Source of the DNA: Terriglobia bacterium
GTDB lineage: Bacteria; Acidobacteriota; Terriglobia; JAJPHL01
Direction of reading: 5' to 3'
DNA length: 64,000 bases
Assembly (NCBI GenBank): GCA_021325275.1
Contig: JAJPHL010000066.1
Span: 62,001 to 126,000, forward strand
In this document: in pieces, positions 1 to 64,000 of the stretch
Numbering within the stretch: the stretch's first letter is position 1
Layout of the letters: each line of letters opens with the position of its first letter
The notes under the pieces: generated by a model
Seen by the model: only the letters and a program-made list of their open reading frames with translations
Told to the model about the DNA's origin: nothing
Database searches by the model: none
Made by a program: the position numbers and the translations under genes

Positions 1-210
1 GCCCCTCATTTTCAGCACGGCGGTTGTCGAGCGCTTCGTTCCGCGATCTGAGTATTCGAACGTGGAGTTAAGCGTGAGCGCGCCCGCCGGATCGGTGGCG
101 ATCTCGTAGTGCTCCTCCCCGATTTCATGGAGGATCATGTGGATCTTGAAGTTGCCGCTTTGCGCATGCAGAGTGGCGGCAATCAGCAAACCGAGGGTTT
201 TGGTACGCAT
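1..210 (-). CDS. Partial secreted protein, N-terminal 70 residues only
   Basis: The frame opens at an ATG read from 210 and runs off the left edge of the window without a stop. The first 17 residues (MRTKTLGLLIAATLHAQ) look like a short Sec signal peptide ending at a plausible cleavage site after AQ. The visible mature part is mixed alpha/beta-like sequence with no motif I recognise. It lies downstream of the peroxiredoxin gene on the same strand, but a strong hairpin (341-373) separates them, so it is probably transcribed separately. The function is unknown, and the call rests on signal peptide, open frame and codon use. Confidence 0.6.
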   Translation of the reverse strand, partial: MRTKTLGLLIAATLHAQSGNFKIHMILHEIGEEHYEIATDPAGALTLNSTFEYSDRGTKRSTTAVLKMRG

Positions 211-340
211 AGTCGAGAACCGCATTCTACACTGAAGCGACTACTTCGACCTCACGGCGCATGATCGTGACCCTCTATCGAGCTAACGTAAAGTGAGCCT
301 ACCTTAGTCTCCGCGGCTGAAAAAGCATACCGCGACCGCG

Positions 341-373
341 TGAGCTGCTTCACCGTTTCGGTGACGCAGCTCA
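341..373 (-). terminator. Hairpin downstream of the peroxiredoxin gene
   Basis: An 8-bp stem (TGAGCTGC/GCAGCTCA), one mismatch, a 5-bp inner stem (TCACC/GGTGA) and a 5-base loop lie 16 bases past the peroxiredoxin stop. There is no T-run directly after the stem in the minus direction; the first run of five T is about 25 bases on. It probably terminates or stabilises the peroxiredoxin transcript. Confidence 0.6.
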
Positions 374-388
374 GGCTGTCGTGACAAA

Positions 389-928
<540 letters not shown>

Positions 929-936
929 GTGTGTTG

Positions 937-964
937 TACTACCTCCAACAAAAGATACTACCTC
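937..964. repeat. 9-bp direct repeat upstream of the peroxiredoxin gene
   Basis: TACTACCTC occurs at 937-945 and 956-964, 19 bp apart, that is, about two helical turns on the same face. On the minus strand the copies read GAGGTAGTA; the gene-proximal one supplies the GGAGG that could serve as ribosome binding site. It sits in the 70-bp divergent spacer between the peroxiredoxin and the PaiB-like gene and could be an operator. Confidence 0.4.
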
Positions 965-998
965 ATTTTGGACCCGCGTGGCGTGCTAGCATGTGCGC

Positions 999-1733
999 AT
1001 GAACCGCCGCGAACTACTTCTTTCTCTGACCGCCGGCGCCCTGAACGCACAAGCGCCCGCCCAAGCGCACGATCCGCAATCGTATGCCGCGTCCGTCTAC
1101 ATTCCCAAGGCGCAACGCTACGAAGACCTCCAACTCCTCCAGGACTTTATGGAGGAATTCGCATTCGTCGAACTGGTCACCACGCACCCCGAACTTCGGA
1201 TCACGCACATTCCGGTGCTCGTCGACCGGTCCGCCGGAAAATACGGAACGATCCACGGCCACATCTCGCGACAGAACGATCAAATGAAAGCTTTCGACGG
1301 CAAACAGAAGGCGGTGATCGTCTTTCGTGGACCGCAAGGCTACATCTCGCCCACGTGGTACGACACGAAACTCGCCGTGCCCACATGGAATTTCGCAGTG
1401 GTGCACGCGTCCGGCCTGCTGAATCCTGTGACGAAGCTCGTCGAGCTGCGCGAGTTTCTCGCACGGCTCATTGCAAAATTCGAGAAGTATCAATCTGAGA
1501 AAAACCAGGGCGCCGGCTTTGACTTCGCCAAGCTTCCGAACGATTATGTGGAGGGGCTGGTCCAAGGCATCATCGGATTCCAGATGCCCATTGAATTGCT
1601 GGAAGGAAAATTCAAACTCGGCCAAGACCGCAGCGCGGCGGACCGTGCTGGAATCCTCGAACATCTGCCGAAAGCGCGCGGCGAGCGGTCGCTCGCCGAA
1701 TTCACCGCGAGTTTCTATCGCCGGCCGAGTTAG
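999..1733 (+). CDS. PaiB/FMN-binding split-barrel family protein with an export leader
   Basis: This 244-residue protein matches the PaiB-like (FMN-binding negative transcriptional regulator) family: YIPKAQRYEDLQLLQDFM, VELVTTHPELRITHIPVL, GTIHGHISRQN, VIVFRGPQGYISPTWY, VPTWNFAVVHASG and a C-terminal IIGFQMPIELLEGKFKLGQDR. Normal PaiB proteins start at about the MYxP motif; here roughly 30 residues precede it, beginning MNRRELLLSLTAGALNAQAP, which resembles a Tat or Sec leader (twin Arg at 3-4). If exported it cannot be a DNA-binding regulator and would be a periplasmic flavin- or heme-binding split-barrel protein. I chose ATG 999; a GTG two codons upstream is possible. It is divergent from the Sec-peroxiredoxin, so a redox role is possible but inferred. 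Confidence 0.8.
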   Translation: MNRRELLLSLTAGALNAQAPAQAHDPQSYAASVYIPKAQRYEDLQLLQDFMEEFAFVELVTTHPELRITHIPVLVDRSAGKYGTIHGHISRQNDQMKAFDGKQKAVIVFRGPQGYISPTWYDTKLAVPTWNFAVVHASGLLNPVTKLVELREFLARLIAKFEKYQSEKNQGAGFDFAKLPNDYVEGLVQGIIGFQMPIELLEGKFKLGQDRSAADRAGILEHLPKARGERSLAEFTASFYRRPS

Positions 1734-1751
1734 GCCTTAAGCGTTCCAAGC

Positions 1752-1910
1752 CTAGCTCTTCCCGGTGCGCATCGGAAAGTGCCGGCGGATCAGCCATCCC
1801 GTCGCGACAAAAGCGGATCCCACCAGGAAAAGCGGGAACGGCGGCGCGCCGGTAACAGGAGAAATCACCGACAAAACGGCGGATATCAGAACGAGGGCGC
1901 TGGTAGACAT
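1752..1910 (-). CDS. Small 52-aa membrane protein
   Basis: A 52-codon frame starts MSTSALVLISAVLSVISPVT and ends RRHFPMRTGKS. It has two hydrophobic segments (residues about 4-18 and 25-43), then a basic tail. A GAGGTG lies 9 bases before the ATG, a good Shine-Dalgarno. No catalytic motif is visible. The hydrophobic hairpin plus RR tail is loosely like a sorting tail, but there is no PEP or VPEP motif, so I do not call it that. It could be a small envelope protein of unknown role. Confidence 0.55.
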   Translation of the reverse strand: MSTSALVLISAVLSVISPVTGAPPFPLFLVGSAFVATGWLIRRHFPMRTGKS

Positions 1911-2594
1911 GTCACTTCACCTCGACGATGTATTTCCGGTCAGAATCACAGAATCCATTTGTACACGGCGCGGGAAGCGTTGTCAGTTCACTACCGTCCG
2001 GGCCTTGGCGTAAAAAGAATCGCGCGTTCGCACACAACTACGCGTCGGCGCGGCTCGAAACGCGCATGCCGCAGTGTCTTACAGGACAACCCGCGGTTGT
2101 GCCGACGTGCAAACTTGTGCCGACGTGCAAAAATGCAAAAAGGTTCTTGCACCTGAAGAAACTTGCATAGTCTTTTGCACGCTGCACGTCCTAGTTCGCT
2201 CGTTCTCAAAGGGCCTAAGGGCGGTTCCATTTTGCGCAACCTTCACCACCTCCAAACTCATTGACACAACAAGCCGCTAACCTCTGACGAAAGACCTGTG
2301 GGGACCAACAGGTACCCCCGCTCGTTCTGCCTCGCTGTAGTTCGGCTGTCCACGTGCATTAGGAAAGGACAGCCGCCTTTGAGGTTGGAAAGGCCCGGGA
2401 GGTTGGAAATGTTGCTTGTCGTCTTTGCAACTCTCGCAACAATGTTGTGGTTCGCGAATGGCGCCGGGCCGCCGACGGCCAGAGTTTAGACCAAAGTCTT
2501 GCGCATGCACAGCGCGCACAACGTGGGGATTGGTAACAACGGGATTTGGGTAATCGGATTTAGCAAAATTTCAAAGTTGGTGAATGGGGGAATC
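1911..2594. other. Gene-free stretch upstream of the Crp/Fnr gene
   Basis: Frames here are short, with unconvincing composition and no good start sites. The visible content is the tandem repeat at 2097-2131, further TTGCAC/TTGCAT hexamers up to 2180, a TTGACA at 2261-2266 without a good -10 at the right distance, a short direct repeat GAGGTTGGAAA near 2380-2410, and a GGGGGA ribosome binding site just before 2595. It probably holds a long regulatory leader for the Crp/Fnr gene. Confidence 0.5.
2097..2131. repeat. Tandem 17-bp repeat with TTGCAC-type hexamers
   Basis: TTGTGCCGACGTGCAAA occurs at 2097-2113 and 2115-2131 (period 18). Each copy has partial dyad symmetry (TTG..C....G..CAA). TTGCAC or TTGCAT recurs at 2147-2152, 2163-2168 and 2175-2180. 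The cluster looks like a set of binding sites and could be autoregulatory for the Crp/Fnr-type gene starting 415 bp further on. Confidence 0.45.
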
Positions 2595-3332
2595 ATGAAC
2601 GGCATCGCATCGCACACTCTGCAAAACGGTCAAAACGGCGCTTCCACCGCGGCACGCAAGTCGCAAGGCTGGGAAGAACTGTTGGCGGGAATCTCCATCG
2701 GCAAGACGGTCGTGGAAGTCGGCATGAACCGGATGATCTTTCAACAAGGCGATCGCGCCGATTCGGTCTTCTATCTGAAGCAAGGCACGGCGAAACTGGC
2801 CGTGACGTCGGAAGAGGGCAAGGACGCGATCTACGCGCTCGCCGAAGCGGGCGAGCTGTTCGGCGAAGGCTGCCTCGCGGGACAAACCACGCGCACGGCC
2901 ACCGCCAGCGCGCTCACCGATTGCACGCTGATCCGCGTCGATCGCGCGGTGATGATGAATCTGCTTCACGAGCAGCATCTTGTCTCCGAACTTTTGGTGC
3001 AGCACCTGTTGCGCCGCAACATCCGCTATGAAGAAGACCTGGTCGATCAGCTCTTCAACACCAGTGAACAGCGCCTGGCGCGCAGTTTGCTGCTTCTCGC
3101 CCACATCGGCAAAGAAGGCAAGTCGGAGCCGGTGCGCGCCAAGGTGAATCAAGAGACGCTCGCGCAAATGGTCGGCACCACGCGCTCTCGCGTAAGCCAC
3201 TTCATGAACAAATTCCGCCAGCGCGGATTGGTCGACTACAACAGCCGCGGCGAACTGATGGTCACGAGCAAATTGATGCGCGTCGCCAACAATGCGTCGG
3301 GATTCGCTGCGCTGGACGGACTCGATTCCTAA
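2595..3332 (+). CDS. Crp/Fnr-family transcriptional regulator
   Basis: The 245-residue protein has a cyclic-nucleotide-binding-like beta-roll (residues about 35-150: NRMIFQQGDRADSVFYLKQG, EAGELFGEGCLAG) and a C-terminal winged helix-turn-helix (about 165-230: VNQETLAQMVGTTRSRVSHFMNKFRQRGLVDY). There is no Fnr-type N-terminal cysteine cluster, and the classic cAMP-contact Arg-Ser pair is replaced by TTRTATAS, so the ligand cannot be predicted. ATG 2595 was chosen because GGGGGA lies just before it and earlier in-frame starts lack homology. It is 24 bp before the first EPS gene on the same strand, which makes it a candidate regulator of the EPS locus. Confidence 0.88.
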   Translation: MNGIASHTLQNGQNGASTAARKSQGWEELLAGISIGKTVVEVGMNRMIFQQGDRADSVFYLKQGTAKLAVTSEEGKDAIYALAEAGELFGEGCLAGQTTRTATASALTDCTLIRVDRAVMMNLLHEQHLVSELLVQHLLRRNIRYEEDLVDQLFNTSEQRLARSLLLLAHIGKEGKSEPVRAKVNQETLAQMVGTTRSRVSHFMNKFRQRGLVDYNSRGELMVTSKLMRVANNASGFAALDGLDS

Positions 3333-3356
3333 CGGCCCATTCACAAGAGAAAGACC

Positions 3357-4484
3357 ATGCAAGTCCAGCAAATCGGTCAAGCCGTCGATCTCGACACACT
3401 CCGCGAGGAGTGGGACGCGCTGCTGGAGCATTCCGATGCCAACAGCGTCTTCCTCACCTGGGAGTGGCTGCGGACCTGGTGGAAATATCTCGCCGAGCAT
3501 CGCCGTCTCAACGTGCTGGCGTTGCGCGACGGCGGCGAGTTGATCGCCGTGGCGCCCCTGGGAATCCGGCCGCCCTCCTTGAAAAGATTATTTCCATTTC
3601 GCAGCGTCGACTTTCTCGGCTCGGGCACGGCCGGATCGGATTATCTCGACCTGATCGTCCGCCGCGGATGGGAAGCGGCCGCGATCGACGCGATTTCGCA
3701 CACGCTGGGCCGCGATCGCATGTTGGAACTGAATCGCATGCGATCGGGCGCGCAAGCCAAGACACTGGCGCACACCCTGCAACAATCCGGCTGGAGCGCG
3801 CAGACGGCGCCGGCCGGCGTTTGTCCCTACATCGATCTTCGTGGACAAACCTGGACGGCCTATCTCTCGACGCTCGGCTCGCAGCAACGCGCCACCGTAA
3901 AACGCAAGCTCAACACGCTCGCCTCACACTTCGACGTGTCGTTCGAGTGCGTGAAGGATCCGCTGGAACGCGGTCCGGCGCTGCGCCTGCTCATCGAACT
4001 GCATCAGAAACGCTGGAGCGAGCACGGACGCTCTGACGCATTTCATACCGATGAGCACATCGAGTTTCACGAAGAGTTCACCAATCGCGCGCTGCGCCGC
4101 GGATGGCTGCGCCTCGGAATCCTGCGCCTGAACGAAAAGCCCGTGAGCGCGGTGTATGCATTGCGCTATGGTCCCACGTATTACTTCTATCAATCGGGTT
4201 TCGATCCGCAATATTCGAAATTCAGCGTGGGCGCGGCGGCGATGGCGTACTCGATCCGGAGCGCCATCGAAGAAGGCGCCAGCGAATACGATTTTCTGCA
4301 CGGCGACGAACCGTACAAGTTCCACTGGGCCAAAGAGACGCGCGCGCTCGAACAAATCCGCTTATTCCCACCCGGAAGACGCGGGCAATGGTTCCAAACA
4401 GTGTTGAACGCGCGAAATCGTCTGCGCGATTGGTTCCGTCCGATTCATGTAGACGCCGGAGCAGCTTCGGCCTTGAAAGCTTGA
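3357..4484 (+). CDS. CelD/FemAB-like acyltransferase of the EPS locus
   Basis: The 375-residue protein has the CelD/BcsL-type GNAT fold: an N-terminal half with FLTWEWLRTWWKYLAEHRRL and GELIAVAPLGI, and a C-terminal half with SQQRATVKRKL, LIELHQKRWSEHG, LNEKPVSAVYALRYGPTYYFYQSGFDPQYSKFSVG and YDFLHGDEPYKFHWAKE. FemAB-related proteins are regular members of exosortase-linked EPS loci and probably acylate the polymer or a precursor. No signal peptide is seen, so it should be cytoplasmic. It starts 24 bp after the Crp gene and is followed by the ligase gene after 22 bp. A second member lies at 25915-27093, with low overall similarity. Confidence 0.8.
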   Translation: MQVQQIGQAVDLDTLREEWDALLEHSDANSVFLTWEWLRTWWKYLAEHRRLNVLALRDGGELIAVAPLGIRPPSLKRLFPFRSVDFLGSGTAGSDYLDLIVRRGWEAAAIDAISHTLGRDRMLELNRMRSGAQAKTLAHTLQQSGWSAQTAPAGVCPYIDLRGQTWTAYLSTLGSQQRATVKRKLNTLASHFDVSFECVKDPLERGPALRLLIELHQKRWSEHGRSDAFHTDEHIEFHEEFTNRALRRGWLRLGILRLNEKPVSAVYALRYGPTYYFYQSGFDPQYSKFSVGAAAMAYSIRSAIEEGASEYDFLHGDEPYKFHWAKETRALEQIRLFPPGRRGQWFQTVLNARNRLRDWFRPIHVDAGAASALKA

Positions 4485-4506
4485 AACGAAGTTGGACTCC
4501 CGAATC

Positions 4507-5799
4507 ATGCCGCCCACAGTGGCCATCCCGGCGCAACGCTACGGTCTTCGAACTAGAACCGCCGTAACCGAAAAAACTGCGCCGACGGCGCCCGCGGCCC
4601 CGCCTCGCGAGGAAAACAAGTTCCTGCTGCTGCTTCTCGCCGCATTCTTGATTCAACTTTTTTCGAACGCCGCGCTGCTGGTTCCCGCGCTCGGCGCGGT
4701 GCGTCCCGCGCAAACCATTGGCGGGCTCGCGCTGCTGATCGTGATTTGTCAAACGGTGGCCGGCGGCCGGAGGCTTCTGCTTGCTCCGCCTGATGGTTAT
4801 TTGCTGCTCGCGTTCACGGTGGCGTGCGCGTTCACGGTCGTGAATGCCGTATGGCCGAACTATGCATTCGAAGCGTGTCTCGATCTGGTCAAGATGGTGG
4901 TCATTTATTTCCTCATCGTCAACGTCGCGGCGAGCGAAGCGCCGCTGCGTTTGCTTTTGTGGACGATGGTGGCGTGCGGACTCTTCCCCGCCCTGGGATC
5001 GCTTTGGAATTGGACGCACGGCGCGAACGTGGAAGGCCGCGCGGCATGGATGGGATTTTTCGCCAATCCCAACGAGATGGCGTACTGCTTGGTTGTCCTG
5101 CTTCCTATCGCTTGGGCGCTGGCACAAAACGCCAATTGGATGGGGCGCATCGTCCTGGCGGCGCTGGCGGGACTCTTTCTGATTCCCATTTACTTGAGTT
5201 TTTCGCGCGGCAGCCTGATCGGTCTCGCCGTTGTCGGGTTGCTGATTGGATTGCGCCAAAAAAACGCGATCGCGCGCGCGGCCACCGTGGGATTGCTCGC
5301 GGCCGGCGTCCTCGCGGGATCGATGTACTGGTCGCGGCAGGCAGGATTCAGCGACATCCAAGGCGACGCCGATTTCAACGAACGCCTCACCACCTATCAA
5401 GTGGCGTGGAGCATGTACTCGCAGTCACCGGTTCTCGGCGTGGGATTGAATTGCTCGTCGGTGGCGTGGCCGCTCTACGCGCCGAGCGAAAGTCTCGCTC
5501 ATCACAAGTGGCTGATCACGCATAACACCTTTATTCAAGCATTCTCGGAAACCGGCACGGCCGGGGGCGGACTCCTGCTGGCGTTTTTCGCGACCGTCCT
5601 GTGGCGCGCACGAAAAGTCCGGCGGTCTCCGCAGACACCCGAGCGCCTTCGCGAACTCGGCAAAGGATTGGAGATTTCCTTCTGTGGGTTTTTGGTGTGT
5701 GGAATGTCCGGAGGCTACGTGATGAGTTGGTTTCCGTATCTGCTCGCGGCTTTCATCGGCGCGCTCAACGCCGCCGCGCTGCAAGGGAGCAAAGCATGA
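4507..5799 (+). CDS. O-antigen ligase / Wzy-type polymerase-like membrane protein
   Basis: The 430-residue protein has about ten to twelve hydrophobic segments and a Wzy_C-like core. After a Pro/Ala-rich N-terminus the membrane part begins around residue 40 (KFLLLLLAAFLIQLF). Typical family features are MGFFANPNEMAYCLVVLLPIAW, FSRGSLIGLA in the middle, a long periplasmic loop with YQVAWSMYSQSPVLGVG, and HNTFIQAFSETGTAGG. This class polymerises repeat units or transfers glycan to acceptors in the periplasm. ATG 4507 was preferred to an upstream TTG at 4492. Its stop overlaps the start of the flippase gene (ATGA), so the two are translationally coupled. Confidence 0.82.
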   Translation: MPPTVAIPAQRYGLRTRTAVTEKTAPTAPAAPPREENKFLLLLLAAFLIQLFSNAALLVPALGAVRPAQTIGGLALLIVICQTVAGGRRLLLAPPDGYLLLAFTVACAFTVVNAVWPNYAFEACLDLVKMVVIYFLIVNVAASEAPLRLLLWTMVACGLFPALGSLWNWTHGANVEGRAAWMGFFANPNEMAYCLVVLLPIAWALAQNANWMGRIVLAALAGLFLIPIYLSFSRGSLIGLAVVGLLIGLRQKNAIARAATVGLLAAGVLAGSMYWSRQAGFSDIQGDADFNERLTTYQVAWSMYSQSPVLGVGLNCSSVAWPLYAPSESLAHHKWLITHNTFIQAFSETGTAGGGLLLAFFATVLWRARKVRRSPQTPERLRELGKGLEISFCGFLVCGMSGGYVMSWFPYLLAAFIGALNAAALQGSKA

Positions 5800-7295
5800 C
5801 GATTCGACGCAATCCCTTCGGCCCCACGATCACGCTGATCGCCGCGCGCTTCCTTTCTTTCGCGTTGACGTTCTTCATTCCGATCGTGCTCGTCCGCGTC
5901 TTCGATCAGGCGACGTTCGGCGCGTACAAACAGCTCTTCCTTTTGTTCACCGTGCTCTACGCGATCGCGCAGATGGGCGTCGCGGAAAGTTTGTACTACT
6001 TCATCCCGTCGAATCCGGAAAAAAGCGGCGGCATCGTGCTGAACTCCGCGATTGTGCTGGCGTTGGCCGGATCGTTGTGTGTCGGCGCGCTCGCGGCGCG
6101 AGCGTCCGACGTCGCTCAGCGATTGGGGAACCCGAGTATCGCACCGTATGTCGCGCCGATCGGCGTGTTCCTCTTGTTGATGCTGGTCACCGCGATCCTC
6201 GAGATTTCCATGGTGTCGGCGAAACGCTATACGCTGGCGGCGTGGACGTATTTTTCGTCCGATGTAGCGCGGACACTTTTCCTGGTCGTCCCCGCATTGG
6301 TCTTTCGTACGCTGGCGGCGCTGCTGGCGGGTGCGGTCGCGTTTGCGGCACTACGGTTTCTCGTCTGCGTTGCGTACCTCTTACACGAGTACGGCAGCGA
6401 ACTGCGTGTCGACCTAGCTTCGCTGCGCCGCCAGTTGGCGTACGCGCTGCCGTTCGAACTCGCGATCATTGTCGACACGCTGCAAAACAACTATCACCAA
6501 TACACGGTGTCGCACGCGTTCGGCGTTGTGGCATTCGCCACGTATTCGGTCGGCTGTTTGCAGCTTCCTTTCGTCGATTTCGTGGCGGGTCCCGCGGCGA
6601 ACGTGATGATGGTGCGCATGGCGGGTGATTTAGCGCGTGGCGCGCGCGCGAACGTCCTGGAGATTTGGCGCGACACCACACGCAAGTTGGCGCTGGTCTT
6701 CTTCCCACTCTTCGCGCTGCTGGTGCTTTCGTCGCGGGAAATCATCCTGCTGTTGTTCACCGAGCGGTACGCCGCGGCCATCCCCGTGTTTGTACTATGG
6801 GCCGGAATCGTTCCGCTCGCGGTTTTCCAAACGGAGAGCGTATTGCGCGTCTACGCCAAGACGCGATTCATTCTGCTGGTCAACGTGCTGCGTCTGGTGC
6901 TGATCGCCGGGGCGATCGGTTGGTCGATTCGCGTCTTTGGACTGCGCGGCGCCGTGCTGGTCACGTTATTTGCAACCGCCGCGTCGAAGGCGCTGTCTTT
7001 GGTAAGAGCGATGCGCCTGATGCCTGCGCGCGCCGCCGAAATCCTGCCGTGGAATCCGTTGATCGCGATTGCCGCCGCGAGCGCGGCGGCGTGCCTGCCC
7101 GCCTGGATCATCAAGACGCAAGTGCATGCGCCGCTGGCGTTGTTGCTGGTGTTGATGGGAAGCGCGTTTGTGTTTTCGTACGGCGCGTTGTTGCTGGCGT
7201 TCGATTTGCTCACGCCGGCGGAACGCGAGATCGTCGCGAGCTGGTTACCCCTTCCCACTCGCGATTCGGTTGAAGAATCCGTCGTCAGTAAATGA
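5796..7295 (+). CDS. Wzx-like polysaccharide flippase
   Basis: The 499-residue protein has roughly twelve to fourteen transmembrane segments and the MOP-superfamily N-terminus (TLIAARFLSFALTFFIPIVLVRVFDQATFGAYKQLFLLF), as in Wzx/RfbX flippases that move lipid-linked repeat units across the inner membrane. The first ATG that gives this N-terminus is at 5796, overlapping the ligase stop by four bases. The next gene follows after 9 bp. Position between a Wzy-like gene and an amidotransferase gene supports a Wzx/Wzy-type EPS pathway. No anomalies are seen. Confidence 0.82.
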   Translation: MTIRRNPFGPTITLIAARFLSFALTFFIPIVLVRVFDQATFGAYKQLFLLFTVLYAIAQMGVAESLYYFIPSNPEKSGGIVLNSAIVLALAGSLCVGALAARASDVAQRLGNPSIAPYVAPIGVFLLLMLVTAILEISMVSAKRYTLAAWTYFSSDVARTLFLVVPALVFRTLAALLAGAVAFAALRFLVCVAYLLHEYGSELRVDLASLRRQLAYALPFELAIIVDTLQNNYHQYTVSHAFGVVAFATYSVGCLQLPFVDFVAGPAANVMMVRMAGDLARGARANVLEIWRDTTRKLALVFFPLFALLVLSSREIILLLFTERYAAAIPVFVLWAGIVPLAVFQTESVLRVYAKTRFILLVNVLRLVLIAGAIGWSIRVFGLRGAVLVTLFATAASKALSLVRAMRLMPARAAEILPWNPLIAIAAASAAACLPAWIIKTQVHAPLALLLVLMGSAFVFSYGALLLAFDLLTPAEREIVASWLPLPTRDSVEESVVSK

Positions 7296-7304
7296 GGAGC
7301 GAGT

Positions 7305-9242
7305 ATGTGCGGAATCGCCGGGATTGCCGGTTTTCAACAAAAGCGAGTCGCGGTGGACGAAGTGCGCCGGATGTGTGACGCCATTTATCACCGCGGGCCC
7401 GACGATCAAGGTTATTTCTACTCGCCCGACGTCGTGCTCGGCATGCGGCGTCTCAGCATTATCGACCTCGCCAACGGACGCCAGCCGATTTCCAACGAAG
7501 ACGGATCGATTCACGTGGTCTTCAACGGCGAGATTTATAATTTCCAATCGCTGCGCAATCGCTTAGAGGCGCGCGGCCATGTTTTCCGCACGTCCTCCGA
7601 CACGGAAGTGATCGTGCACGCGTACGAAGAATACGGGGCGTGTTGCGTCGATCATTTCCGCGGCATGTTCGTCTTTGCCTTGTGGGACGACAACCGGCGC
7701 CGCTTGCTTCTGGCGCGCGATCGCCTGGGAATCAAGCCTCTCTACTACGGCATGGTCAACGGGCGCTTGGTTTTCGCATCGGAGTTGAAGGCGATCCTGG
7801 AGCTTCCCGGCGTCGACCGCCGCCTGGATTGGGAATCGCTCAGCCACTTATTCAGTTTTCTCACTACGCCGCGCGACGCGTCGATCATCGCGGGCATCAA
7901 GAAACTCGAACCCGCGCATCGCTTGATCGCCGAGCCGGGCAAGGCCTTGCGAGTCGAGCGGTACTGGGACGTGGAATTTCGCCCGGATCGCCAGAAGAGC
8001 GAGAGCGAATTCATCGAAGAGCTGCGCGGGCTTCTGGAAGAATCGGTCCAGCTACGAATGATTGCCGACGTTCCGCTCGGCGCATTTCTCTCTGGTGGAA
8101 TCGACTCAAGTTCCGTGGTCGCGGCCATGTCGAAGCTCAGTTCGCGGCCCGTCAAGACATTTTCCATCGGCTTCAGCGAGCAGGAATACAGCGAACTCGC
8201 GGAAGCGCGCACGGTCGCCAAACATCTCGGCACGGAACATCACGAACTTGTGCTCGAACCCGACGTCATCGGCACGATCGAGGAAATCGTCTCCTATCTT
8301 GACGAACCTTTTGGCGACTCCTCCGCGATTCCCACTTACATGGTGTCGAAAATGGCCGCCGAGCACGTGAAAGTCGTACTCTCGGGTGACGGCGGCGACG
8401 AATTGTTCGCCGGTTACGACCGTTATCTCGTGGAGGAACGCGAGCGCGGAGCCACGCTGCCGCGTCCCATACGCCGCATCCTCGGCGCGGCCGCGGGACT
8501 CTTGCCCGAAGGCGTGCGCGGTGCGAACTATCTGCGCCATCGGGCGCTTTCCGGTGCGGCGCGCTACGTCGATAGCTCAACGCTGTTCCACGGCGATCAA
8601 AAAGAGCGTTTGTTCACGCGCGACGCAGCCCGCCATTTGGACCTGCATGACGCCGAGGCGGCGCGCCGGACTTCCTTGCGCGAAACGCCCGGCCACGGAC
8701 TCAGCCGTTTACAACTGCATGACCTCGGAACGTATCTGCCGCTCGACGTACTCACGAAAGTGGACCGCATGAGCATGGCGCATTCGATTGAAGTGCGCGT
8801 CCCGCTGCTCGATCACAAGCTCGTGGAGTTTGCGGCGACGATCCCGGCACATATGCGCCTTCGCGACGGACGCTCGAAATACATTTTCAAGCAGGCGATG
8901 CGCGGCATCTTGCCGGACTCCATCATCGATCGTCCCAAGCGCGGCTTTGCGATTCCGCTGGGGCGCTGGTTCCGCGGACAACTCGACAATTACTGCTCCA
9001 CCGTTTTCTTTTCGCAAGCGTGCCGCGATCGCGGCATTTTGAATCCGGCGTATCTTCGCAAGCTTCTCTGGATGCATCGCGACGGCCGCGACCTCGACTT
9101 GCATTTGTGGACGCTCGTTTCCTTCGAGCTGTGGTGCCGTCAGTTTCTCGACACGCCTCGCTTCGCGCGTCCGGCAGAAATGCCCCTTGAGCGCGTCTTC
9201 GTGCGGACGCGCGCACTCGCATCGACCCAGGTGACCGTATGA
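7305..9242 (+). CDS. Asparagine-synthetase-like amidotransferase (first copy)
   Basis: The 645-residue protein has an N-terminal class II glutamine amidotransferase domain starting MCGIAGIAG (Cys2 is the nucleophile after Met removal) with VVFNGEIYNFQSLR, and a C-terminal synthetase domain with the ATP PP-loop SGGIDSSS near residue 263 and SGDGGDELFAGYDRY. Genuine AsnB proteins and EPS-locus homologues share this layout; the location in an EPS operon favours a homologue that amidates a glycan or precursor, as the exosortase-associated type is presumed to do. GAGGAG lies just before the ATG. The next gene overlaps by four bases. A second copy is at 13585-15528. Confidence 0.88.
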   Translation: MCGIAGIAGFQQKRVAVDEVRRMCDAIYHRGPDDQGYFYSPDVVLGMRRLSIIDLANGRQPISNEDGSIHVVFNGEIYNFQSLRNRLEARGHVFRTSSDTEVIVHAYEEYGACCVDHFRGMFVFALWDDNRRRLLLARDRLGIKPLYYGMVNGRLVFASELKAILELPGVDRRLDWESLSHLFSFLTTPRDASIIAGIKKLEPAHRLIAEPGKALRVERYWDVEFRPDRQKSESEFIEELRGLLEESVQLRMIADVPLGAFLSGGIDSSSVVAAMSKLSSRPVKTFSIGFSEQEYSELAEARTVAKHLGTEHHELVLEPDVIGTIEEIVSYLDEPFGDSSAIPTYMVSKMAAEHVKVVLSGDGGDELFAGYDRYLVEERERGATLPRPIRRILGAAAGLLPEGVRGANYLRHRALSGAARYVDSSTLFHGDQKERLFTRDAARHLDLHDAEAARRTSLRETPGHGLSRLQLHDLGTYLPLDVLTKVDRMSMAHSIEVRVPLLDHKLVEFAATIPAHMRLRDGRSKYIFKQAMRGILPDSIIDRPKRGFAIPLGRWFRGQLDNYCSTVFFSQACRDRGILNPAYLRKLLWMHRDGRDLDLHLWTLVSFELWCRQFLDTPRFARPAEMPLERVFVRTRALASTQVTV

Positions 9243-10540
9243 CGCGATCGATTACCCCAACCACCACGACCACGCACACGCCGTCCGCGTTTGGACCGGT
9301 TCTGGCACGCGATCCGCACGAGGACTCGCGCGTGGCGCCGCCGCAGACACTCGCGCCATACCGCATTGAGCAACGCGTGGGATTGATGCAGTTCATGACT
9401 TTCTTCTACCTCGGAGGCACCGAACGCCAGGTGATGAATCTCGCCGCGGGCGTCGATTCGACACGCTTCGATCTGCACATGGGATGCAACGGCAAGGTCG
9501 GGGCGTTGCTGGAAGAAGCAACGTCGCGCGGAATTCCGGTGCAGGAATATGCGATCAACTCCCTCTACAATCTTGGCGCGATCCAAGCGCGATTGCGCCT
9601 TTCGCGTTACTTGCGGGAGCACAACATTCAAATCCTGCACGCTTACGGTTTCTACTCGAACCTTTTCGCGATTCCCGCGGCGCGCTTGGCCGGCGTGCCC
9701 GTTGTGGTCGCCGCCATTCGCGATTGCGGCGAGGCGCTCACGTCCGCGCAACGGCACTCACAGCGGGTCTCCAAGCTCGCCGATTGCATTCTCGCCAACG
9801 CCGACGGCGTGCGCCGCTGGCTGATCTCGGAAGGTTATCCGGCATGGAAGATCCACGTGATCCCGAATGGCATCGTGCAGCACAAGCCGTCGCCGGCCAT
9901 GGAGCGTGGAATCCTGCATCGCGAATATGGACTTTCACCCGACACCAAACTTGTCGCGGTGTGCTCGCGCTTGACGCCGATGAAAGGCGTGGAGCATTTT
10001 CTGGCCGCCGCGGCGGCTCTGGGATCGACACGCCCCAACGTTCGCTTTCTCGTGATCGGTGGACCGAGCCACATCGGCGACGGAAGCTACAAGACGGAAC
10101 TCGAAACGTTCGCGGCGAGCCTGGGATTGAAAGATCGCGTGATCTTCACGGGATTTCGCAATGACGTCGCGCGCATTCTGCCGGAGATCGACATCTCCGT
10201 GCTGCCGTCGTTGAGCGAAGGACTTTCCAATTCGTTGCTGGAAGCGATGGCCGCCGGCGTTCCGGTGATCGCCACGCGCGTGGGCGGAACGCCGGAAGCG
10301 GTGGAAGACGGATCGACGGGATTGCTCGTTCCGCCGGCCGACGTCGAGTCGCTTTCGCGCGGCATCGCGTTCCTGCTCGACAATCCGCAATCGGCAAAGC
10401 GCATGGGCGAGGAAGGCCGGCGCCGCGTGCTGGCGCGTTTTTCGGTGGAGAAAATGGTGCGCGACACCGAAGCACTCTACCTGCACCTGTTGACTTCCGG
10501 CCGCGCGCGCGCCGCGCGCAAAGAGGTGACCGCGTCATGA
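9239..10540 (+). CDS. Family 4 glycosyltransferase
   Basis: The 433-residue protein is a GT-B fold retaining glycosyltransferase of the GT4 type. The N-terminal domain begins after about 40 extra residues (VGLMQFMTFFYLGGTERQVMNLAAG); the C-terminal nucleotide-sugar domain contains VCSRLTPMKGVEHFL, VIFTGFRNDV and the E-x7-E region SEGLSNSLLEAMAAGVPVIA. It should add a sugar to the lipid-linked EPS unit at the cytoplasmic face. The first 40 residues are Thr/Pro-rich and poorly conserved, so translation could start later, but ATG 9239 overlaps the previous stop (ATGA), which supports it. Confidence 0.85.
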   Translation: MTRSITPTTTTTHTPSAFGPVLARDPHEDSRVAPPQTLAPYRIEQRVGLMQFMTFFYLGGTERQVMNLAAGVDSTRFDLHMGCNGKVGALLEEATSRGIPVQEYAINSLYNLGAIQARLRLSRYLREHNIQILHAYGFYSNLFAIPAARLAGVPVVVAAIRDCGEALTSAQRHSQRVSKLADCILANADGVRRWLISEGYPAWKIHVIPNGIVQHKPSPAMERGILHREYGLSPDTKLVAVCSRLTPMKGVEHFLAAAAALGSTRPNVRFLVIGGPSHIGDGSYKTELETFAASLGLKDRVIFTGFRNDVARILPEIDISVLPSLSEGLSNSLLEAMAAGVPVIATRVGGTPEAVEDGSTGLLVPPADVESLSRGIAFLLDNPQSAKRMGEEGRRRVLARFSVEKMVRDTEALYLHLLTSGRARAARKEVTAS

Positions 10541-11589
10541 AAGTGCTTCTCGCGGGTCCGTATCCGCCTCCGCACGGCGGAATTTCCGTTCACGTGTACG
10601 AGTTGCGCAAGCGCCTGCACATGGCCGGAATCGCCGCGCGAGTGCTGAACGTGGATCCCCGCGCGCTGAACAGTCACGAGTATCTGCGGATCAACGGCGG
10701 ATTGGGTTTGTTCGCCAAACTCGTCCGCCACGCCATGCGCGGATGGGTGCTGCACGTTCACATCAATGGCCACACCGCAAAGAGTTGGGCGATCGCATTG
10801 GCCGGAAGCATGGCGGGACTCTTTGGCCGCGGCTGTGTCGTCACGGTGCATTCGGGACTCGCGCCCGAATATCTCGCCCAATCGCGCGGCCTGGCCCGGC
10901 TCGCGTGCTTGCTGGCCTCTCGCGTTATTGCGGTGTCGACGGAAATTCGCAAAGCCCTGCCTTTCGCGCGTCGCGCCGACGTGCTGCCGGCGTTCCTGAT
11001 GCCGGTCGCGACACCAGCGAAGTCGCGAACCGCAAGCCAGCGCATTCCGTTGCTGGCATGCGCACTTTCCTTCCGGCCCGAGTACGGGTTCCCGTTGCTG
11101 GTCGAAGCGCTTGTGCGGCTCCGCAACGATTTCCCCGACGCTGGATGCGTTGTGATGGGCGGGGGCGAGGGCCGGCGCGAGGCCGAACGCCTTGTCGACG
11201 CGCAAGGCCTGCGCGACGCGATTTCCTTCCTCGGCGACGTGTCGCATGAAGAATGCCTGAAGCAAATTGCCGTCTCCGATGTTTTCGTGCGGCCCACGCT
11301 CGCCGACGGCGACTCGAACTCGGTGCGCGAAGCGCTGGCGCTCGGTACGCCTGTGGTCGCGAGCGACGTGGCGGCGCGACCGGAGGGAACGCGCGTGTTT
11401 CGCAGCGGCGACGCCGCGGATTTAGCAGCGCAGATCAAGCGCGTGTGCGCTCAGCCGAAGCCGCAGGCGGAAAACCACGATCACGGGATCGCCGAATTGA
11501 TCGGAATCTACGAGGCTCTATCAAAAAACACTTCAAAGGACCAACGCCATGGGCAAACTAAGCCGCTTGCGCGACATGCCCACTCGTGA
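10537..11589 (+). CDS. Family 4 glycosyltransferase
   Basis: The 350-residue GT-B protein starts MKVLLAGPYPPPHGGISVHVYELRKRL, the standard GT4 N-terminal glycine-rich strand-turn. The C-terminal domain has FRPEYGFPLLVEALVRL, CVVMGGGEGR, ISFLGDVSHEECL and DGDSNSVREALALGTPVVAS. It overlaps the upstream glycosyltransferase by four bases and the downstream heparinase-like gene by 41 bases, so the three are tightly coupled. The acceptor and sugar donor cannot be predicted from sequence. Confidence 0.84.
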   Translation: MKVLLAGPYPPPHGGISVHVYELRKRLHMAGIAARVLNVDPRALNSHEYLRINGGLGLFAKLVRHAMRGWVLHVHINGHTAKSWAIALAGSMAGLFGRGCVVTVHSGLAPEYLAQSRGLARLACLLASRVIAVSTEIRKALPFARRADVLPAFLMPVATPAKSRTASQRIPLLACALSFRPEYGFPLLVEALVRLRNDFPDAGCVVMGGGEGRREAERLVDAQGLRDAISFLGDVSHEECLKQIAVSDVFVRPTLADGDSNSVREALALGTPVVASDVAARPEGTRVFRSGDAADLAAQIKRVCAQPKPQAENHDHGIAELIGIYEALSKNTSKDQRHGQTKPLARHAHS

Positions 11590-13585
11590 AATCGGGTACC
11601 GTCTGCGGGAACGCGTGCGCGTCGAGTCCGAACGCCTCCGCCTGCACACCAGCGCGTCGCCTTGGGCCGTGCCAGAGGGCTGCGCGCCGTTCCTGAAACG
11701 AATGTTTGAAACACGTTTCTATTTTTCGCAGGAAGAACGCGAGGCGCGCCGGAAGTTCTTGGCCAGCAGTTTCCCGCATTGGATCGAACGGTCACTGCTT
11801 GAGGCGGAAACATTGTTGGAGCATCGCGTGGAGTTACTGGGCTACGGTGAGGTGGATCTCGGCGAGCAAATCGACTGGCATCGCGATCCCGTCACCGGCG
11901 CCGAATGGCCGCGCCGCTTCTGGGCGGATTACGATCCCGTGAACGATCCGGATGCGGGCGATTCCAAAATCATTCACGAACTGAATCGCTGCCAACACTT
12001 CGCGCGACTCGGAAAAGCCTATTTTCTCTCGGGCGACGAGCGTTTCGCGCGCGAGACCGTCGCGCAATTCGATCGCTGGATCGCATGGAATCCGGAAGGC
12101 GAAGGGATCAACTGGCAGTCGAGCCTCGAGATCGCCATTCGCGCGATTTCCTGGCTGTGGACGATCGCGTTTATCGCGCCGTCACCGGAATTCACCGAAC
12201 CTTTTGCGCGCCGGCTGCTCGATTCGCTGGTAGCGCAGATGCGCCACGTGTTCGCGTATCCGTCGCTGTACTCGAGTCCCAACACCCACTTGATCGGCGA
12301 GGCCGCGGCGTTGTTCATCGCCGGAAGCGTGCTCGACGGATCGGAAGAAGCGCGCAAGTGGCGCGCACTCGGCGCGGATTTGCTGAAGCGCGAGGCGGAG
12401 CGTCAAATTCTGGACGATGGCGCGCACTGCGAACTGAGCACGTGCTATCACTGCTACGCCGCCGACTTCTATCTGCATGCCTTGACGCTGGCGCAGCGCA
12501 TTCGCACGCCTTTCTCCGCCGCGGTCACGGGGAAGATTGCGAAGATGCTCGATTTCGTGATGCATATGACGCGCCCCGACGGCACGCTGCCGCAACTTGG
12601 CGACAACGACGGCGGACGCGTGCTGGCGCTCGACCGGCGCGATTACACGAGCTACACGGACGGTCTGTGCACGGGAGCGGCGCTCTTTCAACGCGCGGGA
12701 TTCAAGTGCCAAGCCGGCGAATTCCGTGAAGAAACATTCTGGCTGCTGGGAGAAGCGGGTTGGCGCGCCTTCAACGCGTTGCCCGCCGCGCCACCCGAGG
12801 CGTGCCGGCTATTTCCCGACGCCGGATACTTTGTCTATCGCAGCGGACGCACGCGCGACGACAGTCACGTGGTCTTCGATTGCGGAGGGTTGGGCGCGCC
12901 GACCGGCGGACACGGTCACGCCGACGCATTGTCGCTGGTGTATTTCGCAGGCGGCCGCGACTTGCTGATCGATCCCGGCACCGGCGTATACAACGCGCAG
13001 GCGGAATGGCGCGCGTACTTTCGCTCGAGCGCCGCGCACAACACGGTAGTGGTCGACGGCGTCGATCAATCCGAACCCGGCGGGACATTTCAATGGTCGA
13101 CGCAGGCCCCCACCAGCGCGTTGTCGCACCGCAGTTCCGGCGATTTGCAATTCGCCGACGGCGAACATCGGGGCTATGAGCGGCTGAACGGTCCCGTGTC
13201 TCACAAGCGCCGCCTGACGTTTCGCGGCGCCGGTTGCTGGCTCATCAACGACGAGTTGCTGGGATCGGGCGAGCACACTTTTGATTTCTACTTTCACTTT
13301 GCGCCGGGCGTGGATGTTCACGTGGTTCCGGCCGCCGACGAATTGATCCAAGTGGTCGCGCGCAGTGGCGGAGTTTCGTTGACGCTCTGCTTTCATTGTG
13401 CCGCGCGCCCCACGGCGGAAATCTTGCAGGGATGGGTTTCACCGCGCTACGGACGTCGCGAGCCGGCGCCCGTACTGCGCTTCCGCGTGAAGGCCGCGGC
13501 GCCCTTGTGGGCCGCGACCGTTGTGGTGCCGATCCATACAGCTCCGGCCGGCATGGCAAACGCCGCGTCACGAGGGAGGGCCTGA
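11549..13585 (+). CDS. Heparinase II/III-family protein
   Basis: The 678-residue protein has an alpha/alpha-toroid N-terminal half (about 50-370: FWADYDPVNDPDAGDSKIIHELNRCQH, SLEIAIRAISWLW, NTHLIGEAAALF, CELSTCYHCY) and a heparinase II/III C-terminal beta-sandwich (GGHGHADALSLVYFAGG, DPGTGVYN, SAAHNTVVVDG). The family cleaves uronic-acid polysaccharides by beta-elimination. No signal peptide is evident, although the enzymes are usually periplasmic; homologues in EPS loci often lack one in the same way. Its presence suggests a uronic acid-containing polymer. The start overlaps the previous gene; ATG 11549 fits family length. The stop shares one base with the next start (TGATG). Confidence 0.82.
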   Translation: MGKLSRLRDMPTREIGYRLRERVRVESERLRLHTSASPWAVPEGCAPFLKRMFETRFYFSQEEREARRKFLASSFPHWIERSLLEAETLLEHRVELLGYGEVDLGEQIDWHRDPVTGAEWPRRFWADYDPVNDPDAGDSKIIHELNRCQHFARLGKAYFLSGDERFARETVAQFDRWIAWNPEGEGINWQSSLEIAIRAISWLWTIAFIAPSPEFTEPFARRLLDSLVAQMRHVFAYPSLYSSPNTHLIGEAAALFIAGSVLDGSEEARKWRALGADLLKREAERQILDDGAHCELSTCYHCYAADFYLHALTLAQRIRTPFSAAVTGKIAKMLDFVMHMTRPDGTLPQLGDNDGGRVLALDRRDYTSYTDGLCTGAALFQRAGFKCQAGEFREETFWLLGEAGWRAFNALPAAPPEACRLFPDAGYFVYRSGRTRDDSHVVFDCGGLGAPTGGHGHADALSLVYFAGGRDLLIDPGTGVYNAQAEWRAYFRSSAAHNTVVVDGVDQSEPGGTFQWSTQAPTSALSHRSSGDLQFADGEHRGYERLNGPVSHKRRLTFRGAGCWLINDELLGSGEHTFDFYFHFAPGVDVHVVPAADELIQVVARSGGVSLTLCFHCAARPTAEILQGWVSPRYGRREPAPVLRFRVKAAAPLWAATVVVPIHTAPAGMANAASRGRA

Positions 13586-15528
13586 TGTGCGGAATTTGCG
13601 GAATTGTGAAGTTTCGCCGCGACGATCGCCTGGAGCCCGGCGTGCTCGAAGCCATGACCAACGTGATTTCGCATCGCGGTCCTGACGATTGCGGCTATTT
13701 CCGCGAAGGCGAAGTGGGACTCGGTCATCGCCGCCTGAGCATCATCGATCTCGAGTGCGGCCGTCAACCGATGTTCAACGAAGACGACACGGTCGTGGTC
13801 GTCTTCAACGGCGAAATCTACAACTTTGCGGAGATCACGGCCGACTTGCGCGCGCGCGGTCACGTTTTCAAAACGCATTCCGACACCGAAGCGATCGTGC
13901 ATGCCTACGAAGAGTACGGCGACGAGTGCGTCTCGCACTTCCGCGGCATGTTTGCGTTTGCGCTTTGGGATCGCGTGTACCGGCGCTTGCTGCTGGCGCG
14001 CGATCGCCTGGGAATCAAGCCGCTTTATTACTATCGCGATGCTCGCGGGCTGGCCTTCTCGTCGGAAATTAAGTCGCTGCTGGAACATCCAGAAGTTCCG
14101 CGCGAAGTCGATCCGGCGGCGCTCGAAATGTATCTCGCGCTGCGCTATGTGCCGGGGCGGCGCACGATGTTCCGCGACATTGTGAAGTTGCAACCGGGTC
14201 ACGTGATGACGGTGGAGAACGGCCGCGTGCAAACGCGCCAGTATTGGGACATTCCTTGCGGCGACGCTGGATCAGCCCCCGCGTCACCGCGGGATCTGTC
14301 ACGGTATCGCGAGGAATTCAGTACGTTGCTGACCGAAAGCGTGCGCCTGCGCATGATCGCCGATGTTCCGCTCGGCGTTTTCCTTAGCGGCGGCATCGAC
14401 TCGAGCGCGATTCTCGCGACCATGAGCAAGCTACGGGACGGCGAAGGCGGAATCAAGACGTTCTCCATCGGCTATGAAACGCCTGACGCGAATCAAGCCG
14501 ACAACGAACACAACGAATTCGCCTACGCCCGGCAAGCCGCGAACGCATTTCACGCCGACCATCACGAGTTCACTCTCGGCGCGCTCGACTTCCGCGATTT
14601 CATTCCAAAGCTGGCTTGGCATCTCGACGAGCCGCTCGGCGATCCGAGTTGTATTCCGCTGTACTTCATTTCGCGGCTCGCTCGACAGCACATCACGGTG
14701 GTGCTGAGCGGCGAGGGAGCCGACGAGATCCTGGGCGGCTACGCCATCTATCCGAAGATGTTGGCGATGGAGCGGATGCGCCGCATTCCCGGCGCGGCAA
14801 TGCTGGCCCGTTGGGGATCGCGGAATCTCGGCGATGCGCGCACGCAAGACATTTTGCGCATGGCCGCACTGCCGCTCGAGAAGCGCTATCGCGGCGTGTC
14901 GCGCGGATTCCGTCCGGAATTACAGGCGCGGCTGCTGGGCCGTGACGATGGCCGCGCGCTCGATCAAGTTTTCTCGGACGTTTTCAACAACGCGGCCGCG
15001 GCGTCACCGCTAGACCGGATGCTTTACGCCGACGGCAAGGTCTGGCTTCCGGACGATCTGCTCTTGAAGGCCGACAAGATGACCATGGCGAATTCGCTCG
15101 AGTTGCGCGTTCCTTTCCTCGATCACAAACTTGTCGAGTTTGCCGCGCGACTGCCTCAGCGCGCCAAACTCTCCGGCAACACCGGCAAGGTTCTGTTGCG
15201 GAAGACGATGGAAGGCGTGCTTCCGGATTCCATCTTGAATCGCACGAAGAAGGGTTTTCCGGTGCCGACCATGGATTGGCTGAGGGGACCGTTGCGCGGA
15301 TACACGCGAGAAACACTGCTGGCCTCCGACTCGGCGTGCCAGCGCTACTTCGATCCGCGCGTGCTGGAGGAAGTGGTGGGCGAACACGAAGGCGGCGCGC
15401 CGCGCCAGCAGGAGTTGTGGACCTTGCTTGTGTTCGAGCATTGGCATCGGGCCTTCGCAACCGCCAGCGCGGGCGCGAAAACTTTTGCAGCCGTGTGCAG
15501 TTTCGATCATGCCTCGGAGCGACTGTGA
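13585..15528 (+). CDS. Asparagine-synthetase-like amidotransferase (second copy)
   Basis: The 647-residue protein has the same two domains as the gene at 7305: MCGICGIVKFRRD at the N-terminus (nucleophilic Cys2), VVFNGEIYNFAEI, PP-loop SGGIDSSA near residue 269, and SGEGADEILGGYAIYPKM. The two copies clearly diverged some time ago rather than being a recent duplication, so they may act on different substrates. GAGGGAGG precedes the ATG. This is the last gene of the tightly packed first block; an 84-bp spacer follows. A role in true asparagine synthesis cannot be excluded for either copy. Confidence 0.87.
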   Translation: MCGICGIVKFRRDDRLEPGVLEAMTNVISHRGPDDCGYFREGEVGLGHRRLSIIDLECGRQPMFNEDDTVVVVFNGEIYNFAEITADLRARGHVFKTHSDTEAIVHAYEEYGDECVSHFRGMFAFALWDRVYRRLLLARDRLGIKPLYYYRDARGLAFSSEIKSLLEHPEVPREVDPAALEMYLALRYVPGRRTMFRDIVKLQPGHVMTVENGRVQTRQYWDIPCGDAGSAPASPRDLSRYREEFSTLLTESVRLRMIADVPLGVFLSGGIDSSAILATMSKLRDGEGGIKTFSIGYETPDANQADNEHNEFAYARQAANAFHADHHEFTLGALDFRDFIPKLAWHLDEPLGDPSCIPLYFISRLARQHITVVLSGEGADEILGGYAIYPKMLAMERMRRIPGAAMLARWGSRNLGDARTQDILRMAALPLEKRYRGVSRGFRPELQARLLGRDDGRALDQVFSDVFNNAAAASPLDRMLYADGKVWLPDDLLLKADKMTMANSLELRVPFLDHKLVEFAARLPQRAKLSGNTGKVLLRKTMEGVLPDSILNRTKKGFPVPTMDWLRGPLRGYTRETLLASDSACQRYFDPRVLEEVVGEHEGGAPRQQELWTLLVFEHWHRAFATASAGAKTFAAVCSFDHASERL

Positions 15529-15612
15529 ACTGACACAAACTCCGGAGTCCACTATTGTGAGTAGCATGTCCGAGCCGCGTTCAAGTTGGAAATTTTTTTG
15601 GGAGTTGTGAAA

Positions 15613-17394
15613 ATGACGAAGTTACTTTCAAGCGCACTGCTTCTTCTCGCCGCGATGACATCGGCGCAAACGATTTCGACCATCGCCGGCACCGGCATAC
15701 TCGGCTATTCGGGCGACGGCGGCGCGGCCACATCGGCCATGCTGAACGATCCTCGCGGACTCGCGGTGGACGCCGCGGGAAATATTTACGTCGCCGACGT
15801 GAACAACGCGCGCATTCGCAAGATCAGTCCTTTGGGCGTGATCACCACCTTCGCGGGCACCGGCGTGGCGGGATACTCCGGCGATGGCGGCTTGGCCGTC
15901 AACGCGCAACTCAATGGACCGCAGGCCGTGGCGATCGACCCCGCGGGAAATGTGATCATCGGCGACACGCAGAATCGCCGGATCCGCAAAGTGGATACGT
16001 CGGGAATGATCACGACGATCTGCGGCACCGGCGTCGAAGGATACTCGGGTGACAACGGACCGGCCACGCAAGCGATGTTCCATCAAGTGATGGATTTCGC
16101 AATCGACGCGTCCGGCCAAATTTATTTCGCCGACTCGACCGGCCAGCGGGTCCGCCGGATCGCAACCAACGGAATCATCACGACGGTAGCGGGCACGGGC
16201 GTCGGCGGATACTCCGGCGACGGCGGCCCGGCCGGCAACGCCCAATTGAATTTTCCGGTGGGCCTCACGCTGGACAGTTCGGATCAGTTGTACATCGCCG
16301 ACGCCAACAATTTCCGCATTCGCTTGGTGAACACCACTGGAACGATCAGTACGGTCGTCGGCACGGGCACCTCAGGGTTCTCGGGCGACGGCGGATCGGC
16401 CACGCAAGCGAACATCAACTACGTGTACGGCGTGCGTCTCGACAACTCGGGCCATTTGTTCGTCGCCGACACGTCGAACAATCGCGTGCGCGAGGTGACG
16501 AACGGCGTGATCTCGACGATCGCCGGCGTCAGCACGAACGGGTATTCGGGCGACGGCGGACCGGCCATCAACGCGACGTTGAACTTCCCGTGGTTTCTGA
16601 CACTGGACAAGTCCGGCAACCTGCTGATCAGCGACGGCATGAATAATCGCGTACGCGCGATCGCTCTGGTGGCGCTGGCACCGCCAAGCATTTCCGCGAA
16701 CAGCACGGTGAACGCAGCCAGTTACGCGCCGGCGCTCAGCGCCAACGGCGCGGTGTCGCCGGGCAGTATCGTGTCGATCTTCGGATCGAACTTCGCGGGC
16801 GCTTCGGTGAATGCGACCACGGTCCCGTTGCCGACGATACTCGCCGGCGCCAGTGTCCTGATGAACGGCCAAGCCGTTCCGCTCTATTACGCGTCCGCGA
16901 CGCAGATCAACGCGCAAGTTCCGTACAACATTCCCCCGGGTGCGATGACGGTGCAAGTACAAGCGGGATCGCAGACCACCAGCGCTCAGGCCGCCAACGT
17001 GGTCATAGCGTCGCCCGGTGTATTCACGCAAAACGCCTCGGGCTCCGGGCCAGGCGCATTCCTGCACGCGAATTTCACGGCGGTGACGTCGACAAGCCCC
17101 GCGCACGCCGGTGAAACGATTCTGATTTACTGCACGGGACTTGGTCCCACGAACCCCGCCGTCGTGAGCGGCAGCGCGGCGCCAGGCAATCCGCCGGCGA
17201 CCACCACGATCGCGCCGACTGTGACGATCGGCGGAATCAACGCGCCGGTTTCGTTCTCGGGACTCGCGCCCACGTTCGTGGGTCTGTACCAAATCAACGC
17301 GCAGGTGCCGCCGGGAATTGGCGGCGGTTCTCCGCAAGTGATCGTCACGGTCAACGGCATTCAAGCGAACATCGCGACGATCGCGACACAGTAA
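15613..17394 (+). CDS. Secreted NHL-repeat beta-propeller with a Solibacter-type C-terminal domain
   Basis: The 593-residue protein starts with a signal peptide (MTKLLSSALLLLAAMTSAQ). Six NHL repeats follow (about residues 20-345), each of the form TIAGTG..GYSGDGG..A...LN.P.GLA.D..GN.YVAD..N.RIR, expected to form a six-bladed propeller. From about 365 comes the TIGR03437-type domain: VNAASYAPALSANGAVSPGS, VSIFGSNFAG, ATQINAQVPY, ILIYCTGLGPTNP, GLYQINAQVP. GGAG lies about 9 bases before ATG 15613. It is unusual to find such a protein between an amidotransferase and the Wza-like gene; it is spaced only 23 bp from the latter, so it may be an EPS-associated surface protein. Function unknown. Confidence 0.85.
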   Translation: MTKLLSSALLLLAAMTSAQTISTIAGTGILGYSGDGGAATSAMLNDPRGLAVDAAGNIYVADVNNARIRKISPLGVITTFAGTGVAGYSGDGGLAVNAQLNGPQAVAIDPAGNVIIGDTQNRRIRKVDTSGMITTICGTGVEGYSGDNGPATQAMFHQVMDFAIDASGQIYFADSTGQRVRRIATNGIITTVAGTGVGGYSGDGGPAGNAQLNFPVGLTLDSSDQLYIADANNFRIRLVNTTGTISTVVGTGTSGFSGDGGSATQANINYVYGVRLDNSGHLFVADTSNNRVREVTNGVISTIAGVSTNGYSGDGGPAINATLNFPWFLTLDKSGNLLISDGMNNRVRAIALVALAPPSISANSTVNAASYAPALSANGAVSPGSIVSIFGSNFAGASVNATTVPLPTILAGASVLMNGQAVPLYYASATQINAQVPYNIPPGAMTVQVQAGSQTTSAQAANVVIASPGVFTQNASGSGPGAFLHANFTAVTSTSPAHAGETILIYCTGLGPTNPAVVSGSAAPGNPPATTTIAPTVTIGGINAPVSFSGLAPTFVGLYQINAQVPPGIGGGSPQVIVTVNGIQANIATIATQ

Positions 17395-17417
17395 GAGGAA
17401 GAGCAAGGGAGACACGC

Positions 17418-18026
17418 ATGACACTCTTAGCGGCACTTTTGATGTTCGCCCTGCAATTGACTCCCGCGGGAGCCAGCGACGCCGGGTGCGCGGGGGCAGC
17501 GGCGAAAACAGATGGCAGCGCGAAAGCGGATAGCAACGTGTTTGGCGAAGGCGAGTATCGCCTCGGGCCCGAAGACGTGATCTCCGTTTTCGTCTGGAAG
17601 CAACCCGACCTTTCGACGACGGTGATGATTCGCCCGGACCGCAAGATTTCTCTGCCGCTGATCGGCGAGATGGACGCGGCCGGCAAGACCGCGAGTCAGT
17701 TGCAAAACGAAATCGCGGCGCAGTTGCATCAGTACGTGCAAGATCCGCGCGTCAACGTGATCGTGAAGGAAGTGAACAGCCCGGCGATTTCGGTGCTGGG
17801 ACAAGTTCGCAAGCCGGACCGCTATCGCATTCGCCAGCGCACCACGGCGCTGGAAGCGATCGCGATGGCCGGCGGATTCACGGAATTCGCGAAGCGCGAC
17901 CAAGTAACGGTGATTCGGAACGGGGCTCCCGATAAACCGCGCATTCAGATCGACCTGAAGAAAGTGGTGAGCGGCAAGAGCGACGTTCATTATCTCGAGC
18001 CGCTGGACACCGTGTACGTGCAGTAG
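17418..18026 (+). CDS. Wza-like polysaccharide export protein
   Basis: The 202-residue protein has a signal peptide (about residues 1-19), a Poly_export domain (about 45-120: YRLGPEDVISVFVWKQPDLS, VMIRPDRKISLPLIGEM, SQLQNEIAAQLHQYVQDPRVNVIV) and an SLBB domain (about 125-200: ISVLGQVRKPDRYRI, TALEAIAMAGGFTEFA, YLEPLDTVYV). It is short, as in the exosortase-type locus proteins, and lacks the C-terminal outer-membrane helix of classic Wza. No clear lipobox Cys is present. It should form part of the periplasmic channel, with the barrel protein that follows and the Wzc-like kinase. Confidence 0.88.
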   Translation: MTLLAALLMFALQLTPAGASDAGCAGAAAKTDGSAKADSNVFGEGEYRLGPEDVISVFVWKQPDLSTTVMIRPDRKISLPLIGEMDAAGKTASQLQNEIAAQLHQYVQDPRVNVIVKEVNSPAISVLGQVRKPDRYRIRQRTTALEAIAMAGGFTEFAKRDQVTVIRNGAPDKPRIQIDLKKVVSGKSDVHYLEPLDTVYVQ

Positions 18027-18051
18027 TGAGCGAGGCTAAATGGAGGCGAAT

Positions 18052-19332
18052 ATGCGACAGCCGTACAAAGTGGCTCTAGCCGCCCGAGTACTGTGCTGGA
18101 GCGTTTTATGCTGGAGCACCGGACAAGCGGTGGCGCAAGAGCGACCGTTTTATTTCACGTCGCCCATCGATCTGCAGACCGGCTGGGAGTCGGGCGTACC
18201 CAACGGCAACATGCGCTTGAACGTACCAGCGACAATTCTCACGCTGCCGACGTTTTCGCTGTTGCACGATTCGCCGCGCAATCAGTTCACCTTGTCCTAC
18301 GATCCGCAATTTGAAATGTTCACGTCGCCCCATCGCCTGGACTCCTTCAATCAAAACGGCACGCTGCAATGGGTTTCCGATCTCTCGCCGCGCTGGAGCC
18401 TTTCGGTGAACGACGTTTTCACCGGCACGCGCGACGAAGGCCAGCGCTTCGAAACCACGTTCCTGCTGCCGCTTGGGCAATACAACGAAAACGGTTTGTA
18501 CACCAGCTTGAACTACAAGTTCACCGATCGCACTTACGTGAAATTCCGCTATGAAAACGCCTTCGTCGACTACAACGCCATCAATTTGAGCCGGCCGCTG
18601 TTTTTCAGCCGCATGGGAAACACCGGGGGACTTACGGTGGACCATCACTTCACGTCGCGCCTGAAGGTTAGCGGCAGCTACTCCTATCTGCGCACTACGG
18701 CGTTCGATAAATACGACGACATGGGCAACTTGATTCTGCCGTTCGCGCCGACGCAATTCACCGTCGGCACGGTGAGCTACAACGCCACGCCATCGTTGCT
18801 GTTTGAAGTGACGGGCGGATACGTTCACAATCCCGCGAACTCCTATCTCGTCGGCGGACTCGTCGAAAAGCACCTTCAGCACATGACCGTGGCCGGTGGC
18901 TACAACCGCTATCTCACGTTCGTAGGCGCGCCGTCGGCGTTGGGCGTGGAGTTGCCGGTGAATGACATCGCCGGGCGCGCGTTGCCGCCGAACAGCATCA
19001 GCAACACCGTGAGTTTCCGCGCGTCGGGAATGATCAGCGATCACTGGGGCGTGGAGATGAACGTGTTGGCGTCGCGCACCGCGGGCGAAACCGATTTCAC
19101 CACGCTGCGCAGCGCGATGGGCGGCGTGCGTCTGAACTACCGCATCAGCGATCATCTTACGGCGTTCGTGAATGCTGATCTGTATCGCCAAAACGCCAAC
19201 GTAATTTTGCCAATTCCGATTTCGCGCAGCCGTTTCTTTGCCGGCATCGCCTATACGTTTTCGCCGTCGCCCGACGAGATCGCGCGGCGGAGGGAAGCGG
19301 CGCGCAGCGGACTGAAACCAGAAACGAAGTGA
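18052..19332 (+). CDS. Outer-membrane beta-barrel protein of the EPS export locus
   Basis: The 426-residue protein has a signal peptide (cleavage likely after QAVAQ near residue 31) and then many alternating amphipathic strands with aromatic ends (for example NQFTLSYDPQFEMFTS, WSLSVNDVFTGTRDE, TYVKFRYENAFVDYN, LKVSGSYSYLRT, LTAFVNADLYRQN), ending FFAGIAYTFSPSPDEIARRREAAR. This is typical of outer-membrane barrels in EPS operons between wza and wzc genes. ATG 18052 was chosen since GGAGG lies 5 bases before it; ATG 18040 would hide that site. It may be the outer pore partner of the short Wza-like protein. Confidence 0.75.
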   Translation: MRQPYKVALAARVLCWSVLCWSTGQAVAQERPFYFTSPIDLQTGWESGVPNGNMRLNVPATILTLPTFSLLHDSPRNQFTLSYDPQFEMFTSPHRLDSFNQNGTLQWVSDLSPRWSLSVNDVFTGTRDEGQRFETTFLLPLGQYNENGLYTSLNYKFTDRTYVKFRYENAFVDYNAINLSRPLFFSRMGNTGGLTVDHHFTSRLKVSGSYSYLRTTAFDKYDDMGNLILPFAPTQFTVGTVSYNATPSLLFEVTGGYVHNPANSYLVGGLVEKHLQHMTVAGGYNRYLTFVGAPSALGVELPVNDIAGRALPPNSISNTVSFRASGMISDHWGVEMNVLASRTAGETDFTTLRSAMGGVRLNYRISDHLTAFVNADLYRQNANVILPIPISRSRFFAGIAYTFSPSPDEIARRREAARSGLKPETK

Positions 19333-19363
19333 AAACTGGCCCAACAAAGGAATCGAAAGCATC

Positions 19364-21553
19364 ATGACTTCCCCCACACGTCAAACTGAATTCACAGTGG
19401 CAAATCTCTTGGATGTCGCGCGCCGCCGGATCTTACTGGTGTTGTCGGTGGCCGTGGCCGTGACCGGGGCGGTAACGTACTATGCGTATCACCGGCCGGT
19501 GCTCTATCGCGCACAAGCGCTGTTGGGCGTGCAATCGAACGTTCGCGACGTGGTCCAAAAGACCGACGGCGCGGCGCGCGTGCAGGATCAATTGCTCACC
19601 ATCAAGGAAATCGCGTTCGGGCGTCCGGTGCTGGAGCCGGTGATGGACAAATTCGGCCTTTACCAAAAGCATGACGGCAAATTCTCCGAAACCGATCTCG
19701 AAAAGATGCGCGCGGCTCTGAAGATTACCGTGGAGACCGACGACACGTTCCATCTTTCCTATGAAGGCGAAGGGCGCGAGCGTGTCACCGACGTGACGAA
19801 CGCCGTCGCCAATGGATTCGTCGGCAGCTTGGCGGAAGATCGCCACCAACAGGAGACCGACGCGTCCGCCACGCTCGACGCCGAACTGACCACGCTGCGT
19901 ACCGCGCTCGACAAGCAGGAAGAGCAGATGAAACGCTATAAGCAGAGCGCGGTGAATTCCCTTCCCGATCGCCTCGATATGAACATGCGCCTGTTGTCCA
20001 ACATCCAAGCGGAGCAGGAAGCCATTAACGAATCGCAGGCCGGGGATCAAGCGAAACTCTCCGCCGTACAAGCGGAGATGTCGGAACTCGAAAAGCAAGG
20101 CGTGATGAATCCCACGCAAGTGCACGAGAAGTCGCTGCAAGAAGTCAAACTTGACGATCTAAAGTTACATTTGAAGCAACTGAAGTCCGTGTACACGGAT
20201 AAGTACCCGGAAATTGCCGCGACCGAGCAGGAAATTCGCGATCTCGAACGAGCCATCGCCGCGGCGCCGCCGAAACCGGTGTCGGTGGAGCCCAGCGCGG
20301 CACACATGCGTTATCTGCAACTGAAAGCGGAGAAGGAATCGCTCCAGCAGCGCCTAAAGAGCTACGACGCGCAGCGCGCCGACATTCAGGCGCGCATGCA
20401 ACAAATGCAGGGACGCGTGCAAGCCACGCCGACGCACGAAATCGCCATCGCGGAATTGTCGCGCGGTTACGAGGAAACGAAAACTCGCTACAACACGCTG
20501 CTGGCCAAGCAGCAGGAAATGCGCCTCGCCACGGGATTGGAGCGCGTGAACCGCTCGATGTCGTTCAAAGTGGTGGAAGCAGCCACGCTTCCCACGGGAC
20601 CGTCGACGCCGCGGCGCAGCCGCCTGCTCTCGATGGCCTTGCTCGGCGGATTGGCGCTGGGATTTCTGGCGGCGTTCGCGCTGGAGCAGATGAATCCCAC
20701 GATCACCAGCGTGAAAGAACTGCAAACCTTCACGGATTTGCCGGTGCTGGCGGCGTTGCCGAATCTCGACGCCAAGTTCAACGGCCAACCGATCAAGGAA
20801 AGCGCGATTCCGCTGGTAGCTGTCGCGGGCGGCACCGCGCCGACGCTGCTTTCCACCGCATCGTTGCGCGAAAACCGCATTGTCGCACTGACCGATCCAG
20901 AGTCGGTGGCGTCGGAGCAATATCGCTTGCTGAGTCTCAAAGTTCGCCGGCAACTCTTCGGTCATGATACGCCGGTGTTGCTCGTCACCGGATTCGCCGG
21001 CGGCGAGGGCAAGACTGTCACAGCGCTCAACGTGAGCATGTCGCTCGCGGGTACGGTGCCGGGTCGCGTGCTGCTGATCGACAGCGATTTGCGCAAACCG
21101 CGCGCGCACGAGTATCTGGGAATCCCGCGTGGCAAAGGCTTCGCCGACCTGCTGCGCGCGCCGGAAAGCGAAACCTCACAGTACATCTGGAAAGTCAAAG
21201 ACCTTTATGTGATGCCGGGCGGCACGAGTTTGCAGAATCCGGTGGCGCTGCTCACATCGAAGCACGCCGCCGCGGTGCTGCAGCGTTTGCGCCAGGAGTT
21301 CGACTTCATCGTGATCGATTCGCCGCCGGTGCTGCCGGTGGTGGATAGCCACATCCTCGCAGGACTCGCCGACGGCGCCATCATGGTGGTGCGCGCGCGC
21401 TACACGCGTCGCGACGTGCTGTCGTTGGGTCTTGAGAATTTCCAGGCCGCGAATCTTTTTGGCGCGGTGGTCAACGACGTGGATCCGCGGACTTCGGGTT
21501 ACGCGTCGGCGTATCAGTATTACAACCAGCATTACGCGGGAACGGCATCGTAG
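19364..21553 (+). CDS. Wzc-like chain-length determinant fused to a bacterial tyrosine kinase
   Basis: The 729-residue inner-membrane protein has a Wzz domain (TM1 about 21-41; long coiled-coil periplasmic part about 180-350, rich in Gln/Glu), a GNVR-like segment, TM2 about 420-440 and a C-terminal BY-kinase domain. Kinase motifs are Walker A GFAGGEGKT near 542, Walker A' VLLIDSDLRKP near 568 and Walker B FDFIVIDSPPV near 646. The tail contains a Tyr cluster (YASAYQYYNQHY, about 713-724), the usual autophosphorylation site. It regulates EPS chain length and export. It ends the first EPS block; a strong hairpin follows at 21554. Confidence 0.92.
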   Translation: MTSPTRQTEFTVANLLDVARRRILLVLSVAVAVTGAVTYYAYHRPVLYRAQALLGVQSNVRDVVQKTDGAARVQDQLLTIKEIAFGRPVLEPVMDKFGLYQKHDGKFSETDLEKMRAALKITVETDDTFHLSYEGEGRERVTDVTNAVANGFVGSLAEDRHQQETDASATLDAELTTLRTALDKQEEQMKRYKQSAVNSLPDRLDMNMRLLSNIQAEQEAINESQAGDQAKLSAVQAEMSELEKQGVMNPTQVHEKSLQEVKLDDLKLHLKQLKSVYTDKYPEIAATEQEIRDLERAIAAAPPKPVSVEPSAAHMRYLQLKAEKESLQQRLKSYDAQRADIQARMQQMQGRVQATPTHEIAIAELSRGYEETKTRYNTLLAKQQEMRLATGLERVNRSMSFKVVEAATLPTGPSTPRRSRLLSMALLGGLALGFLAAFALEQMNPTITSVKELQTFTDLPVLAALPNLDAKFNGQPIKESAIPLVAVAGGTAPTLLSTASLRENRIVALTDPESVASEQYRLLSLKVRRQLFGHDTPVLLVTGFAGGEGKTVTALNVSMSLAGTVPGRVLLIDSDLRKPRAHEYLGIPRGKGFADLLRAPESETSQYIWKVKDLYVMPGGTSLQNPVALLTSKHAAAVLQRLRQEFDFIVIDSPPVLPVVDSHILAGLADGAIMVVRARYTRRDVLSLGLENFQAANLFGAVVNDVDPRTSGYASAYQYYNQHYAGTAS

Positions 21554-21588
21554 TTTGGAGTGCGGCCGACTTCTCGCGGCACTCCAAA
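21554..21588. terminator. Bidirectional terminator hairpin
   Basis: A perfect 10-bp inverted repeat TTTGGAGTGC/GCACTCCAAA with a 15-base loop lies in the 36-bp gap between the convergent wzc-like gene and the DUF4091 gene. The A/T ends give a short T-run in both directions. Confidence 0.8.
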
Positions 21589-21589
21589 A

Positions 21590-23347
21590 CTAGCGACCGC
21601 CGCTTTTGCTGGGCGTCGCCTTACTAAGCGCTTCGCCCATCTGGCGGCGATACACGTACAGCGACTCCGGACGGTGATCCCAGCTGTAGAGATTGGTGGC
21701 CATCGACGAGGCCACGCGCTTGGCGAGCGGCTGAAGCCCGGCCGCCTCGCACAGGTGAAGATACTCGTAATCTTCCAGTCCTTCGCGAATCAGTTTCAAA
21801 CGGATGCTTTCAATCGGAATTTGCGTCGTGCCGCCGATGCGCGCGGGCGTGCCTGGATAGAACAGCGTGCCGTCGCCGTTGCCGCCGAATAGCAGCACCG
21901 AATCCCAAGGATCTTTTCCGCCGTTGGCGGGCTGTTGATACGCTTCGTTCGTGTTGAAATACAACTCGCCGCCGATGCGATACTCCCACGCGAGCCATTG
22001 GAAAATGCGATTCCCAACCGGCGGCGTGTCGATCATGTAGCTCGGCCATCCGCGAAAATATTCGCCGCCCACGATATTGCATCCGTGACTGGCGCACGAC
22101 TGATACCACCACAGGCGTTTGCCGGCGGCCAATTCCGGCGAATACTTCGCCATCGGCGCGCTCACGTCGCAATACGGCGGAAATCCCGGCTTCGCTTCGA
22201 GACAATTGATCAGCGGCGTCCAGATGTCGACTACGCCCGCGAGATCGCTGTTCCACGCGATCGTCACCAGGTTGCGCACCTCGCGGTCGCTCTGATGCGC
22301 GGCGCGGCCTCTCGTGGCGACTTGGTCGAATTTCTCCGGCGTCGGCTCGTCCCAAAGATAGAGGAATAGTTTGTCGAGCCATTTTTTCTCGCGGAAATGG
22401 CGGATCCACTGCTGGTAGTAAGGACGCCGCTGCGCTTCCGTTAAACCGGGAGGCACGCGCAATTCCGCAGTGGTGGCGGTCGCGCCGGGCAGCGGATCGC
22501 GCGACGTGAGCAGCGTGCCGTCGAGCAGTGGGGCCATTTCGCCGTCGTAGCGCGACCAATCGATCGATTCCGCGCCTTGCGGAATGCGCGGCGGCACCAT
22601 CGATCCGCCGTGCGTCGAAAGGCGATGGAGCAACGCGGCCTTTTGGTAGACGCGCGTCAGATCGAGCAAGTCGCGATCCGACGTGTAGCGCCCAAAATGT
22701 TCGCGCATGGCGCCAATGCCGTTGAAACCGAAACTCGTGGGAAAGCTCGACGTCGACGGCAGCGCGAAATTCCACACTTCGAGCGTGATCGGCACGCTGT
22801 CGACGAACGCGCTGTCAGCCTTGATTGTCGCCGCGCCGCGGTACACTCCCGGCGGTGTGCCCAGCGGCACGTACACTTCGATCCACAGCGGCTGATTTCG
22901 TCCCGGCGCGAGCTTCAGTGGAAATGCGTTGCGGCGCTCGCCCGTGTAGCGATCGACTTTCGGCACCAGCGGATCGGGCCACTCGCCCGCCGCGCCTTCG
23001 ATCGACGATGGCGTCGCGATGGTCATGTATTTTTCGAGATAAATCGTGACGTGGGCATCCGCGCCTATGACGCCGGCGGGGCCGGCAAGGTCTGTTACAT
23101 CCACATCGACGTTGTTGACGGCCGCGGCGTTGGCGCGAAGGACGATTTGGAACGGCTCAAACTCGTTCTGTGCCGCGAAGAGCTGTACGTCGTGCGGCAA
23201 CGTTGGCGGTGTGGCGTCGCCGGGACGGACTTTCTGCAGGGAATGTGTGGTCCAAACGGTGATGGGACGAACGTTCTCTTGGCTCGGTGCCGCCGCTTGA
23301 TGGCCCAACAGAAACCAAACGAAAGCGAGGAAAAACGCAGACGTCAC
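21590..23347 (-). CDS. Secreted DUF4091-family glycoside-hydrolase-like protein
   Basis: The 585-residue protein begins with a hydrophobic signal (VTSAFFLAFVWFLLGHQAAA) and resembles DUF4091 proteins: an N-terminal beta-sandwich with FAAQNEFEPFQIVLRA, PLWIEVYVPLGTPPGVYRGAATI, a barrel-like middle with FLYLWDEPTPEKFDQVATRG, and a C-terminus with YRIGGELYFNTN, GNGDGTLFYPG and SIRLKLIREGLEDYEYL. The family is thought to hydrolyse polysaccharides, but its activity is not settled. I chose GTG 23347, which overlaps the upstream stop (GTGA); a TTG seven codons upstream is possible. It forms a two-gene minus-strand operon with the glycosyltransferase and may trim or degrade the EPS. Confidence 0.8.
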   Translation of the reverse strand: MTSAFFLAFVWFLLGHQAAAPSQENVRPITVWTTHSLQKVRPGDATPPTLPHDVQLFAAQNEFEPFQIVLRANAAAVNNVDVDVTDLAGPAGVIGADAHVTIYLEKYMTIATPSSIEGAAGEWPDPLVPKVDRYTGERRNAFPLKLAPGRNQPLWIEVYVPLGTPPGVYRGAATIKADSAFVDSVPITLEVWNFALPSTSSFPTSFGFNGIGAMREHFGRYTSDRDLLDLTRVYQKAALLHRLSTHGGSMVPPRIPQGAESIDWSRYDGEMAPLLDGTLLTSRDPLPGATATTAELRVPPGLTEAQRRPYYQQWIRHFREKKWLDKLFLYLWDEPTPEKFDQVATRGRAAHQSDREVRNLVTIAWNSDLAGVVDIWTPLINCLEAKPGFPPYCDVSAPMAKYSPELAAGKRLWWYQSCASHGCNIVGGEYFRGWPSYMIDTPPVGNRIFQWLAWEYRIGGELYFNTNEAYQQPANGGKDPWDSVLLFGGNGDGTLFYPGTPARIGGTTQIPIESIRLKLIREGLEDYEYLHLCEAAGLQPLAKRVASSMATNLYSWDHRPESLYVYRRQMGEALSKATPSKSGGR

Positions 23348-24519
23348 GCCAGCGCCGCCCGCGCACAAGCAGGGCCGAGTTCGGCACGCTCAATGATGTC
23401 ACTGATTTCTTCGACCTTGCGGTCCCATGTTTCGTTGTCCATAGAACGCGAGGTTGCCAGGCGCGACTCGGGCGAGGCCGCCGCGAGGAGTTTGTCGAGC
23501 TGCTGAAGGTATTCTCCCTCGGTGTGCGCAATCGCCAGTTTCGCTTGCAGGCGCTCGGCCTCGGGGATCGCGCTGGCGACCACCGGCAATCCTGCCGCGA
23601 GATACTCGCGCAACTTTAGCGGATTCGCCGCCAGCGTGAGCTCGTTGATCACAAACGGCAGCAGCGCGGCGTCGAAAGCCTTGCAGTATCCGGGCAGCGA
23701 CTCGTACGATTTGCGCCCGACGAGATGGACATTCGGCAATCCGCGGACCGCCGAATCGTCCGCTACGATTTTGCCGACCAACACAAACGACCATGCTGGC
23801 CGCGCTTGCGCCAGGTGGCGAATCAGTGCCAAGTCGACCCAATCTTCGATCAAGCCGATGAATCCGATGACTGGCTTCGGCAGCAGAGTCAATTCCGCGG
23901 GGATCGGTGTAGCGGGATCGCACGCCTTGCGGAAATGCTCAACGTCGACGCCGTGAGTCACCAGGAAACTGGGGGTATTCGAATGCACTTTTTCTTGCAA
24001 GCGCCCGGCCGAAGAAATCACCGCGGCGGATTTTTCGATCAGGCGTTGCTCCATGTCGTACATCGCTTGCTTGTCGGCGCCGGTGAATCCCGTGAAATCG
24101 TCGGTGATGTGGTAGATCACCATTTTCTCGCCCAACGTTCCAACGATATCCGCCGACCACGGCACGAACGTGTAGGTGATGGGATCGCGAAAACCGAGGC
24201 GGCTGCACTGCCAGCGAACTTGCAGGTTCAGGAACGCGCGATTCGTCCAGCGCGCCGCGGCGTTGCCGTGCACGGGAATCGCGAGGGGACTGAAGACGTG
24301 GATGTTCTCCTGCACCTGCCGGCAGCCGCGCGCAAATTCGCGAAGTTTTTTCGCAATTCGCTGCATGTCGCGGGCCGAGGCCGTGGGCCGGCGATTGCCG
24401 ATGGAATTGATCCACAGGATGCGGTTATGGCGGGCCAGCCGCGTCATGATGTGCTTCTTGCTCAGGGGATCGGCGTCCCAATCGTTGCAGAAACAGATGA
24501 TGTCTTGGCCTTGCAGCAT
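23344..24519 (-). CDS. Glycosyltransferase (GT-B fold)
   Basis: The 391-residue protein starts MLQGQDIICFCNDWDADPLS and has the two-domain GT-B organisation. The C-terminal part includes KPVIGFIGLIEDWVDLALIRHLAQ, SFVLVGKI, VHLVGRKSYESLPGYCKAFDAALLPF and NPLKLREYLAAGLPVVAS, the donor-binding and E-x7-E-like region. The N-terminal half carries RILWINSIGNR and PWSADIVGTLGEKMVIYHITDDF, also seen in EPS-locus glycosyltransferases. An in-frame stop lies eight codons upstream of ATG 24519, fixing the start. It is divergent from the GT2 gene at 24684; its stop overlaps the DUF4091 start. Confidence 0.85.
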   Translation of the reverse strand: MLQGQDIICFCNDWDADPLSKKHIMTRLARHNRILWINSIGNRRPTASARDMQRIAKKLREFARGCRQVQENIHVFSPLAIPVHGNAAARWTNRAFLNLQVRWQCSRLGFRDPITYTFVPWSADIVGTLGEKMVIYHITDDFTGFTGADKQAMYDMEQRLIEKSAAVISSAGRLQEKVHSNTPSFLVTHGVDVEHFRKACDPATPIPAELTLLPKPVIGFIGLIEDWVDLALIRHLAQARPAWSFVLVGKIVADDSAVRGLPNVHLVGRKSYESLPGYCKAFDAALLPFVINELTLAANPLKLREYLAAGLPVVASAIPEAERLQAKLAIAHTEGEYLQQLDKLLAAASPESRLATSRSMDNETWDRKVEEISDIIERAELGPACARAALA

Positions 24520-24683
24520 ATCGATTTGATGCGTCGCCTCTTAGATGTATCCCGGCGAAAAAATGGTGTCAGTTCTTTTGTGCACACCCCGCATTCGTTA
24601 ACGCACACCGGCCCGCCCGTTCCACACAACCGGCTGAGCGTTCGAGAATAGACGCTTTTAAATCCACCGCTTACAGTTAACGC

Positions 24684-25757
24684 ATGGCAACGATCGTCAT
24701 GTGGACATGCATCGCGTTTTTGCTGTACGTCCACGTCGGATATCCGTTGGTGCTGTGGGCGTGGAGCGCGGTTGCCGGACGTGCCGTGCGCAAGAATTCT
24801 TGGGAACCGACGGTCAGCATTTTGATCGCCGCGCACAATGAGCACGACACGATCGAACGAAAAATCCTGAACTGCCTCGACCTCGACTATCCACTCGACA
24901 AACTGCAAGTGGTGATCGCGCTCGACGCGCCCACCGACGGCACCGATCTAGTGGCGGCGGCGTACGAAAGCGACAACGTTCACGTGGTGAGCGTACGCAA
25001 GCATCTTGGCAAGGCCGGCGCGCTGAATCGCGCCGTGGCCGCTTCTCGAGGCGCGGTGCTGTTGTTTTCCGATGCCCGCCAGCGGCTTGATCGCGGCGCG
25101 TTGCGCGAGTTGGTGGCGAATCTCCACGACCCTGAAGTCGGATCGGTGTCGGGCGAACTGGTGCTGCTCGACGACAGCGGTCGCGAAGCCGCCGACGGAA
25201 TGGGTCTTTACTGGCGCTACGAAAAATGGCTGCGCGCGCGCGAGGCGCGGATTCACTCGATGATGGGCGCCACCGGCGCGATCTACGCGATCCGGCGCGA
25301 ATACTACAAGCGCATGCAGCCGGACACGATCCTCGACGACGTGTTCGTGCCGATGAGCATTGTGCTGCGCGGCAAACGCGCGGTGTTCGAAGGCGCGGCG
25401 CGGGCCTTCGATCGCGTCTCGGCGAGTCCCGAGGTCGAGTATGGACGCAAGGTCCGTACGCTGATGGGGAATTTCCAAATTCTCGCGCGGATGCCGGCGC
25501 TCATGTCGCCGCTGCACAATCCCGTTTGGGTGCAATACATGTCGCATAAGGCGGCGCGCTTGATGGTGCCGTATGCGATGGCGGCGCTGTTTGTCGCCAA
25601 TCTTTTTGTCCGCGACGGCATTTACCTGTGGCTGTTGGCAGCCCAGTGCGCGTTCTACTTGCTCGCGGGTTTTGGCGGTGTGCTTTCTCATCGCGGAGCG
25701 GCGGCCGAAGTGGCGGCTCCGGTAATGGCAACGGCTTCAATCGAAGGAGAACGGTGA
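24684..25757 (+). CDS. Membrane-bound family 2 glycosyltransferase
   Basis: The 357-residue protein has an N-terminal membrane segment (about 4-22), a GT-A domain beginning PTVSILIAAHNEHDTIERKI, with ALDAPTDGTD, LFSDARQRLDRGAL and LDDVFVPMSIVLRGKRAVF, and two or three C-terminal membrane segments after about 275. It resembles inverting GT2 enzymes that act at the membrane, such as those extending EPS chains. The ATG at 24684 has no clear ribosome binding site; GTTAACGCA occurs both over the start (24676-24684) and at 24598-24606. A 51-aa gene follows with a one-base overlap. Confidence 0.85.
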   Translation: MATIVMWTCIAFLLYVHVGYPLVLWAWSAVAGRAVRKNSWEPTVSILIAAHNEHDTIERKILNCLDLDYPLDKLQVVIALDAPTDGTDLVAAAYESDNVHVVSVRKHLGKAGALNRAVAASRGAVLLFSDARQRLDRGALRELVANLHDPEVGSVSGELVLLDDSGREAADGMGLYWRYEKWLRAREARIHSMMGATGAIYAIRREYYKRMQPDTILDDVFVPMSIVLRGKRAVFEGAARAFDRVSASPEVEYGRKVRTLMGNFQILARMPALMSPLHNPVWVQYMSHKAARLMVPYAMAALFVANLFVRDGIYLWLLAAQCAFYLLAGFGGVLSHRGAAAEVAAPVMATASIEGER

Positions 25758-25912
25758 TGATGAAAAAGGCTTTGCTCTTTCCCTACACGTTCACGCTGCT
25801 GAACCTGGCGGCCGTCGCGGGACTCTATCATTTCGCACGCCGCACGGCGGCGAGTGAAATTTGGTCCTCCAGCCATCATGTTCACGTATTTCCGCAGGGC
25901 GCCGGTCACTAA
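25757..25912 (+). CDS. Small 51-aa membrane protein in the EPS operon
   Basis: A 51-codon frame begins MMKKALLFPYTFTLLNLAAV and continues with AGLYHFARRTAASEIWSSSH and a His-rich end (HHVHVFPQGAGH). It has one hydrophobic segment (about 6-24) followed by RR. GGAGAA precedes the ATG inside the end of the GT2 gene, whose stop shares one base with this start; the next gene follows after 2 bp. The compact position strongly suggests a real translated gene. Role unknown; it may be a small partner of the GT2 enzyme. Confidence 0.6.
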   Translation: MMKKALLFPYTFTLLNLAAVAGLYHFARRTAASEIWSSSHHVHVFPQGAGH

Positions 25913-25914
25913 CA

Positions 25915-27093
25915 ATGACTGCGACCTCAACTGCGGCCGTCCCGTGCAAGATCGACGCTCAAGCGCGCTCGATCGAGCTCAAGGGCGAACTGCGCACCGC
26001 AACAGTCACCGATTTCCCGCAGTTTCTCGAGATGGAATCCGAGTGGAACGGGCTTGCCGCCCGCTCTGGCGTCGCGCATCCATTTCTTGGACACAGTTGG
26101 GTCCGCAGTTGGTGGGAGTCGTTTGGTGACGGTCGCCAGTTGCATATTGTCGCGGTCGAGAACGGCAGGGAGCTAGCGGGCCTGGCGCCATTGATGTTGT
26201 CGAACGAGAAGATCTACGGGATTCCGGTGCGCGTGCTGGGATCGGTCTACAACGATCACACGCCGCGCGTCGATTTTCTCGCGGCGCACGATCGTGAAGC
26301 GGTCGCGGAAGCGGTGTGGAATCACGTTTGGGATGCGCGCGACACATGGGACGTCGTGAAGCTCTGCCAGTTCGAGCAAGATTCCCCGACGCTCGAGGCG
26401 GTTACGCGATTGGCGCGCCAGAACGGATGCCACGTCGGCATTTGGCCGTCGAATTCGTCGCCGTATCTCGAAATCGAAGGCAGCTTCGAGCAACTTCTGG
26501 CATCGCGGCCGCGCGGAATGCGCGCCAACATCCGCCGGCGACTGAAGCGTCTGGAAGAAATTGGCGCCAGCGTGGAATTCGAGCGAGTCACCAACCCCGA
26601 CGATCTCGACTGCGCGCTCGCCGACGCGTTTCGCATGGAAGCGAGCACTTGGAAAGGATCGGAAGGCACGGCGATCGTGTGCCAAGAAGACACGTCGCGC
26701 TTTTATGCCGCCGTGGCGCGCCGCGCGATGGAGGACGGGACGTTGTACTTCACCTTTCTGCGTCAGGGGGACCGGCGGATCGCCTTCGACCTGTCGCTCA
26801 TTTATAACGAGCGCTTGTTCAAGCTGAAGCCCGGCTACGTGCAGGATCTTCACGCGTGCTCGCCCGGCCAGCAATTGACGGTACGCACGATTCGCGACGC
26901 TTTCGAGCGCGGCCTGAAAGAAGTGGATTTTCTGGGGTCGGCGGACGAGTGGAAATTGGAGTGGACGAAAGACGTTCGCCGCAATGTTTGGGTTTTCATT
27001 TTCAAGAGCAACGTATTCGGTTCGCTGCTACATCTGGCGAAGTTTCGCATCGCACCGCGTATCGCCGAATGGAGGCGGAGTGGACAAATCTAG
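25915..27093 (+). CDS. Second CelD/FemAB-like acyltransferase
   Basis: The 392-residue protein has the CelD-type GNAT fold: FLEMESEWNGLAARSGVAHPFLGHSWVRSWWESFGDG, AGLAPLMLSNEKIYG, an inner region RPRGMRANIRRRLKRLEEIGA, FRMEASTWKGSEGTAI and a C-terminal half with RIAFDLSLIYNERLFKLKPGYVQD, then VDFLGSADEWKLEWTK. The Trp-rich N-terminal motif is shared with the protein at 3357-4484, but overall similarity is low. It likely acylates the polymer or precursor. ATG 25915 is used; no strong ribosome binding site is seen, consistent with coupling to the 51-aa gene ending 3 bases earlier. Confidence 0.8.
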   Translation: MTATSTAAVPCKIDAQARSIELKGELRTATVTDFPQFLEMESEWNGLAARSGVAHPFLGHSWVRSWWESFGDGRQLHIVAVENGRELAGLAPLMLSNEKIYGIPVRVLGSVYNDHTPRVDFLAAHDREAVAEAVWNHVWDARDTWDVVKLCQFEQDSPTLEAVTRLARQNGCHVGIWPSNSSPYLEIEGSFEQLLASRPRGMRANIRRRLKRLEEIGASVEFERVTNPDDLDCALADAFRMEASTWKGSEGTAIVCQEDTSRFYAAVARRAMEDGTLYFTFLRQGDRRIAFDLSLIYNERLFKLKPGYVQDLHACSPGQQLTVRTIRDAFERGLKEVDFLGSADEWKLEWTKDVRRNVWVFIFKSNVFGSLLHLAKFRIAPRIAEWRRSGQI

Positions 27094-28249
27094 TCTGTAC
27101 GTTCCGTCGTGGCCCTGCCCGACGGCGTCGCAGTTTGCTTCCTCGAACGCGACGATGCCCTTCCCGCTGGCGCGGGAACACGCGAAGCATTTCTATGTCG
27201 CGCGGAACGGAATCTATCACCTGTTTGGTTTGTTCGGCTGGCGCGCGCCGGAAAACGTTCTCGTGCCGAATTATCACAGCGGCAACGAGACCAGCGCGAT
27301 TCGCGCGGCGGGCGTGCCGATGCGCTTTTATCCCGTAAACGAGAATTTCGAACTCGATCGAGGCGCCATCGAGCAACTGTGCACGCCGTACACGCGCGCG
27401 CTCTACGTGATCCACTACGCGGGTTGGCCGCAGCCGATGGAGTGGGTCGCCGACTTTTGCCGCCGCCGCAATCTGCTTTTGATCGAAGATTGCGCGCTCA
27501 GTTTCCTCAGCGAGTACAACGGCCGGCCGTTGGGATCGTTCGGCGATTACGCGATTCATTGCTTGTACAAATCGTTGCCGCTTCCCAATGGCGCGGTGCT
27601 TTCCGGCCGCGGTCCGCTTCCAGAAGTGAAGACCCACCGGCCCGATGCGATTTCCGTTGCCGGACGGTGCGCCGAGTTGTCGCTGGAATCCTTGCGCAGT
27701 TCAATGCCGGTAGCGGGAAAGTTGCTCGCCGACCTGAAAGCGGCGCTGGGACGCGGGCTCACGGCGGCGAAAGTGGAACGCGAACGCGTCGGCAACATCG
27801 GCTTCGACCTCAGCAAAGTGGATACGGCGATGTCGCCGCTGTGCCACTGGCTGCTCCAGCGACTCGACTATCGCGCGATTGTCGAGCGGCGCCGGAACAA
27901 CTTCCAGCACCTCGCGGAATTGCTGAAGGGCAAAGTGAGTTTGCTTCCTGTGGAATTGAGCGAAGGTATTTGCCCCCTGTTTCTGCCGGTGCTGGCAGAA
28001 AACAAACACGAGACCGCAGAAGAGCTGCGGAGGCGCGGGATCGGCGTCGTGGAATTTTGGAACGAAGGCGATCCGGCCGCAGATGACGGCGCAGGAGCGG
28101 CGCGGTTCCTGCGCCGTCACGTGATCGAGTTGCCCATCCATCAAAATGTGACGGAAGCCCAGGTGGAAGCGATGGCGCGCGTGGTTCTGGCGAGCATACG
28201 CCCCGTCGAGAAAAAGTACGAGGAGAGGGTATGTTTCGCAAACTCCTAA
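27080..28249 (+). CDS. DegT/DnrJ/EryC1-family PLP protein
   Basis: The 389-residue protein has the sugar aminotransferase fold: YVARNGIYHLFGLFGWRAPENVLVPNYHSGNE, FELDRGAIEQLCTPYTRALYVIHYAGWPQPM, LLLIEDCALSFLSEYNGRPLGSFGDYAIHCLYKSLPLPNGA with the PLP-binding Lys near 164, and a C-terminal domain with RRNNFQHLAELL and LPIHQNVTEAQVEAMARVVL. GTG 27080 was chosen because GGAGG lies 4 bases before it; it overlaps the previous gene by 14 bases. It may make a 4- or 3-amino sugar for the EPS. No close functional assignment is possible. Confidence 0.83.
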   Translation: MDKSSLYVPSWPCPTASQFASSNATMPFPLAREHAKHFYVARNGIYHLFGLFGWRAPENVLVPNYHSGNETSAIRAAGVPMRFYPVNENFELDRGAIEQLCTPYTRALYVIHYAGWPQPMEWVADFCRRRNLLLIEDCALSFLSEYNGRPLGSFGDYAIHCLYKSLPLPNGAVLSGRGPLPEVKTHRPDAISVAGRCAELSLESLRSSMPVAGKLLADLKAALGRGLTAAKVERERVGNIGFDLSKVDTAMSPLCHWLLQRLDYRAIVERRRNNFQHLAELLKGKVSLLPVELSEGICPLFLPVLAENKHETAEELRRRGIGVVEFWNEGDPAADDGAGAARFLRRHVIELPIHQNVTEAQVEAMARVVLASIRPVEKKYEERVCFANS

Positions 28250-29199
28250 AATCCGGCGTGGCTTGGGGACTCCAGCAGACGCATTTCGGCGGGCAGAGCT
28301 CGCGCTTCGTGGCGGCGTACCATCGCACGGTCGACGAATTTCCCCGGGATCCGGATTCCGGTATTCCATCGCTCTACATCAGCGTGAAGATGCTGGAGCG
28401 CCAACTCGATTGGATCGGCCGGCGCTTTCGTTTCGTTTCGCTCGACGAGTTGATGTCCCTGCCGCCCGACGCCGCGCCCGCCGCCGCCGTCACATTCGAT
28501 GACGGATACGTCGATTTCTACCGGCAGGCGTTTCCGCTCCTTAAGCGCAAAGGAATTCCGGCGGCTGTTTTCGTAGTCACCGATCTGGTCGGCACCACTG
28601 AGTGGCAGATTCACGACCGCATCTACGGATTGTTGGCGCGGTCGTGGCGTCCAGGGCTAGCACACGCGCTGGTCGATCCGTTGCTCTCGACGATGCCGCA
28701 AGCGACGCTCTTGCGCGTCATCGAACACTGGCAAAGCGGCGCGGCGCTCACCGATCCCGACCGGCGATCGCTCAACTGGGACGAGATCGCGGAACTGCAT
28801 CGCGCCGGCATCACCATTGGATCGCACACCCGCACGCATGCGATTCTGCCGGCGGAATCGAAAGAAACAGTTTGGAGCGAACTTCGCGGATCGCGCCTGG
28901 CGATTGAAGCGCGAATCGGCGCGCCCGTGCGGCACTTCGCGTATCCGTGCGGGCAATTCAACGGCGCGGCGTTGAAGGCCGTGGAAGACGCCGGCTACCA
29001 CTTTGCCTATACGATCTGCGCGCATCGCAACCGCGCGCATTCTCATCTGACGATTCCACGAAAAGTCCTTTGGGAAAATTCCTGTCTCGACGCGGCCGGC
29101 TCGTTCAGTCCGTCGATCATGGGTTGCCATGTAGATGGATCGTTCGACTTGTTCAAAGGATGTGAGATGAATCACGGAGGCGCATTATGCTGGTCATGA
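28231..29199 (+). CDS. NodB-type polysaccharide deacetylase
   Basis: The 322-residue protein has the NodB homology domain: AVTFDDGYVDFYRQAFPLL (motif 1, the metal and catalytic Asp at TFDDGY near 88), IPAAVFVV, TIGSHTRTHAILP (motif 2 with the metal-binding His pair) and FAYPCGQFN (motif 3). It lacks a signal peptide, like the exosortase-locus subfamily. It should remove N-acetyl groups from the polysaccharide or a precursor. The start overlaps the DegT gene by 19 bases and the stop overlaps the epimerase gene by 13 bases. Confidence 0.88.
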   Translation: MFRKLLKSGVAWGLQQTHFGGQSSRFVAAYHRTVDEFPRDPDSGIPSLYISVKMLERQLDWIGRRFRFVSLDELMSLPPDAAPAAAVTFDDGYVDFYRQAFPLLKRKGIPAAVFVVTDLVGTTEWQIHDRIYGLLARSWRPGLAHALVDPLLSTMPQATLLRVIEHWQSGAALTDPDRRSLNWDEIAELHRAGITIGSHTRTHAILPAESKETVWSELRGSRLAIEARIGAPVRHFAYPCGQFNGAALKAVEDAGYHFAYTICAHRNRAHSHLTIPRKVLWENSCLDAAGSFSPSIMGCHVDGSFDLFKGCEMNHGGALCWS

Positions 29200-30299
29200 A
29201 CGTGGTTGGCGCGCGCCCCAATTTTATGAAGATCGCGCCGGTAGCCGAAGCGTTGCGCGAGGCGGGCGTGGCGCAGTACTTGGTCCACACGGGACAACAC
29301 TACGACGAAAAAATGTCGCACTTGTTCTTCGACGAGTTGGGAATTCCCACGCCCGATTTGAATCTCGAAGTGGGATCGGGAAGCCAAGCCGCGCAAACGG
29401 CCGAGATCATGCGGAAATTCGAGCCGGTGCTGCTCGAAGTGAAGCCCGATGTGCTCATCGTGGTGGGCGACGTGAACTCCACAATGGCGTGCGCGCTGGT
29501 GGCCGCGAAATTGAACGTTCCGGTGGCGCACATCGAGGCGGGACTGCGGAGTTTCGATCGCTCAATGCCCGAGGAGATCAATCGCGTGGTCACCGATTCC
29601 ATCTCCGATTTGCTTTTTGTGAGCGAACCGAGCGGCATGAAGAATCTTTCGAACGAAGGCGTCGCCGGCGACAAGGTGCACTTCGTGGGCAACGTGATGA
29701 TCGACACGCTGCTGCATCATCGCGCGTCGGCCGAAGCGTCCGACATTCGCTCGCGCCTGGGACTCGAGGCCACGGCAAACTACGCGCTCGTGACACTGCA
29801 TCGGCCGTCGAACGTGGACAATCCCGCGGTTCTTGGCGGATGGATTCGCGCGCTCGGCGCGCTGTCGCACGAACTGCCGGTGGTGTTTCCCATGCATCCC
29901 CGCACACGACGGAACGCGATCGAGGCGGGCCTGGAGCCGGAGCTTCAGAGCCTGACAATCTCCGAGCCGCTCGGCTATCTCGATTTTCTGAACTTGATGA
30001 GCCGGTCGTCGGTGGTGATCACGGACTCCGGCGGAATTCAGGAAGAAACCACCGTGCTCGGCGTGCCGTGCCTCACGGTGCGCAAGAACACCGAGCGTCC
30101 GGCGACCATCACGTTTGGCACGAATCGCTTGATCGGCAACGATCCCAAGGATTTGCTCCGCGCGGCGCGACAAGTGATTCGCGGACCGCGACGCGTAGGG
30201 CGCTTGCCGGCCCTGTGGGATGGACGCGCAGCGCAGCGCATCGTGGAAGTACTGGTGGATCGCTTAGCGCGCGCGCGGTCCTTGGGCCTGGCGTCCTAG
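29187..30299 (+). CDS. wecB: Non-hydrolysing UDP-N-acetylglucosamine 2-epimerase
   Basis: The 370-residue protein is typical of this GT-B-fold enzyme, which converts UDP-GlcNAc to UDP-ManNAc: VVGARPNFMKIAPV at the N-terminus, HTGQHYDEKMS, VVGDVNSTMACALVAAKL, VAHIEAGLRSFDRSMPEEINR, GNVMIDTL, TLHRPSNVD and ITDSGGIQEETTVLGVPCLTVR. All family motifs are present. It suggests ManNAc or a derived sugar (ManNAcA) in the polymer, consistent with the heparinase-like and amidotransferase genes. It is the last gene of the second plus-strand block; a hairpin follows at 30375. Confidence 0.93.
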   Translation: MLVMNVVGARPNFMKIAPVAEALREAGVAQYLVHTGQHYDEKMSHLFFDELGIPTPDLNLEVGSGSQAAQTAEIMRKFEPVLLEVKPDVLIVVGDVNSTMACALVAAKLNVPVAHIEAGLRSFDRSMPEEINRVVTDSISDLLFVSEPSGMKNLSNEGVAGDKVHFVGNVMIDTLLHHRASAEASDIRSRLGLEATANYALVTLHRPSNVDNPAVLGGWIRALGALSHELPVVFPMHPRTRRNAIEAGLEPELQSLTISEPLGYLDFLNLMSRSSVVITDSGGIQEETTVLGVPCLTVRKNTERPATITFGTNRLIGNDPKDLLRAARQVIRGPRRVGRLPALWDGRAAQRIVEVLVDRLARARSLGLAS

Positions 30300-30374
30300 G
30301 CATTACCGGGTTTCCCTGCACCTCATTTGCGGGCTGTTCCTAATTGCTCACTTTGATTCCCATCGCCTACTCTA

Positions 30375-30395
30375 GAAAGGTGCTTGAGACCTTTC
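30375..30395. terminator. Hairpin after the epimerase gene
   Basis: GAAAGGT/ACCTTTC, a 7-bp stem with a 7-base loop, starts 76 bases after the wecB stop. No T-run follows, so it is a weak terminator candidate or a 5' leader element of the small frame that follows. Confidence 0.35.
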
Positions 30396-30435
30396 GTACA
30401 GAGAAAGCCCAGGTCACTTCAGAAAGAGGATGTCG

Positions 30436-30660
30436 ATGGAACGAATCTCTGTAACTCGCGCGCCTCGATCCGATCGCGATTTCCCTTCTCACGACGCACT
30501 CGGCGGACGCATCCTAATCCCGGCCGCGCTGGAGCGTCGCGCGCGCGAACGCGACAGTGAATCGATACCCGCCCGCCGAACCGATGCAATGGAGCCGGCG
30601 GGCGGCGCGGGATGGCTTTCTCCAGTCGACTGCAACAGTCTCCGCGTGGCCTGTACTTAA
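30436..30660 (+). CDS. Doubtful 74-aa hypothetical protein
   Basis: The frame from ATG 30436 has AAAGAGGA 5 bases upstream and encodes an Arg-rich, polar protein without membrane segments or known motifs (MERISVTRAPRSDRD, then GGRILIPAALERRARERD). It lies in the 386-bp gap between convergent genes. The ribosome binding site is good but codon use is not distinctive, so it may be spurious. Nothing else was recognised in this gap apart from the hairpin at 30375-30395. Confidence 0.3.
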   Translation: MERISVTRAPRSDRDFPSHDALGGRILIPAALERRARERDSESIPARRTDAMEPAGGAGWLSPVDCNSLRVACT

Positions 30661-30685
30661 CGCAACGACCACAGTAGAAATGCTG

Positions 30686-32725
30686 TTACTGAACCACAAT
30701 CGTCGCAGTGTTAGACGACGCACCGTTGGCGGTCATCACGACGGGTACGGCGTTTCCCGTGGGAACGCCCACGGGGACTTGCACGTTCACCTGGTAGAGT
30801 CCCGCGAAGCCGGGCGCGAGTCCCGAGAACAACACTGGCGCGGGAACATTGCCGATGGTGACTTGCGGCGTCGCGACGGTCGAGGGCGCTTGCGCGGGCG
30901 CGGGATTGCCATCGACGAGCGGCGTGGAAAGCGCACCGAGTCCCGTACAGTAGATCATGAGGGCGGCGCCTGCGGTGGTGGGAGCAGTTGCGCTCACGAG
31001 TTGGTAGTCGTCGGCGCGCAGGATCACGCCGGCGCCAGTGCCCGCACCGTTAGTCGTGAAGATGCCGGGCGCGGCGGCGGCGATCGTGGCGGTCTGGCGC
31101 GCGACTTGAAGCCCGTCCACTTCGATGTTCACGAGACCGGGCGCCAATTCGTACGGCACCTGCGCGTTGATTTGCCCGTTGGACGCGAAATACAACGGCG
31201 CGGCAATGCCGTTGAAGTAGACGTTCACGCTGCCGAGAAACGCGGGCAGCACGTTCGTCGCGGCGGTCATCGTGGAGTTCGCGAAACCGCTGCCGAAGAT
31301 CGAAACGATCGATCCGGGCGCCAGAGTCGTTTGGTAACTCGCGCCGTTCACAACGGCCTTGATCGCCGTGCTCGTGGGGGCAGCGGGCGTAGTGACAGTC
31401 GAGCCAGTCGAACCATTATTCGTTCCGGAATTTGTTGTGCCGCTGCTCGGACCGGAATTGTTCGAACCCGTGCTGTTGCTGCCCGCCGACTGCGGCACGA
31501 TCATCATGTAGGTGTCGCCGTACTGCGGCGGCGCGCCGTCCTGCGACTGCAATCCGAAATTGCTGGCGTAGACAATGCGCGATCCGTCGCGGCTAGCGGA
31601 AAGTTTCGGCATGTAGTTATAGGTGTTGTCGGGGAAGGGCCGGCTGCGATGCTGCACCAAGCGGCGAATCTCGCTGCCGTCGAGCTTGATCGCGATCAGT
31701 TCGTTCGTGTAGGCGAACCATCCACTCGGCGGAACCACGTCGATGGGATTGTAGGTTTCCACGAACGCCCAAGTGCTATCGGCGGCGGAAACGTGTGCGG
31801 CCAAGCTCCAGTCGACGGACAACAAGCACGTCTGCGACGCATCGGCGAGCCGAATTTTCACGAAGGCGTTGTTGCAAATCGGCGTGGGATCTCCGGCATT
31901 GAACCAGATGAGCACTTCGTCGCCGTTGAGGTCGCGGCTCATGTGCATGTGCCCGCCGGCGTGCGCCAATTGCCGCAAAAAATTCATATTGGAATCGAAC
32001 ATTTCGATTCCCGTGTAGCGCTGGCCGGCGCCGCTTTGATCCCAAGTGATCGTGACGTGATTGTCGGGCGTTACGTATGTCGAGTCGAAGGACTTCCCGT
32101 TGGTATCGAACACCGCCGACTTCGTTCCCGTACTGATGGTGTAGAGGAACACGTAGCGGTTGTCGCCCGCAAACACCATGTGATCGCCGTCGTAGGACAT
32201 GTCCATCTCGCCGTTGCCGGAAATCGACGTGTACTCCTTGAAGGTGTGGAGCACGGTCGTGACACCCGTCGCGACGTTGTACGTCTTCAATTGATTCCCG
32301 CCAGTCGGATGGTAGTAAAGCGTATTGTTGTCCATGCGCGACCAGCGAGGTTCGCTGAGTCCCGCGATTTCAAACGGCAAATTTCCGACAAACGCGCCGG
32401 TGGCGCCGTCGTAGAGTCCGAAGTAGCTGTTGTGAAGAAGAATGAAACGCGAGTTATCGTTGTTGAACGCGGCTGCGGTGGAGTATTCGTTCTCGATCCA
32501 TTGCAGCATGCCGCCGCCGGAGGCGTCAGGCGTGTGCAGCGCATCGGAGACACGCTGGATTTTCGCGCCGTACGCGGCATCCACGTAAGTGGCTTCATTC
32601 GCAGGCGGTTGAAGCGTTGTGTAGTTCGCCGGCAAATGAACGCTTGTATCGGTTTGGGCCATCACCTGGCCGGTTGCAAATGCTAGTACGCCCAGAGTCG
32701 TGATCATCCTCACAGAAATCGTCAT
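30686..32725 (-). CDS. Secreted protein with propeller-like N-terminal part and Solibacter-type C-terminal domain
   Basis: The 679-residue protein has a signal peptide (to about residue 23, GQVMAQ). The N-terminal 420 residues have repeats of the form SRFILLHNSYFGLYDGATGAFVGNL and DNHVTITWDQSG, suggesting a WD40/TolB-like propeller. A low-complexity Ser/Asn/Thr/Gly linker (about 425-465) follows, then the TIGR03437-type domain with VVNGASYQTTLAPGS, VSIFGSGFANS, GQINAQVPYEL, LMIYCTGLGALSTP and GLYQVNVQVPVG. GAGGTG lies 7 bases before the ATG. The function is unknown. It is divergent from the second such gene at 33095. Confidence 0.85.
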   Translation of the reverse strand: MTISVRMITTLGVLAFATGQVMAQTDTSVHLPANYTTLQPPANEATYVDAAYGAKIQRVSDALHTPDASGGGMLQWIENEYSTAAAFNNDNSRFILLHNSYFGLYDGATGAFVGNLPFEIAGLSEPRWSRMDNNTLYYHPTGGNQLKTYNVATGVTTVLHTFKEYTSISGNGEMDMSYDGDHMVFAGDNRYVFLYTISTGTKSAVFDTNGKSFDSTYVTPDNHVTITWDQSGAGQRYTGIEMFDSNMNFLRQLAHAGGHMHMSRDLNGDEVLIWFNAGDPTPICNNAFVKIRLADASQTCLLSVDWSLAAHVSAADSTWAFVETYNPIDVVPPSGWFAYTNELIAIKLDGSEIRRLVQHRSRPFPDNTYNYMPKLSASRDGSRIVYASNFGLQSQDGAPPQYGDTYMMIVPQSAGSNSTGSNNSGPSSGTTNSGTNNGSTGSTVTTPAAPTSTAIKAVVNGASYQTTLAPGSIVSIFGSGFANSTMTAATNVLPAFLGSVNVYFNGIAAPLYFASNGQINAQVPYELAPGLVNIEVDGLQVARQTATIAAAAPGIFTTNGAGTGAGVILRADDYQLVSATAPTTAGAALMIYCTGLGALSTPLVDGNPAPAQAPSTVATPQVTIGNVPAPVLFSGLAPGFAGLYQVNVQVPVGVPTGNAVPVVMTANGASSNTATIVVQ

Positions 32726-33094
32726 ACAGGCACACCTCGAGTTCGTGAATTGCGGACGTTCGTGAGACTGCCGATCCCGGGGGTTACACGGGAAGCGGAG
32801 TGGCGCGGCACGAATTTGACTACTCTATATCAGCCTGAGCAGTTTTGAACACCTGTTTGTGCAATTTGTGTCTGATGAGTTAGTACTTTTGACCGGTCCT
32901 ATGCTTCATTCAGACCTCTTCGCGCCTCTTACGCCCTAGGAGACCACCGAACGATTCCGACCAATCCGGCCAAAAGGTCACACCGGGCATCATCAAACCG
33001 ACATCGCGATGTGTGCTAGTAGGCAGACAGCGTATCGAACGGCTGATAGCGTAACAAAAGGAAACGCGACGTCACTGACGAGTCGGAGGTGGCC
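32726..33094. other. Divergent intergenic region between two TIGR03437-type genes
   Basis: No credible coding frame is seen. Ribosome binding sites for both flanking genes lie at its ends (GAGGTG near 32731 in minus orientation, GGAGG at 33085-33089). The middle is AT-richer than its surroundings. A TTAGTAC near 32880 partly resembles the core upstream of the SdrD-B genes, but without the full palindrome, so I do not equate them. Confidence 0.4.
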
Positions 33095-34693
33095 GTGCGG
33101 TCGAAACATTTTCCCGCCATTTTGTCTGGCGTGATTCTCTGCGCCGGGCTTTGCTCATTGCCGCACGCGCTCGCGGCGCAAACACGCATCGAGAACAACG
33201 ATCCCAGCATCGCTTATAGCGGAACGTGGTACGCCAACACCTCGAGTTCGAATTTCAACTCCACCGCCGCGCTCACCAACTTCAAGGGCGCGCAGGCCGT
33301 GCTCACTTTCAAAGGAACCGGCGTGACCTGGATCGGCATTCTCGATCCGGGCAACGGCATCGCCTACGTCTATCTCGACGGCGTGATGACCACGGTGGAT
33401 TGCTACGGCCCTTCGACGGTCTACCAGCAGCAAATGTTCGCGGCGCACAATCTCGCCAACGGCACGCATACACTCTCGATCTATGTGCCGCACGTGCGAG
33501 ACCCCAACGGTTCGGGATCGTGGGTGTGGATCGATTCTTTTCTCATCGACAACGGCTCGGGTGTGACGGGCGGCAACTTTGCGGGTGCCGGAATGGTGTT
33601 CGACAACAATCCCGCGTTGAACTACACGGGATATTGGTTCACGAATTCCACAGCCGATCCATCGGCCGGCACCGTCGCGCTGGCCACCGACGCCAACTCG
33701 GCGGTGAGCATTAATTTCAACGGCACGGGCATCACCTGGCTCGCGTATCGCGATCAGTACTCGGGAATCGCTAACGTTTTTCTCGACGGCCAGATGGTGG
33801 CAACCGTGGACACGTATCTGTCGCCGGCACAATCGCAAACGCCGGCGTGGTCGATCAGCGGATTAGCGATGAACGCGCATACACTCACGATCCAGGTAAC
33901 CGGTACGCACGATTCCGCTTCCAGCGACTCCTGGGTGTGGGTCGATGGGTTCAACGTGACGGGACCCGCGGGTGCGCCGCCGACCGTGAACACGAACGGC
34001 GTGGTGAACGCGGCGAGTTTCGCGCCGGCACCGAACAATCAAGTGGCGCCGGGGCAGATCATCAGCATTTTTGGAAACAATTTCCTGCCGTCGGGACAAG
34101 TCAGCTCGACGAGCATTCCGCTGGCCACCACGCTCGGAGCCGCGAATCTATTTGTCACGGCATGCGGACAGAACATTCCCCTGTTCACCGCGACGCCCGC
34201 CCAAATCAACGCGCAGATTCCGTGGCAGTGTCCGGCCAGCGGCACGACCGCGATCACCGTGTCTTCCGGCGGGCAAACCAGCGCTGCGCAGAACATCACG
34301 CTGGCGGCCGCGTCACCGGCGATTTTCACCGAAGCAGCTTCGGGGACGGGACCGGGCGCGATCCTGCACGCCGACAATTCACTAGTGAGCACATCGAGTC
34401 CCGCGCGTGGCGGCGAGACCGTCGCAATCTACGGAACGGGCTTAGGGCCGACGACGCCGGCGTTCTCCACCGGCGCTGCGGCGTCGGGATCGAACAAGAC
34501 CGTGAACACGGTGACGGCGAGCGTCGGCGGTCGTGCTGCGACGGTTGTGTTCAGCGGACTGAGCGCGGGTCTCGTAGGGCTTTACCAAGTGAATGCGGTA
34601 ATGCCTAGTGGACTTTCCGGAACGCAGGTTGTTACGATCAGCGTGAACGGCGCGACAAGTCCCGCGAGTGTCACGCTTTTTGCCGCGCCCTGA
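33095..34693 (+). CDS. Secreted protein with two carbohydrate-binding-like repeats and a Solibacter-type C-terminal domain
   Basis: The 532-residue protein has a signal peptide (MRSKHFPAILSGVILCAGLC onward, cleaved near AAQ). Two repeats of about 130 residues follow, each with YSGTWYANT or YTGYWFTNS, GTGVTWIG or GTGITWLA, YVYLDG or NVFLDG, and SWVWIDSF or SWVWVDGF, resembling galactose-binding-like modules. The C-terminal 240 residues are a TIGR03437-type domain (VVNAASFAPAPNNQVAPGQ, ISIFGNNFLPSG, AQINAQIPW, VAIYGTGLGPTTP). GTG 33095 was chosen, 5 bases after GGAGG; GTG 33089 is possible. It is probably a surface glycan-binding protein, an inference from the repeats. Confidence 0.82.
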   Translation: MRSKHFPAILSGVILCAGLCSLPHALAAQTRIENNDPSIAYSGTWYANTSSSNFNSTAALTNFKGAQAVLTFKGTGVTWIGILDPGNGIAYVYLDGVMTTVDCYGPSTVYQQQMFAAHNLANGTHTLSIYVPHVRDPNGSGSWVWIDSFLIDNGSGVTGGNFAGAGMVFDNNPALNYTGYWFTNSTADPSAGTVALATDANSAVSINFNGTGITWLAYRDQYSGIANVFLDGQMVATVDTYLSPAQSQTPAWSISGLAMNAHTLTIQVTGTHDSASSDSWVWVDGFNVTGPAGAPPTVNTNGVVNAASFAPAPNNQVAPGQIISIFGNNFLPSGQVSSTSIPLATTLGAANLFVTACGQNIPLFTATPAQINAQIPWQCPASGTTAITVSSGGQTSAAQNITLAAASPAIFTEAASGTGPGAILHADNSLVSTSSPARGGETVAIYGTGLGPTTPAFSTGAAASGSNKTVNTVTASVGGRAATVVFSGLSAGLVGLYQVNAVMPSGLSGTQVVTISVNGATSPASVTLFAAP

Positions 34694-34702
34694 ACGCGGC
34701 GA

Positions 34703-35473
34703 TCACCAGCCGGCAGTGAAAAATTCTCTTCCGATGGGCTTCTCAGGAATCCGCGCGGGATCGAGAATCGTGAAGCGTTCGCTTTTCTGGCGTTTCTCGA
34801 GATCGGCGGCTGTATCGGCTTCGAGTTTTTTCTTCAACAGGGCCGTGTATTCGTCGCGAATGGCCGAGTAATCGAGCGCCCAGAGTTCCTGATCTTCCTT
34901 TGATGCTCCGTGTGATTTCGCCTTCAGCTCCAGTAACGTCAGCAGCTTTTTGTGCGCCAGATCCAAGCGCGTATTGATGAATTCGCTGGTGCCCTGGGCC
35001 TGCTGCTCGCGCACTTTCAGGTTCTCCTCAATGAAGAGCGATGCCAGTTGGTTGCAGACTTGCGCCACCAACGGCGCTTGCCGCCCGCGGTAGTAAATGC
35101 GAAACGCGCGGACTCCTTCATCGGGCAGACCGTCGAAGCTGTGAATGATCTCCACGCGGATGTTCTTGCGCATCACCTCGAGGATCTCTTCCCGCGTCTT
35201 GCGGCGGCTGAGTTCCGGGTAGAGATGATACGTGTCGATGATGCGCTGAAGACGCGTGCTGCTCATGAGCTGCTGGTTGATGGTGTTCAGCCGCGACGAG
35301 ATGCTCATGCTGACGGTTGAATGCACGTAATAATCAGGGAGCTTCTGCGGATCCACCAAAATGAGCGTGTTCGCTTCATAAATATCGGGACCGCTCATTC
35401 GCCAAATCGACAAGATCAATAGCGCGGTGCACACCGCGCCCAAACCCAATCTACGGTTTCGTGTGAGGAACAT
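34703..35473 (-). CDS. C-terminally truncated Wzz-like chain-length protein
   Basis: The 256-residue protein has TM1 (about 8-27), a Wzz-like periplasmic part (YEANTLILVDPQKLPDYYV, RLNTINQQLMSSTRLQRIID, VRAFRIYYRGRQAPLVAQVCNQLASLFIEENL), a helical coiled coil, and the end-of-domain motif FTILDPARIPEKPIG. In intact relatives this motif is followed by a second membrane helix, often with a kinase domain; here it ends eight residues later (REFFTAGW). The stop is 9 bp from the stop of the convergent TIGR03437 gene. It may be a remnant, or may still act as a single-TM regulator. AAAGGAG precedes the start. Confidence 0.7.
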   Translation of the reverse strand: MFLTRNRRLGLGAVCTALLILSIWRMSGPDIYEANTLILVDPQKLPDYYVHSTVSMSISSRLNTINQQLMSSTRLQRIIDTYHLYPELSRRKTREEILEVMRKNIRVEIIHSFDGLPDEGVRAFRIYYRGRQAPLVAQVCNQLASLFIEENLKVREQQAQGTSEFINTRLDLAHKKLLTLLELKAKSHGASKEDQELWALDYSAIRDEYTALLKKKLEADTAADLEKRQKSERFTILDPARIPEKPIGREFFTAGW

Positions 35474-35578
35474 AAGGATCTCCTTTAGCGATTGGCCCGT
35501 ATCTTAGCACGCCGATGATAGAGTCAGGCCTGAGTGGGATCGCTCGACGCACCGTAAAACCGAAAAGCTGATCGCGCC

Positions 35579-36352
35579 TCAAATCCCGGCGTACCATGCG
35601 TAGCCGCCTTCCGGCGCCGCGGAGCCCAAGCCTTTGCCAAATCTCTTCAGATCGTCGGTGACGGTGAGATGCGTGATGTATTTCACGCTCTTGTAGCCGA
35701 GCTGCCGGGGGACGCGCAGGCGCAGCGGTCCACCGAATCCAACAGGAAGATCGCCGTCGTTCATGGCGTAAGTTACGAGCGTTTGCGGATGCAGCGCGTC
35801 GGCCATGTCCACGCTGTCCCACCATTCGCGGTCCATCGAGCGATAAACCACGTAACGAGCGTTCGACTTTATACCGGCGGCGCGCAACACTTCGCTGAGC
35901 GGCGTGCCTATCCATTCGGCGATGTAGGACCATCCTTCTTCGCACGCCACCTGCGTGATCTGACTGCGGCGCGGAAGGATTTTCACGTCGGAAAGCGAGA
36001 GCGCGGCGCGGTTTGAAACCAATCCGTCGATTTCGAGCTTCCAATCGGAGAATCCGGCGGCCTGAAGGCGCTTGAAATCTTCGCTGGGCGGCGAAGTCTC
36101 GTTGGCGAAGGGAGTCTTGGAAATCTCGCTGCGCGAGAACTCGCGCGCCAGCGCGCCGCTGCCCAGCAATCGGTGCGAGGCGTAGGTCAGCGTTTCGCCC
36201 AAACCGTAGAGTACGCCGTGATCGGGCGGCGCCAAACCAAATTTCTCCGCGATTTTCCCGCTAGCGGCGAGTCCGGAGACTCCCGCGACCGCGGCTAGAC
36301 TCTTTGCGATCAGGTTCCTGCGCGAAACATGCCGTGAAATGCGCTCGTCCAT
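35579..36352 (-). CDS. YedY/MsrP-like molybdopterin oxidoreductase
   Basis: The 257-residue protein has a Tat leader (SRRNLIAKSLAAVAGVSGLAASG) and the sulfite-oxidase-type molybdopterin fold: WKLEIDGLVSNRAALSLSDVK, QITQVACEEGWSYIAEWIGTPLSEVL with the molybdenum-ligand Cys near 137, PQTLVTYAMNDGDLPVGFGGPLRLRVPRQLGYKSVKYI. It should be exported folded to the periplasm. ATG 36352 overlaps the stop of the cytochrome gene just upstream (TAATG), so they form one operon; longer starts have no homology. MsrP reduces methionine sulfoxide in E. coli, but the substrate of this subgroup is not known. Confidence 0.86.
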   Translation of the reverse strand: MDERISRHVSRRNLIAKSLAAVAGVSGLAASGKIAEKFGLAPPDHGVLYGLGETLTYASHRLLGSGALAREFSRSEISKTPFANETSPPSEDFKRLQAAGFSDWKLEIDGLVSNRAALSLSDVKILPRRSQITQVACEEGWSYIAEWIGTPLSEVLRAAGIKSNARYVVYRSMDREWWDSVDMADALHPQTLVTYAMNDGDLPVGFGGPLRLRVPRQLGYKSVKYITHLTVTDDLKRFGKGLGSAAPEGGYAWYAGI

Positions 36353-37053
36353 TAGCCTCGCCCTCCCGTGATCATCGCGCGCATGCGCGTCTTGAATCCC
36401 GTGACACAAACCATCACCACATGAACCAACAGAAATGCCGTCAGTGCGACGGTCGCGAAAAAGTGGATCGTGCGCGCCGATTGCTGGCCGCCCAACGACG
36501 TAACGGCGATGGGAAACGCGGCCACAAAACCGGGCGACATCGCCAAACCCGTCCAGATCATCAAGGGGAACAGGCCGAAAATAACCAGCACGTAGGAAAC
36601 TCTCTGAAGCGGATTGTAGGCGTCCGTCGATTTCCGATCCCAGAGCGACGCCCACGTCCACTCGGCGCCGGCGGGAAGAAGATTGCGCCGCCAGTGTCCG
36701 GTGAATACGCCGAAGATGGCGTAAACCAATCCCGTCAGCACCGCGATCCAAGCGGCTTCAAAATGCAGATAGCGGCTCCAACCGTTTTGATCGGGCAGAA
36801 CGTATTTGTATCCTGTCGGGACTGTCGAACGCGACGAGGGAATCGGAAACGAAAACAACGGCTTCATCGTGACATTGCCCGTCTCGCCCCAATAGAAGCG
36901 CGGATGGGAGATGAGGATCTCAATCCCGGTGACGAGCAGCGCGAGAAAGCAGAGCGTGGTGATCCAATGGGTCACGCGAACCGTCGCCGCGTGACGCGGC
37001 GCTGCCGGGGCGGGAGACTCCGCGGCATCGCCAGTCCATGTCGATGTTGCCAT
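36352..37053 (-). CDS. Cytochrome b561-type membrane subunit
   Basis: The 233-residue protein has four or five hydrophobic segments and the b-type cytochrome layout: VRVTHWITTLCFLALLVTGI with an N-terminal heme-ligand His, YLHFEAAWIAVLTGLVYAIFG, VSYVLVIFGLFPLMIWTGLAMSP and TIHFFATVALTAFLLVHVVMV. It resembles formate dehydrogenase or Ni/Fe-hydrogenase type cytochrome b rather than YedZ. It is coupled to the YedY-like gene and probably hands electrons from quinol to it. ATG 37053 follows a TATAAT by 6 bases, implying a leaderless transcript; an upstream ATG at 37080 is less likely. Confidence 0.82.
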   Translation of the reverse strand: MATSTWTGDAAESPAPAAPRHAATVRVTHWITTLCFLALLVTGIEILISHPRFYWGETGNVTMKPLFSFPIPSSRSTVPTGYKYVLPDQNGWSRYLHFEAAWIAVLTGLVYAIFGVFTGHWRRNLLPAGAEWTWASLWDRKSTDAYNPLQRVSYVLVIFGLFPLMIWTGLAMSPGFVAAFPIAVTSLGGQQSARTIHFFATVALTAFLLVHVVMVCVTGFKTRMRAMITGGRG

Positions 37054-37059
37054 TCGCGG

Positions 37060-37065
37060 ATTATA
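37060..37065 (-). promoter_or_regulatory. -10 element TATAAT, leaderless start of the cytochrome gene
   Basis: A consensus TATAAT is read on the minus strand, with 6 bases between it and ATG 37053. A transcription start 6-8 bases downstream would coincide with the A of the ATG. There is no Shine-Dalgarno and no good -35. Confidence 0.5.
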
Positions 37066-37070
37066 CAGTG

Positions 37071-37092
37071 GGACAGGCACGCTTGCCTGTCC
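37071..37092. repeat. REP-like palindrome
   Basis: GGACAGGCA-CGCT-TGCCTGTCC, a perfect 9-bp stem with a 4-base loop, lies between the stop of the TPR gene and the cytochrome promoter. It shares the GGACA...TGTCC core with the palindrome at 63287-63304. It could also act as a terminator for the TPR gene. Confidence 0.5.
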
Positions 37093-37119
37093 ATTTCCTT
37101 GGAACGGCTTTTTCGACTG

Positions 37120-39423
37120 CTAGCGGGTCAATTGGCTCTTGATCTCGTCCATCAACGCGCTGGCCTTGGCGACTTCCGGGAATTGCGCGTTCAACGCCAG
37201 GGCATGCTTCAGGTCGTTCATCGCGCCGGGCAAGTCACCGGAATCTTTTTTCACTAGCGCCAAGTGGTAAAGAATGCCGGAATTCCGTGGATCGCGCCGC
37301 GCGGCGTCGTCGAGAATTTCGCGCGCCGGCTTCAATTGGTTTTCCTTGTACTCGACAAAACCCAATGTATCGGCGTAACCGACGTTGGCCGGATCGCGTT
37401 CCAACGCGCGTCGCGCTAACAACTCGGCGCGCGCCAGATCGCCGTTGTCGCTTGCTAATCGCCACGCCAAATTGTTGGCGGCCACCGAATTTCGCGGATC
37501 CACCGTCAAGGCTTGCTCGAACGCTTGGGAAGCGCCCGGCAGATCGCCCTGCACTTCGCGAATCGATCCCAGCCACAGCCATCCCCAAGGAGATTTCGGC
37601 CAACGCTCGGTCAATTCTTCACAGTGCTTTTTCGCGGACTCGAGATCGTGCGAGGAAATCTCCACCTGCGCCATGGCCAAAATAGGATCGGGAGAGTCGG
37701 GATCCAAATCGACGGCCCGTTTCAAGAATTGAAACGCCGCCATGTGTTGACCGAGTCCGTTGGCCAAGTTCGCCACCAGCAAAATGTGCGGGACCGAATG
37801 CGCCAACTCGGGATTGTGACTGATTTGCATCTGCACGCGCGCGAACGCCAAGTCGCGCGACTTCACCACGCCGATCAGGTGCGCCAACGAAGTGAGAAGG
37901 CGCGCCGAGGCTGGTTGCTTCTGCAATTCTTTCTCGAGCGCCGGGCCGGTGGCCGCGGGACATTTGTCGAGGACGCTCGAAAAGCCCGCGCCGTAGAATT
38001 CCGGAATCCACGCGGCGCTCGTCGCCAGCGCGGCCGTGACGTCGGCGCAGGCGGCGGGATCCTTGTGCGTGGCTTGCTCGATGGACGCGAGACGCAAGCG
38101 CAGCAGCGGATCGTCTCCCTGCTCGGCCGGCGCTTGACGCAAGGTTTCCCACGCACCGTCGAAATTTCCGCTGCGCAACAGGTCGTCGGAAATCCAAAAA
38201 CGCGCCGGCCGTAGTCTGCTGTCGAGCCTCAGCGCCTCCTGCATGCTCTGGCGAGCCAGTTCGTCATTGCGGGCGCGTTGATAGCAAAGGCCCGCGAAGT
38301 AGTGAACCGACGCGGAATCGGGCATGAAGTGCAGCAGGTGATTAAATTCGGTGAGCGCTTCTTGATTCTGCCCCGTGGCGCTCTTCACCAAGCCGTTCAA
38401 CATGTGCGCCTGAAGATTCTTGTCGTTCTCCTGGAGTAACTGGGCCGCGATCTTGCGCGAGTCCTCATAGCGGCCGGCCAAATAATACGCGCCGCCCAGC
38501 CGGGCACGCTCCGCGGCCGTTTGTCCCTGCGGAGCGGCTTGCGCAATTGCTTCAAGCGCCGCGACCGCCTTGGGAATGTCGCCGCGAGAAAGATAAAACG
38601 TCGCCAGCGCGCCGCGCTGCTCGGGGTCGGTGGGATTCAGCTTCGCCGCGGCTTGAAATGCGCTCTCCGCCTTTTCCGGCTGGCCGGCGCGCATATAGAA
38701 CCGTCCTTGGCCGATGCGCAACTCCACCGACTGCGGATTGGCGCGCACGGCCTCATCGAGTAAAGGCTCGGCTTGCTCGGGATGACCGGTGAGTTGGTAG
38801 AAATTCGCCAGGACGATCAGCGACGTGGGCGAGCGTTTGGTGTTTTCCACTGCCGTTTTCAATTGGCTCTCGGCGTCGGTGAGATCCCGCGCGGCCAATT
38901 TGATCGACGCCAAAAGTACGCGCGCTTGCATGTTCGACGGATCGGCCAGCAGCGTTTGTTCCAACTCGCCGGCCGAGCGCTCCGGCTGCGCCATTTTCGC
39001 CAGCGCAAAGCCCAGCAGCTCGTGCGCCTCTTTGTTCTTGGGATCGCGCTGCACCACCCAGTTGCTCTGTTGGATCGCTCCGTCGGCATTTCCATCCAAC
39101 AGCATGATTCGCGCCAGGCGCAGGTGCATGTCCACGCTGTGCTCGCCCGGGTGATCGCCTTCCGCGGCCTCGGCGAGTTTCAAGGAACGCGCGGCCACCG
39201 CATAATCCTTCAACTCGAGACAGGCGATCGCGAAATAGTAGCGCGCGTCGACGCTTGGTTTTTTGGAGATCGCCAAGGCCAATTCCAGTCGCGCGTGCAC
39301 GTAGTCCTTTTGATCGAGGTAGCGGCGTCCACGCGCGTAGTGATCGAAGGGTGTGTAGCCGCAGCCGCACAACAGCAGGAAAATCGGGAGACTCAGTAAG
39401 GAACGAACCATATTAGGGCGCAT
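37120..39423 (-). CDS. TPR-repeat lipoprotein resembling PrsT of exosortase loci
   Basis: The 767-residue protein begins with a lipoprotein signal (VRSLLSLPIFLLLCGCGY; acceptor Cys near 20-22) followed by about 18-20 TPR units, with typical spacing (for example ARGRRYLDQKDYVHARLELALAI, GRFYMRAGQPEKAESAFQAAAKLNP, LGSIREVQGDLPGASQAFEQALTVDP). Long TPR lipoproteins of this size accompany EPS/exosortase loci. I start at ATG 39423, 9 bases after a TATAAT, with ATG 39411 as alternative. A hydrophilic scaffold role in the periplasm is likely but not proven. Confidence 0.8.
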   Translation of the reverse strand: MRPNMVRSLLSLPIFLLLCGCGYTPFDHYARGRRYLDQKDYVHARLELALAISKKPSVDARYYFAIACLELKDYAVAARSLKLAEAAEGDHPGEHSVDMHLRLARIMLLDGNADGAIQQSNWVVQRDPKNKEAHELLGFALAKMAQPERSAGELEQTLLADPSNMQARVLLASIKLAARDLTDAESQLKTAVENTKRSPTSLIVLANFYQLTGHPEQAEPLLDEAVRANPQSVELRIGQGRFYMRAGQPEKAESAFQAAAKLNPTDPEQRGALATFYLSRGDIPKAVAALEAIAQAAPQGQTAAERARLGGAYYLAGRYEDSRKIAAQLLQENDKNLQAHMLNGLVKSATGQNQEALTEFNHLLHFMPDSASVHYFAGLCYQRARNDELARQSMQEALRLDSRLRPARFWISDDLLRSGNFDGAWETLRQAPAEQGDDPLLRLRLASIEQATHKDPAACADVTAALATSAAWIPEFYGAGFSSVLDKCPAATGPALEKELQKQPASARLLTSLAHLIGVVKSRDLAFARVQMQISHNPELAHSVPHILLVANLANGLGQHMAAFQFLKRAVDLDPDSPDPILAMAQVEISSHDLESAKKHCEELTERWPKSPWGWLWLGSIREVQGDLPGASQAFEQALTVDPRNSVAANNLAWRLASDNGDLARAELLARRALERDPANVGYADTLGFVEYKENQLKPAREILDDAARRDPRNSGILYHLALVKKDSGDLPGAMNDLKHALALNAQFPEVAKASALMDEIKSQLTR

Positions 39424-39432
39424 CGGGTACAC

Positions 39433-39438
39433 ATTATA
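39433..39438 (-). promoter_or_regulatory. -10 element TATAAT close to the TPR gene start
   Basis: TATAAT is read on the minus strand, 9 bases before ATG 39423. No Shine-Dalgarno occurs before either possible ATG, so initiation may be leaderless or nearly so. Confidence 0.45.
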
Positions 39439-39616
39439 GCGGATCACGGATCCAAATGGGGAGTCTGGTACTATGACTTATCGCTGGGCCGAGAAAAGCA
39501 CCGTTTTGGGCAATAAGGTGAAAAAAGATGCGCCACACCTTGGGAAGCCGCTCGGCAGGCCTACGGATGATCCCGTAATATCAAGAGGTTGAAACCGCGG
39601 TCCCAAGCCGGGACTT

Positions 39617-39632
39617 TGGCACGGCGCTTGCA
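39617..39632 (+). promoter_or_regulatory. Sigma-54 promoter upstream of the PEP-CTERM gene
   Basis: TGGCAC-GGCGC-TTGCA has the -24 GG and -12 GC elements of RpoN promoters at exactly the right spacing (N5 between TGGCAC and TTGCA). The predicted start lies near 39642, leaving only about 5 bases before ATG 39647. In PEP-CTERM systems a PrsK/PrsR-type sensor and sigma-54 activator are known to drive substrate genes. Confidence 0.8.
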
Positions 39633-39646
39633 CTGAACGAAGACCT

Positions 39647-40336
39647 ATGCTGAAGCCTACTCTTGCGGGGATTTTGGTACTGTGCTGCTGCGGTTTCGCC
39701 CATGCCGGACCGTTGAATCTTGCGATGTTCCTGCCCGATGTCACTGCGACGAACGTGGGCGGATGCTACGGCGCGGGATCGGCGCCGGAATGTGCCGGTG
39801 CGGGAATGCTGGCATTGGAAGGTTTGGTATCGGGGTCAACGGCTCTTCAAACGGGCCCCAGCACCTTCTACGCGGTCACCAACAGCGCGCCCATCGGAAC
39901 GCTCTTTGGCACACTCAACTACAACTTGGGAATTACTGCTGCCATCAATAGCTCCGGCCAGATGAACGGGGCCGGTTCTTTGACCCTGACCGGCTCGGTC
40001 GCGGCGCTGGGCGATGGAACACCGCTGTTGACCGGATCCCTTCAGAACTTCGGGGCTTCGGCCGGTGTATACGATTTCGTCTTTCAGACGACGGGCGGCA
40101 GTTTGGCAGGCTTGTACGGCGGCGTAGGAAAGTTGCTGGACGTGGAAGTAGAGAACTCCTTCTTGCCGGGCACTTTCTCCAGCGGCTTCACGATGACGTC
40201 GGCGCAATTCGCCAATGGCGATGCCGATATTGCCGCGGCCTCGCCGGAACCGGGGTCGATGTTGTTACTGCTGTCGGGCTCGGGAATGCTCGGTCTATTG
40301 CGACTCCGTTCTCGGAAGACTGCGGTTTCCAAGTAA
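39647..40336 (+). CDS. PEP-CTERM sorting-domain protein
   Basis: The 229-residue protein has a signal peptide (MLKPTLAGILVLCCCGFAHA) and ends in a PEP-CTERM signal: SPEPGSMLLLLSGSGMLGLL, a hydrophobic segment, then RLRSRKTAVSK. The middle (GGCYGAGSAPECAGAGM, NSAPIGTLFGTLNYNLGITA, NSSGQMNGAGSLTLTGSVAAL) is Gly/Ser-rich and not otherwise recognised. Such proteins are exported and processed by an exosortase, which must be encoded elsewhere. The sigma-54 promoter lies directly upstream. The start is fixed by the signal peptide. Confidence 0.9.
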   Translation: MLKPTLAGILVLCCCGFAHAGPLNLAMFLPDVTATNVGGCYGAGSAPECAGAGMLALEGLVSGSTALQTGPSTFYAVTNSAPIGTLFGTLNYNLGITAAINSSGQMNGAGSLTLTGSVAALGDGTPLLTGSLQNFGASAGVYDFVFQTTGGSLAGLYGGVGKLLDVEVENSFLPGTFSSGFTMTSAQFANGDADIAAASPEPGSMLLLLSGSGMLGLLRLRSRKTAVSK

Positions 40337-40551
40337 ACAGCGCTAGAAGAAATCACCCCCTTGGTTTCTGCGGGACGGGTGTGTCTGAACGAGCAGCAAC
40401 GAAAAGTAGATTAAAAAATCGCTCGCAATTGTACTAGTACATAAGATTGCCGATTTTTGTAACCTACTGGTCCTTGGCGGCTCGAAAAACCAGCGTTACG
40501 ATCTTCGTGCAAGTTCGAATTCTCAGAGTGGATTCTTAAGGAGTGGAAGTT
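40337..40551 (+). promoter_or_regulatory. Upstream region of the first SdrD-B gene with conserved palindromic element
   Basis: The palindrome GTACTAGTAC at 40431-40440 lies in a conserved stretch (40429-40460: TTGTACTAGTAC, then TAAGATTG and CGATTTTTGT). The same block occurs at 43721-43752, at almost the same distance from the paralogous gene. AAGGAG at 40538-40543 is the ribosome binding site of the gene at 40552. Confidence 0.6.
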
Positions 40552-43500
40552 ATGCGTAAGCCGATTGCACTTTGTTCTTTGGTATTGCTGGTTGGTATCG
40601 CGACAACGCTTTCAGCGGCACTGCTCGGAGTTAGTCCTGGATACCCCAATTTCTCTTTCCGTAACGCCACCACCACGCAAACCTACGATCCCGGCACGCA
40701 GACTTTCGCGGCCAATTCGATCCTGAATTCGCTGGCGTTCTTCCTCGGCGACAGCCAGCCGGTGAGTCCGGCGGGCAGCGATCCGCTGCCGACGGTTGCC
40801 ATCTCGATCCAAGTGGACAACAGCGGCAACCTGACGGGTACGCCCACATCGCGGGACGTCGTGATCCGGGGAACGATCACCGATCCCAGCACGAGCCAGA
40901 CCTACACCGGCGATCTTCTCACCGGATCGATCAAGGGCTTCGGCTTTCAGCTAGGCTCCGGCGGAACTTCCACTTTCGATTTCGATTTTGCAGTAACCGG
41001 CGGCACAATGGCTTCATATTTTTCGGGCCAGCACATCGGCATAATTCTCAACAGCGAAGGTTCCACTTTTACGAATTCATTTGCGGTGGCATTTAACGGC
41101 CACACCAAGGGCAACATCGGTCCGATCCCAGGTCTCGTTGGGGGAGGTCAAGGGGGCTGCACCGGAACGATCGGCGATTTCGTGTGGAACGACCTCAACC
41201 AGAACGGCATTCAGGATGCCGGTGAACCGGGAATCAACGGCGTCCAACTGACGCTGCTCCAGGGCAGCCAAGTGGTCCAGACGGTCACAACCGCCAATGG
41301 TCCGGCCAACCAAATGGGCTACTATCAGTTCACAAACATTTGCCCGGGAACTTACACCGTACAAGTGACCGGCGGAGTACCGGCGAACTTCGTGCCCACG
41401 CTCCAGGGACAGGGCACTCCCGATGTGGACAGCAACAACCCCAGCGGGACGAGCGTTACATTGTCGACGAGCAACCCTTCGGATCAGACAATCGACTTCG
41501 GCTACTACTCCAATTGCAACGGCCAGATCGGCGATTTCGTGTGGAACGACGCGAATAACAATGGAATCCAAGACGCCGGAGAATTGGGCATTCCGAATGT
41601 CGTGCTGAACCTCTACGATTCCACCGGCACAAACTTCCTCGCGACCACCACGACAGACGCAAACGGTGTCTACAGTTTTGGAGGCGTCTGTAGTGGAACG
41701 TATTCGGTGCAAGTGATGTCGGGCATCCCTGCCGGCTTTACGCCCACCACCAGCAACGCCGGCGCCGATCGGACCGTGGATAGCAACGGCAGTCCCGCGT
41801 TGGTGACGCTGGCCACAAATCAGAGCGTCGATAACACCATTGACTTTGGTTATATCCCTCCGGCGCAGGGCAGCATCGGCGATTTCGTTTGGTATGACCA
41901 GAATCAAAACGGCATTCAGGATGCCGGCGAGCCCGGGATCAACGGTGTCACGGTGCAGTTGACCGATAGTCTCGGCAACACGCAGACGCAAATCACGGGT
42001 CCGGGACCGTTCGGCCTGGGTGGGTATTATCAGTTTACGGGCTTAGCGGCAGGAACCTACACGGTGAAGGTCGTTGCCAGTAGCGTGCCGGCAAACTACA
42101 CGGGCGTGACCATCAGCAGCGCTCCCGGCAGCACGGTTGCCAATGATAGCAACCAGCAACCCTCGACCGTCGTGCTCGCGACTAACAACAGTTCCGACCA
42201 GACGATCGATTTCGGCTACGTCGCCGCCTGCACCGGGTCCATTGGTGACTTCGTGTGGAGCGATACCAACGGCAACGGCATTCAGGATACCGGCGAGCCG
42301 GGCATCAACGGTGTCACTTTGAATCTCCTGAATCCCGTGAACAACGCGGTTCTGGCGACCACCACGACGGCCAATGGCGGAGCCTACCACTTCACGGGTC
42401 TGTGCCCCGGCTCCTACAAGGTACAAGTGGTGACGCCTGTGGACTACGTGCCCACGGTGGCCAATGCGACCGGCAGCACAACGGCCAACGACAGCAATAC
42501 CAACCCGTCGGTGGTCACCTTGGCGGAGGACAACAGCACGGACAACACCATCGACTTCGGCTTCGTGCCGGTGCCGCCGGTGAAGGTGGTTTGCCCCGCG
42601 AGCAGCGGCGTTGTCGGAGTGCCATACAGCTCATCGGTTTCAGCTTCCGGCGGAACGTCGCCGTATACGGATACGATCACCTCAGGTGCGTTGCCGACGG
42701 GTCTGTTGTTCAACACGCCCACGGTCGGAGCGATCACCGGAACACCGACCGCCGCAGGAGCCTTCAATTTCACGGTCAACGTAACCGATTCCACTCCTGG
42801 AGCGCCCCTGACCGCGACCGCGAGTTGCACGATCAACATCGTTCAAAGCTACCTGATCGTGAACAAGGTGACTGCGCCTACCGCCAACGATCCGACGGTA
42901 TTCTCGGTCACCGCCTCGGCGAGTAGCGGCTCGATCAGCACCAGTGCGCACAGCCTCAGTACCGCGGCGCCCGTAAAGTACGCCGTGACGCCGGGCACAT
43001 TTAGCGTCACCGAAGCCGCCATCGCTGGTTGGAACAATACCGGCAACACCTGTGTGAACGTCAGCGTAGCGGCCGGACAGACCGTCACGTGCACCCTGAC
43101 CAATACCAAGGTGTCCGCGGCCACGGGATATACCACCTACACCCAGGGCGGCTGGGGCACCACGCCTCACGGCAATAATCCCGGATCGCTGTTGCAGAAG
43201 GACTTCGCGACGGTCTACCCGGGCGGGTCGGTGTCGATTGGTGGAACCAAGAAGCTCACTTTCACCAGTTCGACGGCCATCCATAACTTCCTGCCGCAGG
43301 GCGGAACGCCGGGAGTGCTGGCTGCCTCCGCGACGAATCCCACGTCTTCCGCGGCCGGAGTCTTTGCCGGCCAGGTCCTGGCCCTTCAACTCAACGTGGA
43401 TTTCTCGAACAAAGGAATCACCAAGACCGGCCTCGCCAATCTGCACGCGGTCTCTGGAATGTTGGCGGGGCAAACCGTGGGCCAAATCCTGGCTCTGGCC

Positions 43501-43623
43501 AATTCCGTTATCGGAGGTGGCGCGTTGCCATCGGGCATGACGGTGTCGAACCTGAACGACATCGTGAACTCGATCAACAACAACTTCGACAGCGGTGCGG
43601 CGAACAATGGCTATCTTTACTAG
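40552..43623 (+). CDS. Large secreted SdrD-B-repeat surface protein (1023 aa)
   Basis: After a signal peptide (MRKPIALCSLVLLVGIATTL) comes an N-terminal domain of about 180 residues shared almost identically with the protein at 43851. Four SdrD B-like repeats begin near residues 206, 325, 441 and 563, each GxIGDFVWxDxNxNGIQDxGExGI, with Asp/Asn positions suited to bind calcium. A putative Ig-like domain (GVVGVPYSSSVSASGGTSPY) lies near 680 and a prealbumin-like one near 765. The last 180 residues have GGWGTTPHGNNPGSLLQKDFATVYPGG and LNVDFSNKGITKTG, a module seen in other surface proteins. No PEP-CTERM, LPXTG or type 9 tail is present. ATG 40552 follows AAGGAG. Confidence 0.85.
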   Translation: MRKPIALCSLVLLVGIATTLSAALLGVSPGYPNFSFRNATTTQTYDPGTQTFAANSILNSLAFFLGDSQPVSPAGSDPLPTVAISIQVDNSGNLTGTPTSRDVVIRGTITDPSTSQTYTGDLLTGSIKGFGFQLGSGGTSTFDFDFAVTGGTMASYFSGQHIGIILNSEGSTFTNSFAVAFNGHTKGNIGPIPGLVGGGQGGCTGTIGDFVWNDLNQNGIQDAGEPGINGVQLTLLQGSQVVQTVTTANGPANQMGYYQFTNICPGTYTVQVTGGVPANFVPTLQGQGTPDVDSNNPSGTSVTLSTSNPSDQTIDFGYYSNCNGQIGDFVWNDANNNGIQDAGELGIPNVVLNLYDSTGTNFLATTTTDANGVYSFGGVCSGTYSVQVMSGIPAGFTPTTSNAGADRTVDSNGSPALVTLATNQSVDNTIDFGYIPPAQGSIGDFVWYDQNQNGIQDAGEPGINGVTVQLTDSLGNTQTQITGPGPFGLGGYYQFTGLAAGTYTVKVVASSVPANYTGVTISSAPGSTVANDSNQQPSTVVLATNNSSDQTIDFGYVAACTGSIGDFVWSDTNGNGIQDTGEPGINGVTLNLLNPVNNAVLATTTTANGGAYHFTGLCPGSYKVQVVTPVDYVPTVANATGSTTANDSNTNPSVVTLAEDNSTDNTIDFGFVPVPPVKVVCPASSGVVGVPYSSSVSASGGTSPYTDTITSGALPTGLLFNTPTVGAITGTPTAAGAFNFTVNVTDSTPGAPLTATASCTINIVQSYLIVNKVTAPTANDPTVFSVTASASSGSISTSAHSLSTAAPVKYAVTPGTFSVTEAAIAGWNNTGNTCVNVSVAAGQTVTCTLTNTKVSAATGYTTYTQGGWGTTPHGNNPGSLLQKDFATVYPGGSVSIGGTKKLTFTSSTAIHNFLPQGGTPGVLAASATNPTSSAAGVFAGQVLALQLNVDFSNKGITKTGLANLHAVSGMLAGQTVGQILALANSVIGGGALPSGMTVSNLNDIVNSINNNFDSGAANNGYLY

Positions 43624-43850
43624 GAACTAGATGAGCGGGTCAGCGCGCTGCGGGTCTACGTGTCAGCGCGCTGCGGGCGTGCCGGAACGATCAAGAAAAT
43701 TCTGAGAAGAACGTGGGATTTTGTACTAGTACCTAAGATTGGCGATTTTTGTTACTCGCTGGTTCTGTGCGGCTTGGAAGAAGCACGTTAGCATTTTGGG
43801 TGCGGGTTAGATTTCCCAACTGGATTGTTTTAGTTTAAGGAGTGGAAGTT
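43624..43850 (+). promoter_or_regulatory. Spacer before the second SdrD-B gene: tandem repeat and conserved element
   Basis: GTCAGCGCGCTGCGGG occurs at 43639-43654 and 43662-43677 (period 23), each holding the palindrome AGCGCGCT. The conserved element with GTACTAGTAC is at 43723-43732 within 43721-43752. AAGGAG just before 43851 matches that of the upstream paralogue. Confidence 0.55.
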
Positions 43851-46800
43851 ATGCGTAAGTCCTTCGTGCTCGGTTCTCTGGTATTGTTGGTTGGCATCGC
43901 TACAACGGTTTCAGCCTCACTGCTCGGAGTCAGTCCTGGATTCCCCAATTTCTCTTTCCGCAATGCCACTACCACGCAAACCTACGATCCCGGCACGCAG
44001 ACTTTCTCGGCCAATTCGATTCTGAATTCGCTGGCGTTTTTCCTCGGCGACAGCCAGCCGGTGAGTCCGGCGGGCAGCGATCCGTTGCCGACTGTTGCCA
44101 TCTCGATCCAAGTGGACAACAGCGGCAATCTGACGGGTGCGCCCACGTCGCGGGACATCGTGATTCGCGGAACGATCACCGATCCCAGCACGAGCCAGAC
44201 GTACACCGGCGATCTCCTCACCGGATCGGTGAAAGGCTTCGGCTTTCAGCTAGTCAACGGCACAACCTCCGTCTTCGATTTCGACTTTGGAGTGACCGGC
44301 GGCACGATGGCTTCGTACTTCGCGGGCCAGGACATCGCCGTGGTTCTCAACAGCGAAGCTTCCACTTTTACGAATTCATTCGCGGTGGCATTCAACGGCC
44401 ACACCAAGGGCAACATTGGTCCGATCCCGAATACGTGCACCGGCTCCATCGGCGACTTCGTGTGGAGAGACCTGAACCTGAACGGAATTCAGGATTCCGG
44501 CGAACCGGGCATCGACGGCGTCAAGGTTCAGTTGAAGAACAGCGGCGGAAGCGTTCTGCAAACCACCATGACCGGTGTCGGACCGGCAAACCAGCACGGC
44601 TACTATCAATTCACCGGCGTGTGCGCCGGAAGTTACACCGTGGTTGTCGACAGTACGACATTGCCCGCCGGTGTTACACCGACGGCCAGCTTCCAGGGCA
44701 ACGATCCCACCGTGGACAGCAACGGCAGTCCAGCGTCGGTGACGCTCGCGACCAACTCGAGCAGCGATCAGACGATTGATTTTGGATACTTCGGGAGCAA
44801 CAGCCAGACAGGCAATGGCACGATCGGTGATTTTGTTTGGAATGATCTCAACGGCAACGGTATTCAGGACGCGGGTGAACCGGGAATCGCCGGCGTGACG
44901 GTGAATCTGTACGATTCCACCGGCACGAACCAACTCGCCACGACGGTGACCGGACCCAACGGGAATTACGCCTTCACCGGTCTCAATGCGGGCACCTACG
45001 TCGTGAAGATCGACGCTACGACGCTGCCGGCCGGATTCGTCGCCAGCCCCAGTTTGCAGGGCGGCAACACGGCCACCGACAGCAACGGCAGCCCTGCGAC
45101 CGTCACGCTTTCCACCAACACGTCGACCGACAACACCATCGACTTCGGCTACATCGGACCGGGCACCGGCTCGATCGGCGATTTCGTGTGGCACGACATG
45201 AATCAGAACGGCATTCAGGATGCCGGCGAACCGGGCATCGACGGCGTGACGGTCACGCTAAAGGATAGCTTGGGCAACGTCGTGGGCACGGCGGTCACCG
45301 GCCTTGGACCGTCGAATCAGCACGGCTACTATCAGTTCACCGGACTCCACGCCGGCACCTACATGGTGTCGGTGACCATGGGCGTCCCCGCGGGATGGAC
45401 GCCAACGATCACCAACGCGCCGGGTAGCACCACGGCCAACGACAGCAATTCGCAACCGGCGATTGTGACGCTCTCGACGAGCACATCGTCCGACCAAACC
45501 ATCGATTTCGGATACAACGCGCCCTGCACCGGCAGCATCGGCGACTTTGTGTGGAGCGATCTCAACGGCAACGGCATTCAAGACGCCGGTGAGCCGGGCA
45601 TCGACGGGGTAACGCTGAACTTGCGCAAACTGTCGGACAACAGCATCATCACAACCACCACAACGTCCGGCGGCGGCCTTTACTCCTTCGGCGGCGTCTG
45701 CCCCGGATCGTACAAAGTGGAAGTGATCACGCCGAACGGATACGTTCCGACGATCGTGAACGCGCCGGGCAGCACCACTGCGAACGACAGCAACCCGAAT
45801 CCGTCGACGGTGACGTTGCCGGAAGACAACTCCACCGACACAACGATCGACTTCGGATTCCAGCCGCGCAATGCTGCCATCGGCGATTTTGTGTGGAAGG
45901 ATTTGAACGGCAACGGCATTCAGGATGCCGGTGAGCCGGGCATTCCGGGCGTTACGGTGAACATCAGTGGCCCTGGCGGCTTCACGGCGTCCACCACCAC
46001 CGACGCAAACGGCGCCTATCACTTCACGGGACTTGCGCCGGGCAGCTACACGGTCACGTTCGTGGCGCCCACGGGATACGTCTTTTCGCCGCAATTCCAG
46101 GGATCGAACACGGCGGTCGATAGCAATGCGAACGCTTCAGGCGTTACGCCGGCGGTCACGCTGGCTGCGGGACAAACTGACAACACCATCGACGCGGGAC
46201 TCTATCAACCCGGCGCGATCGGCGACTTCGTTTGGAACGATTTGAACGACAACGGCGTGCAGGACTCGGGCGAGCCGGGCATCGGCGGCGTCACTGTGAC
46301 ATTGATGCACGGCAGCACGGTGATCGCCACGACCACCACGGCCACCGATGGTTCGTATCACTTCACGAACGTCGCGCCGGGAACTTATACCGTGAACTTC
46401 ACGGCGCCCTCGGGCTATGTGTTCTCGCCGCAATTCCAAGGCGGCAACACGGCCACCGACAGCAATCCCAACGCGTCGGGCGTCGCGACGGTCACGATTG
46501 TTTCCGGTCAGACCGACAACACCATCGACGCCGGGTTATTCCAGCCGCCGGCCGCGGTTGGCGACTTCGTGTGGAACGATTTGAACGGCAACGGTATTCA
46601 AGACGCCGGCGAGCCGGGATTGCAAGGCGTGCAGGTGAACTTGTACAACGGCACGTCGCTGATCGCGACAACAACGTCCGACGCGAATGGTGCTTATCAC
46701 TTCACCGGTCTCGCGCCGGGGACGTACACGGTGCAGTTCATCGCGCCGAACGGTTACGTTTTCTCGCCGTCGCTGCAGGGTTCAAACCGCGCGGTGGATA

Positions 46801-49800
46801 GCAATCCGACGCAGTTAGGCGTGACGAGCGCCTTCACGCTCGTCGCGGGACAAACCGACAACACGATCGACGCGGGTTTAATGGTCGCGCCGCCGCCGTG
46901 TACGCCGGTATCGATTACGGCGAACTTCAACGGCACGGCGATCAACGCGGGCAGCTACATTTGGGTCTCCGCGGTCGCCAAGGTTCAGGGCATTCCGCCG
47001 GGAACGAATCCGACGATCAACATTACGAATGCGTCGGTCCATTCGACAAGTATCTTCGCTCCGGTTCCCAACGGCACGATCACGCTTCAGTCCGGACCGG
47101 GCGTAACCGCAGCGACAACGTTCAACACGTCGACGAACACGTGGGTGACGACGGTACCGCAACCGCTGGGGGGCAATTATTTCCTCACCGCCGTGGCGAT
47201 TCCAGTCACAACCGCGGTCGCCGGCGGCCAAAGCTTGACGTTCACGGCCAGCTACACGACGGATACTCCGGGAGTCACGGTCAACTGGCAGTTTGCGGCC
47301 GCTGTGTACACGAGCTTCACGACGAATTACACGACGCTCGGCGTGAAACCGGTGGACGATCCGAATGCCAGCAGCTACAAGAACTCCGATCACGCCGGAA
47401 CGCCCGAAAACTACAAGGGCTCGGTGACGGGCGGCGCGATGGGTGGTGGTGGATCGAACTTCACCGGCTCGCTCAGCTCCACGCTGACGTCCACGCCTTG
47501 CACCGCGGGCGGCGCGGCGCAGTGTGTACTCGGATATCCGTACACCAGCAGCAATCCGCTGACCAGCGTTGTATTCAACGAAAGCGGCGTGCTCGCGGCT
47601 TCCGATCCGTCGGTCGCCGACGCCGGCGACACCATCCGCATGTTTGCGGCGGACGAACACGCCATTCTGCTCGGCGTGCGCACCAGCGCGCTGCCGATCT
47701 CGGCGCTCACCCAGAATCCCGGACACGTTTCGCATCCCTCGGTCGGCGATCCCACGATCACCGATCCGTCGGGTCGCCCGATCTTCCCGTCGATCTTCGT
47801 GACCGACATCACGGGAGTTTCCGATAACTCGACGCACACCGATCCGACGTATCGCGCCGGTGACTGGCAGTACGGCGGCACAGCGATGCAGCCGAGCGAC
47901 ATCTTCGGGACGTGGAAGGGAGCTTCGAAGTCCGGAAGCACCTTGACCACCGACGCCGATCCCTCGCAGAACCAATGGAATCTCGGCTCGGGCAGCGATG
48001 TTCCTTCGGCCGGGTTCTCCGGTTTGACGAATCAAGGGTACGGCGCGGAAGTTCGCTGGAACGTGAATGATATTCGCGTCGGCGGACAGCCGCTGCAATT
48101 CGGCCACCAGTATCGCATTCAGTTGATGGTTCACGACGGCGATCAAAACCAGTCGGGCGGCGACGTCGGCGAAGCATGCATGTTGGTCAACATCATGTCG
48201 CCGATTCCTTCCGGCACCGGAACCATCGGCAACTTCGTGTGGAGCGATACCAACGGCAACGGCATTCAGGATGCCGGCGAGCCGGGACTCCCCGGCGTCA
48301 CCGTGCAGCTCTCCGACAGCAACGGCAACGTCGTGGGTTCGACGGTTACCGACTCCAACGGCAACTACCTGTTCACCGGACTCGCCACTGGAAACTACAC
48401 AGTGACTGCGGCGACTCCTGCCGGTTACACGCCGTCGCCTGCCGGCGTGGGCGGAAATCCCGCGATTGATTCCAACGGCAGCCCTGCGACGGTTTCGGTA
48501 ACGGCGGACAGCAGCAACGTAACGGTGGACTTCGGCTTCGTGCCGCCGCCTCCGCCGCCTTGCACGCCGGTGGCGATCAACGATAAGTTCAACGCTTCGG
48601 CGATCAACGCCGGCAATTACATTTGGTTCACGGCGACGCTGAAGCCCAGCGGCATTAAGGCCGGCCAATCGGCCACGGTGCAGTTCACCAACGGAAGTGT
48701 GCAATCGACGGCGTTCAATGTGCCATTGCCGAACGCGAAGATCACGTTCTCAGCGACGGCGACAACCGCGACGACCGTTTACGATGCGTCGTCGAACACA
48801 TACACGACGGTGGTTCCGGCCACGCTCGCCGGCAACACCTTCCTGACAGGCGTGCCGTTCCTAGTTTCCTCAAATATTCCCGGCGCGCTCAACAATGTGT
48901 CGATGACCGGCAGTTTCACCACCGATACCACGGGTGTCAACGTGAGTTGGCAATGGGAAGCTGCGGTTTACAGTACGTTCAACAGCAATCCGAGCGCACT
49001 GGGCATCAAGCCGGTGGATGATCCGCATGCCAGCACCTATCAGAACAACGATCACGCGGGCACACCGGAGAATTATCGCGCCAACGGCGTGAGCGGCGCG
49101 ACGGGCGGCGGTGGACCGGGCGATATCGGCGCGGCTTCGCCGGGACAGAACACCACTCCGTGCGTGGTGACGATCGCGAACACCGGATCGTGCGTGCTCG
49201 GGTATCCGTTCTCGAGCAGCAATCCGCTGACGAGCGTGGTCTTCAATGAAAGCACCGTGCTCGATTGGGTCGATCCGTCGCAAGCCACCATGAACGACAC
49301 GATCCGCCTCTTCGCAGCGGATGAACACGCGATCCTGCTCGGCGTGCACAACAACAATCTGAGCGTTTCGGCGCTGCCGGCGAATCCGGGCCACGTGACT
49401 TCTCCGTCGATCGGCGATCCTTCGGTCACCGATCCATCGGGACGCCCGATCTTCCCGTCGTTGTTCATCACCGACATCACGGGACTCACCGACAACGCGT
49501 CGCACACTGATCCAACGTATCGCGCCGGTGACTGGCAGTTCGGCGGAGCGCCGCAAGCTCCGAACGATATCTTCGGAACGTGGAAAGGCGCTTCGGTTTC
49601 CGGAACTACCATCACCACCGACGCCGATCCGACGACCAAGAACAACTGGACGCTCGGCACGGGCAGCGACACGCCTTCGGTCGGATTCTCGGGTCTGACC
49701 AACGAGGGCTACGGCGCGGAAGTTCGCTGGAACGTGAACAACTTGCTGTTCAACGGCCAGCCGTTGCAGCCGGGTCACACCTATCGCATCCAGTTGATGG

Positions 49801-49871
49801 TGCACGACGGCGATCAGAACAAGTCGGGCGGCGACGTCGGCCAGGCTTGCGCGACGGTGACGATCCACTAA
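43851..49871 (+). CDS. Very large secreted SdrD-B-repeat surface protein (2006 aa)
   Basis: Signal peptide and N-terminal domain match the preceding paralogue. Seven SdrD B-like repeats begin near residues 198, 324, 441, 562, 676, 789 and 902 (IGDFVW.DLN.NGIQDAGEPGI). A module of about 435 residues follows (1015-1451: TPVSITANFNGTAINAGSYIWV, KPVDDPN, DHAGTPENYKG, MFAADEHAILLGV, DPTYRAGDWQYGG, YRIQLMVHDGDQNQSGGDVG), then an eighth SdrD-B repeat near 1458 and a second copy of the module (1569-2006), which ends the protein. A proline run (PPPPPP) precedes the second module. The repeats probably bind calcium and stiffen a long surface fibre. No anchor or sorting tail is visible. Confidence 0.85.
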   Translation: MRKSFVLGSLVLLVGIATTVSASLLGVSPGFPNFSFRNATTTQTYDPGTQTFSANSILNSLAFFLGDSQPVSPAGSDPLPTVAISIQVDNSGNLTGAPTSRDIVIRGTITDPSTSQTYTGDLLTGSVKGFGFQLVNGTTSVFDFDFGVTGGTMASYFAGQDIAVVLNSEASTFTNSFAVAFNGHTKGNIGPIPNTCTGSIGDFVWRDLNLNGIQDSGEPGIDGVKVQLKNSGGSVLQTTMTGVGPANQHGYYQFTGVCAGSYTVVVDSTTLPAGVTPTASFQGNDPTVDSNGSPASVTLATNSSSDQTIDFGYFGSNSQTGNGTIGDFVWNDLNGNGIQDAGEPGIAGVTVNLYDSTGTNQLATTVTGPNGNYAFTGLNAGTYVVKIDATTLPAGFVASPSLQGGNTATDSNGSPATVTLSTNTSTDNTIDFGYIGPGTGSIGDFVWHDMNQNGIQDAGEPGIDGVTVTLKDSLGNVVGTAVTGLGPSNQHGYYQFTGLHAGTYMVSVTMGVPAGWTPTITNAPGSTTANDSNSQPAIVTLSTSTSSDQTIDFGYNAPCTGSIGDFVWSDLNGNGIQDAGEPGIDGVTLNLRKLSDNSIITTTTTSGGGLYSFGGVCPGSYKVEVITPNGYVPTIVNAPGSTTANDSNPNPSTVTLPEDNSTDTTIDFGFQPRNAAIGDFVWKDLNGNGIQDAGEPGIPGVTVNISGPGGFTASTTTDANGAYHFTGLAPGSYTVTFVAPTGYVFSPQFQGSNTAVDSNANASGVTPAVTLAAGQTDNTIDAGLYQPGAIGDFVWNDLNDNGVQDSGEPGIGGVTVTLMHGSTVIATTTTATDGSYHFTNVAPGTYTVNFTAPSGYVFSPQFQGGNTATDSNPNASGVATVTIVSGQTDNTIDAGLFQPPAAVGDFVWNDLNGNGIQDAGEPGLQGVQVNLYNGTSLIATTTSDANGAYHFTGLAPGTYTVQFIAPNGYVFSPSLQGSNRAVDSNPTQLGVTSAFTLVAGQTDNTIDAGLMVAPPPCTPVSITANFNGTAINAGSYIWVSAVAKVQGIPPGTNPTINITNASVHSTSIFAPVPNGTITLQSGPGVTAATTFNTSTNTWVTTVPQPLGGNYFLTAVAIPVTTAVAGGQSLTFTASYTTDTPGVTVNWQFAAAVYTSFTTNYTTLGVKPVDDPNASSYKNSDHAGTPENYKGSVTGGAMGGGGSNFTGSLSSTLTSTPCTAGGAAQCVLGYPYTSSNPLTSVVFNESGVLAASDPSVADAGDTIRMFAADEHAILLGVRTSALPISALTQNPGHVSHPSVGDPTITDPSGRPIFPSIFVTDITGVSDNSTHTDPTYRAGDWQYGGTAMQPSDIFGTWKGASKSGSTLTTDADPSQNQWNLGSGSDVPSAGFSGLTNQGYGAEVRWNVNDIRVGGQPLQFGHQYRIQLMVHDGDQNQSGGDVGEACMLVNIMSPIPSGTGTIGNFVWSDTNGNGIQDAGEPGLPGVTVQLSDSNGNVVGSTVTDSNGNYLFTGLATGNYTVTAATPAGYTPSPAGVGGNPAIDSNGSPATVSVTADSSNVTVDFGFVPPPPPPCTPVAINDKFNASAINAGNYIWFTATLKPSGIKAGQSATVQFTNGSVQSTAFNVPLPNAKITFSATATTATTVYDASSNTYTTVVPATLAGNTFLTGVPFLVSSNIPGALNNVSMTGSFTTDTTGVNVSWQWEAAVYSTFNSNPSALGIKPVDDPHASTYQNNDHAGTPENYRANGVSGATGGGGPGDIGAASPGQNTTPCVVTIANTGSCVLGYPFSSSNPLTSVVFNESTVLDWVDPSQATMNDTIRLFAADEHAILLGVHNNNLSVSALPANPGHVTSPSIGDPSVTDPSGRPIFPSLFITDITGLTDNASHTDPTYRAGDWQFGGAPQAPNDIFGTWKGASVSGTTITTDADPTTKNNWTLGTGSDTPSVGFSGLTNEGYGAEVRWNVNNLLFNGQPLQPGHTYRIQLMVHDGDQNKSGGDVGQACATVTIH

Positions 49872-49910
49872 GATGCGCTAGCGCAGTTGGAAGTAAGCTA
49901 GCATTGCCAG

Positions 49911-50831
49911 GTGGGCTCGCCGTTTGCGGTAGAGGTCTCGAACGTTCAATGTAGTTTCGGCGGCATTCGCGCGATCGATGGATTGTCGCTGCGAATCGCC
50001 GCCGGAACCGTCGTCGGCATCGTGGGAGCCAATGGCGCCGGCAAAACCACCCTCATCGACATGATCTGCGGTCTCGTGCGTCCGCAGCACGGGACCATTC
50101 TGGTGATGGGCCAGAACGCGGCGGCTGCAGGACCGGCGTTACGCGCGCGCATCGGCGTGTTGCCGCAAGAAACCGCTCTGTACGACGAGGTTTCCGCCCG
50201 CCAGAATCTCGATTTCGCAGCGTCGCTATACGCCGTTCCTCGCGCCGCCGCGCGGATCGACGAAGTGCTCCTCCTCGTGGGACTCCTCGAGCGCCAGCAC
50301 GACGTGGTGCGCACATTTTCCGGCGGCATGCAGCGCCGCTTGGCGATCGCGCGCGCCCTGCTGCACGATCCGCCGCTGCTGATCCTCGACGAGCCTACGG
50401 TCGGCGTGGACTTAGAAGCTCGCCATCAGATTTGGTCTCATGTCCGGTCGCTGCGCGCCGCCGGGCGTACGGTGGTTCTCACCACAAACTATCTCGACGA
50501 AGCCGAGGCGCTCTGTGATCGCGTGGCAATCCTGCGCGCCGGCAGGCTGTTGGCGGAAGATACGCCCGCCGCGCTCACCGCGCGCACCGGGCGTTGTCTC
50601 GAAATCGAGTGCTCCCCGGAAAGCTCCGGCGTAGCGCGCGAAACACTGGAGCGTCACAAGGGCGTGCTGCGCGTGGAGTCCGGCGATTTCGGCCTTCGCG
50701 CCTATCTCGGCGCTACCGTGAATCCCGAAGACGTGGTCCACGACCTGCGTGCGGTGTGCACGCTCGCCGCGTTTCGCACACGCTCTCCCGACTTGGCGGA
50801 AGTTTTCCGCTCACTGACAACCCCACAATGA
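49911..50831 (+). CDS. ABC transporter ATP-binding protein
   Basis: The 306-residue protein has Walker A GANGAGKTT near 39, signature FSGGMQRRLAIARAL near 136, Walker B LLILDEPTVGVD near 157 and a DRA-type C-terminal extension of about 80 residues. The H-loop position reads TTNYLDEAEAL: the usual His is Asn (residue about 193). Relatives of this export class often carry His or Gln there. GTG 49911 is the start; TAGCAT lies 7 bases before it and no Shine-Dalgarno is clear. Its stop overlaps the next gene (ATGA). It drives the two permeases that follow. Confidence 0.88.
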   Translation: MGSPFAVEVSNVQCSFGGIRAIDGLSLRIAAGTVVGIVGANGAGKTTLIDMICGLVRPQHGTILVMGQNAAAAGPALRARIGVLPQETALYDEVSARQNLDFAASLYAVPRAAARIDEVLLLVGLLERQHDVVRTFSGGMQRRLAIARALLHDPPLLILDEPTVGVDLEARHQIWSHVRSLRAAGRTVVLTTNYLDEAEALCDRVAILRAGRLLAEDTPAALTARTGRCLEIECSPESSGVARETLERHKGVLRVESGDFGLRAYLGATVNPEDVVHDLRAVCTLAAFRTRSPDLAEVFRSLTTPQ

Positions 50832-51925
50832 ACGCGCACGTCTTCGTGGCCAGCGCCAAGTTGGAACTCGCGCATCTCAATCGCAATCGCGCGTTTGTGG
50901 CGCTGACCGTGCTGGCGGCAGTCAGTTTTCTCGTGATGGTGAGCCTCTTCGGCCTCACCGGATCGTACGCGCCGACGGCCTTGATCGATCTCGACGGCGG
51001 ACCGTATTCGGAAAGCCTGATTCAATCGCTCGAAGGCGCGCATCATTCGTTTCGTCTGCTGCCGATGAGCGCGGCCGACGCGCAAGGCGCGCTGCGCGCC
51101 GGACGACTCGTCGCCATCGTCACGATTCCGCAAGGATTCAGCGCCCAAGTCGAGCGCGGCGCCACCGTGGCGATCAACGTGGAAATCGATAACGTGAACA
51201 TCGATCTCACCAACGACGTGCAGCGCGCACTTCCCGCCGCCATCGCCGACTTCGGACGCGCCAATCGATTTCCCGGCGTGCGCGTGCACATGGCGGAACA
51301 CGACGTGTGGCCGCGGGACACCGCGTATATTCCGTACTTGGCCGTCAGCGCGCTGGCGCTCGACGCCATGATGATCGCGGGAATCTTGGGCGCGCTGGCA
51401 ACAGCGCGCGAGTGGGAACGCAAGAGCGTGAAGTTGCTGCGGCTCGCGCCGGCACCGGCGGGCGCGGTGCTCGGTGGAAAACTGGCGGTCGCGGGAGGCG
51501 TGGCTTTTGCGGCGCTCGCTGTGACGGTCGCCGCGATCGTGGCGATTTTCGGCGTGCTTCCCGTGTCGTTTGTCGCGACGCTCGCCACGCTCGCCGCATG
51601 TGTCGCGATTTTTACGTGCTTCGGCGCGTGGCTCGGCGCGTTGTTGAAGCGCACGCTCGCCGTCGCGCCGTTGCTCTTCGGATTGGTGATGCCGTTCTAC
51701 ATCGATTCGGGCGCGCTCGAGCCGACGCGCTTCGATGGCGATCGCATTTGGCTCATTGCGCATGCGTCGCCGGTGTACTACGCGGTCGGCGTGCTCGAAT
51801 GGGCGTATCACGGCTTGCACGTGACGCCCGAGCCGGTCTACGTCGATCTGCTGGTGCTCGTCGCGATGGCAGGTGTTTGCGTGGCACTCACGCTCGGAAG
51901 TTTTGCTCGCGGAGGCCAACGATGA
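50828..51925 (+). CDS. ABC-2 type permease
   Basis: The 365-residue protein has one N-terminal membrane helix (about 24-43), a periplasmic domain (TALIDLDGGPYSESLIQSLEGAHHSF, LVAIVTIPQGFSAQVERG, NVEIDNVNIDLTNDV) and five C-terminal membrane segments from about 175, with TAREWERKSVKLLRLAPAPAG, as in ABC-2 exporters related to YhhJ/YbhR. ATG 50828 overlaps the ATPase stop by four bases; longer frames upstream have no homology. It pairs with the next permease. Confidence 0.85.
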   Translation: MNAHVFVASAKLELAHLNRNRAFVALTVLAAVSFLVMVSLFGLTGSYAPTALIDLDGGPYSESLIQSLEGAHHSFRLLPMSAADAQGALRAGRLVAIVTIPQGFSAQVERGATVAINVEIDNVNIDLTNDVQRALPAAIADFGRANRFPGVRVHMAEHDVWPRDTAYIPYLAVSALALDAMMIAGILGALATAREWERKSVKLLRLAPAPAGAVLGGKLAVAGGVAFAALAVTVAAIVAIFGVLPVSFVATLATLAACVAIFTCFGAWLGALLKRTLAVAPLLFGLVMPFYIDSGALEPTRFDGDRIWLIAHASPVYYAVGVLEWAYHGLHVTPEPVYVDLLVLVAMAGVCVALTLGSFARGGQR

Positions 51926-53067
51926 TTCGGGCCATCTGGGGAATGGCGCGCAACGACATCGCCGTGTGGCTGCGCTCGCCCGCGGCGATCGCCGCGGCGC
52001 TGCTGCCCGCGCTGGGCATGGGGATTCTCGTCGCCGTGCTGACCAATTCCGTGGGACAACAGCCCGTCGCGCTGGTCGTCGAAGGCCAAGGACGTTTGAC
52101 CAAGCGCATCGCCAAAATTATTCGCGCCGATTCGGAGGCATATCTCTTAACCGAAATGAACGCGGCTGAGGCCGAACGCGCCATCGGCGAGCAACGTGTC
52201 GCGGCGATCATCGTGGTCCCCACGGATTTCGATGACGCAGCCGCGTACGGAAACGCCGCCATCGACTTGTACCTCAATAATGTCGATATCGATCTCGCCG
52301 ACGACCTTCGCCGCAGCGTCACGCGATCGGCGGCGGAGTTTGATGCGCCGCAACTCGGACTCCTCGGCGAATTGCACGGACCGTCCGAGAATTTGCTGCT
52401 GCCGAATCCCTATCGCGTGGCCATTTCCGAGCGCGATCTGCGCGAGACCAACGTATCGTTCTTGCAGTATCAGGTGATCCCGATTGTCGTGTTGATTGTG
52501 GTGAGCGCCGGCCTGCTCGGCACCGCGCTTTTGACGGCGCGCGATTTCGAACGCGGCACAGCGAAGCTGCTGATCTTGAGTCCCGCGGGCCATCTGCCGA
52601 TCGTCTTCGGGCGATTGCTCGGCGGCACGATGATCACGCTGGGTTTGGTCGCGCCCCTGGTGGCGGTCGGATTCATGGCGCGGTTCATGCCGCCGATTCC
52701 GTCGTGGCAACACGGCGCGGCGCTCGCCGCGTTGCTCGTCGCGGTGACGCTCACGTCGGTGGGATTGGGCGCCTTGCTCGGCATCGCCATTCGCAACGAT
52801 CGCCTCGTGACGATGGCGGGCCTCAACGCGGCCGTGTATTTGTTTTTTCTCGGCGGCGGATTCACCACCGTGGCGTTTCTCCCGCCGTGGATTCAGACGG
52901 CGAGCCGGGCGCTGCCGACAAGTTACGCGATCGAAGGATTGCGCCAAGCTTTGTTCTATCCTGATCTCGTGGGTTTTGCGCACAACCTTTCGGCGATCGC
53001 GGCATTCGGCGTGGCGTCCATCACGTTGGCCGCCGCACTACTCGCGCGCGCGTGGAGGCGGGCATGA
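51922..53067 (+). CDS. ABC-2 type permease
   Basis: The 381-residue protein has the same plan as its neighbour: one N-terminal helix, a periplasmic part (PVALVVEGQGRLTKRIAKII, VAAIIVVPTDFDDAAAYGNAAIDLYLNNVDIDLADDL) and a C-terminal group of membrane helices with TARDFERGTAKLLILSPAGHLPI. The two permeases share a NVDIDL/NVNIDL motif, so they arose by duplication and likely form a heterodimer. ATG 51922 overlaps the previous stop (ATGA). GGAGG lies just before it. Confidence 0.86.
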   Translation: MIRAIWGMARNDIAVWLRSPAAIAAALLPALGMGILVAVLTNSVGQQPVALVVEGQGRLTKRIAKIIRADSEAYLLTEMNAAEAERAIGEQRVAAIIVVPTDFDDAAAYGNAAIDLYLNNVDIDLADDLRRSVTRSAAEFDAPQLGLLGELHGPSENLLLPNPYRVAISERDLRETNVSFLQYQVIPIVVLIVVSAGLLGTALLTARDFERGTAKLLILSPAGHLPIVFGRLLGGTMITLGLVAPLVAVGFMARFMPPIPSWQHGAALAALLVAVTLTSVGLGALLGIAIRNDRLVTMAGLNAAVYLFFLGGGFTTVAFLPPWIQTASRALPTSYAIEGLRQALFYPDLVGFAHNLSAIAAFGVASITLAAALLARAWRRA

Positions 53068-53753
53068 GAAACTCCGCATTGCTCATCGCGCTGCTGTTTC
53101 TCGCGGGATGCAACGACGATCCTGCGCGCTCGGTGAAGATCGCGCCGCGCCCATCACAACCCGCGCCGTCTGTGCGACCCGAGCCCACCCCGCCAACTCT
53201 CGCCGCGCCCCAACTGCCGCAACCAAAAGCAACACGCGCTGCGGCAGCGAAGCCGCCCGCGACTTCAGCCAATCTTTTCCCAGAGTATTGCCCGATTCCC
53301 GCCGAAGAATCGCCTGGAGGGCCGAGCAGCCTCGTGGCAAAAGGCGCTTGCGAATTCGAGCATCACTCGACCGCGAGCTGCGAGCCGATCGGAGACGATT
53401 TTCTGGTCGGCCTCACGCGACCAGCCAAAGGCGGCGGATCGCTCGTCGCTTTCCTGAACGTCGAGCAGTACAAGGGACCCGGAAACTACGAGAACGCTCA
53501 ACTCTTTGTCGCGGTACAGAGTGGAAAAACGATTCACCGCTGGTCGAGCGAAACGGTTAGCGCCGTGGTCGGCGCCGGCGAAGCGTTCGTCGCGCTTCCC
53601 TCCACACGGTTGGATCTCGAACCAACGCTCGTCGATTGCTCCACGCTGATCTCGCCGTCGTCGAACTATCTCTATCAGTGTGCCGGACGTGGGGAAGTCC
53701 TGAAAGCTGCGCCGGAAGTCGTTTCCGGCAAGTTGCAGTGCGCGGGAAAATAA
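53064..53753 (+). CDS. Lipoprotein of the ABC operon
   Basis: The 229-residue protein has a lipoprotein signal MRNSALLIALLFLAGC (lipobox LAGC, acceptor Cys16), then a Pro/Ala-rich linker (about 20-75) and a globular part with six Cys (for example YCPIPAEESPGG, GACEFEHHS, SCEPIGDDFLVGL, LVDCSTLIS, YQCAGRG), suggesting disulfide bonds. Function not recognised. GGAGG lies 5 bases before ATG 53064, which overlaps the previous stop. As the fourth gene of the operon it could be the periplasmic partner of the exporter. Confidence 0.75.
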   Translation: MRNSALLIALLFLAGCNDDPARSVKIAPRPSQPAPSVRPEPTPPTLAAPQLPQPKATRAAAAKPPATSANLFPEYCPIPAEESPGGPSSLVAKGACEFEHHSTASCEPIGDDFLVGLTRPAKGGGSLVAFLNVEQYKGPGNYENAQLFVAVQSGKTIHRWSSETVSAVVGAGEAFVALPSTRLDLEPTLVDCSTLISPSSNYLYQCAGRGEVLKAAPEVVSGKLQCAGK

Positions 53754-53756
53754 TCG

Positions 53757-54887
53757 TCAAGCCTTCCCGCCGCGCGACTTCAAGAAACTCACCATGCCCT
53801 CCTGCTTCGCGCCTTGCGCCATCGCCAGCGGTGTGACGGTCGCGCCATTCGTGACGCCCGCGGCGTTCACGTCCGCGCCGTGCGACAGCAACACCTCCGC
53901 AAGTTCCACGTATCCCTTGCGCGCGGCGATGTGCAAGGTCGTAATGCCGAACGCCTTGGCATGGACGCTGGCACCCGCGCGCAATAAATCGTCGGCGATC
54001 TCGGCGTGCTGCTCGCCATACGCCGTGTATGACATCAGCGGCAGATCGTGCGCGCCGCGTTCGCGGATGCACGCGGGATCGCCGCCAACCAGCGCGGTCA
54101 CGCGGTCGCGCAGACCCAACAACGTCGCGGTGCATGTGGAAACCGGCGCGCCCGCGTCGGCCAGGAATCGCGCCAGCGCCGTTGTGCCGGTGTGCGCCGC
54201 CGCTTCGATCGCGAGTTCATCCCAAGTGGCGCGCGCGGCCAGCATTCCGGGAGCCAACTTGAACAAATGCTTCACGCGCTCGGTGTCAAAATGCGAGAGC
54301 CGCACGAATTCGTTGATGAAATCCTGCGGCAGTCCGTCGATGTTCGCGGGCACAAACGGTTTGCCTTGGGCGTCGAGGCTCAATCGCTTTCCGAAGTAGA
54401 CCACTTCGGTTTTCACGCCTGCCCCGATCGCCCCGCGATGCACGAGCAGTTCCACGACATCGAAATAGCCGCGCGCCGCGGCCAATTCCACGGCGGTCTT
54501 CCCGTCCCCGCGCTTGGCGTTTGGATCGGATGCGTTCATCACCAACGCCGTTGTCATGTCGAGGGCTGCTTTGCGGTCGGGATACTGGACAGCGGCGATC
54601 AACGGGCTCTCGGGACCAGCGCTCAGGTCCGCGCCTTTCTGCGTGAGGAAGAAAATCATGTCGCTGTGGCCGCCTTCAACCGCGTAATGCAAGGCGGTCT
54701 TCCCTTCTGCCGATCGGAGCTTCGCGATGGCCGGATTCTCGGCGGCGAACTTAGTCGCAGCCGGTATGTTGCCTTGAAGCGCTGCCTGGAAGATGTCCGC
54801 GGGTGGAAGCGTCGCGGGTTGAGCCTGTGAAAGCGCGGGCAATTGGGTAGCAGCGAGTAACGAAACGAACGTTCGGCGGTTTGTCAT
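53757..54887 (-). CDS. Secreted ankyrin-repeat protein
   Basis: The 376-residue protein has a leader MTNRRTFVSLLAATQLPALSQAQ (twin Arg, Tat-like). Ankyrin repeats are visible at about 60-90 (EGKTALHYAVEGGHSDMIFFLTQKGAD), 125-155 (DGKTAVELAAARGYFDVVELLVHRGA) and 285-350 (FGITTLHIAARKGYVELAEVLLSHGADVNA). It probably binds another protein in the periplasm. ATG 54887 was preferred to a TTG two codons upstream. It is convergent with the ABC-operon lipoprotein gene (3 bp between stops) and divergent from the CadC-TPR gene at 54971. Confidence 0.83.
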   Translation of the reverse strand: MTNRRTFVSLLAATQLPALSQAQPATLPPADIFQAALQGNIPAATKFAAENPAIAKLRSAEGKTALHYAVEGGHSDMIFFLTQKGADLSAGPESPLIAAVQYPDRKAALDMTTALVMNASDPNAKRGDGKTAVELAAARGYFDVVELLVHRGAIGAGVKTEVVYFGKRLSLDAQGKPFVPANIDGLPQDFINEFVRLSHFDTERVKHLFKLAPGMLAARATWDELAIEAAAHTGTTALARFLADAGAPVSTCTATLLGLRDRVTALVGGDPACIRERGAHDLPLMSYTAYGEQHAEIADDLLRAGASVHAKAFGITTLHIAARKGYVELAEVLLSHGADVNAAGVTNGATVTPLAMAQGAKQEGMVSFLKSRGGKA

Positions 54888-54970
54888 GCCCAATTCTCGC
54901 TGCGGCTAGGGGTCAATGAGTAGGCAGCGTGATGTTATTTTCATGTTATCGAGGGATAAAATAGGCCCTA

Positions 54971-56641
54971 ATGCGGTTCGGCCCCTTTGAACTCGACGAA
55001 ATCAACGGCGAACTTCGCCGCGACGGCACGCCGGTTAAGTTACCTCCCCGACAGTTCAAACTGCTCGCCCTATTGGCGCGGAATTCCAGCCAAGTGGTCA
55101 ATCGCGAGGAGATCCAGCGCGACCTCTGGGGCACGGACACCTATGTCGACTTTCAGCGGAACCTGAACGTTTGCATCGCGCAGATCCGCGCGGCGCTGGA
55201 GGACGATTCCGAGTCCCCACGATTCATCCAGACCGTGCCGCGCCGCGGATATCGCTTTGTCGCAGCGGTAGAAAATGGCGCGCCGCCCGTCGCTGCGCCG
55301 GCGCAGGCACGCAGCCGCAACCTCGCCGGGTGGATCGCCGCAGCCGCGTGCATGGTGGCCGCCGCGTTTTTCGCGCTGCGCCCCGCCCCGCCGGTGACTC
55401 CGCGAATCGCGATGTTGCCGTTCGTTGCCACGACACACGATGAACAAGACCAACGCTTCGCCGACGTGCTGACCAGCGAGGTCATCGGCACCCTCGGCAT
55501 GCAAGGCAGCCGGCTGAGCGTTATCGGACGATCTTCCGTGGAGCGCTATCGCGGGAACGCGACCGGCGCCGCCAAGGAACTTCAAGCCGACTACGTCGTC
55601 ACCGGCTCGGTGCACGCGCGGAAAGGCGACACCTGGGTCGCATCCGTCGACGTTGAACGTTCCAGCGATCATGTGGAAGTGTGGCACGAGACAATCGAGC
55701 GCGATTCGCCGGCGACATTTCAATTGCAGCAGGAAATCGCGGCGCACGTTTCGGCGGGCGTGCTGCACACGTTATTTCCGGAAGCCGCCGCCGTCGCTCG
55801 TCCCACGCATCTCGTCTCGGACGCCGCGTATCAGGCATATCTCGGCGGTCTCACGCTGCAACGCCAGGGATCGTTCGAAAGTCTCGCGCGCAGCGCGACA
55901 CTCTTGCGCGACGCGGTCGACAAGGCGCCTGATTTCGCCGCAGCTCACGCCGCACTCGCCGAAACCTACGTGTCGATGGGACGATCCGGCGCCGCGCCCG
56001 CGAGTGCTTTCGCGGAAGCTACCGAACAGGCGCAGGCCGCGCTCGCGCTCGACGCGTCGAATCCGGACGCGCACAACGCGCTCGCCAACGGATTGTTTTG
56101 GCACGACTGGGATTGGCCCAGCGCCGAGCGCGAATTTCGCGCCGCCATCGCCGCGAATCCCAGTTTCGCGGCGGCGTATCACGACTACGCGTTCTTCCTC
56201 GTGGCCATGGGACGTCCCGACGCCGCGCTCGCCGAACTGCGCACCGCCGTGGCGCTCGATCCCGTGTCGGTGCGCGTCAACATGGACGCCGGATGGCTCT
56301 TGCTGCAAGCGCATCGCTTCAATGAAGCGATCGCGCAGGCGCAACGCGCCCAAAAGCTGCAGCCGGGCTTGCGCGAAGCCGACGCCTGCATCGCGCGCGC
56401 GCGGTTATATCAAGGCCAGCCAGGAGAAGCGGTGCCCAAACAAGCCTCGCACGATCCTTATATGAACGCGGCCTTTCAATCCTTGCGCGGCGATCGCGAT
56501 TCCGCATTGAAGTCGCTGCAAACGGCGCTGGCCGCGCGCCATCCCATGATGGTGATGCTCCAAAGCGAGCCGTCGTTCGACCGCATGCGTTCTGCGCCGG
56601 AATTCCGCGCGATCGTTGCGCAAATGCGTTTTCCGAACTAG
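54971..56641 (+). CDS. CadC-type winged-helix regulator with C-terminal TPR repeats
   Basis: The 556-residue protein has an OmpR/CadC winged helix at 1-98 (RFGPFELDEINGELRRDG, LPPRQFKLLALLARNSSQVVNREEI, VDFQRNLNVCIAQIRAAL, IQTVPRRGYRFVA), a membrane segment (about 119-137), a CHASE-like or TolB-like part (RIAMLPFVA, ADYVVTGSV) and TPR units from about 290 (for example FAAAHAALAETYVSMGR, NPDAHNALANGLFWHDW, FAAAYHDYAFFLVAMGRPDAALAEL). Acidobacteria have many of these one-component regulators. TAAAAT lies 10 bases before ATG 54971 and no Shine-Dalgarno is seen, so translation may be leaderless. Confidence 0.85.
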   Translation: MRFGPFELDEINGELRRDGTPVKLPPRQFKLLALLARNSSQVVNREEIQRDLWGTDTYVDFQRNLNVCIAQIRAALEDDSESPRFIQTVPRRGYRFVAAVENGAPPVAAPAQARSRNLAGWIAAAACMVAAAFFALRPAPPVTPRIAMLPFVATTHDEQDQRFADVLTSEVIGTLGMQGSRLSVIGRSSVERYRGNATGAAKELQADYVVTGSVHARKGDTWVASVDVERSSDHVEVWHETIERDSPATFQLQQEIAAHVSAGVLHTLFPEAAAVARPTHLVSDAAYQAYLGGLTLQRQGSFESLARSATLLRDAVDKAPDFAAAHAALAETYVSMGRSGAAPASAFAEATEQAQAALALDASNPDAHNALANGLFWHDWDWPSAEREFRAAIAANPSFAAAYHDYAFFLVAMGRPDAALAELRTAVALDPVSVRVNMDAGWLLLQAHRFNEAIAQAQRAQKLQPGLREADACIARARLYQGQPGEAVPKQASHDPYMNAAFQSLRGDRDSALKSLQTALAARHPMMVMLQSEPSFDRMRSAPEFRAIVAQMRFPN

Positions 56642-57510
56642 AGATTCGCGCGCAAATATTTCATGCTCAGTTCGGCACTCTCGCGCTCCGTGCGCGTCTT
56701 GATATACACATCGAGTTCCACAACGATCCAGCCGCGATAGCCGTGCTTGTTCATTTGCGCGATCACGCCGGGGAAATCGACGTCGCCCAGGCCGAGTTCG
56801 CAGAACCAAACGTCGCGCTCGCGTCCACCCGATTGCGCGACCTTCTTCGGCGGTCCCGCGTAGTGATCCTTGAAATGCGGGAAGAGTAAGTGTCCGCCGT
56901 AGTCTGCGAAGATCTTGACAGGATCGGAGCCGCCTTGCTTCAAATGCCCGGTATCGAGAATCAGGCGGCATTTCCCGCCATTGAGGGCGTCAAGGAGCCG
57001 GCGGCAATCGTCCGGCTTCTCGCTGAGCGAATTCATGTGATTGTGATATCCCAACGCGACGCCTTCACCGGCCACGCGCGCGCCGATTTCATTCAGCAAA
57101 TCGGCCAGCGCCTTGTGCGCGCCTTCCGCCGGGGCTACGCTGTCGAGCAACTGCATGTACGGCGCGCCGATTTTCTTTAAAAACTTGGCGTGCTCCACGC
57201 TGCGATCGATGTATTCCTTGCGTTTCGCGGCGTCGAGGTTTACGGTTCCGCTCGACATCGCCACACAAACCAGCTTGCGCGCGGCGAGCATTTCCTGAAA
57301 GGCGGCCGGGCGGTCCTTGTAAGTATCGAATTCCGGTGAGCGGAATTGGATTCCAGTGAATCCCGCGGCTGAAATATCGTCGAACGCTTGATCGAGATGC
57401 GATCCCCAGGTGATGGTTGCGTAACCAAGCTTGTACTTGTCAGCGGGCAACGCGCCGAGCAACGGCAGTGCCGCGGCGGTCTCGAGAAAATTGCGGCGGG
57501 AGAGATTCAT
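56638..57510 (-). CDS. Tat-exported sugar isomerase/epimerase-like TIM barrel
   Basis: The 290-residue protein has a Tat leader (SRRNFLETAAALPLLG) and the xylose isomerase-like fold: LGYATITWGSHLDQAFDDISAAGFTGIQFRS, HAKFLKKIGAPYMQLL, GVALGYHNHMNSL with metal-ligand residues, CRLILDTGHLKQGG, PHFKDHYA and GWIVVELDVYIK. Members act on sugars or inositols; the substrate is unknown. The stop overlaps the convergent CadC-type gene: CTAG at 56638-56641 holds both stops. The frame is intact. Confidence 0.82.
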   Translation of the reverse strand: MNLSRRNFLETAAALPLLGALPADKYKLGYATITWGSHLDQAFDDISAAGFTGIQFRSPEFDTYKDRPAAFQEMLAARKLVCVAMSSGTVNLDAAKRKEYIDRSVEHAKFLKKIGAPYMQLLDSVAPAEGAHKALADLLNEIGARVAGEGVALGYHNHMNSLSEKPDDCRRLLDALNGGKCRLILDTGHLKQGGSDPVKIFADYGGHLLFPHFKDHYAGPPKKVAQSGGRERDVWFCELGLGDVDFPGVIAQMNKHGYRGWIVVELDVYIKTRTERESAELSMKYLRANL

Positions 57511-57637
57511 CGCTTATTCATATCAGAATATCGAGAATCCTTTACGATGTCGGACCGAGGAGAGCCCATGCCTACCGATTTGATCGCACGTCTCGACATA
57601 GGCGGAACATTTCCGGCTCCCTTTCGTCTATACCCGC

Positions 57638-60067
57638 ATGCTGAACGATGTGCGCTTTGCGCTCCGCATGATCTCGACGCACCGCTGGTTCTCCGCCGCC
57701 GTGATCCTCACCATGGCGCTGGGAATCGGGTTGAATGCCATGATTTTCACACTGGTCGACGCGGTGTTGATGAAACCGGTCGGCATCCCGAACGGCGATC
57801 GTCTGGTCACGATGCAGGAACGCCATCCGTCGAATCACGACCCCAACACGAATCGCGACGGCGTGTCGTATCCCGATTTCCGCGATATGCGCGCGCAAAA
57901 CTCGACGTTTGAGCGTCTCGAAGCCGGCTCTTACGAGCGAGACTCGACGATCAGCGAGGAAACAAATCCGGCACAATCCTTCCGCATGACGCCCGTGTCG
58001 GCCGGCATGTTCGAGATGATGCACGTCCCGCCAGTTGTCGGCAGATCGTTCCACGCGGACGAAGACAAGCCCGGCGCCGAGCCGGTGCTCCTGCTCGGCT
58101 ACTCGGTGTGGAAAGACCGCTACGGCGCGTCGCCGAACGTTGTGGGGCGCAGCGTGCGGTTGAACGGCAAGCCCGCCACGATCATCGGCGTGATGCCGGA
58201 AAACTTCGGCTTTCCGCAAAACAGCCAAATGTGGATTCCGCTCGTTCCCGACGCCGACGTGGAGAAGCGCTCGAATCGAAATTTACAGTTGTACGGGATC
58301 ATGAAGCGCGGTGTTTCGAGACAAGCCGCGGCCGCGGACCTTGACACCGTCGGCGCAAGGCTGGCGCAATCGTTTCCGGATACAAACAAAGATCTCGCGA
58401 TCGTCGTCGAGACGTTTCATCAACGCTTCAACGGCGGCCCCATCTCGGTCGTCTTCCTGCTAATGCAAGCGGCGGTCGTGTTCGTCCTTCTGATCGCCTG
58501 CGCCAACGTGGCCAACATGATGCTCAGCCGCGCCATCGAACGTCGCCGCGAAATCTCGATCCGCGCGGCGATGGGCGCGTCGCGCTTGCAAATCATTCGC
58601 CAGTTACTGATCGAATGCACGATTCTCTCGACGCTCGGTGGAGCGCTGGGACTCGCGCTGTGCGAATGGGGCGTCCGCTGGTTCAGCTTGCAGACCATGG
58701 ATGTGGGCAAGCCGTATTGGATTATCTTCGCCACCGACTATCGCGTCTTCGCGTTCTTCGCCGTCACCTGCATCGGCGCGGGACTCACGTTTGGCCTGCT
58801 GCCCGCATTGCGCGCCTCGCGCGTGGATCTGAACAGCGTGTTGAAGGAAGGATCGCGCGCCGCCGGAATTCAGGGCGGCGGCAAGTTATCGAGCGTGCTG
58901 GTAATCTTCCAAATGGCCGCGACGCTGGTGCTGCTGACGGGCGCCGCGATTTTCGTGCGCGCGGTGATCGGCTATCAAACGCTGAACACCTTTGTGCCCA
59001 CCGAGCAGCTTCTCACGTTGCGACTTCGCCTGGCGGGCACGCACTATCCCGACAACGCCGCGCGCTTACGCTTCTACGATCAACTGATGCCGCGCATCGC
59101 CGCGATTCCCGGCGTTACGGCAGCGGGACTTGCGTCAAGTCCTATCGGCACGGGCACGGGCGACCGCGGAATCGAGATCGAAGGCCAACCCTTGGCCGAC
59201 GTTCATCGCGCGCCGCGCGTGAGTTTCATGGTGCACTCGCCCGACGCTTTCGCGGTGGAAGATCTGCCGATCATCGCGGGACGCAATTTCACCGAGAAAG
59301 ACGGCACGGGCGGCGTGAATTCGGCGATCGTGTCGAAGGCATTGGCCGAGCGCTTCTTTCCGCATCAGGACGCTGTGGGAAAACGTCTGCGCTACTACGA
59401 CGGCAACGACAACAACTTGAAGGCGAGCGAGTGGCTGACGATCGTCGGCGTGTGCCCGACATTCATCCAGCGCATGGACCGCGCGGGACCCGAGCCCGTG
59501 TTGTTCGTGCCGTTTCGCCAACTTACGTATACAACCATGTCGCTCGTGGTGCGCTCAACGAGCGCCGGCAGCGTCGCGAACGCCGTGCGCCAGCAAATCC
59601 AAGCGCTCGACCAGGATTTAGCGCCGATGGACGTGCGCACGCTGCAAGCCTCGCTGGAACGTCAGGCGTGGATGTTGGGATTATTTGGGACGCTCTTCAC
59701 ATCATTCGCGCTGATCGCTCTCGCGATCGCGTCGCTGGGACTCTACGCTGTGGTCGCGCAAGCCACCGCGCGGCGCACGCAGGAAATCGGAATTCGCATG
59801 GCGTTGGGCGCGACCTCGCCACGGATCATGCGAATGGTGATGTCGCGCGGCGCGTTGCAACTGGCGATCGGTGTGGTGCTGGGACTCGCGGCGGCGTATC
59901 CGGTGACGCGCCTGATGGTCACGTTGCCGCTACGCGCGGAGTCGACGGGTCCCGGCGCGATGGCGGCCGTGGCATGCCTGCTGGTTGTGGTGGGCCTGGC
60001 CGCGTCGTGGGTCCCGGCGCGGCGCGCCGCGTCGGTGGACCCGATGATCGCGCTGCGCGACGAGTGA
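57638..60067 (+). CDS. Large FtsX/MacB-like permease of the acidobacterial duplicated orphan type
   Basis: The 809-residue protein has two tandem halves, each with a MacB_PCD-like periplasmic domain and an FtsX-type four-helix core: MLNDVRFALRMISTHRWFSAAVILTMALGIGLNAMIF, ACANVANMMLSRAIERRREISIRAAMGASRLQII, then VLVIFQMAATLVLLTGAAIFVRAVI, ARRTQEIGIRMALGATSPRIM and WVPARRAASVDPMIALR. This fused layout without an ATPase gene beside it is characteristic of Acidobacteria. The ATG at 57638 has no Shine-Dalgarno; TATACC lies 3 bases before it. The transported substrate is unknown. Confidence 0.88.
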   Translation: MLNDVRFALRMISTHRWFSAAVILTMALGIGLNAMIFTLVDAVLMKPVGIPNGDRLVTMQERHPSNHDPNTNRDGVSYPDFRDMRAQNSTFERLEAGSYERDSTISEETNPAQSFRMTPVSAGMFEMMHVPPVVGRSFHADEDKPGAEPVLLLGYSVWKDRYGASPNVVGRSVRLNGKPATIIGVMPENFGFPQNSQMWIPLVPDADVEKRSNRNLQLYGIMKRGVSRQAAAADLDTVGARLAQSFPDTNKDLAIVVETFHQRFNGGPISVVFLLMQAAVVFVLLIACANVANMMLSRAIERRREISIRAAMGASRLQIIRQLLIECTILSTLGGALGLALCEWGVRWFSLQTMDVGKPYWIIFATDYRVFAFFAVTCIGAGLTFGLLPALRASRVDLNSVLKEGSRAAGIQGGGKLSSVLVIFQMAATLVLLTGAAIFVRAVIGYQTLNTFVPTEQLLTLRLRLAGTHYPDNAARLRFYDQLMPRIAAIPGVTAAGLASSPIGTGTGDRGIEIEGQPLADVHRAPRVSFMVHSPDAFAVEDLPIIAGRNFTEKDGTGGVNSAIVSKALAERFFPHQDAVGKRLRYYDGNDNNLKASEWLTIVGVCPTFIQRMDRAGPEPVLFVPFRQLTYTTMSLVVRSTSAGSVANAVRQQIQALDQDLAPMDVRTLQASLERQAWMLGLFGTLFTSFALIALAIASLGLYAVVAQATARRTQEIGIRMALGATSPRIMRMVMSRGALQLAIGVVLGLAAAYPVTRLMVTLPLRAESTGPGAMAAVACLLVVVGLAASWVPARRAASVDPMIALRDE

Positions 60068-60087
60068 CGCGGTTTCCGGCGCGATGC

Positions 60088-60093
60088 TATAAT
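60088..60093 (+). promoter_or_regulatory. -10 element TATAAT, near-leaderless start of the cupin gene
   Basis: TATAAT is followed by 8 bases and ATG 60102. There is no ribosome binding site between them, so the predicted leader is about 2 bases. Confidence 0.5.
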
Positions 60094-60101
60094 CAGCGGC
60101 C

Positions 60102-60491
60102 ATGAAGAAGCCTTCGTTTCAGATAGCGATCCTAGCGGGATTTCTCATCGTGCCGCTTCAATTTCTGACGCCGCAACAGTCCGCGATGCCCCAAGATGGA
60201 CCCCAGCGCACCCTGCAATTTGAGAACGACGACGTCGCGGTTTGGAAAGCGGTGGTGGCGCCGAACGGTCCGCTGTCGATGCACACGCACGAGCATCCGC
60301 GCGTGATCGTCGCCGTGGCCGGCGGACCCATGAAGATCGTCTTCGAGGATGGAACTTCTGAAATGCATCAATGGGAAAGCGGGAAGGCGTACTGGTTGTC
60401 GAAGGAAGAAGGCCGCAAGAAGCACGCGGACGTAAATACCGGTTCCAAGCCGATTGAAGTGATGGTAGTGGAATTGAAGAAGTCGAACTAA
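60102..60491 (+). CDS. Cupin-fold secreted protein
   Basis: The 129-residue protein has a signal or membrane anchor (residues about 1-25: SFQIAILAGFLIVPLQFLTP) and a cupin core with DVAVWKAVVAPNGPLSMHTHEHPRVIVAVAGG (metal-binding His at HTHEHP), DGTSEMHQWESGKAYWLSKEE and KPIEVMVVELKKS. It probably binds a metal; no substrate is evident. It starts 34 bp after the permease stop but has its own TATAAT element. Confidence 0.82.
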   Translation: MKKPSFQIAILAGFLIVPLQFLTPQQSAMPQDGPQRTLQFENDDVAVWKAVVAPNGPLSMHTHEHPRVIVAVAGGPMKIVFEDGTSEMHQWESGKAYWLSKEEGRKKHADVNTGSKPIEVMVVELKKSN

Positions 60492-60584
60492 GACGGAAGC
60501 GCGACATTGCACCGTCCATCTGTCGAATTGCTTCGAGGACATGCGATCGGGTTCTGGGTCGACTCGTGCTACGCTGGACCGATC

Positions 60585-61535
60585 ATGCGATTCGCCTTAT
60601 CTGTAACGTTAATCCTCGCATCCGGCATGTTGGCGGCGCAAGAGCCGCTGCCCGGCGCGGGCCTCGCGCAACATCCCTTCCTCTACTGCGGCGAGTGGCA
60701 GGATCGCGGACACAGCGACCAAGTGATGTACATCGTGCGCGGCGGCAAAGTCGAATGGACCTACGCGATTCCCGGACGCGAAGAATACGGCGATTGCACG
60801 CGTCTCTCGAACGGCAATATCGTTTTCTCACGGCGTTTTTCGGCCAGCGAGATCACGCCGGATAAAAAGATCGTTTGGAATTACGACGCGCCGCCGAACA
60901 CCGAGATTCACACCGCCTATCCGCTGGGAAACGATCGCGTGCTGTTGATGCAGAATGGCGATCCCGCGAAGTTGCTGGTGATCGAGAAAAAATCGAATCG
61001 CATCGTCAAGGAACTCGTCATGCCCACGCGCAATCCCGCGGGCATCCATGGACAATTTCGGCATGCGCGCGCGACCAAAGCCGGAACGTTCCTTGTCGCG
61101 CATCTCGATCTCGGTAAAGTTGTCGAGTACGATCCCGACGGCAAGGAACTGTGGTCGGTCGCGGCGCCTTCGGCGTGGGCCGCAGTGCGTTTGAAAAACG
61201 GCAATACATTGATCAGCGGCAATCAACACGGATACGTCCGCGAAGTAAATCCCGCGGGCGAAACGGTGTGGGAGATCAACAAAAACGATCTGCCGGGATT
61301 TCCGCTGTACACCGTGCAGGAAGTGGATCGCCTGGCGAACGGCAACACGGTGATCTGCAACTGGGCCGGGTCGCTGCCGCAAGATCAATGGACGAACGTG
61401 GTGCAAGTGATCGAAGTGACGCCGGACAAACGCGTCGTGTGGGCCCTGCGCGATTGGAAAACGCTGGGGCCCGCGTCGGCGATTCAGCTACTCGACGAGA
61501 AAGGCGTGCCGGAGAACGGCGATCTGCAACGCTGA
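60585..61535 (+). CDS. Secreted beta-propeller protein
   Basis: The 316-residue protein has a signal peptide (RFALSVTLILASGMLAAQ) and repeats of the form DPDGKELWSVAAPSAWAAVRLKNGNTLISG, NPAGETVWEINKNDLPGF and LANGNTVICNWAGS, resembling PQQ-like or arylsulfotransferase-type propellers. The active-site residues of arylsulfotransferases cannot be confirmed, so I give only the fold. ATG 60585 is used as it opens the signal peptide. The gene ends directly against the convergent DoxX-like gene (no gap). Confidence 0.78.
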   Translation: MRFALSVTLILASGMLAAQEPLPGAGLAQHPFLYCGEWQDRGHSDQVMYIVRGGKVEWTYAIPGREEYGDCTRLSNGNIVFSRRFSASEITPDKKIVWNYDAPPNTEIHTAYPLGNDRVLLMQNGDPAKLLVIEKKSNRIVKELVMPTRNPAGIHGQFRHARATKAGTFLVAHLDLGKVVEYDPDGKELWSVAAPSAWAAVRLKNGNTLISGNQHGYVREVNPAGETVWEINKNDLPGFPLYTVQEVDRLANGNTVICNWAGSLPQDQWTNVVQVIEVTPDKRVVWALRDWKTLGPASAIQLLDEKGVPENGDLQR

Positions 61536-61940
61536 CTAATCTTCAACCTTGGCGAGTCGCGCTAGCGCAAACGCGCCGAGCGCAAGACCAACGTCGCGCA
61601 AGGCGATGTCGAAATGCGCGCCTTGGGCCACGAGGTTGAGCACAATCCCGCACAGCCAGCAGCCGACGATGAGCGCGCCGATGCGCGGCTTCATCGCAAC
61701 GATCAAGCCGGCGACGATTTCGATCACACCCACCACTGACATGAAGCCTTGCGCCGACATTCCCACGGCGTGGTGCAGTTGCGGCGCCAGATACATGTTC
61801 CAGTTCACCAGGACGTGCGTGAACTTATCGGCGCCTGCGATGATCAGCGCGGCCGTGAAGGTGATGTGCAGAATCTGGTAAGCCTGATACGCCGGGTCGT
61901 GGACGTGCGACATCATCCGTTCTGCAATTGCATTGCTCAT
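61536..61940 (-). CDS. DoxX-like small membrane protein
   Basis: The 134-residue protein has four hydrophobic segments (ITFTAALIIAGADKFTHVLV, GFMSVVGVIEIVAGLIVAM, GALIVGCWLCGIVLNLVAQG, LALGAFALARL), a DoxX-type layout. AGGAG lies 8 bases before ATG 61940. DoxX relatives take part in envelope redox or stress functions; nothing here fixes the role. Confidence 0.8.
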   Translation of the reverse strand: MSNAIAERMMSHVHDPAYQAYQILHITFTAALIIAGADKFTHVLVNWNMYLAPQLHHAVGMSAQGFMSVVGVIEIVAGLIVAMKPRIGALIVGCWLCGIVLNLVAQGAHFDIALRDVGLALGAFALARLAKVED

Positions 61941-61984
61941 AAAACTCTCCTTTCATGTCGAATGACGCGCCCAACTCGCAGATA

Positions 61985-62010
61985 GGGTGCACGTGCATCC
62001 CGCTGCACCC
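61985..62010. repeat. Inverted repeat in the divergent spacer
   Basis: GGGTGCA and TGCACCC, 12 bases apart, lie between the DoxX-like gene and the gene at 62069; GTGCA recurs three more times within 30 bases. It may be an operator or a hairpin. Confidence 0.35.
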
Positions 62011-62068
62011 GGTGCAAAAGTTGGACGTTCGCGTTAAGATCATGACTGTCCCGGCGTCCTAAGTTCAT

Positions 62069-63121
62069 ATGCGCGCATTCGCCGTCGCTGTTGCCGCTTC
62101 CTTTGCCGCGTACGCACTCTCCGTTCCGCCCGAGCCGCGATTCGAGTTGGCGTCGGAAAAAACACTGCCGGCCATCATGCCACCGAGTCACGGCGAGGCG
62201 TTTAGCGTGCTTTCGGCCGACGGCAAGTCGGTGCTCACCGCGCGGGCCGGGCGCTTGGGCAAACGCAAGCTCGACTCGGTGGTGGAGGACGAAATCCTTC
62301 CCGCCGGATCGATTTCGCCTGCGCCATTCGGGCAATGGATCGCGTGGTCGCCGAACGAACGCTACGTCTACTACATCCAAATCGAGCAGAGCCTGCCGAA
62401 CCTGTGGCGGCTCGATCTCAAAACACATGCTGCGGTGTGTGCGATCAAAAACGTCAGCGTTGCCAGTCGCAACTTGCCGCTTTTGTCGCCCGACGGTGAA
62501 AAAATCGCGTTCCAGCGCGGCCGCGAGATGATGCTTGCCGACGCGGATGGAAGCAACCAACGACCCTGGTGCGAGAACTGTAGTTTTTCGCCGTACTCCC
62601 TGGCGTGGTCGCCGGAAAGTTCGCGAGTCCTCTTTACGACGTTCATAGCGCAGGCAGTCAGCGCCCCGGGCAAGAATTCGGGACCGGTAATGCGGGTAAG
62701 AGTTTTCGATTTCAGAACGGGGCAAACGAAGGAATTGGGATCATGGAACGGCATCATTCCGTCGATTGTCTGGCCCGCATGGGATAAAAACGCGGAGAAA
62801 AACGGGGATAACGGCGTGTTCCTGTGTTTGTGGTCGCCGAACACGAGCGCCATGCATAGCTGGAAGAATCTGTTGACCCACGGTGAACCGCGCGTATTGA
62901 GTCCCATCTGGCATCTGAACATCGCCAGTGGCGAACGAACGCAGGTGACGCAGCCGCCCGGCAGCTACCTGCGGATGTTCGGCGCGGGACCCGATGCATT
63001 CTCACTAGTCGCCGACCGTTCGCCGGAGCCGATCACGGCCTGGGACGCCATCACCAACGTCTTCGGTGTGGACATGCCATCGCGCGCGCCGACCACGGTG
63101 ATGCTGACGCTGAAGAAGTAG
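62069..63121 (+). CDS. Secreted WD40/TolB-like propeller protein
   Basis: The 350-residue protein has a signal (MRAFAVAVAASFAAYALSV) and TolB-type repeats: AFSVLSADGKSVLTARAG, WIAWSPNERYVYYIQIE, NLPLLSPDGEKIAFQRG and LAWSPESSRVLFTTF. No partner genes such as Pal or Tol proteins are close, so it is not the TolB of the Tol-Pal system. TAAGTT lies 4-10 bases before the ATG and there is no clear Shine-Dalgarno. Function unknown. Confidence 0.8.
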   Translation: MRAFAVAVAASFAAYALSVPPEPRFELASEKTLPAIMPPSHGEAFSVLSADGKSVLTARAGRLGKRKLDSVVEDEILPAGSISPAPFGQWIAWSPNERYVYYIQIEQSLPNLWRLDLKTHAAVCAIKNVSVASRNLPLLSPDGEKIAFQRGREMMLADADGSNQRPWCENCSFSPYSLAWSPESSRVLFTTFIAQAVSAPGKNSGPVMRVRVFDFRTGQTKELGSWNGIIPSIVWPAWDKNAEKNGDNGVFLCLWSPNTSAMHSWKNLLTHGEPRVLSPIWHLNIASGERTQVTQPPGSYLRMFGAGPDAFSLVADRSPEPITAWDAITNVFGVDMPSRAPTTVMLTLKK

Positions 63122-63187
63122 CGTTTCGCCCGTTTTCGTGTAGAATCGGAATTGCAGTCATTCCATCCAAGGAGGCGCCGACAGAAT

Positions 63188-63235
63188 ATGCGTGTTCATT
63201 CCATCGCCCGTGGTGGGTCTGTCGCGGCGGCCTAG
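63188..63235 (+). CDS. Putative 15-aa leader peptide upstream of rsgA
   Basis: ATG 63188 opens a short frame (MRVHSIARGGSVAAA) that ends at TAG 63235. AAGGAGG lies about 13 bases upstream, the best Shine-Dalgarno in the region. A TAGAAT (about 63141) could be the -10 of the shared transcript. The frame runs into the first arm of a strong hairpin (63215-63261). The position suggests translational or transcriptional attenuation of the next gene; it is not proven to be translated. Confidence 0.45.
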   Translation: MRVHSIARGGSVAAA

Positions 63236-63261
63236 CTTCCCCGGCAGTTCGCGGCAGATCC
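63215..63261 (+). promoter_or_regulatory. Hairpin overlapping the leader peptide
   Basis: GGGTCTGTCGCG (63215-63226) pairs with CGCGGCAGATCC (63250-63261) over 12 positions, with two G-U wobbles. The first arm is inside the short leader frame, so a ribosome there would change the fold. About 55 bases separate it from the rsgA start. Confidence 0.45.
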
Positions 63262-63286
63262 TTACCCTTACAACTAAATAGGTATC

Positions 63287-63304
63287 GCGGACACGTGTGT
63301 CCGC
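63287..63304. repeat. REP-like palindrome before rsgA
   Basis: GCGGACAC-GT-GTGTCCGC is an 18-bp palindrome with the GGACA...TGTCC core also seen at 37071-37092. It lies 6 bases before the AAGGAG of rsgA and could influence translation as a hairpin. Confidence 0.45.
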
Positions 63305-63317
63305 CAAGGAGCCTGTC

Positions 63318-64000
63318 GTGACCCTCGAGCAATTGGGTTGGAATTCGTTTTTTCAGAAACAGTTGAATGGAAGCCTCGCGCCCGCGCGCGTCCCCGCCCG
63401 AGTCATGGAGCATGTGCGCAGCAACATCTATCGCGTCCACACCGGATTGGAAGAGTCGCCAGCCACGCTTCCCGGCGCATTCCGCCATAATGCCGCAACG
63501 CGCGGCGAGTTGCCGGCGGTGGGAGATTGGGTTGGCGTCCGGGATACGGTCATCGAGCATTTATTCACGCGACAATCGGTCTTCTCGCGTCAAGCGGCCG
63601 GCGCGGTTGTGGCAGAACAAGTGATCGCCGCCAACGTCGACGTCGTTCTGGTGATGACGTCGTTGAATCGCGACTTGAATCTCGCGCGGCTGGAGCGTTA
63701 TCTCGCATCCGTGTGGGCGGGCGGGGCGATGCCCGTCGTGTTGCTGAGCAAGTCCGACTTGGTGGACGCGCACACAGCCGAAGAAGCGATTGCCGACGTA
63801 GCGGCAATCGCGCCGGGCGTCACGGTACTGGCGGTCAGCGCGACGGAGCGCTCCGATGGCGAGGGGCGCTCACTGAGCGACACGCTGGCGCCGTTGCTGC
63901 GTCCCGGGCGCACGCTGGCGCTGGTGGGATCGTCGGGCGTGGGAAAATCGACGCTCACCAACGTTCTCCTGGGGCGCGACGAGCAAGCCGTCACACCGAT
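63318..64000 (+). CDS. rsgA: Ribosome small subunit GTPase RsgA, partial (N-terminal 227 residues)
   Basis: The frame runs off the right end of the window. The visible part has an N-terminal OB-like domain (about 30-100: ELPAVGDWVGVRD) and the circularly permuted GTPase domain, with VDVVLVMTSLNRDLNLARLERYL, the G4 motif LSKSDLV and then G1 GSSGVGKST, the G4-before-G1 order diagnostic of RsgA/YjeQ. RsgA assists late 30S subunit maturation. GTG 63318 is used, with AAGGAG about 6 bases before it. Confidence 0.92.
   Translation, partial: MTLEQLGWNSFFQKQLNGSLAPARVPARVMEHVRSNIYRVHTGLEESPATLPGAFRHNAATRGELPAVGDWVGVRDTVIEHLFTRQSVFSRQAAGAVVAEQVIAANVDVVLVMTSLNRDLNLARLERYLASVWAGGAMPVVLLSKSDLVDAHTAEEAIADVAAIAPGVTVLAVSATERSDGEGRSLSDTLAPLLRPGRTLALVGSSGVGKSTLTNVLLGRDEQAVTP

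Follow-up and report, generated by a model that had tools for sequence, protein, structure and literature searches.

A PEP-CTERM gene in this genome is preceded by a perfect sigma-54 promoter site, placed so close to the start codon that its mRNA is likely to be near-leaderless. Genes arranged in this way seem to form a class that recurs and is conserved within the lineage, judging from where their predicted promoters lie. The site is located in the window, by which we mean the whole 64,000-nt stretch of DNA analysed here. Near-leaderless sigma-54 genes, with conservation at fliL, are a more interesting result than the PEP-CTERM site itself. In our preferred reading, which we consider probable, the PEP-CTERM gene would have a working sigma-54 promoter under an NtrC-family activator, with transcription starting ∼4 nt before the AUG and leaderless translation, as part of this recurring class.

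The site, TGGCACGGCGCTTGCA at 39617–39632 (+), comprises a −24 element TGGCACG (39617–39623), four intervening nucleotides and a −12 element TTGCA (39628–39632), with both elements and their spacing matching the consensus exactly. This confirms the TGGCAC-N5-TTGCA with exact spacing described in an earlier sequence-only reading. The GG and GC elements, the required spacing and the consensus flanks of a sigma-54 promoter are all present, and the genome encodes both RpoN (one copy) and enhancer-binding activators. When the window was scanned allowing up to one mismatch, this was the sole match, and a perfect one, compared with 1.46 matches in shuffled window sequence. Across the whole genome, TGGCACN5TTGC occurs at 16 sites versus 22 for the mirrored pattern. 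Because of this count the motif alone is weak evidence; its presence by itself carries little weight and its position is what counts. The search for further sites of this form ended at chance level; sigma-54-like sites before PEP-CTERM genes proved to be enriched (see below). Short palindromes beside the promoter add no support.

Such a background would also suit an explanation that we regard as unlikely, namely that the match is coincidental and an ordinary, unrecognised promoter drives the PEP-CTERM gene. In line with this, 123 of 160 strong sigma-54 sites lie inside genes, and no clear orthologue of the PEP-CTERM protein with which to compare the window site was found among 200 relatives and the genome collection (one weak partial match). 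Upstream of gene starts, however, the picture is different: using a sigma-54 matrix typed in approximately rather than taken from a published table, 24 sites scoring at least 12.5 were intergenic and upstream of a start in 1.63 Mb (24% of the genome), compared with 2 mirrored sites. The window site and a site before fliK are the two top scorers among these 24, and a simple sigma-70 promoter scan of 39300–40700 gave no promoter-like match, which argues further against coincidence.

The PEP-CTERM gene (39647–40336, +) encodes a 229-aa protein in which a signal peptide, a PEP motif, a transmembrane stretch and a basic tail are all visible. Its ATG at 39647 opens a good signal peptide, MLKPTLAGILVLCCCGFAHA, and SPEPGSMLLLLSGSGMLGLLRLRSRK lies near the C-terminus. 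By models the PEP-CTERM tail is borderline, scoring 21.5 bits against PF07589 (cut-off 20.7) in one search but 17.5 bits in hmmscan, and 15.8 bits against TIGR02595 (cut-off 16). By the standard −24/−12 rule, applied from the −12 C at 39631, the predicted transcript start is the A at 39643, leaving a 4-nt leader (ACCU; 39643–39646). The start had earlier been placed about 5 bases before the ATG; its position just upstream of the ATG holds, with a distance of 4 nt by this rule. Since a predicted leader of just 4 nt has no room for one, the mRNA would lack a Shine–Dalgarno sequence; a weak GAAG at 39639–39642 precedes the predicted start and so would not be transcribed. Folding of the 5′ end of the RNA was not stronger than in shuffles. 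The proposal of a nearly leaderless mRNA is supported as a prediction, and fliL shows conservation of such an arrangement.

It is very unlikely, in our estimate, that translation begins at TTG 39674 behind a genuine sigma-54 promoter, or that the transcript start is shifted. The TTG would have a leader of ∼31 nt and a G-rich stretch (GGGG) ahead of it, and the composition-based gene model put the start further in, at 39725, but gene calls that rest on composition are unreliable where a signal peptide is concerned. Starting at 39674 would cost the signal peptide its charged n-region, and the ATG at 39647 is the first start codon in frame, with no upstream in-frame ATG, GTG or TTG.

The same arrangement recurs elsewhere in the genome. 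Leaders at the 24 upstream sites measured 0–5 nt in eight cases, 6–11 nt in none, 12–15 nt in five and 40–81 nt in eleven. The eight shortest belong to fliK (5 nt), fliL (3 nt), a chemoreceptor-like gene (2 nt), a response-regulator-like gene (4 nt), the PEP-CTERM gene (4 nt) and genes for three predicted exported proteins (0, 2 and 3 nt). If the first in-frame start were simply picked, ∼1.5 leaders of 0–5 nt would be expected by chance. Gene starts were set with a simple composition model together with inspection of signal peptides or orthologues, and the composition-based start agrees in four of these eight genes. The identity of fliL was confirmed with PF03748; the FliK domain is just under the Pfam cut-off, and the gene is inside a flagellar cluster. 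The sequence-only reading had called a nearly leaderless mRNA unusual for sigma-54 genes, which is correct among PEP-CTERM genes. It does not apply to the organism, in which about one third of the detected sigma-54 promoters look this way. A second genome (G059; 400 kb) yielded too few sites, 6 real versus 2 mirrored, for its leader distribution to add to this.

Conservation was clearest at fliL. Of the 25 orthologues that could be used, all from this class and from related genomes that are not independent, 17 have a sigma-54 site with a 2–7 nt leader (families f1, f4, f6 and f10), and only 1 of the 25 has a sigma-54 site elsewhere between −10 and 140 nt. Several of the remaining orthologues show weaker forms of the site at the same position by eye. 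This phasing also bears on a further reading that we consider just as improbable as a downstream start, in which an inactive sigma-54 closed complex over the start codon halts transcription arriving from upstream until the complex is removed by an activator. Sigma-54 sites with roles other than that of a simple promoter are known, and the holoenzyme footprint would reach the start codon, but such a block requires a second, upstream promoter, of which none was recognised, and would tolerate more positions than the tight 2–7 nt at fliL, which fits a transcript start better.

Farther afield, three more distant Acidobacteriota (L149, L150 and L129) carry a gene for a ∼70–77 aa zinc-ribbon-like protein with a perfect-consensus sigma-54 site and a 1-nt leader. 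Upstream of this gene are two tandem TGTCCC-N5-GGAACA-type repeats, probably activator sites. In a phylum-wide count of strict-consensus sites, an ATG at leader 0–6 was no commoner than at impossible positions, and the ORFs included some real near-leaderless cases amid chance ones. We therefore limit the claim of such a gene class to this genome and, across its taxonomic class, to fliL. Sigma-54 leaders in the phylum sample peak at 14–18 nt, with a Shine–Dalgarno sequence. We found no earlier description of a sigma-54 leaderless class in the open-access literature.

Translation of mRNAs with 2–5 nt leaders is plausible here, because the genome has a sigma-70 leaderless signature and because 9.7–19.4% of genes were predicted to be leaderless in three Acidobacteria (PMC3160421). 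Counted over 715 genes that have a gap upstream, TANNNT shows a sharp peak before start codons: it begins at −14 to −12 in 94 cases, where ∼20 would be expected. A Shine–Dalgarno motif accompanies just 5% of the 100 genes that carry TANNNT at −14 to −11, and just 20% of all first genes (control 9%). About one tenth of first genes thus look leaderless by this sigma-70-type signature.

Sigma-54-like sites are enriched before PEP-CTERM genes. Sites scoring at least 10 within ∼150 nt were found for 8 of the 25 PEP-CTERM genes in this genome and for 14 of the 208 other first genes (P = 7e-4, Fisher); the comparison is conservative, as no fewer than two PEP-CTERM genes are counted in the background. 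In relatives, 66 PEP-CTERM genes include 17 with such a site versus 4 mirrored. The other seven sigma-54-type PEP-CTERM genes of this genome have leaders of 36–67 nt, and sites scoring at least 11 in relatives give leaders of 29–124 nt, mostly with Shine–Dalgarno-like sequence. In Proteobacteria the distance from the end of the motif averages 71 nt with a minimum of 23 (PMC1569441). The window gene is an outlier among PEP-CTERM genes because the leaders of the other sigma-54-type ones are ∼29–124 nt, in agreement with the proteobacterial distances; it thus looks like a member of the near-leaderless sigma-54 class that departs from its own protein family. Elsewhere in this genome, the neighbouring paralogous genes L220:9143 and L220:11247 (contig C46), both beginning MKKFSLIILTISMA, are nearly identical upstream, where each has a sigma-54-like site that gives a leader of 53–57 nt.

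Candidate activator sequences were sought upstream of the sigma-54-type PEP-CTERM genes. Four of them (the window gene, L038, L022 and L031) have GTACTA, a word rare in this genome, 137–161 nt before their −24 elements; in the window it lies within GTACTAT at 39468–39474 (+), 149 nt before the −24 element. As the word was chosen after the fact, it is suggestive only, and GTACTA may serve as a lead for an activator site: four of the five genomic matches to the joint pattern with sigma-54 are the PEP-CTERM genes that suggested it, and the fifth is in a greA-like gene. A Gibbs motif search upstream of the eight sigma-54-type PEP-CTERM genes was not clearly above shuffled controls. Separately, TTGC(A/G)C occurs ∼59–110 nt before the −24 element in six of the eight (L038, L022, L031, L034, L028 and L033; background 18% of upstream regions); it was rejected as a common word because it is not at the right place before the window gene.

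The genome contains an exosortase, encoded on another contig (PF09721, 233.6 bits; TIGR02602, 191.3 bits against a cut-off of 105.55), and the window itself contains an exosortase-linked type of exopolysaccharide locus, with chain-length/tyrosine kinase, export protein, amidotransferases and glycosyltransferases. About two dozen proteins give strong NtrC-type activator matches. One adjoins the exosortase, whose neighbours are EpsI, this NtrC-type regulator (receiver, sigma-54 activator and Fis helix) and a histidine kinase. Control by PrsK/PrsR, raised in the sequence-only reading, is not supported for these proteins as curated, since no protein in the genome reaches the curated cut-off for either: the best PrsR match (TIGR02915) was 432.8 bits against 502.6, with the regulator beside the exosortase at 352.3 bits, and the best PrsK match (TIGR02916) was 93.7 bits against 300, in the kinase domain only. 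Motif 1 of the proteobacterial PEP-CTERM box, which ends in TTTACA (PMC1569441), was also absent 32–92 nt before the sigma-54 site, by direct reading of both strands of 39448–39616. Control of the PEP-CTERM gene by a sigma-54 activator is nonetheless likely, and the earlier suggestion to that effect is well supported by the perfect site, rpoN, the many activators and the enrichment before PEP-CTERM genes.

Divergent from the PEP-CTERM gene lies a gene for a PrsT-like TPR lipoprotein (37120–39411, −; TIGR02917, 237.2 bits, below the cut-off of 312.2). On the same strand, a perfect TATAAT (39433–39438) stands 9 nt before an in-frame ATG (39421–39423), so this gene may be near-leaderless too, or may begin at a second ATG (39409–39411). 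Downstream of the PEP-CTERM gene are genes for two very large repeat proteins (40543–43623 and 43842–49871, both +) with near-identical N-termini, the first SdrD/SdrC-like by NCBIfam but below cut-off.

We propose that an NtrC-family activator would switch on the sigma-54 promoter of the PEP-CTERM gene. Candidates are the exosortase-adjacent regulator with receiver, sigma-54-activator and Fis parts, and an activator that also serves the flagellar genes. With transcription beginning ∼4 nt ahead of the AUG, the mRNA would lack a Shine–Dalgarno sequence and would be translated by a leaderless route (70S or 5′-AUG recognition), apparently the one followed by many sigma-70 genes in this genome. The site, its spacing, the enrichment and the conservation at fliL are direct observations; RpoN dependence, transcript start, activator identity and translation mode are here what we infer from sequence. 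The PEP-CTERM gene would then be one case of a near-leaderless sigma-54 class recurring in this class of Acidobacteriota. With somewhat less confidence than for the promoter of this gene, we favour the view that the set (fliL, fliK, a chemoreceptor and some exported proteins including this PEP-CTERM substrate) has its promoter-to-start distance under selection, with activator-gated transcription feeding leaderless translation.

Leaderless genes are usually considered in connection with sigma-70-type promoters. If true, a conserved class with sigma-54 promoters would join the most tightly gated type of bacterial promoter to Shine–Dalgarno-independent translation, and gene finders that assume ribosome-binding sites would mis-call the starts of such genes. 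Our data also suggest that Acidobacteriota, too, place PEP-CTERM genes under sigma-54 control, which was initially described as restricted to Proteobacteria.

Three known systems resemble parts of this arrangement. As in the proteobacterial sigma-54/PrsR PEP-CTERM genes (Haft 2006, PMC1569441; Aquincola pepA, PMC9850573), a −24/−12 site precedes a PEP-CTERM gene, a PrsT-like TPR gene adjoins it, and the genome has an exosortase and sigma-54 activators; in Aquincola, RpoN-dependent transcription of a PEP-CTERM gene beside prsT was demonstrated experimentally (PMC9850573). Unlike that system, the host here is an acidobacterium with neither the TTTACA motif 1 nor a curated PrsR or PrsK. Leaderless sigma-70 genes (Deinococcus-Thermus, PMC12340547; Acidobacteria, PMC3160421) likewise have a promoter abutting the ORF and no Shine–Dalgarno sequence, and their −10-box signature at −14 to −12 is found in this same genome, but the window promoter is of the enhancer-dependent sigma-54 type and its predicted leader is 4 nt, not 0. 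Finally, the window site shares with canonical sigma-54 promoters a perfect TGGCACG-N4-TTGCA, whereas the leaders of canonical sigma-54 promoters are usually long enough for a Shine–Dalgarno sequence.
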